Shown: positions 1-38,903 of the stretch, one piece after another
How positions within the stretch are numbered: position 1 is the stretch's first letter
Layout: the number at the start of each line of letters is the position of its first letter
Source: an uncultured Nitrospira sp.
GTDB taxonomy: Bacteria; Nitrospirota; Nitrospiria; Nitrospirales; Nitrospiraceae
Assembly: GCA_902500785.1 (NCBI GenBank)
Contig: CABVRW010000033.1
Span: 1-38,903 of the forward strand
Direction of reading: 5' to 3'
Length of the DNA stretch: 38,903 nt
Notes under the pieces: generated by a model
Database searches by the model: none
Seen by the model: only the letters and a program-made list of their open reading frames with translations
What the model was told of the DNA's origin: nothing
Made by a program: the position numbers and the translations under genes

Positions 1-252
1 TTCTCGGTGGAACATTCCGGGCCAGGAAAGATGGTCGCGCGAGCCGGCATCGTGTTTCTCATGATCTCGTTCGGAGCCGCCTTCGGGTACACCGTCATGG
101 CCCGCATGTCGCTCTTGATCGGCAGGCTGACGGACCTCATCGAGTTTTCCGATGCGTCCTATGGACGCCCTACACTCTGGCTCTCTTTGCTGACCGTCGG
201 CACCCTGATTTGGTTAAGCCGGCGCGGGCGCGCGCTACCGCCCGAACGCTAG
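1..252 (+). CDS. C-terminal part of a membrane protein (cut by window edge)
   Basis: The frame is open from the first base and ends at TAG 250-252, so this is probably the tail of a longer gene that starts before the window. Two hydrophobic stretches are visible: one beginning near GIVFLMISFGAAFGYTV and one near LWLSLLTVGTLIWL. They are joined by a short polar linker, and the tail is basic and Arg-rich. The product is therefore an inner-membrane protein or the membrane-anchoring end of one. ATG 31 could also start a short complete protein of about 73 residues, but it has no clear Shine-Dalgarno sequence. I do not recognise the family. Confidence 0.5.
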   Translation, partial: FSVEHSGPGKMVARAGIVFLMISFGAAFGYTVMARMSLLIGRLTDLIEFSDASYGRPTLWLSLLTVGTLIWLSRRGRALPPER

Positions 253-273
253 TCCAGCACAGAGCGCTGGACT
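251..273 (+). terminator. 8-bp perfect hairpin at the end of the first gene
   Basis: AGTCCAGC (251-258) pairs perfectly with GCTGGACT (266-273) around a 7-nt loop, starting on the stop codon of the gene before it. No T-tract follows (GAAAACC), so it is not a classic intrinsic terminator. It may instead protect the 3' end. Confidence 0.4.
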
Positions 274-297
274 GAAAACCGTTTGTGGCAATTGCTC

Positions 298-420
298 CGG
301 GATGTTCAAAAAGTCGTCCGGCAAGGCCGCAGCGAATGAAGAGCTGAGGCGTACCCTCTGCGGTACGTTGAGGTTCTGAATGACGCGAGAACGAAGCGGG
401 GCGACTTTTTCAACATCCCG
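298..420. repeat. Palindromic dispersed repeat, copy 1
   Basis: The ends are 19-bp inverted repeats with one mismatch: CGGGATGTTCAAAAAGTCG (298-316) and CGACTTTTTCAACATCCCG (402-420). The centre holds a second hairpin, CGTACC (350-355) against GGTACG (362-367). The roughly 123-bp unit has no credible ORF. A diverged copy lies in reverse orientation at about 1743-1850. I associate this type of element with Nitrospira chromosomes, but that is from memory. It could be a REP/MITE-like element or a structured RNA. Confidence 0.7.
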
Positions 421-428
421 ACCTCCAG

Positions 429-458
429 TTGCACCTGAGAAGTATGCTCCGCTACAAT
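429..458 (+). promoter_or_regulatory. Predicted sigma-70-type promoter of the Memo-family gene
   Basis: A -35 box TTGCAC (429-434) and a -10 box TACAAT (453-458) are separated by 18 bp, directly after the dispersed repeat. The -10 box covers the ATG at 457. Transcription would begin near 464-466, which favours ATG 472 as the translation start on a very short leader. Confidence 0.45.
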
Positions 459-471
459 GCCGCTCATTATG

Positions 472-1719
472 GAATCAACACCGACCATCACCGCTAAAGA
501 TCCCGCGCAGTATCCGCTATTGCGCAACCTTCAATTCTCGCCGATCAAGGAAGGGGAGGAGCAGTACATCGTGCTCTGGGACCCGACCGGGTTGAGCAAG
601 GAACGACTGGTCCTGCCGTTAAACTATTTCTTCATCGTGCAGCACCTCGACGGAGAGCATAGCGTTCAAGACATCGGCGCAATTTACCTGAAGCGGTTCG
701 GCGAGTTCCTCATGCCGAACAAGGTCGAGCAGTTGCTGACGGATCTGAATACCAAATTGTTTCTGGAAGGACCGCGCACCGAGCAGGCCAAGCAGCAGGC
801 GTTGGCCGCGTACCGGCAAGCACCCAGCCGCTTGCCGCAGTTTGCCGGTCGCAGTTACGAGGCGGACGCCGCCAAGCTTCGCGCCCAGATCAACGGCTTT
901 TTCACCTCCAAGGAAGGGCCGGAGATCAAAGCGTCCGAACATGCGGGCAAACCCATCAAGGCGCTCGTCGCGCCGACTTTCGAACTCAAACATGCCGGAC
1001 CGCTCTATGCCTGGGCCTATAAAGAGCTGCAAGAAGCCCAGCAGCCGGATCTGTACGTGCTCATCGGCACCGCCTACTCAGGGCTCGAACAACTCGTGGC
1101 GATGACGGATAAGGATTTCGAGACTCCATTGGGGCTCGTCAAGGTCGAACGGGCTGTGACCGATCGCCTGCGCGAGCAGATTCCTTCAGCTTTCACCGAC
1201 GAATTGGCACATCACAATGAACATGCATTGGAATTTCAGCTGCCGTTCTTGCAAGAAAGTCTCGGCAAAAACCGGCCGTTTACAATTGTTCCGATCCTCA
1301 CGTCGTTTTCAGCGGACAGCCTGCGCGATCCGCAAGTACGGGAGCAGGTCGAGACGTTTCTTCAGATCTTGAAGGACGCCTTGGCAGCCACCGGCAAGAG
1401 CTACTGCGTGGTGGTGGGAGCGGAACTGGCCCATATCGGCATGCGGTACGGCGACTCGGCACCGCCGACGGATTTTTCCTTCCACCGCTGCATGCAGATC
1501 GACCTTGAGATGCTCAAACATGTCGAGAACCGCGACCCGGAAGAGTTCGCACAGTTCATCCAGAAGGAAAACGATCAGCGCCGCATCTCCGGCTTCTCAC
1601 CCATCTACTCGCTACTGCGCCTGATTCAAGCCGAAACGGGGCAGGTATTACGGTACGATCGCGGCATCACGGATCAGTATAATTCGACAGTCACCTATGC
1701 CAGCATGGCCTTCTTCTAG
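472..1719 (+). CDS. Memo-family (AmmeMemoRadiSam protein B-like) protein with N-terminal PqqD/RRE-like domain
   Basis: The protein has 416 residues. Residues about 15-100 read like a PqqD-type winged-helix/RRE domain (hydrophobic strand pair, then LDGEHSVQDIGAIYLKRFG). Residues about 165-416 form a Memo domain. NEHALEFQLPFLQ (H252) and GAELAHIGMRYGD (H322) match Memo active-site blocks. Two positions are altered: the usual Pro-His is VAPTFELKHAG (T170, with H175 five residues later), and the usual Cys-Gly-Arg-x-Pro-Ile is ISGFSPI (S374). In human MEMO1 the iron ligands reported are H49, H81 and C244, so two of three appear changed. No AMMECR1 or radical-SAM partner is visible. ATG 472 is preferred because the upstream in-frame ATG 457 lies inside a good -10 box. 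The biochemical role is unknown. Confidence 0.85.
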   Translation, partial: ESTPTITAKDPAQYPLLRNLQFSPIKEGEEQYIVLWDPTGLSKERLVLPLNYFFIVQHLDGEHSVQDIGAIYLKRFGEFLMPNKVEQLLTDLNTKLFLEGPRTEQAKQQALAAYRQAPSRLPQFAGRSYEADAAKLRAQINGFFTSKEGPEIKASEHAGKPIKALVAPTFELKHAGPLYAWAYKELQEAQQPDLYVLIGTAYSGLEQLVAMTDKDFETPLGLVKVERAVTDRLREQIPSAFTDELAHHNEHALEFQLPFLQESLGKNRPFTIVPILTSFSADSLRDPQVREQVETFLQILKDALAATGKSYCVVVGAELAHIGMRYGDSAPPTDFSFHRCMQIDLEMLKHVENRDPEEFAQFIQKENDQRRISGFSPIYSLLRLIQAETGQVLRYDRGITDQYNSTVTYASMAFF

Positions 1720-1742
1720 GCAGGACGGTGAACAATCTCCCT

Positions 1743-1850
1743 ACCTTCGTTCTCGGATCATCAAAATCCTCAACGTACCCAACAGAGTACGCCTTCGGTG
1801 CTTTCCTCGACTGATACCTCGCTGGATGACCTGTTTAAGTAACCTGTGCA
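1743..1850. repeat. Palindromic dispersed repeat, diverged copy 2 (reverse orientation)
   Basis: This matches the reverse complement of the repeat at 298-420: CTTCGTTCTCG, CCTCAACGTACC and AGTACGCCTT follow in order. The central hairpin CGTAC (1774-1778) / GTACG (1787-1791) is kept, while the outer inverted repeat has decayed. The edges are approximate. It begins just after the Memo-family stop codon, so that gene sits between two inverted copies. An 8-bp direct repeat CAGCCGCT-GA-CAGCCGCT follows at about 1860-1877. Confidence 0.6.
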
Positions 1851-1876
1851 AGAAGTTGTGCAGCCGCTGACAGCCG

Positions 1877-2263
1877 CTAATAGGCCGGCATGCCGCCAGC
1901 TGGATCGGTATATCGGGTGGGTGTGGTGAAGCGGTCCCAGGTGGTGACAACTCCGTCTTCGAAGTACACGCGAAACGCGCTCGTCATGCAGGCATCCCGA
2001 CCGATAGGCGGGTAGAGCCAGACTGTGATCGGCCGGCCTCCATTCGGTACGTCCTTCTTACATACCGGAGACCCGAGTGCGAGATAGACCTGATCCTGGT
2101 TCATTCCGCGAATGATATTCCCACGATCGATGGCCCATCGCACGCCATCAGGATAAGACGGATACTCTTCCTTCAACAATCGAGTGCGTTCCGAGGCGCA
2201 TCCCGGAAGCACGGTAGCAACGAGAACGACGCTCATGAGACGTATGAATCGCAACGGCGCCAC
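1877..2263 (-). CDS. Small lipoprotein, BamE/SmpA-like
   Basis: The protein has 128 residues. It begins with a basic, hydrophobic signal sequence ending in the lipobox LPGC (lipidated Cys22), so it should be an outer- or inner-membrane lipoprotein. The mature part contains GNIIRGMNQDQVYLALGSP, the loop and helix pattern of the BamE/SmpA fold (G-M-x-x-x-x-V-x-x-x-L-G-x-P), followed by short strands ending in VYFEDGVVTTWD. The start is GTG 2263, with AAGGAG placed 7-8 nt upstream. BamE is an accessory factor of outer-membrane protein assembly, but many unrelated envelope lipoproteins share the fold, so a Bam role is only a possibility. Its tail ends about 27 bp from the repeat copy at 1743-1850. 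Confidence 0.75.
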   Translation of the reverse strand: MAPLRFIRLMSVVLVATVLPGCASERTRLLKEEYPSYPDGVRWAIDRGNIIRGMNQDQVYLALGSPVCKKDVPNGGRPITVWLYPPIGRDACMTSAFRVYFEDGVVTTWDRFTTPTRYTDPAGGMPAY

Positions 2264-2565
2264 AGACTTTCTCCTTCATCCAGTGTACGATTGCCCGGAT
2301 GACTGAACCGGATCAATCGAAACTACCAGCCAAAGATTTTTATGCCCAGTTTCGAATATGGGAAGGATGAACCACGTGGAGAGTGAAGGAATAGAAACAA
2401 CCGATGGAAACCGGGGCAGGGTATCTTGAGCAGCTCCAGGCTCGCGCCTGTCTCGCTCACGCGAAATGGCACCCGTGCTGGTCCCATTGCGGCCGTCGAG
2501 CGAGGTCTTTTTGAGGGCGCGCGCCCCGGGAGCGGGAGACCAGCCGGGTATTGTTCCACACGACT
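2264..2565. other. 302-bp gap without a recognisable gene
   Basis: The gap lies between the cyclophilin gene and the lipoprotein gene, both on the minus strand. It must hold the lipoprotein promoter and the cyclophilin 3' end. ORFs here are short, lack ribosome sites and look like chance frames. I see no tRNA or strong hairpin. Confidence 0.4.
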
Positions 2566-3087
2566 CTATTCCTTCACCGTCACCTTCATGCGAATGGCTT
2601 CAAGCGGATTGTCGCGTTCATCGCAGGGGAGCTTCGCGATCATGTCGATGATTTCAATCCCGCGGATGATTTCCCCGAAGATCGAATACCGACGATCCAG
2701 TCCGCCGTTATCCTGGAGGGAGATGAAGAACTGCGATCCGTTATCGTTGAAATCGCGGGTACTGCTGCCGTCGCGAGGCATTTTGGCCATGGAAATGGCC
2801 CCGCGTATATGAGGACGGTCGTTGGGCTCGGGGTTGAGAAAAAACCCCGGCCCGCCGGTGCCGTGCAGCATCCGGTCGGGCGTCTTACTGAGCGGGTCGC
2901 CGCCCTGGATGATGAAGCCGGGCACCACACGGTGAAACGTGGTGTCGTCGTAGAAGCCCATTTTCGCCAAGTTGATGAAATTCTCTACGTGACGTGGGGC
3001 GTCGTCCGGGTAAAAACGAATCCTGATCTCCCCAAACTTGGTGAAGATCGTGGCACGCGGATCTTTTTTCTGAAATTGCATAGTCAT
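2566..3087 (-). CDS. Peptidyl-prolyl cis-trans isomerase, cyclophilin type
   Basis: The 173-residue protein is a single cyclophilin domain that speeds cis-trans isomerisation of X-Pro bonds during folding. It has no signal peptide, so it should be cytoplasmic, like PpiB. The signature FHRVVPGFIIQGGD (residues 51-64) holds the catalytic Arg and the active-site Phe/Gln. GSQFFISL and the closing IFGEIIRG block are also present. Where many cyclophilins have a Lys-His before the Val-Phe-Gly turn, this one has LDRRYSIFG, so the His that helps bind cyclosporin-type ligands is Tyr, as in several bacterial members. It is transcribed divergently from the metallo-hydrolase at 3322. ATG 3087 and ATG 3081 are both possible starts. 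Confidence 0.93.
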   Translation of the reverse strand: MTMQFQKKDPRATIFTKFGEIRIRFYPDDAPRHVENFINLAKMGFYDDTTFHRVVPGFIIQGGDPLSKTPDRMLHGTGGPGFFLNPEPNDRPHIRGAISMAKMPRDGSSTRDFNDNGSQFFISLQDNGGLDRRYSIFGEIIRGIEIIDMIAKLPCDERDNPLEAIRMKVTVKE

Positions 3088-3321
3088 GGAGATGAATTTA
3101 ACAGGGAGTAGGTTTCAGCGGCAAGGGGTCCGGACGTTCATCTGCTGAAAGAGATCCGGCAACAGTCCACAGGAATGGCGTGCAAAAGATACGCGCCACT
3201 TCGACTGCAGGCATGACGATCACCGGGATTGTTGCCGGCGGAGGAAGAGAGTATTCTTCGGGCGGCCGGACCAACCAACCTTGAGCCAACTGGTACCGCA
3301 GCCGATTGGAGAGGGGGCCCT

Positions 3322-4851
3322 ATGGGTGAGACGGGAATTCTCAACGTCGATCTGGCGGATGTGTGGGGACAAAAAGGGCGGAAGAAACTCATCCGGACCA
3401 TTGCCTGGGGGGACGAAGTGACGGTCTTGAAAGGGACCGCGACACACCTTGAAGTCGGAATCACCGTCTTCCGCGAGAAACCGGACGGCAGTATCCTCCC
3501 CGAATCGGTCACCGGCTACATCGAACCGAACAAATCGTCTCGCCTCAAGACCGCCAATCTGGTTAGACCCCTCATAGAGAATCAGGTCCTGAAGGTCAAT
3601 TTCGTCGATGTGCAACAGGGCGACGGCACGGTGATCGAATCGCCTGACGGGAAGATTATTCTGGTTGATGGGGGCGACAATCAGATGTTCGCACGGTACC
3701 TGGCCGGACGTTTTCGCGGCACCACCGCCGAAAGCCCAAAGGACATAGACTGCATCATCGTCACACACGGAGATGCCGACCATTTCGCCGGCCTCAGCGA
3801 GATTCTGAAGTCGGAAACGAACCAGGTGAAGCGCAAACGCCTGTTCATGCAACCGAAGCGCGTCTATCACAACGGAATCGTCAAACGCCCGACCACGATG
3901 AATAACAAAGCGGTTCCAGAGACGAAACTGCTGGGACCGACCAAGACGGTCGACGGACAACTCTTTCTCACACGGCTGGAAGAGAATCTCCTCACCGTGG
4001 CTGATTCCGAGATGAACGTGCCGTTTCGAAACTGGAAGAAGACGCTCTCCACCTACAACAGCCGACGCGAAGTGGGCTTCCGGCGTCTCCAGATCGGCGA
4101 CAATCAGGCCTTCGAGTTTTTCAATGCAGGCGACCTGCGAATCGACGTACTGGGGCCCATGACCGCTACAGTGGGCGGACAACCGGCGCTGACGTTCCTC
4201 GGTGAACCGCCCAACGGACCGAGAATCGGTCATGAGTCGCTGAACGTCAGCGAGGACGGCTTCACAGGCCATTCCGCGTCTCACACCATCAACGGCCATT
4301 CGATTGTCTTGCGGCTGGTCTATGGAGGGTTCAGCTTCTTGTTTTCGGGCGATCTCAATGATGAAGCCAGTCGGTTTCTCGCACGGGAGCACAACCGGGG
4401 CAACCTGAACCTGAGGTCGGAGGTCTTCAAGGTCCCGCATCATGGTTCAGCGGATTTCTCCGGTGCATTCATTCAGGCCGTGTCTCCGATCGTGAGCGTG
4501 GTGTCAAGCGGAGACGAAAGCGCGCGAAAAGAGTACATTCATCCGCGGGCGACCTTGATGGGAGCGTTAGGAAAATGGTCGCGAGTCCCTGAACCACTTA
4601 TTTTTGCAACCGAGTTGGTCGCGTTCTTCGAGACGGAGGGACTATCCCGCCTCGCGGAAGAGAAGGTCGCCAAGAAACGCGGTCCGTTCTTCGGATTCAG
4701 CCGCACGGCCTATGGCCTGGTGAAGACCCGCACCGATGGGAAACGATTGTTCGTCTATACGGACAGCGGGAATATCCAAATGAAAGAGGCATACGCCTAT
4801 GCTCTCGATACGTCCGGGGTACCACAACCGGCCGAAGTCATTCGCGCATGA
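3322..4851 (+). CDS. ComEC/Rec2-type metallo-beta-lactamase-fold hydrolase, soluble
   Basis: The protein has 509 residues. After an N-terminal region of about 85 residues that looks beta-rich (possibly SH3-like, ending VTGYIEPNK), the metallo-beta-lactamase fold begins at VNFVDVQQGDGTVI. It carries VTHGDADHFAG (metal site, H149-H154) and, about 190 residues later, FLFSGDLNDE and KVPHHGSADFSG. The HxDxDH and PHHGS forms are those of the ComEC C-terminal domain, but there is no membrane channel. A hydrolase acting on phosphodiester or nucleotide substrates is likely; the substrate is unknown. ATG 3322 is chosen because GAGAGGGGG lies just ahead of it; the frame stays open back to TTG 3229. The long segment between the two metal motifs is unusual. 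The stop codon overlaps a possible hairpin. Confidence 0.8.
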   Translation: MGETGILNVDLADVWGQKGRKKLIRTIAWGDEVTVLKGTATHLEVGITVFREKPDGSILPESVTGYIEPNKSSRLKTANLVRPLIENQVLKVNFVDVQQGDGTVIESPDGKIILVDGGDNQMFARYLAGRFRGTTAESPKDIDCIIVTHGDADHFAGLSEILKSETNQVKRKRLFMQPKRVYHNGIVKRPTTMNNKAVPETKLLGPTKTVDGQLFLTRLEENLLTVADSEMNVPFRNWKKTLSTYNSRREVGFRRLQIGDNQAFEFFNAGDLRIDVLGPMTATVGGQPALTFLGEPPNGPRIGHESLNVSEDGFTGHSASHTINGHSIVLRLVYGGFSFLFSGDLNDEASRFLAREHNRGNLNLRSEVFKVPHHGSADFSGAFIQAVSPIVSVVSSGDESARKEYIHPRATLMGALGKWSRVPEPLIFATELVAFFETEGLSRLAEEKVAKKRGPFFGFSRTAYGLVKTRTDGKRLFVYTDSGNIQMKEAYAYALDTSGVPQPAEVIRA

Positions 4852-4889
4852 TCGGGGGATACGATTCGACCGACGCCATGACCCCCGAT
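4851..4889 (+). terminator. Possible terminator hairpin after the metallo-hydrolase
   Basis: ATCGGGGG (4851-4858) pairs with CCCCCGAT (4882-4889) across a 23-nt loop, beginning on the stop codon. The stem is strong and GC-rich but no T-run follows, so termination is uncertain. Confidence 0.35.
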
Positions 4890-5300
4890 GTCACGAGGCA
4901 CTACTAGCCTGAGGCAGCGCACGTTCTCGACGCATGGTACACGGGCCTGTCGCCGAGCGCTGTTTGGCCGAATCTTGGTATCGGCGCAGATGCGCCAAAG
5001 GTCACTCCGCCGTGCGGATCCATTTTCTCGAACCGATTGTTCCGGTGGAGCAGATCCAGTTTTCAGCCAGATGGCCATCCTGTTTGTACGACACGACCGA
5101 TATCAGAATGATTTCTATGTTAGCTCAATGTTTTAGCATGGCGCAGTGCGCCGATGGGCCGTCCGGTCCTGGGCACCATGACCTAAGCACAATTCCCAGC
5201 TTCTTCCTACATTCGGAGCCTATTCCGACGTCTGATATACTTGCCATAGTTGGACGGGGCATCGTACTTCCGACGCGCCCTTATGGAGGGAGATTCAAGG
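4890..5300. other. 411-bp gap with no recognised gene; holds the promoter of the next gene
   Basis: Reading frames here are short and lack ribosome sites. The stretch from 5090 to 5240 is more AT-rich than its surroundings. The only element I can support is the promoter at 5212-5241. I looked for tRNA arms and riboswitch-like folds and saw none. Confidence 0.4.
5212..5241 (+). promoter_or_regulatory. Predicted sigma-70 promoter for the zinc-ribbon gene
   Basis: TTCGGA (5212-5217) and TATACT (5236-5241) are spaced by 18 bp. The -10 box is near consensus and the -35 box is weak. The transcript would start near 5248 and give a 5' leader of about 50 nt before ATG 5301. Confidence 0.4.
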
Positions 5301-5774
5301 ATGGTACCACGCTCCGCAGAGGTCACCGTGCAGCAAGCTGATTCTTCAGGGGCGGCGGATCCGACGTCTGGACCGATTACATCCGGTGTTCCCTCCACGC
5401 TGCGCTGCCCGATCCACAAATGTGACGGTTCGCTGAACAATGAGGCCTCCGGCTACGATTCGCGGACCGGGTTGGACTCATTGGTCTGCGCAACGTGTGG
5501 GCATCGAGGCTTTCGATCCCGAGAAGGTGTGATTCTGTTGTTTCGAGGGGGCTACGAATTCAAATTCAGCTATGGGCCATCACTGCACACGGTAACCGTG
5601 GTCCTGACTTCCGCCTCGATCAATCTGTGGAGCACGCATGGCGTGAACGAAGACCAACTGGCGAAGATGGCCGCAGAATGGTCCCTGTTGTGCGGAAAGG
5701 CCACGAGGCGGGTGCATTTGGGCATTCCGGCTGAGGAATTCGCCGATTTCTATCTCTACTTCTGCAGAACGTAA
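5301..5774 (+). CDS. Hypothetical protein with zinc-ribbon-like cysteines
   Basis: The 157-residue protein is of unknown family. ATG 5301 is chosen because GGAGGGAG ends 8 nt before it; the frame is open further upstream to ATG 5283 and ATG 5250, but those lack ribosome sites. Near residue 35 the pair CPIHKC and, about 30 residues on, CATCG could bind one zinc ion. The rest (ILLFRGGYEFKFSYG, then TVTVVLTSASINLW) reads as beta strands followed by a helical end. It has no signal peptide or membrane segment, so it is probably cytoplasmic. Its neighbour at 5888 also begins with a zinc ribbon, but the two are otherwise unrelated and convergent, so no shared function can be claimed. Confidence 0.6.
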   Translation: MVPRSAEVTVQQADSSGAADPTSGPITSGVPSTLRCPIHKCDGSLNNEASGYDSRTGLDSLVCATCGHRGFRSREGVILLFRGGYEFKFSYGPSLHTVTVVLTSASINLWSTHGVNEDQLAKMAAEWSLLCGKATRRVHLGIPAEEFADFYLYFCRT

Positions 5775-5887
5775 CGCCGTCGCTGCCGATGGGGTCGCTT
5801 CCTCTCCCTGCTTCATGGGCGGTTCTCCACTCGCCGCGCTTGCTTGCGTTATCCATCCGTCATTGAGAACAGGCACCGTTGCAGGGA

Positions 5888-6454
5888 TTACCATTTCCCG
5901 AACCAGTTCCGACATCCTGCGTAATACGAGGCGATGGCGACGGCCAGGACGAACAGAATCTGCATCACGTGCTGCACGAGCACGCTTGTGTCGATGGTTC
6001 GAGTCACGAAGAGCACACCGGCGGCCACTAAGGTGACGACAAATGTAGTGCGCTTCGGGCAGAGACTGCCATCGCGCTTGCTCTGAGCCGCCAATACGAT
6101 CCACACACAAGCCCAGCCGATCGCTCCGACGACGAGGGCGGCGGCCAGATCGGTCAAACCGACCATCAGGCTGCTGAGCCCCAATTCCAGCTTCGGGCGG
6201 CGAGGCAGTTCGATGCGTATGCGATAGAGCTCGCCGACAGAGAGCGCCAGCCAAATCAGCAGAATACCGAGCAGAAAACTGCCCCGCCCCATTTCGTCCG
6301 GGAACAGGCGTTTGCGGACTGTGGCGTCCGAGGCGGGTTTGGACGGAAACCCCTGGAAGTGGGGCGTAAAGTCGTACCCGCACTCGCAGTACTGAACGGC
6401 GTCAGGATTCGCCATCAAGCAACGAGGACATTCAAGCGGGATTGGATTGCCCAT
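5888..6454 (-). CDS. Hypothetical membrane protein with N-terminal zinc ribbon
   Basis: The 188-residue protein opens with CPRC...YCECG (residues about 9-26), a compact zinc ribbon of the kind found at the start of many small bacterial membrane proteins. After a polar linker come about four hydrophobic segments, the first around FLLGILLIWLALSVG and the last around ILFVLAVAIASYYAGC. The ribbon would face the cytoplasm. It is divergent from the DUF423 gene, with a 71-bp gap that must hold both promoters. The ribosome site before ATG 6454 is weak. I do not recognise the family and cannot give a function. Confidence 0.65.
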   Translation of the reverse strand: MGNPIPLECPRCLMANPDAVQYCECGYDFTPHFQGFPSKPASDATVRKRLFPDEMGRGSFLLGILLIWLALSVGELYRIRIELPRRPKLELGLSSLMVGLTDLAAALVVGAIGWACVWIVLAAQSKRDGSLCPKRTTFVVTLVAAGVLFVTRTIDTSVLVQHVMQILFVLAVAIASYYAGCRNWFGKW

Positions 6455-6525
6455 TTTCCAGCGACAGTCGTGTTAGAATCGCGCCCCGTGCTCCTGTCGA
6501 GGCGGTGCTTGCTCAGGAGGACCGT

Positions 6526-6912
6526 ATGGCCTGTTCGATCTGCTCGTTCCGATTTGCATTCCTCGGTGCCTTATTCGCTGCGACCTCCGTGGCGGCCGGC
6601 GCCTTCGGAGCCCATGCGCTCAAATCAATTCTGGATCCCCCTATGCTCGCCGTCTATGAGACAGCGGCGCGGTACCAAATGTACCATGCTCTCGGCCTGT
6701 TTGTCGTAGCCTGGCTGGCACGTGAAACCGACCACCCTCTGGCAACCAAGGCCGGCTGGTTGTTTTGCATCGGGATTCTCCTTTTCAGCGGGAGCTTGTA
6801 TCTCGTGGCGCTGGCGGGAATCAAGTGGTTGGGCGCGCTCACCCCCTTGGGCGGTGTGTCGTTCATCGCGGGATGGATGTGCGTCGCTTGGACCGCGTGG
6901 CGCACTCAGTGA
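6526..6912 (+). CDS. DUF423 family membrane protein
   Basis: This is a 128-residue protein with four predicted membrane helices. The pattern AAGAFGAHALKS near the start, the Tyr/His-rich block YETAARYQMYHALGLF and the ending LTPLGGVSFIAGWMCVAW are typical of DUF423 (YgdD/TMEM256-like) proteins, and the length fits the family. The molecular function of the family is not established. ATG 6526 is preferred because AGGAGG sits 5 nt ahead of it; an ATG at 6442 in the same frame would add 28 residues that do not look like the family. The end overlaps the convergent gene at 6906 by 7 bp. Confidence 0.88.
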   Translation: MACSICSFRFAFLGALFAATSVAAGAFGAHALKSILDPPMLAVYETAARYQMYHALGLFVVAWLARETDHPLATKAGWLFCIGILLFSGSLYLVALAGIKWLGALTPLGGVSFIAGWMCVAWTAWRTQ

Positions 6913-7877
6913 TGGCGGCGCTGAGCCGGAGCCGGTTGTCCGCCTCCGTTTTTGAAGCAGGTCGCGGTGCGCTTGCCGGTGATCGAGCCCCATCCCCCGG
7001 CCGTATTTACAAAAGTCCCTTCCAATCGTTGGCCTTCCGCCGAAAATAACAGGCTGTCCTCCTGCACACCCGCTCGCGTTTCCCACCGCAAGTACACGCT
7101 GTCGCCAAGCACGGTGATTTCCGCAGGGCTGATCGACGCAACGGTTCCCGGCGGGGCGAAGATCACGGATGTCTTTTCTTCGCGATGATTCTGATGGTTG
7201 TGTATGGACCATTGCCACGTGCCGCACAATCGGGCGAGTCCGCGCTGCTGCCGAACCTGATCTTTCCAATTGTAGAGACGGAACCACTCTCGATGCACGG
7301 TGTCCATCGCCCATGTTTCGATATGGGCGATCGCTCCATTGATGGACACGGTCATATCCTGCGGCGGCGAGTCTTTGATACCGAGCAGCAGCTGGTGCAA
7401 GGCTGGCTCGAGCGCCGTGCCTTCGGTCAGCCAGGCCCTCTGCGCATCAATCTGTCGTTGTACTCCATCCCGTTGCTCGGTTCCGGCGGACGTGCCGAGG
7501 TCTCTGGCGGCCTGTGTCAGTTGCAATGCCGCAAGCCCGCGCACGAGTTCCTTCGCCGACCGCGTGAGATCGGAAATCATGAGCTCTTGGCTCATGGCCG
7601 CCGTGAGACCTTTGGCTCCGAGCGTCAAGGCTACGTCCTGCAAGCCCAGCTGTGGACCGATCACGGCCTTAAACAGGCTCAGCGGGTCGCCCTGGGTCGG
7701 GAGGGCCGCCAGTGGGGCGGCAGTGACCCGCACCAGGTCCTGAAACGCGGGTAGGCGATCGGCAAGAGTCGGTTGGACTTGAGGCGGAGGCTCGTCGGCC
7801 CCGGCCGCAATCCCTGCGGCTAGACTGGTGGCGACACAACAGGCAATGAGCAACCGACGAACTGGATGATTCAGCAT
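6906..7877 (-). CDS. Hypothetical exported protein
   Basis: The 323-residue protein begins with a clear secretory signal (basic start, hydrophobic core LLIACCVATSLAAGIAAGA, cleavage probably after an Ala near residue 26). There is no lipobox at the end of the core, so it should be periplasmic or exported. Residues about 40-200 look helical and Leu/Ala-rich. From about residue 220 the sequence turns strand-rich, with Trp and Gly at intervals (LCGTWQWSIHNH, VYLRWETRAG), which suggests a small beta-barrel or lipocalin-like end domain. The family is not recognised. GAGGGAAAG lies about 11 nt before ATG 7877. Its 3' end overlaps the convergent DUF423 gene by 7 bp. Confidence 0.7.
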   Translation of the reverse strand: MLNHPVRRLLIACCVATSLAAGIAAGADEPPPQVQPTLADRLPAFQDLVRVTAAPLAALPTQGDPLSLFKAVIGPQLGLQDVALTLGAKGLTAAMSQELMISDLTRSAKELVRGLAALQLTQAARDLGTSAGTEQRDGVQRQIDAQRAWLTEGTALEPALHQLLLGIKDSPPQDMTVSINGAIAHIETWAMDTVHREWFRLYNWKDQVRQQRGLARLCGTWQWSIHNHQNHREEKTSVIFAPPGTVASISPAEITVLGDSVYLRWETRAGVQEDSLLFSAEGQRLEGTFVNTAGGWGSITGKRTATCFKNGGGQPAPAQRRHH

Positions 7878-7987
7878 GGGGGAGGTGACTTTCCCTCAGT
7901 TGACCACACGTGAGCAGGAGACCAGGACCTTCGGCTTGCGGACATCTCCCGCTCGCCGTCGCCGGCCGCCTCACCCATCGATGTCCG

Positions 7988-8779
7988 TTATGTCCCTTGA
8001 AAGGACGTTTTGAGAAATGCCACGGTGGCGTCCCAGGCTTGGGTAGCTGCCTCCGCATGATAGCCGGTTGGACGAGTCTCATCACAGAATGCGTGCGCGG
8101 TGCCTGGATAGGTCTTAATCTCAATGCGTTTTCCCTGGCTCGCGGCAGCCTGGAGATGATCGACATCCTGCTGCGTGGCCCAGGTGTCCTGTTCGGCTTG
8201 ATGATACAGCAAGGGGCTCATCATGCTGTTCAGATTGTCTGGAGCCGTCACTTTTCCGTAATAGGCGACGGCTGCCCGCAGGCGCTTGCGTTGACAGGCA
8301 AACCGGATCGCCAGGGAGGCGCCCATGCCGAAACCGACGACACCGTGGATATTGCGTTTGGTATGCTCTGTGGTGTTGAGATATTCACAACAAGTGTTGA
8401 TGTCCTGAAGCAAGAGTTGGTCGTTGCACTTGGCCAGCAGCGCCTCCGCGACCTCGGCGTTGGCGGTGACCATGCCGCCGAGCCGCCCGTACAACTTCGG
8501 AATGATCACCCCGTACCCTTCGCAGGCCAACCTGGCGCCAAGGTCCGTGATCTGAGAATTCATGCCCCACCAGTCGTGCAACAACACGATGCCGGGGTAA
8601 GCAATTTTGTCTTGCGGCCAGAACTGAATACATTCGACCTGCACGTCTTTGCTCACGCGCGTGCGGATGTAGGGGTCCACCATCGCATCCGTCGCGGTGG
8701 GGATCGCCATCCCACTCGGAAAGCGAGCCGTACCGGTTCCGATCTGATCGAGTGCAAAGGGTGCTGCCTGAGTAGTCAT
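7988..8779 (-). CDS. Dienelactone-hydrolase family protein lacking the usual nucleophile
   Basis: The 263-residue alpha/beta-hydrolase matches the dienelactone hydrolase family: YPGIVLLHDWWGMN (strand and oxyanion region), IIPKLYGR, the elbow VVGFGMGASLA (149-153), and the ending YPGTAHAF with the probable catalytic His229. An acidic residue (E196 or D198) precedes it. The family nucleophile is Cys in G-x-C-x-G; here that position is Gly151 (codon GGC, one base from TGC). Either the enzyme works differently or it has lost hydrolase activity. Typical substrates are dienelactones and other cyclic esters, but nothing nearby suggests an aromatic-degradation pathway. It appears cytoplasmic and transcribed alone. 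AAAGGA stands about 11 nt before ATG 8779. Confidence 0.82.
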   Translation of the reverse strand: MTTQAAPFALDQIGTGTARFPSGMAIPTATDAMVDPYIRTRVSKDVQVECIQFWPQDKIAYPGIVLLHDWWGMNSQITDLGARLACEGYGVIIPKLYGRLGGMVTANAEVAEALLAKCNDQLLLQDINTCCEYLNTTEHTKRNIHGVVGFGMGASLAIRFACQRKRLRAAVAYYGKVTAPDNLNSMMSPLLYHQAEQDTWATQQDVDHLQAAASQGKRIEIKTYPGTAHAFCDETRPTGYHAEAATQAWDATVAFLKTSFQGT

Positions 8780-8930
8780 GGGCGATGGGGTCCTTTCTCG
8801 ATTAGCGTCTGTGTCCGTCGTATTCGTTCGGTACTATAGGGAGCGTATTTGGGCGTTGTCAATCGAGACGGCGGCTGACGGATCGAGCCATTGACCAGCC
8901 GCGGTCGGGTCGGTAGAGTGCGCGACAACG

Positions 8931-9923
8931 ATGTCTCACGAACCTTGCACACCTCTTGGAATCGGACTGATCGGACTTGGGCGCCACGGCAGCCGGTACG
9001 CCAAACATCTGCTGCATGACCTTCCTGACGTTCGCCTGGTGGCAGTCAGCCGCCGTCGGACGACAGAAGGAAATGGGCTTGCATCCGCTCCGACCGTGCC
9101 ATGTTACTCAGACTACCATGAGTTGATTGCCGACCCTCAGGTAGAGGCTGTGGTGGTGGTGACGCCCCCGGCGCTGAATCGGGAGATCTGTCTGGCCGTT
9201 GCGGAGGCGAAGAAAGCCCTATTAGTGGAGAAGCCGCTGGCAACGACGGCGGAGGATGCCCGTGCCATCGCCCGTGCGGCGCAGGGGAGCCGGCAAACCA
9301 TGATGACCGCGCAAACCCTGCGGTTTGATGCCGCGGTGGTTGCGCTATGTGAGCGACAGGCCCAGATCGGCGTCCTCCAGTATCTCAGCCTGGTCAGTCG
9401 AATGGAGCCGCATGGGCTCCCGGAGGACGGCCGTGGTTTCGGCGGACGAGGCTGTTTGCTCGAGACCGGGATTCACCTCTTGGATTTAGCTCGCCGCGTG
9501 ACGGGAGACGACATTCACACGGTGTCCTGCGAGATGGATGTGGTTCCTCCGGAGGGGGGGGCGGAACGCCGGATCGTGGGCCGCCTAACCACCAGACGCG
9601 GGTTGGTATGCCTGTTGGATGTGTCGCGGGTATCGTCTGGACGGATCGGCCGAGTCGAGTTGATCGGAACCGAAGGCCAGTTGTCGGCGGACTGGTGCGC
9701 GCAACAGGTGATCCAGGTCTCTGCTCGGCCCGGTGCCGGGGTTTGGCCGAGCGCCGCGGAGCCCACCGTGCTCCTCACGCTACGCGCCTTCGTGCGATCG
9801 ATACGCGACGGCCTGCCGCCTCCGGTGAGCATCGAAGACGGCAAGCGCGCGGTTGAAATCGCCGAAGCCTGTTATGCCTCCGCCCGGCAGGGTGGACAGG
9901 TCGTGTCGGTCGAATGTCTGTGA
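8931..9923 (+). CDS. Gfo/Idh/MocA family NAD(P)-dependent oxidoreductase
   Basis: The 330-residue protein has an N-terminal Rossmann fold with GIGLIGLGRHGSRYAKHLL (nucleotide-binding Gly-rich loop) and the family hallmark VEKPLATT, whose Lys acts in catalysis. The C-terminal alpha/beta domain includes LETGIHLLDLARRVTG, where the His of the G-x-H-x-x-D block normally contacts substrate. Members oxidise or reduce sugars, inositols, biliverdin or related ketones; the substrate here cannot be read from the sequence. It has no signal peptide and should be cytoplasmic. It is convergent with the small RAM-domain gene, with one base between the stop codons, and no sugar-metabolism gene is adjacent. 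Confidence 0.88.
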   Translation: MSHEPCTPLGIGLIGLGRHGSRYAKHLLHDLPDVRLVAVSRRRTTEGNGLASAPTVPCYSDYHELIADPQVEAVVVVTPPALNREICLAVAEAKKALLVEKPLATTAEDARAIARAAQGSRQTMMTAQTLRFDAAVVALCERQAQIGVLQYLSLVSRMEPHGLPEDGRGFGGRGCLLETGIHLLDLARRVTGDDIHTVSCEMDVVPPEGGAERRIVGRLTTRRGLVCLLDVSRVSSGRIGRVELIGTEGQLSADWCAQQVIQVSARPGAGVWPSAAEPTVLLTLRAFVRSIRDGLPPPVSIEDGKRAVEIAEACYASARQGGQVVSVECL

Positions 9924-9924
9924 A

Positions 9925-10161
9925 CTAGGTTTCTGCAACGATATGCGTGTCGGTTTCTTCTACCCCTTCGATGGCGTGAATTCGCGTGATCACGACATCC
10001 GACAAGGCCCGTTCATCCGCCACATTGATAAAGACGAAAATGTCAGGTTGGCCAAAGCAGGCGTGAATCTGTTCCACGCCGACAATGCTCTTGAGGGCGG
10101 TAAGCACCGACTTGCCCTTGCCTGCCTTGACCTTGATGAGAATGTACGCTTTCGTTGCCAT
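9925..10161 (-). CDS. Stand-alone Lrp/AsnC-type ligand-binding (RAM) domain protein
   Basis: The 78-residue protein is a single RAM domain (alpha/beta sandwich) without the helix-turn-helix part of Lrp/AsnC regulators. KAYILIKVKAGKGKSVLTAL opens the first strand and helix, and IVGVEQIHACFGQPDIFVFINV is the ligand-pocket region. In Lrp proteins this domain binds amino acids and drives oligomer formation; free RAM proteins may sense amino acids or modulate partners. It has no DNA-binding segment. It is followed by a separate unknown gene on the same strand, upstream at 10233-10922, with about 70 bp between them. Confidence 0.85.
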   Translation of the reverse strand: MATKAYILIKVKAGKGKSVLTALKSIVGVEQIHACFGQPDIFVFINVADERALSDVVITRIHAIEGVEETDTHIVAET

Positions 10162-10232
10162 GATGCCTCCTTGGACTACAAGTCGTGATCTGCAGACGCT
10201 CGATCTCGTCGACGCCCGCTGCTAGGGGACGG

Positions 10233-10922
10233 TCACTCCGATTTGGCGCCGGGCATTTCCCGGCGACGCTGAGCATAGACCTCCTGGAAGGTTTTGCCCT
10301 GGGTGGACAATGCGGTGGTGCTCTGTTGATACAACTGGGCAAGGATGTCGAAGTCCTGCTTGCCGATATTGAACTCCCGGAATCCTTCGCTGAGCCCCTC
10401 GGCATTCCAGGCCTGGTCGGTTTGTCCGGCCACAATCACCGCATCGAAGGTATCCGCCGACCAGCCGTTCTGTCGAAAGGAGGCTTCGACCTCCTCGGCA
10501 CGAGGGCCGAGCGTGACGCGATGCGCGTCCGTAAAAAACTGCCGGATCGCCGGATGGTTGCTCTTTAAGAAGGCGGACTGAAATTGAATGACGGCTTTGA
10601 TGATGCCGTTGGCTTGAGGTGTGCCCTCCGGCGGCAGAATCCCGGCGTCTTCAAACGTTGCGAGCAGCGCCATGACGGACCCGATATACACCGAGGCGGT
10701 TCGCGCCGGCTGGGCGGCCGTCTGTGTCACGGCGATCGGGTCTGCGTTCCATATCCGACTCAGAGCCATGTCAGGGAAGAAGATGGCCAGAAGAGCCAGC
10801 CCGGCCAGGTATAGGCGCTGTCGTGGTGCCCACCGGCCAGGCTTCCCCCGAATGGCGCCCGGAGCCCCAACCATTCTGGAGAGCGACAGGGGACCGCGCC
10901 GAGCATCACGTGCTGTTGCCAT
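10233..10922 (-). CDS. Hypothetical protein with an N-terminal membrane anchor
   Basis: The 229-residue protein has a basic N-terminus of about 35 residues followed by one hydrophobic segment (LYLAGLALLAIFFPDMALS) and a soluble, mostly helical remainder of about 170 residues. It is probably anchored with its main part in the periplasm. The family is not recognised. An ATG at 10931 would add three residues, but TATAAT on the minus strand (10930-10935) overlaps that codon, which places the transcript start close to ATG 10922 and hints at a leaderless mRNA. No Shine-Dalgarno sequence is seen. An in-frame Met nearer the hydrophobic segment, after SLSR, is also possible. Confidence 0.55.
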   Translation of the reverse strand: MATARDARRGPLSLSRMVGAPGAIRGKPGRWAPRQRLYLAGLALLAIFFPDMALSRIWNADPIAVTQTAAQPARTASVYIGSVMALLATFEDAGILPPEGTPQANGIIKAVIQFQSAFLKSNHPAIRQFFTDAHRVTLGPRAEEVEASFRQNGWSADTFDAVIVAGQTDQAWNAEGLSEGFREFNIGKQDFDILAQLYQQSTTALSTQGKTFQEVYAQRRREMPGAKSE

Positions 10923-10929
10923 GGCGGGC

Positions 10930-10935
10930 ATTATA
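10930..10935 (-). promoter_or_regulatory. Consensus -10 box overlapping an ATG
   Basis: TATAAT on the minus strand (plus-strand ATTATA) covers ATG 10931. The matching -35 region (GTAGCG, 18 bp upstream) is poor. The box is six of six to the consensus. Confidence 0.4.
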
Positions 10936-10998
10936 CAGAACAGCCATAGGGCACGCTACCGCACATGAGGAGGTCTGAGAGAGGCGGGGAGGTGGCGA

Positions 10999-11028
10999 TT
11001 GAATTCGTCCCGACCGATTGCCTATAAT
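10999..11028 (+). promoter_or_regulatory. Strong predicted sigma-70 promoter of the yifB/comM operon
   Basis: TTGAAT (10999-11004) and TATAAT (11023-11028) are separated by 18 bp. The expected transcript start near 11035 gives a leader of about 70 nt, which contains the 10-bp palindrome ACGACGTCGT just before the coding region. Confidence 0.6.
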
Positions 11029-11105
11029 CCAGCCACTGGAGCCGATTTGCGACTGGTTCATGGTTCGTTGATTCTCGATCTGAGCGACGACGTCGTGGGG
11101 ACACC

Positions 11106-12635
11106 GTGCTGGCCAATGTCTTGAGTGCAGCGATTGTGGGAGTCGACGCGCACCTGGTGGATGTGGAAGTCGATATCTCCTCCGGCCTTCCTCAGTTCTC
11201 GATCGTCGGCCTTCCGGATGCCACGGTGCGGGAGAGTCGTGATCGGGTTCGTGCCGCGCTCAAGAACAGCGGTTTCCACTTTCCAGTGAAAAAAGTCACG
11301 GTCAACCTGGCGCCGGCAAACATCAAGAAGGAAGGTGCCGGACTCGATTTGGCTATCGCGCTGGGCATTCTGACGGCAGAAGACATCATTCCGTCTGAAG
11401 CGGTGACGGGGTATGTGTTTGTGGGAGAACTCTCGTTGGATGGTCGACTGAAGCCCATTCCAGGCGCGCTCTCGATCGGAATCGCCTGTCGCCGTCGTCA
11501 TCGCGTGCTGGTGTCGGCCGAGAACGCTGAGGAAGCCGCCCTGGTCGAGGGCACGGAAGTGTTCCCGATTCATACGCTGCCACAGGCGGTAGAATTCCTT
11601 CGCGGCGCCCAAACCATCGCTCCGCTGGTGGTGTTGCAGGACGATTCCACCTCCATCGGGCGCCGCGAAGACGAAGACTTTGCCGACGTACTGGGGCAGG
11701 CGCACGCGAAACGGGCACTCGAGGTGGCAGCCGCGGGAGGGCATAATTTACTCATGATGGGTCCGCCGGGAGCCGGCAAGACGATGCTGGCTCGCCGCCT
11801 GCCCGGGATCTTGCCCCTATTGGCGCAGGAGGAAGCCCTGGAGACCAGTCGTATTCATAGCGTGGTCGGGCAGCTGTCGAGAGAGCAGCCGCTCATGCGC
11901 CGCCGTCCGTTTCGAGCTCCGCACCATAGTATTTCCGAGGCAGGTCTCATCGGTGGCGGGACGATGCCACGACCTGGGGAAGTCTCGCTTGCCCACAATG
12001 GGGTGCTGTTTTTGGATGAGGCCGGTGAGTTTGGCCGGGCGACACTCGACGGGTTGAGACAACCACTTGAGGACGGCCATGTGACCGTGACGCGTGCCAG
12101 TGGCTCACTGCGGTTTCCTGCCCGATTCATGTTCGTAGCCGCGATGAACCCCTGTCCCTGCGGGTATTATGGCGACCGTACCAAGGACTGTGTCTGCAGC
12201 GCCGCACAGGTGCGCCGGTACCGGGGGCGTCTGTCCGGCCCGCTGTTGGACCGCCTGGATCTGCAAATCGAAGTGCCGGCCGTGCCGATTCGGACGTTGG
12301 GCGACGATGGGGCCAGGACCGATTCGTCCGCCGTCATCCGCACGAGAGTGGTGGCCGCACGGGCGCGCCAGGTGGAACGGTATGGTCGCGATGGCATGTA
12401 CACCAATGCACAATTGAAACCGCGCCACTTGAAGCAGTATTGTGCATTGGATAATCAAGGCCGCGAGTTGCTGGAACAGGCTATGACCCGGTTGGGGTTT
12501 TCGGCTCGCGCGCACGGACGCATTCTTCGAGTGGCGCGCACTATTGCCGACTTGGCCGAGTCTGATAGTATCGGGCCGGCCCATCTGGCCGAGGCCATTC
12601 AATACCGAAGTTTTGATCGCCGAGTGGAGTTGTGA
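11106..12635 (+). CDS. comM: YifB/ComM family Mg-chelatase-like AAA+ ATPase
   Basis: The 509-residue protein has the family's normal length. It opens LANVLSAAIVGVDAHLVDVEVD, the usual start of YifB, which supports GTG 11106. Residues about 20-120 form the Lon-protease-like S5 fold domain. The AAA+ core has Walker A GPPGAGKTMLARRLPG, Walker B VLFLDEAGEF and the Mg-chelatase blocks RPFRAPHHSISEAGLIGGG and NPCPCGYYGD, followed by a C-terminal Mg-chelatase domain. ComM of Vibrio and Haemophilus is a hexameric helicase that drives branch migration during natural transformation, but YifB is also widespread in species not known to be competent. Two small genes follow, the first overlapping by 4 bp, so they are probably co-transcribed. 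Confidence 0.95.
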   Translation: MLANVLSAAIVGVDAHLVDVEVDISSGLPQFSIVGLPDATVRESRDRVRAALKNSGFHFPVKKVTVNLAPANIKKEGAGLDLAIALGILTAEDIIPSEAVTGYVFVGELSLDGRLKPIPGALSIGIACRRRHRVLVSAENAEEAALVEGTEVFPIHTLPQAVEFLRGAQTIAPLVVLQDDSTSIGRREDEDFADVLGQAHAKRALEVAAAGGHNLLMMGPPGAGKTMLARRLPGILPLLAQEEALETSRIHSVVGQLSREQPLMRRRPFRAPHHSISEAGLIGGGTMPRPGEVSLAHNGVLFLDEAGEFGRATLDGLRQPLEDGHVTVTRASGSLRFPARFMFVAAMNPCPCGYYGDRTKDCVCSAAQVRRYRGRLSGPLLDRLDLQIEVPAVPIRTLGDDGARTDSSAVIRTRVVAARARQVERYGRDGMYTNAQLKPRHLKQYCALDNQGRELLEQAMTRLGFSARAHGRILRVARTIADLAESDSIGPAHLAEAIQYRSFDRRVEL

Positions 12636-12862
12636 AGGAATCTCCCGTCATCCATACCGCGCGAGTCTTCGCCTGGTGGTTCATTGTCGGGGCGACCATG
12701 GCGTTGGCGGTCATTCTCCTGCAGGGAGGGATCCGCGAGGCCATGCAAGCCCAAGGATCGGTGTGGGAGTTGAAGTTGGTGGAACTCTTGACGACGGTTC
12801 TGGGCGGAGGGTTACTCGGCGGATGTATCGCATTGATTCTAGATCGTATCAAGAAATCGTGA
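12632..12862 (+). CDS. Small two-helix membrane protein
   Basis: The 76-residue protein starts at GTG 12632, which overlaps the yifB stop codon (GTGA), so translation is probably coupled. Two hydrophobic segments are clear: FAWWFIVGATMALAVILL and VLGGGLLGGCIALILD, joined by a short amphipathic loop. It ends with a basic tail (DRIKKS). It belongs to no family I know. Its position suggests a role linked to YifB or simple operon hitch-hiking. Confidence 0.65.
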   Translation: MKESPVIHTARVFAWWFIVGATMALAVILLQGGIREAMQAQGSVWELKLVELLTTVLGGGLLGGCIALILDRIKKS

Positions 12863-12903
12863 CAGGCACCTTGCGGTGCCATGCAGCAGAAGGAGTCGTG
12901 GCA

Positions 12904-13329
12904 ATGGATATTGAAGTCGGTTCCAATCTGTACCGGAATTCCAACGGCATCATCGATATCGAAGGCGTTCCGCAGTTTGAAGTCGCCATCAAGGAACCGG
13001 CGCGAGCGTTGCTCGTGAACTTCGCGCTCTTCGACGACGTGGGGCGCATGATGGCAAAAGTGGTCGACAGCAATCTGACCTTCAATGAGCGCCGTGCCTA
13101 TCAGCTCGCCAAGAGTCCGACAAGTGTGTCGCTGAAACACGAAGAATCGGGGACGGTGGTTTTTATGTTGGAACTGCGCGAGGGCAATCGCGTCGTGTTC
13201 AGCCGGGGGTCGTTCCACACGATCAAGGGGCATCGCCTGGACGTGTCTCAGACCGAGTGGCGAATCGACAAAAAGCGTTTCAGCGGCAAAGACACGGATT
13301 CGAAGGGAGGGGCAGTATTCATCGGATAG
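12904..13329 (+). CDS. Hypothetical cytoplasmic, strand-rich protein
   Basis: The 141-residue protein starts at ATG 12904, with AAGGAG eight nt upstream; the frame is open much further back but that region belongs to the yifB and 12632 genes. It reads as alternating strands (NLYRNSNGIIDIEGVPQFEV, ALLVNFALFDDVG, GTVVFMLELREGNRVVFSRG), suggesting a beta-sandwich fold. There is no signal peptide or cysteine motif. It follows the small membrane protein by 41 bp and is likely the last gene of the yifB operon. The family was not recognised. Confidence 0.65.
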   Translation: MDIEVGSNLYRNSNGIIDIEGVPQFEVAIKEPARALLVNFALFDDVGRMMAKVVDSNLTFNERRAYQLAKSPTSVSLKHEESGTVVFMLELREGNRVVFSRGSFHTIKGHRLDVSQTEWRIDKKRFSGKDTDSKGGAVFIG

Positions 13330-13374
13330 CCGCCCTTCCGAAGTTTCGTCGCTCCCCTCCGCGTGGACCGTCGT

Positions 13375-15969
<2,595 letters not shown>

Positions 15970-16001
15970 ATGCTCACTCCTGGTGGGTGTATCTAGGGAA
16001 G

Positions 16002-16029
16002 AACATAATCATAGGGACGGGCAAGTCAA
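16002..16029 (-). promoter_or_regulatory. Predicted clpB promoter
   Basis: On the minus strand TTGACT (16024-16029) and TATGTT (16002-16007) are spaced by 16 bp, about 35 bp before the clpB start. No CIRCE element and no good sigma-32 -10 box (CCCCAT) was found at a proper distance from CTTGAC, so heat control cannot be read directly. Confidence 0.45.
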
Positions 16030-16094
16030 GAGCGCATGTCGCATCGTCTCCCGCTGCCGTTCTGAGGTCGGAGAGGCGCGAGTTGACTTGACCT

Positions 16095-16110
16095 GCCGGG
16101 TGCATCCGGC
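16095..16110 (+). promoter_or_regulatory. Near-perfect palindrome in the promoter region of the membrane-protein gene
   Basis: GCCGGGTGCATCCGGC is a 16-bp palindrome with one mismatched pair. It lies between a possible -35 TTGACC (16089-16094) and a possible but weak -10 TTATTG (16111-16116), i.e. in the promoter spacer, where a dimeric regulator could act. It could also be a chance inverted repeat. Confidence 0.35.
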
Positions 16111-16165
16111 TTATTGTCCGCCTCCAATACATAGGACGGGCTTCTCCACTCGGAGGGAGCCGGGT

Positions 16166-16201
16166 ATGAACGTTCATCTCGTTTCGACTGATCCATGCTG
16201 A
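16166..16201 (+). CDS. Putative 11-codon leader ORF (MNVHLVSTDPC)
   Basis: The best ribosome site in this region, GGAGGGAG (16152-16159), serves ATG 16166 rather than the downstream gene. The ORF encodes 11 residues and its TGA (16199-16201) overlaps the ATG 16195 of the membrane-protein gene, which has no ribosome site of its own. Translation of the downstream gene may therefore depend on ribosomes that finish here. Confidence 0.45.
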   Translation: MNVHLVSTDPC

Positions 16202-17013
16202 GCCTAGTTACTTCCACCTTGCATCTCTATCGAAACGCCTTGCAGGCGACCGGCCGCTCCCTGGTCCGTGGGTGGCTCGTAATACTTGCCGTCATTGTGT
16301 TTACTCTGCTCATGTTACTGGCGCACCAAATGGCCCGCCCCCTCGGCATGGTTGGCGGCTTTGTACTGGGGGCCGTCAATGCCTTGCTGATCGGCGCGAC
16401 CCTGAGTTTGATCGAGCAGACCATTAAAGGCGCGCGCGCCATTGCCATCGGCGACGTGTTGGAGAGTATGGGCCATTATTTTTGGGACGTCATCAGCGTC
16501 GGGTTCGTATTGTGGATTCCCACCATGCTCCTGGATACGAGTTTGCGGGCGAATCCGGACAGCCAATTCCTGGTCACGGCTTGCTTGCTGCTTGTGTTTA
16601 TCCTTCTGAATCCCGCGCCGGAAGTGATCTATCTGACCAGGCATGATTCGCCCCTTGATGTCTTGAAGCGAAGCTACGATTTCGTACTCGATAACTGGAT
16701 CGAATGGTTCCTGCCGATGGCGTTGGTGTTGGCGCCACTGGGAGTGTCTTTGTTCTTCAGACTGTCAAGTCAACTGGGGAGGGGAGCCGGGCTTGATTTC
16801 ATGCAATTGCTCATGGTGCCGTTTACCGTGCTGACCGCGTGGTTGATTGATCTGGGAATTTCTGCAGAACTGACCGGCACGATGGCGCTCTTACTGACAC
16901 CGCCGCTCATGGTCGGCATGCTCATCTTTCGCGGCCACCTGTTCGCGGCCTTATCTGCCACCTCCAGACGACAGCGCTTGTATCAGTCGCAGTTCCACGA
17001 CTCCGCTCGATAG
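16195..17013 (+). CDS. Hypothetical polytopic membrane protein
   Basis: The 272-residue protein has about six membrane helices: LVILAVIVFTLLMLLAHQM, MVGGFVLGAVNALLIGATL, VISVGFVLWIPTMLL, FLVTACLLLVFILLN, WFLPMALVLAPLGVSLFF and TGTMALLLTPPLMVGMLIF. The helix-breaking NPAPEVIYL after the fourth helix and a polar Asp-Asn-Trp loop are its most distinctive points. It resembles DUF-type inner-membrane proteins of unknown function; transport motifs were not seen. An in-frame stop lies two codons upstream, so ATG 16195 is the first possible ATG. The overlap with the leader ORF suggests coupled translation. A separate promoter region divides it from clpB. Confidence 0.7.
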   Translation: MLSLVTSTLHLYRNALQATGRSLVRGWLVILAVIVFTLLMLLAHQMARPLGMVGGFVLGAVNALLIGATLSLIEQTIKGARAIAIGDVLESMGHYFWDVISVGFVLWIPTMLLDTSLRANPDSQFLVTACLLLVFILLNPAPEVIYLTRHDSPLDVLKRSYDFVLDNWIEWFLPMALVLAPLGVSLFFRLSSQLGRGAGLDFMQLLMVPFTVLTAWLIDLGISAELTGTMALLLTPPLMVGMLIFRGHLFAALSATSRRQRLYQSQFHDSAR

Positions 17014-17154
17014 GAGGCGCTCCAGCCGTCACTCGTCCGCCCCTGTGCATAATATGGAGAACTTGTTGAGGGTGCGCTCGAAGTAGTGTATGGCTTAACC
17101 TACATTGCCTATGACTCTGGTCCTCGCGCGATTCACTGGGGAGGATGCGCCGTC

Positions 17155-18627
17155 GTGCGCCTCTCGATTTTCTGGCGACTGGTTCTCACGTATGTGGTCA
17201 TCATCGCAGCGATGACAGCCGTCAACATCTATGCCCTCTTACAGATTCGAACATTGGCCGGCCTCAATACCGAAGTCGGCTCCCACCATCATCCTGAAAT
17301 TGAGTCGGCAAAACGGTTGCTGACCTCGTTCTACGAGCAAATTCAAAGCGAGAAGAAATATGTAGCCGTCCCCGCTGCCACCTTTCTCGAACACTTCGAC
17401 GGTGAAAGCAAAGAGTTCCAACAGATCTTGCACAGCCTGCTCGCACGTGACGCGCCAGAGCCGGAGACCCAGTTGCTCAAGAAGGTCGAACGACTTCATC
17501 AGACGCACCTGGCTCTCTTCCAGTCCCAGCTGGCAGAGCCCCGAGGAAAGCCCGTGCAATCGGAAACCGACTACGATGAACGTCGAGACGCCCTGGTCGG
17601 CAATATGGCATCGACCTTACAGCAGTACATTGGGCTACACGAAGCACGGATCGCCGTCGGGGTGAATGAATCGCACGCCAGCTCGGTTCATGCGGAATCC
17701 GTCACGCGGCAGTTGGTCTTGGTGGCGCTCTTATTCGGACTCGGGATGGCCGCAGTGGCAAGTTACAATATTCTTCGACCGTTGCGGCGACTCCAGGCGA
17801 CGATTCATGAGATGGGACAGGGCAATTTTCGGGCGACATTGGACGGCCAGGCGCCTCGAGAACTCCGAGAGTTAGGTGATACGGTCGCCTGGATGGGAGC
17901 TAGGCTACAGCAACTGGACGATATCAAAACCGAATTTCTCGCGCACGTGTCGCATGAGCTCCGCACACCGATGGCTTCAATCCAAGAGGGCACCCATCTC
18001 TTGCTGGATGAAATCCCTGGCCCACTGACCCAGGACCAGCGGACCACATTGCGCATCATGTCAGACAGTAGTCGGCGGCTGATGTACCTCATTTCGACGA
18101 TCCTGGATCTGTCCAAAATGGAGTCCGGCATGATGGAGTACCGTTTTGTCCCGACGGACCTCAGGCGCGTAGCCGACATTTCGGTCAATAAAATTAGATT
18201 ATTGGCTGATGCTAAACAAGTAGCGCTCCTAGTCGAGGCGCCCGCCGAACGTCATTGGGTCCGGGCGGATTGCGCACGTATCGAACAAGTGCTGGACAAT
18301 CTGCTCTCGAATGCGTTGAAGTACAGTCCAGAAGGAGCAACCGTCAAGCTCCACATGACGCCGAGGCGTGAGGAGGGGCTCTTGTTCGTCGATGTAACTG
18401 ACTCGGGCCCTGGTATCCCAGCAGAGGAGGTCCCGCATATTTTCGAACGATTTTATCAGGGTCGCACACACACGCGGCACGTCTCTGTGGGCAGTGGACT
18501 GGGATTGGCCCTTGCCAAAAAGGTAGTAGAAGCCCATGGTGGACGCATCTGGGTGGAGAGTGAATTCGGAAAGGGAACAACCGTGCGGTTTATTCTGTGC
18601 CTGACGAAACCGGGAATGTTGCCCTAG
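17155..18627 (+). CDS. Sensor histidine kinase with HAMP domain (GlrK/QseE-like)
   Basis: The 490-residue protein has: membrane helix 1 (about residues 8-28); a helical periplasmic sensor of about 150 residues; helix 2 (about 187-205); HAMP (about 205-257); HisKA with FLAHVSHELRTPMASI (phospho-acceptor H267); and HATPase with N-box DNLLSNALKYS, G1 DSGPGIP, F-box IFERFYQG and G2 GSGLGLALAKK. All catalytic boxes are intact. It should autophosphorylate and pass phosphate to the regulator at 19406. GTG 17155 is preferred because GGGGAGG lies about 10 nt upstream and it gives a normal N-terminus; the frame is open to GTG 17086. Gene order kinase, lipoprotein, sigma-54 regulator matches glrK-qseG-glrR of enterobacteria. 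The downstream gene begins on its stop codon. Confidence 0.92.
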   Translation: MRLSIFWRLVLTYVVIIAAMTAVNIYALLQIRTLAGLNTEVGSHHHPEIESAKRLLTSFYEQIQSEKKYVAVPAATFLEHFDGESKEFQQILHSLLARDAPEPETQLLKKVERLHQTHLALFQSQLAEPRGKPVQSETDYDERRDALVGNMASTLQQYIGLHEARIAVGVNESHASSVHAESVTRQLVLVALLFGLGMAAVASYNILRPLRRLQATIHEMGQGNFRATLDGQAPRELRELGDTVAWMGARLQQLDDIKTEFLAHVSHELRTPMASIQEGTHLLLDEIPGPLTQDQRTTLRIMSDSSRRLMYLISTILDLSKMESGMMEYRFVPTDLRRVADISVNKIRLLADAKQVALLVEAPAERHWVRADCARIEQVLDNLLSNALKYSPEGATVKLHMTPRREEGLLFVDVTDSGPGIPAEEVPHIFERFYQGRTHTRHVSVGSGLGLALAKKVVEAHGGRIWVESEFGKGTTVRFILCLTKPGMLP

Positions 18628-19397
18628 TGTGGTCCCTGCGAACCATAGTCGCGCTGCTGTGGATTGGGATGTTGCCTGCCTGCAGCACTGTTACTCCGCC
18701 CGCCCCCCACGCACCCTATTTTCCCGCTGATGGCAACGACAGCAAGGCCTTACAGATTTTCATACGTAAGGAAAGCTTCCTGGCCGCCAAATGCGCTAGT
18801 AAAAATACCTGCGATCATGTATTCTTCACCCGCGCTCTGGCGGCACTGTATGAAAGTCGAGAGTCAGCCAGCCACTATTTTGAGAAAGTCATTGCTGTCG
18901 CACCGAAGAGCCAGTTGGCTGTGTCGAGTCGGTTCTGGCTGCAATTGCTCCAGGCCAGCGAAGTGCCGGCTGATCAGTCGTGGATCCGCGCTGTATGGAG
19001 CGGACCAGGGACCGCCCAAGCACAGATGCTTCTTTCTCAAACGATTGAGCGGACCGTGCGCGATTTGCTCGATCGGGAACTCACGATTCAGCAGCTGCGT
19101 GCCCTGCAGGATAGCGAGGCCCAATCGATCGAGGCGATGCAACGGGAATTGCAGGACCAAGAGCGGAAGGCCGAATTGTTCAATTCCAGACGCGAAAGTC
19201 TCCGGCTCTCGGTCGAACCATCCACCCTTCAAAGTCTGCAACGACAAGTCAGCGATCGAGACAAGAAGATCGAAGAGCTCACCAACCAGTTGGAAGCGCT
19301 CAAGCGCATCGATCAGGAAATGAGGGGAAAGACCCGTCCGATCAAACCTCCGTCGAATGTGTTTTCACCTCAACCGTCGGAGTCATCCAAACCCTAA
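18627..19397 (+). CDS. Lipoprotein with coiled coil, QseG-like by position
   Basis: The protein has 256 residues from GTG 18627, whose first base is the last base of the kinase stop codon (TAGTG). An earlier GTG at 18597 would add 10 residues, but the later start gives a compact signal peptide (WSLRTIVALLWIGMLPAC) with a lipobox ending in Cys near residue 19. Residues about 40-140 are helical and TPR-like. Residues about 150-235 form a charged coiled coil (EAMQRELQDQERKAELF, QVSDRDKKIEELTNQLEALK). In E. coli the QseG lipoprotein lies between the same kinase and regulator genes and modulates the kinase, so a similar role is likely. Detailed sequence similarity to QseG could not be tested. Confidence 0.75.
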   Translation: MWSLRTIVALLWIGMLPACSTVTPPAPHAPYFPADGNDSKALQIFIRKESFLAAKCASKNTCDHVFFTRALAALYESRESASHYFEKVIAVAPKSQLAVSSRFWLQLLQASEVPADQSWIRAVWSGPGTAQAQMLLSQTIERTVRDLLDRELTIQQLRALQDSEAQSIEAMQRELQDQERKAELFNSRRESLRLSVEPSTLQSLQRQVSDRDKKIEELTNQLEALKRIDQEMRGKTRPIKPPSNVFSPQPSESSKP

Positions 19398-19405
19398 GGA
19401 CCTTC

Positions 19406-20821
19406 ATGGAGCAAGAACGCATTCTCGTGGTCGATGATGACGAAGGTTTGTTACATCTGTTACGGATGCGACTGTCGGCGCTTGGCTTTTCGGTTACACC
19501 GTGTACGGATGGTCGGGATGCTCTGGCGGCCGCTCGCAGAGAAAGTTTTGACATTGCCATCACTGACTTACGATTACGAGCAGAAGATGGGTTAGCGCTG
19601 ACCGAAGAGCTCTTATGTATTCAGCCTGGTCTTCCGGTCATCATTCTCACGGCACATGGGAGTATCCCCAATGCTGTGGAAGCGATGCAACGCGGGGCCT
19701 TCGGCTACTTGACCAAGCCATTTGATGACAAAGAGTTAAAAACAACCATCGACAAGGCGCTGATCCAGCTGCGGATGACCCGTGAGATTCAACGTCTAAA
19801 ATCGCTAGTGAAAGAACTCTACGGACTGGAAAATGTTATCGCCAGAAGTCCGGCGATGCAGCGGTTGTTTCAACAAGTTGCCCAAATTGCCGACTCAGAT
19901 GCCACCATTCTCTTGACCGGAGAAACCGGGACGGGAAAGGAAGTGTTGGCTCGCGTTCTTCATGCCAATAGCCGCCGCTCCAAGGGACCCTTCGTGGCCC
20001 TCAATTGTGCGGCTATCAGCGAGAGCCTATTTGAAAGTGAATTATTCGGACATATTCGCGGAGCATTTACCAATGCAATGACGGCCAAGCGAGGTCTCTT
20101 CCAAAGTGCCAATGGGGGCACCCTCTTCCTGGACGAGATTGCAGAAATGTCGCTGCCTATGCAGGTAAAACTTCTACGTGCGGTGCAGGAACGAGAAGTG
20201 CGTGAGGTAGGGGCCGATTACTCGACTAAAGTCGATGTTCGGATAATTACGGCTACCAACAAGGATTTGATGGAAAGCGTGAAAGCTGGAACCTTCCGTC
20301 ATGACCTGTACTATCGCGTGTCCGTAGTACCGCTTGCCGTTCCGGCATTGCGTGAACGGAAAGACGATATCCCTCCTCTTGCCCAGCATTTCTTGAAACA
20401 GAGTGCCAAACGTTCGAATAAGAATGTCCGTGGGTTTACACCTGCAGCCATGCATCGTCTCATGGTGTACCCATGGCCTGGCAACGTGCGAGAGCTCGAA
20501 AATGCCGTTGAAAAGGCCGTGGTAATGTCTCGACAGGATATGGTGTTGCCGGAGTTACTTCCGACGGCTGGCGCGTCGTTAGACATCGGCTTGAAACCAT
20601 TGACTGAAGCGAAGGAAGAGTTCGAACGTTCCTACTTGCGCAATGTGCTTCAGATGACGGGAGGGAATATCTCTCGTGCGGCCCAATTCGCCGGAAGATA
20701 TCGGGCCGACTTCTACAAGATGCTGAAGAAATATGGGTTACACCCGTCGATACTAAAGGGGCGTGCAGAGTTTGATCTCAGCGACTTAGAGGAAGCCGCA
20801 GACAAAGTCAAGGATGCCTAG
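19406..20821 (+). CDS. Sigma-54-dependent response regulator (NtrC family, GlrR/QseF-like)
   Basis: The 471-residue protein has: a receiver domain (1-118) with acidic pocket VVDDDE, phospho-acceptor D54 in ITDLRLR and conserved KPF; an AAA+ domain (about 145-380) with Walker A GETGTGKE (172-179) and Walker B GGTLFLDEIAEM; and a C-terminal Fis-type helix-turn-helix (GGNISRAAQFAGRYRADFYKML). The sigma-54 contact loop reads GAFTNA (219-224) instead of GAFTGA. It should activate sigma-54 promoters when phosphorylated by the kinase at 17155, with the lipoprotein gene between them. AAGGA precedes ATG 19406 by about 8 nt. Its stop overlaps the convergent PilZ gene by 4 bp. The target promoters are unknown. 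Confidence 0.93.
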   Translation: MEQERILVVDDDEGLLHLLRMRLSALGFSVTPCTDGRDALAAARRESFDIAITDLRLRAEDGLALTEELLCIQPGLPVIILTAHGSIPNAVEAMQRGAFGYLTKPFDDKELKTTIDKALIQLRMTREIQRLKSLVKELYGLENVIARSPAMQRLFQQVAQIADSDATILLTGETGTGKEVLARVLHANSRRSKGPFVALNCAAISESLFESELFGHIRGAFTNAMTAKRGLFQSANGGTLFLDEIAEMSLPMQVKLLRAVQEREVREVGADYSTKVDVRIITATNKDLMESVKAGTFRHDLYYRVSVVPLAVPALRERKDDIPPLAQHFLKQSAKRSNKNVRGFTPAAMHRLMVYPWPGNVRELENAVEKAVVMSRQDMVLPELLPTAGASLDIGLKPLTEAKEEFERSYLRNVLQMTGGNISRAAQFAGRYRADFYKMLKKYGLHPSILKGRAEFDLSDLEEAADKVKDA

Positions 20822-21159
20822 TTTTTTGACAGTGGCAATACGTCCAGGTGACGCCCGATAAGACGCTCCAGTTTTATCGCCGCTGAGCGACGAATCTTTT
20901 TGATGTAGATACCAAAGTCTCGTCCGTCCACCCACTGAACAACAGCCTGCTCGATTTCCAATGGCACCCGCTCATCCGGCAGCTCCATTCGCAATGTAAG
21001 CGTCATACCGATCCTAACTTGATGGTCGCCTTGAATTCGCCATCCTCCCGATGACATGTCCCAAACGATGCCTTTCCCCAGAAAATCTTCTGAGAGATAG
21101 TAGCCCGTCCCACAACTCATGACCCTTTGGTACGTACGGAGCTTAAAGTGCTTCGACAT
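20818..21159 (-). CDS. PilZ domain protein
   Basis: The 113-residue protein is a single PilZ domain. Both c-di-GMP binding motifs are present: RTYQR (RxxxR) near the start and DMSSGG (D/N-x-S-x-x-G) about 30 residues later, so binding is likely. The end VQWVDGRDFGIYIKKI is the usual closing strand. ATG 21159 is chosen because AGGAG lies 8 nt upstream; ATG 21183 in the same frame has none. It probably acts in the cytoplasm as a c-di-GMP effector for motility, polysaccharide or secretion. It is convergent with the sigma-54 regulator, overlapping by 4 bp. Compare the second PilZ gene at 31175. Confidence 0.88.
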   Translation of the reverse strand: MSKHFKLRTYQRVMSCGTGYYLSEDFLGKGIVWDMSSGGWRIQGDHQVRIGMTLTLRMELPDERVPLEIEQAVVQWVDGRDFGIYIKKIRRSAAIKLERLIGRHLDVLPLSKN

Positions 21160-22009
21160 GGTGATCACTCCTGAGATTCTCACGTGATGAACTAACTACA
21201 ACATAAATCTCATCTCTGCGTTTTTGTCACAAAGACCAGCTTTCGCTCTAAGTAGACGCGCTTTCTCACCTGACATTCTATCCGTTCCTAGATGTGCGCA
21301 TAATTTCGGTGTCCAGCCTGAGGTCGTAGGGTCACCGCAAGTACATGATCCAGAGCCTTCACGACGCCTCCTTTGACTTCTGAATCTTAGTGCACAGGCA
21401 AATTCGGCTGTACCTGATTACAACTGTATTCGAAGGGCGGCGATGGGTCTAGTCCCCAGAATTGGTAACTCTTTAAGGGGTCTTGTTCGATCCGACATTA
21501 TTCCGATGACGAGACGATTTGGGCTATTACACGTTTGATTGTCACCAACCCGCGCTAGTCGTCCCTGTCGCTCGGACTTTATTGGGAGGAAATAGCCCGT
21601 CTTCGAGGACTGCCTCATCTTCATCCAGGTGAGCCAAAAACTGAGCTCAATTGCGTTCGCAAACCAGCCAACCATCCAGTGGTGTATCAGCCGCAATGTC
21701 CGTGCTCAAGGTTGATTCGTCTAATTCGCAAAGGATGGCATGACCCGCATATAACTCGCTCTTATGACGATTCGTGAGACGCACGAGATCTCCTCCTTTC
21801 CGGCAGATTCTGCGCGTTTCCGATTCATGACCCAGTCTTCGAGCGGAAGTAGGACGTACGGATCGAGAGAGCCACAGCGAGGCGACCATAGACCAACTCT
21901 CGCAAGCGCATGCGAACCGCCATATCCTCATGGTCATAGTACCGGTAGTATCTCATGAGGCTCGATCCGACATCAGAGACCCACATGCTCGTCGCACGCC
22001 GATCGCCCA
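21160..22009. other. 850-bp gene-poor stretch between PilZ and MFS genes
   Basis: The stretch is visibly more AT-rich than its neighbours and holds no gene I recognise. Part nearest 21160 must carry the PilZ promoter. Two short minus-strand ORFs (21825-22010 and 21647-21784), listed separately, and a third overlapping frame (21418-21696) are the only candidates. The pattern is what a decayed gene or old insertion would leave. No tRNA or terminal inverted repeats were seen. Confidence 0.45.
21647..21784 (-). CDS. Candidate 45-residue protein with strong ribosome site (or gene remnant)
   Basis: GTG 21784 is preceded by AAAGGAGGAG at about 7 nt, among the best ribosome sites in the window. The ORF starts MRLTNRHKSELYAGHAILCE and ends in WLVCERN at TGA. 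After that TGA the same frame stays open for 34 more codons (starting AQFLAHLDEDEAVLEDG), which look equally protein-like, so a nonsense-mutated gene is a real alternative. The family is unknown. It follows the 61-residue ORF by about 40 nt and may be a remnant of the MFS transcription unit. Confidence 0.35.
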   Translation of the reverse strand: MRLTNRHKSELYAGHAILCELDESTLSTDIAADTPLDGWLVCERN

Positions 22010-22010
22010 T
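21825..22010 (-). CDS. Candidate 61-residue basic protein overlapping the MFS stop
   Basis: ATG 22010 overlaps the MFS stop codon as TAATG, a geometry typical of coupled translation. The central part (MRYYRYYDHEDMAVRMRLRE) reads as a plausible helix, and the protein is strongly basic. Two internal Met codons are also possible starts. No ribosome site is visible apart from the coupling, and I recognise no family. Confidence 0.3.
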   Translation of the reverse strand: MGDRRATSMWVSDVGSSLMRYYRYYDHEDMAVRMRLRELVYGRLAVALSIRTSYFRSKTGS

Positions 22011-23314
22011 TAAACAACACGGCCCGAACCAGCGCCCCTTCGTGTGTAGCTCTCAGACATTTTTGGCGTAGACCTCAGCAAGACTTCAGCCGCATCAATC
22101 TTCATCCACATCAATCCGCCACATAAGGCAACGAGCGCTGCAACTAGCAACGAGGCCGTCCAGCCCCAGTGATCGGCCACCCATGGTGTTAAACTGGGAG
22201 AGATGGCTCCGCCCACGTTCGCGCCCATATTCATCACACCCGACAATGTGCCCGCATGCGTTTTTGAGAGATCGGTCGTCACACTCCAATAGGCGCCGAC
22301 AGTGAAATATAACCATCCGGCACCGAGTGACAGACAAGCAATGGCCACGGTCTGCGAATCAGCCCAGGCGCCGAGTGCAATGAGTCCTCCAGCGAGCACC
22401 ATACCGATCATGCCGATCGACATTCTCGCTCTAGTCAAACCAATCGTCGGAACCAGTCGATCCGTGATCCACCCGCCGAGAGGACAGAACACCAGGATCG
22501 CCAGAAACGGACCTGCGGCCAACCAGCCACCTCGCAACAAATCCACGCCACGCACGTTCACTAGATAGAGATAAAACCAGGACATATAAATATAGGCGAC
22601 ATATCCCAGGCAAGCATAACTCGCAACTAGCCACCACAATGACGCGCACTGAGAGAACTGTCGCCAAGGCACCGCGACAGGCGCACGTGCGGGTGAGACG
22701 CTGTCGATAGTCTGACGGTCGCGAGAGCAGCGCATCCACAGCAGTGCCACCACCAGGCCGATCAACGCCGAGCAGTAGAACACCGTTTGCCAGTGGTAAT
22801 TCACCATGATCCATGAAGCGAGGGGAGGCGTGAGCGCGGCGCCGACGCCAATGCCGCCGATGGCAATGCCAATTCCAAACCCGCGCTGCCCGGGAGGCAT
22901 CCAGTCGGCCACCGCCCGGTTGAAGCTCGGGAGAGCCACAGCTTCACCCACACCGAGGAAGAATCGCACGAGGACGAGCGAGCCCACCGTGCCGACCAGG
23001 GTCGCCAGCGGGAGGGTGGCCACTAACGCGGTCAAGGCCGTGAACAACGACCACCAGACCAATGCCCACGTCAACACCGGACGCGCCCCCCAGCGATCCC
23101 CCAGCCACCCGCCTGGAATCTGACACAGCGCGTAGCCAACGACGAAGGCGGAAAAAATGTACCCCATATCCTGATCAGTCAGGCCATAGGCCGGCATCAT
23201 CTGTCGCGCTGTGACGGAGATGTTGACCCGATCCATGTAGGTGACCGCACTGATCGCGAACAAGAGGCTGAGTATGCCCCAGCGCGGTTGTACTGCCGAT
23301 CTCACAGCTACCAC
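22010..23314 (-). CDS. Major facilitator superfamily transporter, anion:cation symporter (ACS)-like
   Basis: The 434-residue protein has about 12 membrane helices in two six-helix halves. Early signatures fit the ACS family of organic-anion symporters: MDRVNISV in helix 1 and, between helices 2 and 3, GYALCQIPGGWLGDRWGARPV, which contains the MFS motif A. GIGVGAALTPPLASWIM and the Asn/Gly-rich MGANVGGAISP late in the protein are also typical. Members import hexuronates, galactonate, tartrate or similar acids with protons; the substrate is not evident. GTG 23314 has GGAGG at 6 nt. It is divergent from the AsmA-like gene, with a shared 230-bp promoter region. A small ORF overlaps its stop. Confidence 0.9.
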   Translation of the reverse strand: MVAVRSAVQPRWGILSLLFAISAVTYMDRVNISVTARQMMPAYGLTDQDMGYIFSAFVVGYALCQIPGGWLGDRWGARPVLTWALVWWSLFTALTALVATLPLATLVGTVGSLVLVRFFLGVGEAVALPSFNRAVADWMPPGQRGFGIGIAIGGIGVGAALTPPLASWIMVNYHWQTVFYCSALIGLVVALLWMRCSRDRQTIDSVSPARAPVAVPWRQFSQCASLWWLVASYACLGYVAYIYMSWFYLYLVNVRGVDLLRGGWLAAGPFLAILVFCPLGGWITDRLVPTIGLTRARMSIGMIGMVLAGGLIALGAWADSQTVAIACLSLGAGWLYFTVGAYWSVTTDLSKTHAGTLSGVMNMGANVGGAISPSLTPWVADHWGWTASLLVAALVALCGGLMWMKIDAAEVLLRSTPKMSESYTRRGAGSGRVV

Positions 23315-23544
23315 TGTATCCTCCGGTTCTCGCTCATCCTGCTCAAAAGCGAGGCATTATAGCCCGTCTCGACCGCACCCCAAAAACCTATTTTCACGAC
23401 GAGCCCAAGAACCGAGCGGCCGTTCCAGCTGTCAGCGATGGACGCGTTCTGTTGTGCAATCGACGATTCTCGTCCGGACGTTGTCTGGATTTCACCCCAA
23501 TGCATCCAGTACACTGAGTTTTTGACTTACCTGAGGGAGGTGGA

Positions 23545-26500
23545 GTGAGGGTTCGTCCGCGCGCTGTGGTATTGTCATTGCTCGGCCTTGTGGTCGTGGG
23601 TGTACTCCTTCTTCTCTATTCGCGCGAGCTGTTCGGCGTCGATCTCATCAAGAATTTCTTTCTCCAACAACTCGAAACCAGCTTGCGGCGCAAGATCGAA
23701 GTCGATCGGATCAAGCTGGTGCTCTTGCCCAGCATCCGGCTGGAACTCTCCAACGTCGGCATCTATGGACATGACGACCCGACACATGTGGTCTTCAAAG
23801 CCAAAGAAATCGACATCGTGCTACGCCTGCTGCCATTGCTGAAGAAGCAGGTCGTGGCCAAACGGGTGTTCCTCGATGAACCAACCGTGACACTGATTCG
23901 CAATCGGTCCGGCCATTGGAACGTGCTCGCCGGGCTGCCCTCCGCGGCGAAGGACGAATCGGCGTATCAGATGTTCAGCCGTCTCTTGCAAATTCGTGAA
24001 GCCACGATTCAGCAGGGACACGTGACGATTACCGACGAGGCTCGGCCCGACGGCATCCGGACCACCAGGCTCGAATCGGTCGAGATGGCATTAAAGGTCT
24101 ATCCGGGCAAGGCTCAGGGGGACTTGCACATCTCCGCCTCCTTACCGGCCGAAGCAGCACCCTCGTCATTTTCACTGACGGGCACCATCAGTTTGAGTGA
24201 ATCCTCTTCGTCCCTGGCGGCCGAAGAACCGTATTCGGTCCATCCCGCGTTCCAATTCGACGGCCAGATCGACACCACCAATTTACGCTTGCGCGAAGCC
24301 GCCGATTTTTTCGGACCGCGACCGGTGCCGGATCAACTGCAAGGCGGGGCAAACCTTCAAAGCCGTATCCGTGTCGCCCCCGGCGTGGCCGGGTATGACG
24401 TGGTCCTCACGGAAACTTCCGCTAATGTCGATGAGCTGGCGCTCACCGGCAAGGCCAACCTGGCAGGACTCTTGACCTCGCAACCTACGTTCTCAATCAC
24501 CTTCGCGTCGCCCATGGTCGATCTCAAAAACCTTTTCGCCCGTATGCCCGCCCAATGGATTCATCCCCAATTACCGGGCATCGTCGAACAACGTCAGCTG
24601 GGAGGAACGGTCGAAATCCTCTCAGCCACGTTGACCGGCGCCACGGCCCCCAGCCCGCAATTGTCGCTCACGGGTGACTTCCGAATTGAGAAGGGCACCG
24701 CACTGATCGGCGTGGACCGTGTGCCGACACAGGATCTGGCCGCCGCTATTTCGGTGGAACCGGGACGCATCAAAGTCGGGAAGCTGACCGGAAGTTATGG
24801 AACCCTTCAAATGACTGACGGCAAAGCCGTCGTGTCGTTCCTGGATGAGGGGCCCTGGATGGAGTTAGACGTGAGCGGCAACATGGCGGCGGCCGAACTG
24901 GTGAGGTTTATGAGCAAAACGATCCGCGCGGACCGGCTCACGTCGTTACTCGCACAATCGCGCGAGATCGAGGGCCAGACCCATCCGACCTTCCGTCTTG
25001 TCGGACCGCTCGATAAGCCGGAGGGCATCACCTTCGCGGGCGGAGAGGTGCTGGCCGATCAAGTCAGCCTCATGAACCCCTCACTGCCGCAGCGTCTCAC
25101 GGCCATGAACGGGCGCATCGTCTTCTCACAGACCGGCGGCGCGCAGTTTGATCAGGTCACCGCGAACGTGGGCGAGGCGCAACTCCAATTTAATGGGATA
25201 ATCAGCGGCGGCACGCCGAGCATCTTTCAAGATTTTGTCATCCGCGCGAAGGGCAGCGCCGCCCAGCTCCGCCAGATGGTTTCCGCCGGGACCTTTCCCG
25301 ATGACCTGCTCTATGGAATCGTCAATGCCAAGGTTCAGCTCTCCGGCCATGCCGGCGCGCCGCATTTGCGCGGAGAGATCGGCCTGAACGAAGCCAAACT
25401 CGTACTCCCAATGGTAGGGGAAAAACCACTGGGCTCACCGGCCTCGTTGGAACTCGATGCCGATGTCACGCGCGGAGTCGGCCTGGTGATTTCGCGGCTG
25501 GAACTCGTGGTGCCGCCGTTGCGACTCCCGTTAAAAGGACACATCACCCTCGGCGACCAGTTTTCGATCGATGCCTCCCTCGCATCCGGCACCGTATCGC
25601 TCTCAAGCCTTCCTGAATGGATCTACCGTAGCGGGGTCGAAGCCGGAAATCTGGAAGTCTCGATGGATGTAAAGGGCACGGACGCCGAGTGGAAACACTG
25701 GCGCACGAGCGGGTGGCTGGCGCTCACCAACGGCCTCATGACGGTCAAGGGCGTGGAGGGCCCCGTCGAGGATATTTATCTCCGTCTGAAATTTTCCAAA
25801 AACATCGCCGACATCAAACAGCTCTCGTTTCGTATCAAGGACAGCGATGTGAGCTTGTCGGGCGCCCTGAAGAATTGGACGACGAAGCCGGTCATTGCGG
25901 TCAAGATCGAATCAGCCCAGATGGATCTCGATTTGCTGATCCCGAAAGGGCAACGCTCGCCGATCCGTGAATTGCTTGAAACCCTGGCCGCGACCAGTCA
26001 GGTCAGCGCGACCGCCACGATTGAGAAAGGGTTATACAAAAATCTGCGTTTCGGCGGTTTGTCCGGCCGATTGACCATTCAAGACGGCATGCTGGATCTC
26101 GACCGTGTCGTCGCCCAATCTGGGCCCGGCCATGTGGCCGGACGCATGGTCGTCCGCCTTCCCAAAGCGCAGCCTGCCGAAACGGAGACTTCGCTGAGAA
26201 TGACAGGCGTCCCCTTCGAAAACCTATTACCGTTACTGGACTCGCGTGACCAACCGGTGACCGGCGATCTGAAACTAACCGGGGTGGTCCGCGGACACGG
26301 ACGGAATCCTCATGGCCTGCTGCCGACCCTCAACGGAAAGGTCGAAATGGTGTTGCAGGACGGACGCATTCTCAAGACGGAGAAGCGCGCCATCTGGAAG
26401 ATTCTCTCGATCCTGAATCTGCCCGCAGTCTTGCAAGGCAAAGTGGACTTGGAAAAGGAGGGGTTGCAGTATAACCGGGCAAGCGCGACCCTGACGATTC

Positions 26501-26958
26501 AAAATGGATTGGTAAAAACACAGAATATCGTGCTGGACAGTCCCGTGCTGAAGATTTCTGCCGTTGGCAGTTACGACCTGCCCACGGATCAACTGGACAT
26601 GATTTGGGCGGTGAGTCCCTTCGGATCCTATTCGCAATTCTTAAAATCGATTCCGCTCTTCGGGCGCCTGATCGCCGGAGACCGCAAAGGCCTGGCCACG
26701 GCTCTCTTTCAGGTCAAGGGCTCCCTTGATGATCCGGACGTGACCTACATGCCGATGAAGTCTTTTACCACGGGCCTGACCGGCGTCGCCCAGCTCGCGT
26801 TCGACCTGCTGAAGAATACCGTCATGCTCCCGATCGACATTCTTGCGCCGCAGGAGGAGAAGGATCCGATGTTCGATCCTTCGTTGGAGATGCAGACACC
26901 GCCTGCTGCGGCGCCGCCTGTCACTGCGCCGGGCACCCCGACACCGGCCATGCCTTGA
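23545..26958 (+). CDS. AsmA family protein
   Basis: The 1137-residue protein is of the AsmA/TamB-like type. An N-terminal membrane helix (VVLSLLGLVVVGVLLLLY) is followed by the AsmA start pattern: IKLVLLPSIRLELSNVGI, then KAKEIDIVLRLLPLL and VFLDEPTVTLIRNRSGHW. The long middle is repetitive beta structure, expected to form a periplasmic groove. The C-terminal AsmA-2-like region holds GVVRGHGRNP and VDLEKEGLQYNRASATLTI. The last 25 residues are Pro/Ala-rich and low in complexity. AsmA-like proteins of Gram-negatives are thought to carry phospholipids between the membranes. GTG 23545 has GGGAGGTG just upstream. It heads a rightward run of genes with short gaps. Confidence 0.88.
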   Translation: MRVRPRAVVLSLLGLVVVGVLLLLYSRELFGVDLIKNFFLQQLETSLRRKIEVDRIKLVLLPSIRLELSNVGIYGHDDPTHVVFKAKEIDIVLRLLPLLKKQVVAKRVFLDEPTVTLIRNRSGHWNVLAGLPSAAKDESAYQMFSRLLQIREATIQQGHVTITDEARPDGIRTTRLESVEMALKVYPGKAQGDLHISASLPAEAAPSSFSLTGTISLSESSSSLAAEEPYSVHPAFQFDGQIDTTNLRLREAADFFGPRPVPDQLQGGANLQSRIRVAPGVAGYDVVLTETSANVDELALTGKANLAGLLTSQPTFSITFASPMVDLKNLFARMPAQWIHPQLPGIVEQRQLGGTVEILSATLTGATAPSPQLSLTGDFRIEKGTALIGVDRVPTQDLAAAISVEPGRIKVGKLTGSYGTLQMTDGKAVVSFLDEGPWMELDVSGNMAAAELVRFMSKTIRADRLTSLLAQSREIEGQTHPTFRLVGPLDKPEGITFAGGEVLADQVSLMNPSLPQRLTAMNGRIVFSQTGGAQFDQVTANVGEAQLQFNGIISGGTPSIFQDFVIRAKGSAAQLRQMVSAGTFPDDLLYGIVNAKVQLSGHAGAPHLRGEIGLNEAKLVLPMVGEKPLGSPASLELDADVTRGVGLVISRLELVVPPLRLPLKGHITLGDQFSIDASLASGTVSLSSLPEWIYRSGVEAGNLEVSMDVKGTDAEWKHWRTSGWLALTNGLMTVKGVEGPVEDIYLRLKFSKNIADIKQLSFRIKDSDVSLSGALKNWTTKPVIAVKIESAQMDLDLLIPKGQRSPIRELLETLAATSQVSATATIEKGLYKNLRFGGLSGRLTIQDGMLDLDRVVAQSGPGHVAGRMVVRLPKAQPAETETSLRMTGVPFENLLPLLDSRDQPVTGDLKLTGVVRGHGRNPHGLLPTLNGKVEMVLQDGRILKTEKRAIWKILSILNLPAVLQGKVDLEKEGLQYNRASATLTIQNGLVKTQNIVLDSPVLKISAVGSYDLPTDQLDMIWAVSPFGSYSQFLKSIPLFGRLIAGDRKGLATALFQVKGSLDDPDVTYMPMKSFTTGLTGVAQLAFDLLKNTVMLPIDILAPQEEKDPMFDPSLEMQTPPAAAPPVTAPGTPTPAMP

Positions 26959-27009
26959 CCACCTCGGAACCGCGTGATAGCATCCACACGACGTGACCCC
27001 ATCCATCTC

Positions 27010-28167
27010 ATGAGCCATTCGACCGAACACAGCACCCATTCCGACCACAGCGCGACGCTCTTCATCGCTGCCAGCGAAACAGACTCGAATCTCTATTACG
27101 CCACCCGTTTCATCGCGCCGGATCCCTTCGTCTACCTGGAAGTGAAAGGCGAGCGGCTCATGGTCATGAGCGACCTGGAAGTAGATCGGGCGCGCCATCA
27201 GGCGACGGTTGATCGCGTGTTGTCCTATTCGGATTTGGAACGGCGCGCCAAGTCGCAGGGCGTGAAAGACCCCGGCACGATCGATGTCCTTCATCTGTTA
27301 TTGCAGGATGCCGGCCTGACCGAGATCTTGGTGCCGCCAAGTTTTCCCTTTCTCCATGCAAGCCGACTCCAGGAACTGGGCTATCGACTGCGCACCAAAC
27401 GCGAACCCTTTTACGAACAACGCGTACTCAAATCCGTCGACGAGATCCGGCACATTGAATCCGCCCAGCGCGCGACAGAAACGGCGGTCGCCGCCGCGCA
27501 CCAGAGCCTCCGCCGCGCGGAGATTCGCGACCACGTCCTCTGGCTGGACGGGGAGGTGCTCACATCGGAGCGTGTCAAGAAACTGATCAACGTGGCCTTG
27601 ATGGAGTGTGATTGCGTCGCACAGCATACCATCGTGGCAGGCGGAGAACAGGCCTGCGATCCCCATGATGAAGGCAGCGGGCCGTTGCCGGCGCATCGCA
27701 GCATTATTTTCGACGTCTTCCCACGATCAGCCGACACACGCTACTTCGCCGACATGTCTCGCACCGTCGTCCGCGGACGGCCTTCACCGGAATTGACGCG
27801 GCTATACCACGCCGTCAAGGATGCTCAGGAGGAGGCCATCACCAAAATTCGCGACGGCGCAGACGGAGCGGCCATCCACCAGGGTATCTGCGAACGTTTC
27901 GAGAAAGCCGGGTATCTGACCGGCGTGGTTAACGGTCGTATGCAGGGCTATTTTCACGGCACCGGCCATGGAGTCGGCTTGGATATTCATGAAGCGCCCC
28001 GAATCAGCCGGACCGGTTCGTTGCTCCAGGAAGGGCATGTCGTCACGGTGGAACCGGGCCTCTATTACCCTGGCCTTGGCGCCGTTCGTATTGAAGACAT
28101 GGTTCTCGTCACCAAGGACGGCTGCCGCAATCTCACGAACTATCCGAAAGTCTTCGAACTCGGCTGA
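27010..28167 (+). CDS. M24 family metallopeptidase (Xaa-Pro aminopeptidase/prolidase-like)
   Basis: The 385-residue protein has an N-terminal creatinase-like domain (to about residue 140) and a C-terminal pita-bread catalytic domain. The metal ligands are in place: IIFDVFPRSADTRYFADMSRT (two Asp), HGTGHGVGLDIHE (His), VVTVEPGLYYP (Glu) and VRIEDMV (Glu). It should remove an N-terminal residue before Pro or split Xaa-Pro dipeptides in the cytoplasm, using two Mn or Co ions. ATG 27010 starts MSHSTEHSTHSDHS, a His/Ser-rich leader of unknown use; GTG 26974 would add 12 residues without a better ribosome site. It lies 51 bp after the AsmA-like gene and is probably co-transcribed. Confidence 0.9.
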   Translation: MSHSTEHSTHSDHSATLFIAASETDSNLYYATRFIAPDPFVYLEVKGERLMVMSDLEVDRARHQATVDRVLSYSDLERRAKSQGVKDPGTIDVLHLLLQDAGLTEILVPPSFPFLHASRLQELGYRLRTKREPFYEQRVLKSVDEIRHIESAQRATETAVAAAHQSLRRAEIRDHVLWLDGEVLTSERVKKLINVALMECDCVAQHTIVAGGEQACDPHDEGSGPLPAHRSIIFDVFPRSADTRYFADMSRTVVRGRPSPELTRLYHAVKDAQEEAITKIRDGADGAAIHQGICERFEKAGYLTGVVNGRMQGYFHGTGHGVGLDIHEAPRISRTGSLLQEGHVVTVEPGLYYPGLGAVRIEDMVLVTKDGCRNLTNYPKVFELG

Positions 28168-28248
28168 CCCAGCGTGAACTGTCGGGCAAAGAAGGCTCCG
28201 CGCCATCCTGTCATGCTTGGCGCCTGACGTTTCACGTTTCACGATGTT

Positions 28249-29223
28249 ATGCGTCTGACCTTTACCATCCAGCGTTTCAGCCCCGAAACCGATCACCACC
28301 CTCACCAGGAGGATTACCGTCTCGACATCGGACGGGGCATGACCGTGCTCGAGGCCTTGATCCGCATCAAGAACGAACTCGACGGCCGGTTGGCGCTACG
28401 CTATTCCTGCCGCTCCGCTATTTGCGGTTCCTGCGCCATGCGCATCAACGGCACGGAAAAACTAGCCTGCCGCACCTCCATTCGCAAAGAACTCGAACGC
28501 CATGGTCGAATTTCGATCGAGCCCTTGCCGAACCTCTCGATCATCAAAGACCTCGTGGTCGACATGTCTTCGTTCTGGGAGAAGATCCAGGCCGTTACTC
28601 CCTGGCTGACCCCCGTCACGCATCCCACCAAACGATACGGGTCATTCGGGCAACTGCGGCTGTTGCCGGACACTTACCAGTTTCACAATGTGGATGCCTG
28701 CATCATGTGTGGAGCTTGCGTGGCCGCCTGCACCTCGCATGAAGTCTCTCGAGGTTTTCTTGGCCCGGCGGCGCTGGCAAAGGCCGCACGATTCGTCGCA
28801 GATCCACGCGAACCAATCGACGCCAAGCAAACGAGACTGACCGCATTGCAAGAAGCCGATGGCATCTGGGATTGCACACGGTGCAACATGTGCGTGCAAG
28901 TCTGTCCCAAGGATGTCCAACCGATGGAGGCCATCATTCGATTGCGCCGTTCCTCACTCCGGCATGACTTGACCTCAGCCGAAGGCGCGCGGCACATCAC
29001 CGGCTTCGTCGAGCTGGTCCGACAAGAGGGACGCTTGAATGAAGCGCTGATGCCGCTAAAAGTCATCGGGCTCAACCTGCGACGCGTCCTCGGCGTGATG
29101 CCACTGGGTATCCGCATGTGGCTCAAGGGCAAAGTTCCGCTTCCCTTCGGCCATACCATCCCGGGCATCGAGCAGGTCCGAGCCATCTTTTCCGCCGTAC
29201 GTCGTCGGGCTCGACGCGTCTGA
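28249..29223 (+). CDS. Succinate dehydrogenase/fumarate reductase-type iron-sulfur subunit
   Basis: The 324-residue protein is longer than standard SdhB (about 240). The N-terminal plant-type [2Fe-2S] domain has C54, C59, C62 and C74 (YSCRSAICGSC). The C-terminal domain has two full ferredoxin-type sets: CIMCGACVAAC (151, 154, 157, 161) and CTRCNMCVQVC (209, 212, 215, 219). Canonical SdhB has no Cys at the position of C212 and so binds [3Fe-4S]; here a second [4Fe-4S] is likely, as in some archaeal and epsilon-proteobacterial (E-type) enzymes and HdrC-like proteins. A C-terminal extension of about 100 residues is basic. It should carry electrons between a flavoprotein and a membrane or HdrB-like partner, none of which is adjacent. 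ATG 28249 follows a TTTCACGTTTCACG direct repeat. Confidence 0.88.
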   Translation: MRLTFTIQRFSPETDHHPHQEDYRLDIGRGMTVLEALIRIKNELDGRLALRYSCRSAICGSCAMRINGTEKLACRTSIRKELERHGRISIEPLPNLSIIKDLVVDMSSFWEKIQAVTPWLTPVTHPTKRYGSFGQLRLLPDTYQFHNVDACIMCGACVAACTSHEVSRGFLGPAALAKAARFVADPREPIDAKQTRLTALQEADGIWDCTRCNMCVQVCPKDVQPMEAIIRLRRSSLRHDLTSAEGARHITGFVELVRQEGRLNEALMPLKVIGLNLRRVLGVMPLGIRMWLKGKVPLPFGHTIPGIEQVRAIFSAVRRRARRV

Positions 29224-29228
29224 CGCCT

Positions 29229-29669
29229 ATGCCGGGCCACTTTCGATTCCTCGACGATATCGCGCTGGCCGATATGGCATTCGACGCCGACGGAGACTCT
29301 CTGCCGGCGCTCTTCGATGCCGCAACGCGGGCCCTCATCGAAAGCCTGGCTGATCCGTCCACCATCGCCCAGACGTGGCGCCAGACCGTGGACTTGGGCG
29401 CACCGGACATCGAGACGCTCCTCTTCGAGTGGCTGGGTCGACTCGTATATTTCAAGGACGCGCAGGGTGTGGTCTTCCATCAGGCTACTCTGTCCCTAGC
29501 GCCGACGTCCGATCAGCCAGGCTGGGGCCTCCACGCAGAACTGACCGGAGCACCCGTGGACCTCTTGACGCAGGATCTGCGATCCGACGTCAAAGGCGTG
29601 ACCAAGCATCTTTACGCCGTGACACACGAGGAGGACACATGGAAGGCCCGAGTGGTATTGGACGTATGA
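29229..29669 (+). CDS. Archease, activator of RtcB RNA ligase
   Basis: The 146-residue protein fits archease in length and pattern. The ADM near the start corresponds to the ADI of archaeal archease, keeping the metal-binding Asp; the preceding His-Thr of other members is Ala-Leu here. GDSLPALFDAATRAL and the ending VKGVTKHLYAVTHEEDTW...VVLDV also match, with the final Asp in place. Archease helps guanylylate RtcB, allows multiple turnovers and widens its NTP use. ATG 29229 lies 5 bp after the SdhB-like stop. An earlier in-frame start at 29118 would lie wholly inside that gene and is unlikely. The stop overlaps a 7-codon ORF that ends on the rtcB start. Confidence 0.85.
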   Translation: MPGHFRFLDDIALADMAFDADGDSLPALFDAATRALIESLADPSTIAQTWRQTVDLGAPDIETLLFEWLGRLVYFKDAQGVVFHQATLSLAPTSDQPGWGLHAELTGAPVDLLTQDLRSDVKGVTKHLYAVTHEEDTWKARVVLDV

Positions 29670-29689
29670 AGGAACCCGATCGTCCCTAG
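29666..29689 (+). CDS. 7-codon mini-ORF linking archease and rtcB (MKEPDRP)
   Basis: ATG 29666 overlaps the archease stop as ATGA, and its TAG (29687-29689) overlaps the GTG of rtcB as TAGTG. Its own AAGGAA lies 13-14 nt before the rtcB start. Whether it is translated is unknown. It could pass ribosomes from one gene to the next, or be chance. Confidence 0.3.
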   Translation: MKEPDRP

Positions 29690-31152
29690 TGATTCATTCC
29701 ATGAACTTACACACCGACATGCAGGTCGTCCGAATCCACGATTACCTCTGGGAAATTCCGCCGTCCGAAAAACCGGGCATGTTGGTCCCCGCCAGAATCT
29801 ATGCCAGTCCAGCCATCCTCGCAGGGATGGATCGTGGCGTCTTCGATCAGGTCACCAACGTAGCCTGTCTGCCCGGCATCCATCGTTATGCCCTTTGCAT
29901 GCCCGACGGCCATTGGGGGTATGGCTTCCCTATCGGCGGCGTCGCGGCATTCAACCCCGAGGATGGAATCATTTCGCCCGGCGGCGTCGGCTACGATATC
30001 AACTGCGGCATGCGATTGATCCGCACCGACCTCTCACGCTCCGAGGTGCAACCCAAACTTGAACTGTTGATGACGGAACTCTTTCGCCGAGTCCCTGCGG
30101 GAGTCGGATCGAGAGGCTTCGTGAATCTGACACGACGAGACTTTCGAGACGTGATGCGGCAAGGCGCGGCCTGGTGCATCGCCAAGGGGTACGGCTGGGA
30201 CGAAGACCTGGAACGGATCGAAGAACGGGGATGTCTTGACGGCGCCGATCCCGCGCACGTCACCGACTACGCCATCGAACGCGGCATCAATCAACTCGGC
30301 ACCCTGGGATCCGGCAACCACTATCTGGAAGTACAGGTGGTCTCCGACAACGGCATCTTCGACCGCGCCACAGCCGCCGCCATGGGGTTGACCGGTCGCG
30401 ATCAAGTCGTGGTGATGGTCCATTGCGGCTCGCGCGGGTTCGGCCATCAAGTGGCGAGCGACTACCTCAAAGTCTTTGAAAAGGCCATGCGCCGGTACGG
30501 GATTTCCGTCCACGATCAGCAACTCGCCTGCGCGCCGTTTCGCTCGCCGGAAGGGCAGGACTATTTCAGCGCCATGAACTGCGCGGCTAACACCGCCTTT
30601 GCCAACCGGCAAGTCATCACGCATCAAATCAGGAAAGCCTTCGAAGCGGTGTTCGGTGAAAGCGCTCGGCGCCTGGGCATGCAGCTGATTTACGATGTGG
30701 CGCATAACATCGCCAAGGTCGAACGCTACGGGGACGGGGAGTGGCTGGTGCATCGCAAGGGTGCCACACGCGCGTTCGGGCCGGGGAGTCTTGAACTCCC
30801 GGCCTGCTATCGCGCGATCGGCCAACCGGTGATCTGCGGGGGCTCGATGGAGACCGGCTCCTATCTGCTGGTCGGCACGGATCAAGCCATGCAGCACACC
30901 TTTGGCTCAACCATGCACGGATCAGGCCGAACCATGTCGCGCACACAAGCCAAGCGTGCGGTCCGTGGCGATCAACTGCTGCGCGACATGAAGCAGCACG
31001 GCATCCTGGTCAAAGCCGTCTCCATGTCTGGCCTGGCCGAAGAAGCCGGATTTGCGTACAAGAACATCTCCGATGTCGTCGACACGGTGGATCACGCAGG
31101 AATCACAAAAAAGGTGGCAGAACTGAAGCCAATCGGCAATATAAAGGGCTAG
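29689..31152 (+). CDS. rtcB: RNA-splicing ligase RtcB
   Basis: The 487-residue protein matches the long RtcB form (about 480 residues) of archaea and eukaryotes more closely than E. coli RtcB (408). Key blocks are YALCMPDGHWGYGFPIGG, SPGGVGYDINCGMRLI (metal Cys), LGSGNHYLEVQ (metal His), HCGSRGFGHQ (metal His), YDVAHNIAKVE and FGSTMHGSGRTMSR (the His that takes GMP). It joins RNA ends carrying 2',3'-cyclic phosphate or 3'-phosphate to a 5'-OH, using GTP and Mn, in tRNA splicing or RNA repair. GTG 29689 or ATG 29701 may start it; the former is coupled by the TAGTG overlap. The adjacent archease is its known activator. No RtcA cyclase or RtcR regulator is seen. Confidence 0.96.
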   Translation: MIHSMNLHTDMQVVRIHDYLWEIPPSEKPGMLVPARIYASPAILAGMDRGVFDQVTNVACLPGIHRYALCMPDGHWGYGFPIGGVAAFNPEDGIISPGGVGYDINCGMRLIRTDLSRSEVQPKLELLMTELFRRVPAGVGSRGFVNLTRRDFRDVMRQGAAWCIAKGYGWDEDLERIEERGCLDGADPAHVTDYAIERGINQLGTLGSGNHYLEVQVVSDNGIFDRATAAAMGLTGRDQVVVMVHCGSRGFGHQVASDYLKVFEKAMRRYGISVHDQQLACAPFRSPEGQDYFSAMNCAANTAFANRQVITHQIRKAFEAVFGESARRLGMQLIYDVAHNIAKVERYGDGEWLVHRKGATRAFGPGSLELPACYRAIGQPVICGGSMETGSYLLVGTDQAMQHTFGSTMHGSGRTMSRTQAKRAVRGDQLLRDMKQHGILVKAVSMSGLAEEAGFAYKNISDVVDTVDHAGITKKVAELKPIGNIKG

Positions 31153-31174
31153 CCCTTTACCAGCGCCACCGAAT

Positions 31175-31531
31175 ATGGACCAACGCCGCCACCCCCGTTT
31201 TCCAGTCCGTTTCCAAAGTTCCTTCAGTTCCGTGAACCGCATAGGCGGGGACGGCAACATCGTCGACCTGTCCTTGCGAGGCTGCGGGATCGTCAGCTCG
31301 ACGGCCGTGCATCCAGGAACCACCCTTGAGCTCCATATCCATCTGCCGGATCACGAAGCCCCCCTGATCATCCAGCAGGGCGTGGTGCGCTGGTGCCGGG
31401 ACGACCGGATCGGTCTCGAATTTCTCTCCCTGCAACCGGACGAATGGGCGCTCCTCCAGGGCATTGTAAAAGAACTGACTCGCCAACCCTACGAACGAAC
31501 CGACGACGCGCAGAACGGTACCGGCACCTGA
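31175..31531 (+). CDS. PilZ domain protein
   Basis: The 118-residue protein is a single PilZ domain with both c-di-GMP motifs: RRHPR (RxxxR) at residues 4-8 and DLSLRG (DxSxxG) near residue 31. GVVRWCRDDRIGLEFLSL closes the barrel. It should bind c-di-GMP in the cytoplasm and relay it to an unknown partner. The tail is polar and low in order (about 25 residues). It lies 22 bp after rtcB but belongs by function to the following sensor and GGDEF-EAL genes. It differs from the PilZ protein at 20818 in motif spacing and tail. Confidence 0.9.
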   Translation: MDQRRHPRFPVRFQSSFSSVNRIGGDGNIVDLSLRGCGIVSSTAVHPGTTLELHIHLPDHEAPLIIQQGVVRWCRDDRIGLEFLSLQPDEWALLQGIVKELTRQPYERTDDAQNGTGT

Positions 31532-31560
31532 ATGCGGCGTTCGCTTGAGGAGGACACAGC

Positions 31561-32274
31561 ATGACTCACACCCCCGTGACCGCTTCCCGCTTGCCTCGCA
31601 CATGGCTTCCCGCGGTGCTCATCAGCGTGATCGTCTCCGTATTCTGTGCGGCAGCGCTCTATTACCTGCTGGCGCAACATGACCGCCTGCTCGTCACCCA
31701 GCGCAATGCGGCGATCGTCACGGCGACGGAACAGAGCGCACGGGCCATGGCGCAAACCCTGGCCTGGGTCAGCGAATCGCTGGGAAGCGACAATCTCGCC
31801 ACCGTCCAGCAGACACTGGAGCACCATATCCGACAAGCGAATCTCCTCGATGCCGCCGTCATCATGGACGACAACATGATCGTGGCCGCCAGCAATCCGG
31901 ACGCCATCGGCACACGGATCCAGGACTCCGCCTGGCAGACCGCACGCAGGACCCAGAGCGGCTCCACGATCCCCAGTGTGGAAAAAGGGCGGCCGGTCCT
32001 GATCGTCATCGAGCCGTTCCGCCAGGAGAACCGCATCACCGGATGGGTCAGGCTGGTCATCGCCACTCCACCGGACGCAGCGGCACGGCGCTCAGAGGAT
32101 GATTTGGGACGCGACGTCGCCTTGGTCATCGGGCCGCTGCTTTTATTGATGGTCACGCTGCTGATTGTGACCATGCGCGGACTCATGAGCCAAGTTCGCG
32201 CACTCCTCATCGGCGTACTCTTGGAAGCCAGGGAGCAGACCGCAGAGGCGAGCGATACTCCCAGCAGGGGGTAG
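31561..32274 (+). CDS. Membrane-anchored sensor-like protein without an output domain
   Basis: The 237-residue protein has one helix at about 17-38 (WLPAVLISVIVSVFCAAALYY), an extracytoplasmic domain of about 145 residues that resembles a single Cache/PAS-type sensor (HIRQANLLDAAVIMDDNMIVAASN), a second helix at about 188-206 (VIGPLLLLMVTLLIVTM) and a cytoplasmic tail of about 30 residues. No HAMP, kinase, GGDEF or methyl-accepting domain follows. ATG 31561 is preceded by GAGGAGGAC at about 8 nt. It may pass its signal through a partner, possibly the REC-PAS-GGDEF-EAL protein encoded 240 bp downstream. Confidence 0.65.
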   Translation: MTHTPVTASRLPRTWLPAVLISVIVSVFCAAALYYLLAQHDRLLVTQRNAAIVTATEQSARAMAQTLAWVSESLGSDNLATVQQTLEHHIRQANLLDAAVIMDDNMIVAASNPDAIGTRIQDSAWQTARRTQSGSTIPSVEKGRPVLIVIEPFRQENRITGWVRLVIATPPDAAARRSEDDLGRDVALVIGPLLLLMVTLLIVTMRGLMSQVRALLIGVLLEAREQTAEASDTPSRG

Positions 32275-32513
32275 TCCATCGGTGCGAACCATCCTTTCGA
32301 CGACTTGGGGTGCCGACGGGTCTCTTTCAGACGGTCGGCCGAATCTCTCGCCACTCAACAAGTGCTATTTATCTAGCGCTTATCCCAAACTTTGATACCC
32401 TCAGACGAGATCGGCACAGGGAGGCCTGCACATCCTCCTGAGGCGTCGTCGGCCTGTGAAGGTGGCGGCTTGCATCGCCCGCGCCTGCTCAATATTGCAA
32501 GGAAGACCGCACT

Positions 32514-34640
32514 ATGACTCAAGCCCGTCCCACCATTCTTGTCGCCGACGACGACCCTGTTGCCCGGCTTTTTGTCCGGAATGCGCTGGAACCGGCCGGT
32601 ATGCTGGTGGCCGAGGCCGCCGGAGGACAGGACGCGCTGGCGAAGTTCGAGTCCCTGACCCCCGACCTCGTCGTGCTGGATATCATGATGTCGGAGCCGC
32701 ACGGATATCTGACTTGCTCCAGGATTCGTGCACTGCCTCGCGGCAAACGCATCCCAATCTTGATTCTCACGGAATTGGATGACCCGAATTCCATTGCCCA
32801 GGCCTATCAGCATGGCGCCACGGACTTCGTCACGAAACCGGTCAACGCCACGATCCTCTGCCACCACGTCCGATACATGCTCAGAACCAACAACGTCCTC
32901 CATGCATTGATCCGCAGCGAATCGCGGCTGGAACTGGCCCAACGTATTGCCCGGATCGGTAACTGGGATTGGAACCCCCGAACGAACCGCTTCACCATGT
33001 CGAATGAATTGTGTCGTTTGGTGGGCGTGCGCCCGCAGGATTTTGCCGGCACCTTCGAAGCCTTCCTCAGGCTCATCCATCCGGACGACCACCCGATCGT
33101 CAACGACGCGCTGGAAAAATTGGTCGCACAGCATACCCCCTGCGACATCGACCACCGCGTGGTGCTGCCCAACGGCACCGACTTCATCATTCACCTCCAG
33201 GCCGAAGGCGTGCGGGAAGAAGAGACGGACGAACTGACGGTCATCGGCACGGCGCAGGACATCACTGAACGCAAACAGGCTGAACGTGCCATTCATCAAC
33301 TCGCGTATTACGACAGTTTGACGGGCTTGGCCAATCGCGTGCTGTTCAAAGATCGCCTATCCCATGCCCTGTCCTATGCCGAACGCCATCATCAGCATCT
33401 GGCCACGCTGTTTATCGACTTGGATCGGTTTAAAATCATTAACGATACATTGGGGCACACAGTGGGCGACCGGTTGCTCACTCATGTCGCAGAACGGCTG
33501 AGTGAGTCGGTGCGTCAGAGCGACTCGGTCGGCCGGCACGCCGACCATGAACCGACCCATGCCCTCGCGCGGCTTGGCGGGGATGAGTTCACTATTTTGC
33601 TGACCGCATTGCCGACCCCGGAAGACGCAGGAAGAGTGGCCCGACGCATTTTGGAGTCGATGGCGCACCCCTTCAGCATCGACGGGCATGAGATCTTTAT
33701 CTCGGCCAGCATCGGCATTTCGATTTTCCCCTCGGACGGCGCTACCGTGGAAGCGTTGCTCAAGAACGCCGACACCGCGATGTACCATGCGAAAGAACAG
33801 GGCCGAAACAACTGCCAATTCTATTCGTCCGGTCTCAATGCCGCCGCAGCCGAACGCCTCGACCTTGAAAACGAACTCCGGCGCGCCTTGGAACGGGAAG
33901 AATTCGTCGTCTTTTATCAGCCGAAGCTGAATATCCACTCGCGCACAATATTGGGTGCGGAGGCGCTGGTCCGCTGGAAACATCCCAAGCGCGGCCTAGT
34001 CCCGCCGGGCGTCTTCTTGAATGCGGCCATCGACACGGGCCTGATCCGTCCCATGGACGAATGGGTGCTGCGCGAAGCCTGCCGCCAGGTAAAAGCCTGG
34101 GAAGCGGCCGGCCTGCCTCCCATCACGGTCTCCGCCAACGTGTCCAATTCCCTCTTCCATGGGCGCACGTTGCCGGCAACGGTCGCCGATGCCCTGCGAG
34201 ACTCGGGGCTGAATCCGTCGCAACTCGAACTGGAACTGACGGAATCCATCGCCATGCGGGACGTCGAAGCTTCGGTCACCATGCTGGAGGGCCTCCGTAC
34301 CATGGGCGTCCGACTCTCCATCGACGACTTCGGTACCGGTTATTCGTCTCTCAGCTATCTCCAGCGTTTTCCCCTGAGCCGGCTGAAAATTGATCAGTCG
34401 TTTGTCCGCGATCTACTCACCAACGAGAACAACGTGAAGATCACCCGTGCGATCATCGCGATGGCGCACAGCTTGAATCTCTCGGTGCTCGCCGAAGGAG
34501 TGGAAACGGAAGGTCAACTGGTTCGGTTACGAGAAGAGGGGTGCGACGAGGTCCAGGGATACCTGTTCAGTCGTCCTGTCTGCGCGGAGGAATTCGAAGC
34601 CTTGCTCAGGGGCGATGCCGATGCCCGTACAGCAGCGTGA
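32514..34640 (+). CDS. REC-PAS-GGDEF-EAL response regulator (c-di-GMP synthesis/breakdown)
   Basis: The 708-residue protein has: a receiver domain (1-120) with D56 in LVVLDIMM and Lys in TKP; a PAS domain (about 134-250); GGDEF (about 265-440) with the active loop LARLGGDEF (355-359); and EAL (about 450-700) with GAEALVRW, ELELTES, DDFGTGYSS, KIDQSF and EVQGYLFSRP, all catalytic residues present. It could both make and degrade c-di-GMP. An I-site-like RQSD (334-337) is separated from the GGDEF loop by about 10 extra residues (HADHEPTHAL). It acts in the cytoplasm. AAGGAAGA lies 9 nt before ATG 32514. Its 3' end overlaps the convergent oxygenase gene by 35 bp. No cognate kinase is adjacent. 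Confidence 0.95.
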   Translation: MTQARPTILVADDDPVARLFVRNALEPAGMLVAEAAGGQDALAKFESLTPDLVVLDIMMSEPHGYLTCSRIRALPRGKRIPILILTELDDPNSIAQAYQHGATDFVTKPVNATILCHHVRYMLRTNNVLHALIRSESRLELAQRIARIGNWDWNPRTNRFTMSNELCRLVGVRPQDFAGTFEAFLRLIHPDDHPIVNDALEKLVAQHTPCDIDHRVVLPNGTDFIIHLQAEGVREEETDELTVIGTAQDITERKQAERAIHQLAYYDSLTGLANRVLFKDRLSHALSYAERHHQHLATLFIDLDRFKIINDTLGHTVGDRLLTHVAERLSESVRQSDSVGRHADHEPTHALARLGGDEFTILLTALPTPEDAGRVARRILESMAHPFSIDGHEIFISASIGISIFPSDGATVEALLKNADTAMYHAKEQGRNNCQFYSSGLNAAAAERLDLENELRRALEREEFVVFYQPKLNIHSRTILGAEALVRWKHPKRGLVPPGVFLNAAIDTGLIRPMDEWVLREACRQVKAWEAAGLPPITVSANVSNSLFHGRTLPATVADALRDSGLNPSQLELELTESIAMRDVEASVTMLEGLRTMGVRLSIDDFGTGYSSLSYLQRFPLSRLKIDQSFVRDLLTNENNVKITRAIIAMAHSLNLSVLAEGVETEGQLVRLREEGCDEVQGYLFSRPVCAEEFEALLRGDADARTAA

Positions 34641-36309
34641 TATTGATGCGCCGATTGGTGAACCCTTCCTTGAACGCGATATCATCGGTTTCGTGGAACA
34701 GATCTGAGTTGAAGACGACCGCTCGGTTCGACCGGTAGGGCACCTTAATTTCTTGCGCACCCTGCGCGCGCAGCCACTCATAAATCCTGCCGCGGGCCTT
34801 GTCGCTGTTGTACGCCTTGAAATCCCAGTCCCGGGGCGCTTCCTTATCCCAGACCACCAACCCGCCGCTCTCGGGATTCATGTTCGCCTCGTCCGGCGTA
34901 ATCCAGAAATTGACGTTGACGGCCGCGGCATCGGCATGAATGTTCAATCCACGCCTGGCGCTATCATGTTTAAATGCCCACGCCTGCGTGAGGCGATGCG
35001 TGCCGAAAATGCCCGGCAACCGACGGCGCAACTCCTCGGCAATTTGGAGCAGCAGGGGAGTCGCGAATCCGTCGCCCAGAAACGCCCCGATATAGCCGTT
35101 CTCGTAGTCCTTCTTCCAGATCGTCGACGTCCAGCAGAACTGCCTCAACCGTCGCAGCGCCTCGTCCGTCAGCAATCCGTCGATATAGGTCACCTCCGGC
35201 TGCCTCGCCAGATACCGGGCCTCGATGGCCGCGCTGTCCAGATCGGCAGCCAAGGCGCCGGCCTCCATCGCCTCGCAAGGCGCGATGTGCAGCAAACGGT
35301 TAAACGAGGCCGCAACCGGCTGAAGCTCGGCAGGCGACAGCGGCACCCGATTCGGAGAAGCAGTCGTGCCGGTCGATGAGGCGTCCAACTTCGCGCAACA
35401 TTGAATCAGCGCGTCGTGATAGGCGCGCCATTCATCCCCCAGCAGGCCCTTCGCTCGAAGATACTGCACCTGCTCGGCATCATGTTTGAGACGGGAACGA
35501 AAGACGGCCGTCTCTGTCACGGGACGGCCGTGCGCGTGTTTCGCCTGGGCGATCTCGGCAAAGCAGCGCAGCGCCCGAGGAATATCCTCCCGCCAGATCC
35601 AGGCAATGCCGAGATTGTAGAGCGCGGTCCCGTAACCGGGTTGAATCTGGAGCGCGCGTTCGAAGCAACGGATGGCCTCGTCCGAGCGCCCTTGCTCCAG
35701 GAGGACCAAACCAAGATTATTCTGTGCTTCCACATGCGTCGGCTTCAACGCAATGGCACGCCGGTACGCCGCCGCCGCCGCATCCAGTCTGCCCTGCGCT
35801 TTGAGGACGACGCCGAGATTGTTGTGTGCCTCGGCATGATCGGGATTGAGCGCCAATACCTGCTCGTAGACGGTTTGCGCGTCCCCGAGGCGTCCCAATT
35901 CCTTGTAGGCATTGCCGAGATTCGTGCGAGGTTCGATATAGCGCGGATTCCATTGAATGGCCTGACCGTACGCGTCAATTGCATCTTCGGTGAGGCCTGC
36001 CCGTTGCAGCACGACGCCGCGATTGAACCAATAGACGGGATGACGCGGACCGGCGGCGCAGGCCTGGGCGAGCCAGGCCATGGCCTCTTTCAAGTTACCA
36101 CGCCGGTAGGTGAGGAGGCCCAATCCATGGAGCGCATCAGGCTGGGCCGGTGCTCGCTCAAGGAGGGCGCGGTAGCCCCGTTCCGCCTCATCCAGGCGAC
36201 CGGCCTGATGATGCAGCTGCGCCTCCCGAAGGAGAGAGGTCGCCTCTTCTGCGCCTCCGACATGCGTCCCGCGCAATTTTTCCTCACGGCGGCGCTCTTC
36301 CCGATTCAC
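34606..36309 (-). CDS. TPR-repeat protein with C-terminal 2-oxoglutarate/Fe(II) oxygenase domain
   Basis: The 567-residue protein has six to seven TPR repeats (about residues 24-270; e.g. PDHAEAHNNLGVVLKAQGRL), a linker, and a 2-oxoglutarate-dependent oxygenase domain (about 370-567). The Fe(II) triad is visible: H458 and D460 in NIHADAAAVN and H539 in NSDLFHETDD; R554 in NRRINITLL should bind 2-oxoglutarate. GTG 36309 is chosen because GGAGGGATATTC precedes it; the frame stays open to 36537, but that would overlap sthA. Such proteins may hydroxylate protein or small-molecule substrates; the target is unknown, and the TPR part could select it. It is probably the last gene of the HDOD-sthA unit. 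Confidence 0.85.
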   Translation of the reverse strand: MNREERRREEKLRGTHVGGAEEATSLLREAQLHHQAGRLDEAERGYRALLERAPAQPDALHGLGLLTYRRGNLKEAMAWLAQACAAGPRHPVYWFNRGVVLQRAGLTEDAIDAYGQAIQWNPRYIEPRTNLGNAYKELGRLGDAQTVYEQVLALNPDHAEAHNNLGVVLKAQGRLDAAAAAYRRAIALKPTHVEAQNNLGLVLLEQGRSDEAIRCFERALQIQPGYGTALYNLGIAWIWREDIPRALRCFAEIAQAKHAHGRPVTETAVFRSRLKHDAEQVQYLRAKGLLGDEWRAYHDALIQCCAKLDASSTGTTASPNRVPLSPAELQPVAASFNRLLHIAPCEAMEAGALAADLDSAAIEARYLARQPEVTYIDGLLTDEALRRLRQFCWTSTIWKKDYENGYIGAFLGDGFATPLLLQIAEELRRRLPGIFGTHRLTQAWAFKHDSARRGLNIHADAAAVNVNFWITPDEANMNPESGGLVVWDKEAPRDWDFKAYNSDKARGRIYEWLRAQGAQEIKVPYRSNRAVVFNSDLFHETDDIAFKEGFTNRRINITLLYGHRHRP

Positions 36310-36406
36310 GAATATCCCTCCAGCGGCTGTGGATCCGGCCGACTCGGAGAGTATCGCACAGAGGGTAGCAGGGTCAAAGAGGGGGAGGGGAGCAGGGACG
36401 AGGCGC

Positions 36407-37828
36407 TTATGCCGCTTGCGAACTACTCTGCCGCTTACGGCGTTGGCCCAGGATATCGAGAGCGGCAACGCGATACCCTTCGGCAAACGTGGGAAAGCTG
36501 AAAATGGTATCGATGAACCGATTAATGGTCGCCCCATCCTGCAAGGCCATCTGGCCGAGGTGAATCAATTCACTCGCGTGCTCGCCGACGATCTGCACGC
36601 CCAGCAACCGTTCGCCGGATGGATCGGCGACCAGTTTCAGGAGTCCGTCGCAGGCCCCCGTGATCTGCCCCTTGGCGATTTCTGTAAACCGCGCGCGGCC
36701 CACCAGCGGGCCACGGTAGCGGGCAGCGGCCTGTTCCTCATCAAGCCCGATGGAGGCAATCTCCGGAATGGTATAGATCCCGACCGGCACCTGGTTGGCC
36801 GAGTCGCCGACCGGAAGTCCCAACGCGTGGCTGACGGCCCGACGACCATCCTCCATCGCCTGTGACGCCAGCGCCGGAGGGCGACCCAACATGTCGCCGG
36901 CTGCAAAAATGTGCGGAACCACGGTTTGCCCGAATTCGTTCACGAGGAGGCGGCCCTTTTCGTCCAGCGTGAGTCCGGCCGCTTCAAGATTCAACTCTTC
37001 GACGTTCGGTTGCCGCCCTAGAGCGACCAGCATCTTGTCGCTCTTGACCACCATGCCGTTCGCCAGGCGTGCGACGACAGAGGACACTCCGTCCCACGCC
37101 ACTTCTTTGATGGTCTGCCCGACATAAAACCGGCCGCCTTGCCGTTCGAGGCTGCGCTGAAATACCTCGACGATTTCAGCGTCCATGAACGACAGCGGAC
37201 GTGGGGCCCTGTCGATGAGTGTCACTTCCACCCCCAGCAACGCAAAGGTCGCGGCATATTCGCAGGCGATCACGCCTCCGCCTAAGATCGTCAATGAGCG
37301 CGGGAGATAGATCATCGACAGGATCGAATCGCTGTCCAGGACATGTTCATGGTCGATCGGAATTTCTGGAATCGAACGCGGTCGTGACCCTGTCGCCAGG
37401 ACAATGATGTCGGCCGACAGGGCCTGACAGACGCCGTCGATCGCCTCCAACTGGACTTCATGCGGCGAGAGGAATCGTGCCCGTCCGTGCCGATACGTCA
37501 CGCCGTTGCGGGCGAGTTGATCAGCCATATAACACTCGTGCGCTTTGACCACCTCATCCAGCCGGTGCAACAACACGGACATGGGGAGATCGAGCCTGAG
37601 CCGCCCTTCGAACACTTCACTCGACCGTTTGAGCCGCTCGAACTGTACCGCCGTCTCACGCAGCGTCTTACTGGGGATCGTGCCTCGATAGACGCAGTTA
37701 CCGCCGACGCTCGGCTCCTGCTCAATCAGGACGACTTTCTTCCCGGCCTTGGCGCCTTGAATGGCGGCCTTCTGGCCGGCCGGACCGCTCCCCACCACGA
37801 TGATGTCATAGGCGCTGGCCGAGGTCAC
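36407..37828 (-). CDS. sthA: Soluble pyridine nucleotide transhydrogenase (Si-specific)
   Basis: The 473-residue flavoprotein is of the class I disulfide-reductase fold. The FAD loop VVGSGPAGQKAAIQG (about 11-25) is followed by GGNCVYRGTIPSKTLRE, where the second Cys of the usual redox disulfide is Thr. This C-x4-T form is typical of SthA and excludes lipoamide dehydrogenase. A second Rossmann motif LGGGVIACEYAATFALLG binds NAD(P)H, and the dimer interface ends the protein. It moves hydride between NADPH and NADH in the cytoplasm. GTG 37828 overlaps the HDOD stop as GTGA and has GGAGG 11 nt upstream, so the two are translationally coupled. Confidence 0.95.
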   Translation of the reverse strand: MTSASAYDIIVVGSGPAGQKAAIQGAKAGKKVVLIEQEPSVGGNCVYRGTIPSKTLRETAVQFERLKRSSEVFEGRLRLDLPMSVLLHRLDEVVKAHECYMADQLARNGVTYRHGRARFLSPHEVQLEAIDGVCQALSADIIVLATGSRPRSIPEIPIDHEHVLDSDSILSMIYLPRSLTILGGGVIACEYAATFALLGVEVTLIDRAPRPLSFMDAEIVEVFQRSLERQGGRFYVGQTIKEVAWDGVSSVVARLANGMVVKSDKMLVALGRQPNVEELNLEAAGLTLDEKGRLLVNEFGQTVVPHIFAAGDMLGRPPALASQAMEDGRRAVSHALGLPVGDSANQVPVGIYTIPEIASIGLDEEQAAARYRGPLVGRARFTEIAKGQITGACDGLLKLVADPSGERLLGVQIVGEHASELIHLGQMALQDGATINRFIDTIFSFPTFAEGYRVAALDILGQRRKRQSSSQAA

Positions 37829-38694
37829 AATGGCATCGCCTCCACGACGGTACGAACCTGTTCTTTCAAGGCTAGGAGTGCATCGATATCTTTGGGATAC
37901 AGATTCAGATCGGCAAATACGGCATGCTCACGCACCATCGCCTCATCGAATGACTCGGGGTCGAGGAAATGGGTGGCCAATCGACCGGCCAGACAGGTCG
38001 TCATGCATTCTTGCTTGGCCGTCTTGGCATAGTGGTAGTCGCTGTGAAAGCCGATCGATTCCACGACCGGAGGCGGCAGGCCCCAGTCTTCGGCAACCAG
38101 CAAGCCCACCTGGATATAGTAGCCGTGAAGAAGTTGTTGCAACAGATCCTGCGTCAGGGGAGTTTTGTGCTCCTGGGCCAACGCGACCAACGTTTGCAAG
38201 ACGACTGGTTTGCCGATCCCATGCAAGAGCCCGCAGAGATAGGCACTTTCGACGTTAAAACGGCGCATGCGCGCAATTTCCTTGGCATACGCGCCGCTGG
38301 CCAACGAATACTGCCACAGGTGCTTGACTTCCGCATCCCATCCCGGCACCTTGAATGCGCTGCCCTTGATGGAGGCGGAAAATGCTAATTCCGACATCAA
38401 GTTCATGCCCAGCATCGAGACGGCATGTTGTAACGACACCACGGGGTTGCGTGTCATATACGCCGGAGAATTGGCGATCCGGATGACATGGGCGGCCAAG
38501 GCTTGGTCTTGATGAATGAGCGCGGCGAGTTTGGCCGCTTCCGCATCCGGGTCATAGACCATACTCAAAATCCTGGAGGCCACTTGAGGCAAGAGCGGGA
38601 GTTCAATCGCACCCTTCTGAATTCGCTCGATCAGGAGCTGTTCCAACGGGTCTGTCGAGGCCGCGTCCGTCGCTTTGGAAAGTTCAGCGCTCAT
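37825..38694 (-). CDS. HDOD domain protein
   Basis: The 289-residue protein has an HDOD domain (about residues 25-220), an HD-related helical fold without the full metal site: the HD pair is degenerate (LLHGIGKP, Gly in place of Asp). LPLLPQVASRILSMVYDPDA is the usual opening, and LIHQDQALAAHVIRIANSP follows. It is probably a non-enzymatic signalling or scaffold protein in the cytoplasm, often linked to c-di-GMP and motility control. ATG 38694 is preferred; TTG 38715 would add seven residues. Its stop overlaps sthA by 4 bp, so the two form a coupled pair. Confidence 0.88.
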   Translation of the reverse strand: MSAELSKATDAASTDPLEQLLIERIQKGAIELPLLPQVASRILSMVYDPDAEAAKLAALIHQDQALAAHVIRIANSPAYMTRNPVVSLQHAVSMLGMNLMSELAFSASIKGSAFKVPGWDAEVKHLWQYSLASGAYAKEIARMRRFNVESAYLCGLLHGIGKPVVLQTLVALAQEHKTPLTQDLLQQLLHGYYIQVGLLVAEDWGLPPPVVESIGFHSDYHYAKTAKQECMTTCLAGRLATHFLDPESFDEAMVREHAVFADLNLYPKDIDALLALKEQVRTVVEAMPL

Positions 38695-38794
38695 AGGGCT
38701 CACACCACACGTCAAGGTTACTTGATTGTCTGCGTTGTAGATCCTTTTCGGCTCATTCTGCCGAAAACCTTAACCGTGCAAGGGACAACGGACC

Positions 38795-38808
38795 GGCACA
38801 GAACAGGC
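38795..38808 (+). promoter_or_regulatory. Weak sigma-54-like site
   Basis: GGCACAGAACAGGC keeps the invariant GG-N10-GC spacing and the GGCAC half, but the second half (AGGC) is poor compared with TTGC. It lies about 75 bp before the gene start at 38882. Confidence 0.2.
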
Positions 38809-38881
38809 TACCGAATTCATATCTTGCGACCGCACGAGCCCAACAGCTTCGTACCATCTGAAATCAGGAAGGAGTTCCCGC

Positions 38882-38903
38882 ATGAGCGTAACGAGAACAG
38901 GGA
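38882..38903 (+). CDS. Start of a gene cut by the window edge
   Basis: ATG 38882 is preceded by GGAAGGAG at about 6 nt, an excellent ribosome site. Only seven codons are visible (MSVTRTG), so nothing can be said about the product. It is divergent from the HDOD gene across about 187 bp. Confidence 0.5.

Follow-up and report, generated by a model that had tools for sequence, protein, structure and literature searches.

A Nitrospirales Memo protein with a predicted RRE-fold domain lacks the Memo iron ligands and is a candidate peptide- or protein-binding adaptor

The stretch of DNA analyzed here (38,903 nucleotides of contig CABVRW010000033.1 from the uncultured Nitrospira sp. assembly GCA_902500785.1, referred to as the window) contains a gene for a Memo-domain protein in which the positions of all three iron ligands of human MEMO1 are occupied by other residues and which carries an additional N-terminal domain with a predicted RRE/PqqD fold. 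The gene for this RRE-Memo protein belongs to the single-copy core genes of the order Nitrospirales and is present in nearly all Nitrospira-type nitrifiers. With its iron-site residues lost, the product probably serves as an adaptor that binds peptides or proteins, in contrast to the iron-binding "AmmeMemoRadiSam system protein B" suggested by annotation. The original prediction had placed the start of the gene at 472, which is the second codon (Glu2) of a 416-residue protein whose ATG lies at 469. All residue numbers are counted from that ATG, and the numbers given in the prediction (T170, H175, H252, H322, and S374) are correct on this count. Among the best 80 of 163 relatives, the nearest named record, from Nitrospira sp. 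RBC_NOB1 (L104), is 99% identical, and the homologue of Nitrospira defluvii (L108) shares 93% identity with the window protein. The features are as follows.

1 to 252, forward strand: 3' end of the last membrane-protein gene of the GlmL/DUF6754 operon, truncated where the contig begins (its product matches the L095 protein with 147 bits)
469 to 1719, forward strand: RRE-Memo coding sequence, an open reading frame with ATG at 469, an alternative in-frame ATG at 457, and its stop ending at 1719
514 to 771, forward strand: RRE/PqqD-fold domain, residues 16 to 101 (predicted from AlphaFold2 models, matches to solved RREs, and a weak sequence signal)
817 to 1716, forward strand: Memo domain, residues 117 to 416 (Pfam, NCBIfam, and MEMO1 superposition)
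976 to 978, forward strand: T170, at the position of MEMO1 ligand H49 (His in 12 of 118 covered relatives)
1075 to 1077, forward strand: Y203, at the position of MEMO1 ligand H81 (His in 59 of 118 covered relatives)
1222 to 1224, forward strand: H252, at the position of MEMO1 H131, a second-shell nonligand (His in 101 of 119)
1432 to 1434, forward strand: H322, at the position of MEMO1 H192, a second-shell nonligand (His in 119 of 119)
1588 to 1590, forward strand: S374, at the position of MEMO1 ligand C244 (Cys in 0 of 118 covered relatives)

The identity of the Memo domain, already recognized in the original prediction, is borne out by profiles and by fold. The protein matches the Pfam profile PF01875 with 137.6 bits (cut-off of 27) and the NCBIfam profile TIGR04336 with 123.7 bits (cut-off of 26), the latter over the whole model. 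The AlphaFold2 model of the full protein (mean pLDDT of 85.5) superposes on human MEMO1 (PDB 7KQ8 and 3BCZ) with a Z score of 30.5 and a root mean square deviation of 2.6 Å over 273 aligned residues, whereas class III dioxygenases superpose less well (Z of about 15 to 18). Residues 4 to 295 of MEMO1 align to residues 117 to 416 of the window protein, and the match contains no counterpart of the N-terminal domain. The primary molecular function of MEMO1 itself remains unknown, according to the available portion of a MEMO1 study (PMC11081632).

In the same available portion of that study, the iron of MEMO1 is coordinated by H49, H81, and C244, and the H49A and C244S variants bind no iron; D189, H131, and H192 are not among the ligands (PMC11081632). 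The equivalent positions in the window protein were set by a profile alignment with MEMO1 and by an alignment that included seven canonical Memos from Nitrospirales. Residue counts refer to 119 unique long forms (proteins of the RRE-Memo type), after rows scoring less than 200 bits to the window protein, including L216, had been dropped. The window protein shares the Memo fold and the residues at the H131 and H192 positions with MEMO1 but has Thr, Tyr, and Ser in place of the three ligands. Loss of the first His (T170) and of the Cys (S374) had been predicted, and both alignments agree; the second ligand, H81, which the prediction had not mentioned, is also gone (Y203). Position 374 is occupied by Ser in 97 long forms, Leu in 9, Gly in 7, Ala in 2, and Met, Phe, and Thr in 1 each, with one gap. 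The residue replacing Cys differs among three genome families (named records otherwise unplaced were put in f1), with Ser predominating in f1, Leu predominating in f3, and Gly in f2, which is the pattern expected of a position freed from its role as a ligand. His was found at both 170 and 203 in only three sequences, all of which have Ser at 374, and the full His-His-Cys triad was found in none of the 119 unique long forms. The arrangement of two His and one Glu used for Fe(II) by LigB-type class III extradiol dioxygenases was also not found, the window protein having T170, Y203, and S374.

The prediction had noted that H252 and H322 are kept and had suggested that the protein may use another metal site. 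Both residues are present, but they match nonligands of MEMO1, and the rest of the alignment does not support the idea: H252 is replaced by Gln in 16 of the 119 long forms, only 21 of the 118 homologues covered have His at position 175, and no new conserved set of His or Cys residues appears near the old site. H175 was considered as a displaced ligand and rejected for its poor conservation. C313 was considered as a displaced Cys; this single clade-specific Cys, present in at least 99% of long forms, with Leu in its place in the 7 canonical proteins, begins the strand at 312 to 317, six residues before the D189 position (319), and was therefore not counted as part of the site. Sequence alone does not reveal metal binding, and Ser, Tyr, Asp, or the backbone could still hold a metal.

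Close relatives showed a median dN/dS of 0.025 for residues 16 to 101 (332 pairs) and of 0.081 for residues 117 to 416 (336 pairs), the pairs not being independent. Judged by these ratios, purifying selection on the gene is strong and is strongest on the RRE domain, and the gene is not decaying. H248, E255, and H322 are conserved in at least 99% of the 119 long forms and are conserved in the 7 canonical Memos compared as well. A further set of residues is present in at least 99% of long forms and different in the seven canonical Memos, including W182, K215, R326, D329, T334, D335, K350, R371, D397, R398, D402, Q403, N405, S406, and T407. Part of this clade-specific set sits in a loop (325 to 345) that was modelled at low confidence and that may become ordered on binding.

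The N-terminal domain was modelled as three strands (22 to 28, 31 to 37, and 46 to 50) followed by three helices (51 to 57, 66 to 77, and 83 to 97), and AlphaFold2 returned the same elements when the domain was folded alone (pLDDT of 80.8). This βββ-ααα order is given as a requirement for RREs in the available text of the RRE-Finder report (PMC12710340). In two fold comparisons the domain matched the RRE of TbiB1 with its leader peptide at Z scores of 8.7 and 8.4 and winged helices of Rickettsia methyltransferases at 8.8 and 8.2, where a Z of around 8 may mean only a common arrangement. PqqD (5SXY) was matched at 7.2 and the RRE of PbtF at 6.3, and further solved matches included ThcOx, CteB, TruD, and MccB, as well as the JmjC proteins MINA53 and NO66. 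Since the methyltransferase and JmjC winged helices score about as well as the RREs, the RRE fold is no proof of peptide binding.

Other comparisons of the same domain gave fainter signals. The structure search Foldseek with the domain alone returned nothing at an E value of 0.001 or better, TbiB1 ranking first at 0.63. The sequence signal is weak. The PqqD profile scored 13.9 bits (cut-off of 23.4), and PaaA-like_N matched 6 of 19 homologues with at best 20.4 bits (cut-off of 27). An hhalign comparison with 12 Nitrospirales PqqD-type sequences gave a probability of only 13.5%, yet its score of 22.6 exceeded 398 of 400 column-shuffled controls; the two shuffles above it scored 132 on 4 and 14 columns and are presumed artefacts but were counted. 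The proposal of an RRE-like N-terminal domain thus stands in its predicted winged-helix βββ-ααα fold and its resemblance to solved RREs, while the sequence profiles stay under their cut-offs. From the models, the domain likely has the RRE fold, and peptide binding by it is plausible. The leader-binding RREs of TbiB1, PqqD, and PbtF share the fold and can be superposed on the domain; unlike them, it is fused to Memo, falls below the PqqD cut-off, and has no precursor recognized nearby. No clear conserved short open reading frame (22 to 110 amino acids) was found within 2.5 kb of 119 loci, and by inspection the short-reading-frame clusters in that range resemble shadow frames of known genes or repeats; a precursor encoded farther away is possible. 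The genome containing the window also encodes one free-standing PqqD-type protein above the cut-off (72 bits; L233 and related loci), and PqqD matches were found in 21 of 31 genomes searched.

Of 61 genomes searched, including the one that contains the window, 53 encode a complete or nearly complete long form. In a wider sample, 128 of 143 genomes of the order matched at an E value of 1e-40, and among 395 sampled genomes of the phylum, only G132 matched outside the order. In a scan of genome contigs, the best 80 of 163 relatives were all Nitrospira-type records. Viral contigs yielded no long form, and plasmids yielded no long form and one canonical Memo, which had no N-domain match. The protein from G132 (L216), whose N terminus is cut by a contig end, has a partial N-domain and a long-type Memo domain; in contrast to the Nitrospirales proteins, it has the complete set of ligands, His, His, and Cys (in APH, GTGH, and KICG), so the long architecture exists with an intact triad too. 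L216 clusters with the long forms and apart from the canonical Memos (100/100 support), and it may branch either within or outside the Nitrospirales long forms. It comes from one contig of a 74%-complete bin, and although its GC content (56.4%) and tetranucleotide correlation (r of 0.90) fit that bin, a stray contig is possible. RRE-Memo proteins with an intact triad are expected in other phyla.

The prediction had noted that no AMMECR1 or radical SAM partner lies nearby, and this absence extends to the entire genome, in which no AMMECR1 match and no second Memo were found and the best match to the radical SAM profile TIGR04337 scored 20.6 bits against a cut-off of 220. Genes for AMMECR1 were present in 7 of the 61 genomes, all 7 of which encode a canonical short Memo; the six in which AMMECR1 and the long form co-occur thus have this Memo as a separate protein. 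A canonical Memo accompanies the long form in 7 of the 53 genomes, and the long form is the only intact Memo in 46. G034 has a broken 27-bit Memo remnant beside its long form. None of those 46 genomes has AMMECR1, and a radical SAM enzyme over the cut-off was found in 5 of them, each time on another contig.

The membrane-protein gene cut by the start of the contig encodes 251 amino acids in the relative L095, where it closes a co-directional operon (L095, 1335 to 8510) with genes for a GlmL/MutL-like protein, a barrel-sandwich protein that weakly resembles RnfC_N, a DUF6754 protein, and three membrane proteins, for which no family match over the cut-off was found. A literature search found no paper with the word DUF6754. 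The last gene of this operon lies upstream of the long form in the same direction in all 79 f1 loci with at least 1.3 kb of upstream sequence and in 5 of 5 f2 loci; in loci with enough upstream sequence, DUF6754 was found upstream in 67 of 67 (f1) and 2 of 2 (f2) and GlmL in 54 of 55 (f1), these being counts from related loci that are not independent. The counts omit the window and L095 to L103, which repeat counted genomes or were fetched by place. In f3 the operon was upstream of the long form in none of 8 loci, and DUF6754 was absent from all 12 genomes, each of which has the long form. Conversely, all 4 f4 genomes have DUF6754 and lack the long form, and G011 lacks both. These counts leave the operon as a candidate partner that is not required.

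These observations are consistent with a protein whose N-terminal winged helix most likely binds either a short peptide or a partner protein's tail. The Memo domain has kept its fold, while the sequences show that the His-His-Cys iron site has been lost across the order, and the domain most likely binds no iron at the old site. The protein is expected to be an adaptor without iron that acts in docking or regulation, or else a nonredox enzyme on the remaining conserved pocket, which would comprise H248, E255, and H322 together with the clade-specific R326 to D329, R371, and D397 to T409. In f1 and f2, the first candidate partner would be one of the proteins encoded by the membrane operon immediately upstream; because f3 keeps the gene without the operon, the partner may be something else. 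We put the chance that RRE-Memo is an iron-free adaptor docking peptides or tails at about even. The distinct Memo subtype proposed in the original prediction is supported, with an RRE-fold N-terminal domain, a degenerate metal site, and no AmmeMemoRadiSam partners; it is conserved across the order and under purifying selection.

In line with that prediction, the protein could still be a metalloenzyme, with the metal bound through other residues (e.g., H248, H252, E255, and H322) and the RRE guiding a peptide substrate. The RRE fold would suit peptide guidance, and H248, E255, and H322 are among the most conserved residues of the long forms; however, the same three are found in the canonical Memos and so define no new site, H252 varies, and the MEMO1 residues equivalent to H252 and H322 coordinate no metal in the portion of the MEMO1 study available (PMC11081632), so that we regard a metalloenzyme as unlikely. 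A similarly low probability is assigned to the possibility that RRE-Memo belongs to the upstream GlmL/barrel-sandwich/DUF6754 membrane system, as a subunit or as its regulator, and docks to a membrane-protein tail. The near-constant, same-direction linkage in f1 and f2 and the joint absence of both genes from G011 speak for this, but the loci counted are related, and f3 and f4 each have one element without the other. It seems very improbable that RRE-Memo is an ordinary B protein of the AmmeMemoRadiSam system that has a working canonical site and an N-terminal decoration. The whole-model match to TIGR04336, far above its cut-off, is a real likeness to that protein; the differences are the loss of the triad, the extra RRE domain, and the lack of the A protein (AMMECR1) and of a matching radical SAM enzyme in the same genome, and where AMMECR1 and the long form do co-occur, a separate canonical Memo is present. 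RRE-Memo is thus most likely not the B protein of such a system, and naming this Nitrospira core gene "AmmeMemoRadiSam system protein B" is misleading.

Fusions of an RRE with Memo (PF01875), the same domain pair as in the window protein, were reported through RRE-Finder as "unprecedented in RiPPs" and of unknown function (mSystems 2025, PMC12710340); the available portion of that report does not discuss the metal site, the Nitrospirales clade, the missing partners, or the operon linkage. A literature search of openly licensed papers found no paper on the Nitrospirales RRE-Memo protein, and the new part is therefore a clade of a known fusion in which the iron site has been lost. Since strong selection preserves the Memo fold in this clade while every iron ligand has been dropped, the clade offers a natural test of iron-dependent roles of Memo, and it points to the use of RREs outside RiPP pathways. 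A broader and doubtful reading is that, in this order of nitrite oxidizers and their kin, an iron-site Memo enzyme became a regulator that is free of iron, docks peptides, and works mainly through its RRE. In two families, this regulator would be coupled to an uncharacterized GlmL/DUF6754 membrane machine; this would place an RRE outside natural-product biosynthesis.

The RRE-Memo gene is flanked on both sides by a strongly palindromic dispersed element (298 to 422 and 1745 to 1794; fold z of -7.6 versus shuffles), which has 20 matches in its own genome and resembles repeats of the REP or MITE type; a search with Rfam gave no match to the element or elsewhere in the window. Farther along the window, a 540-amino-acid protein with a metallo-beta-lactamase fold is encoded at 3229 to 4851, with ComEC-like and Avs1a/6A-MBL-like matches far below the cut-offs. 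At 29118 to 31152, adjacent genes for archease and the RNA ligase RtcB directly follow a gene for an SdhB-like iron-sulfur protein, whose open reading frame overlaps that of archease.
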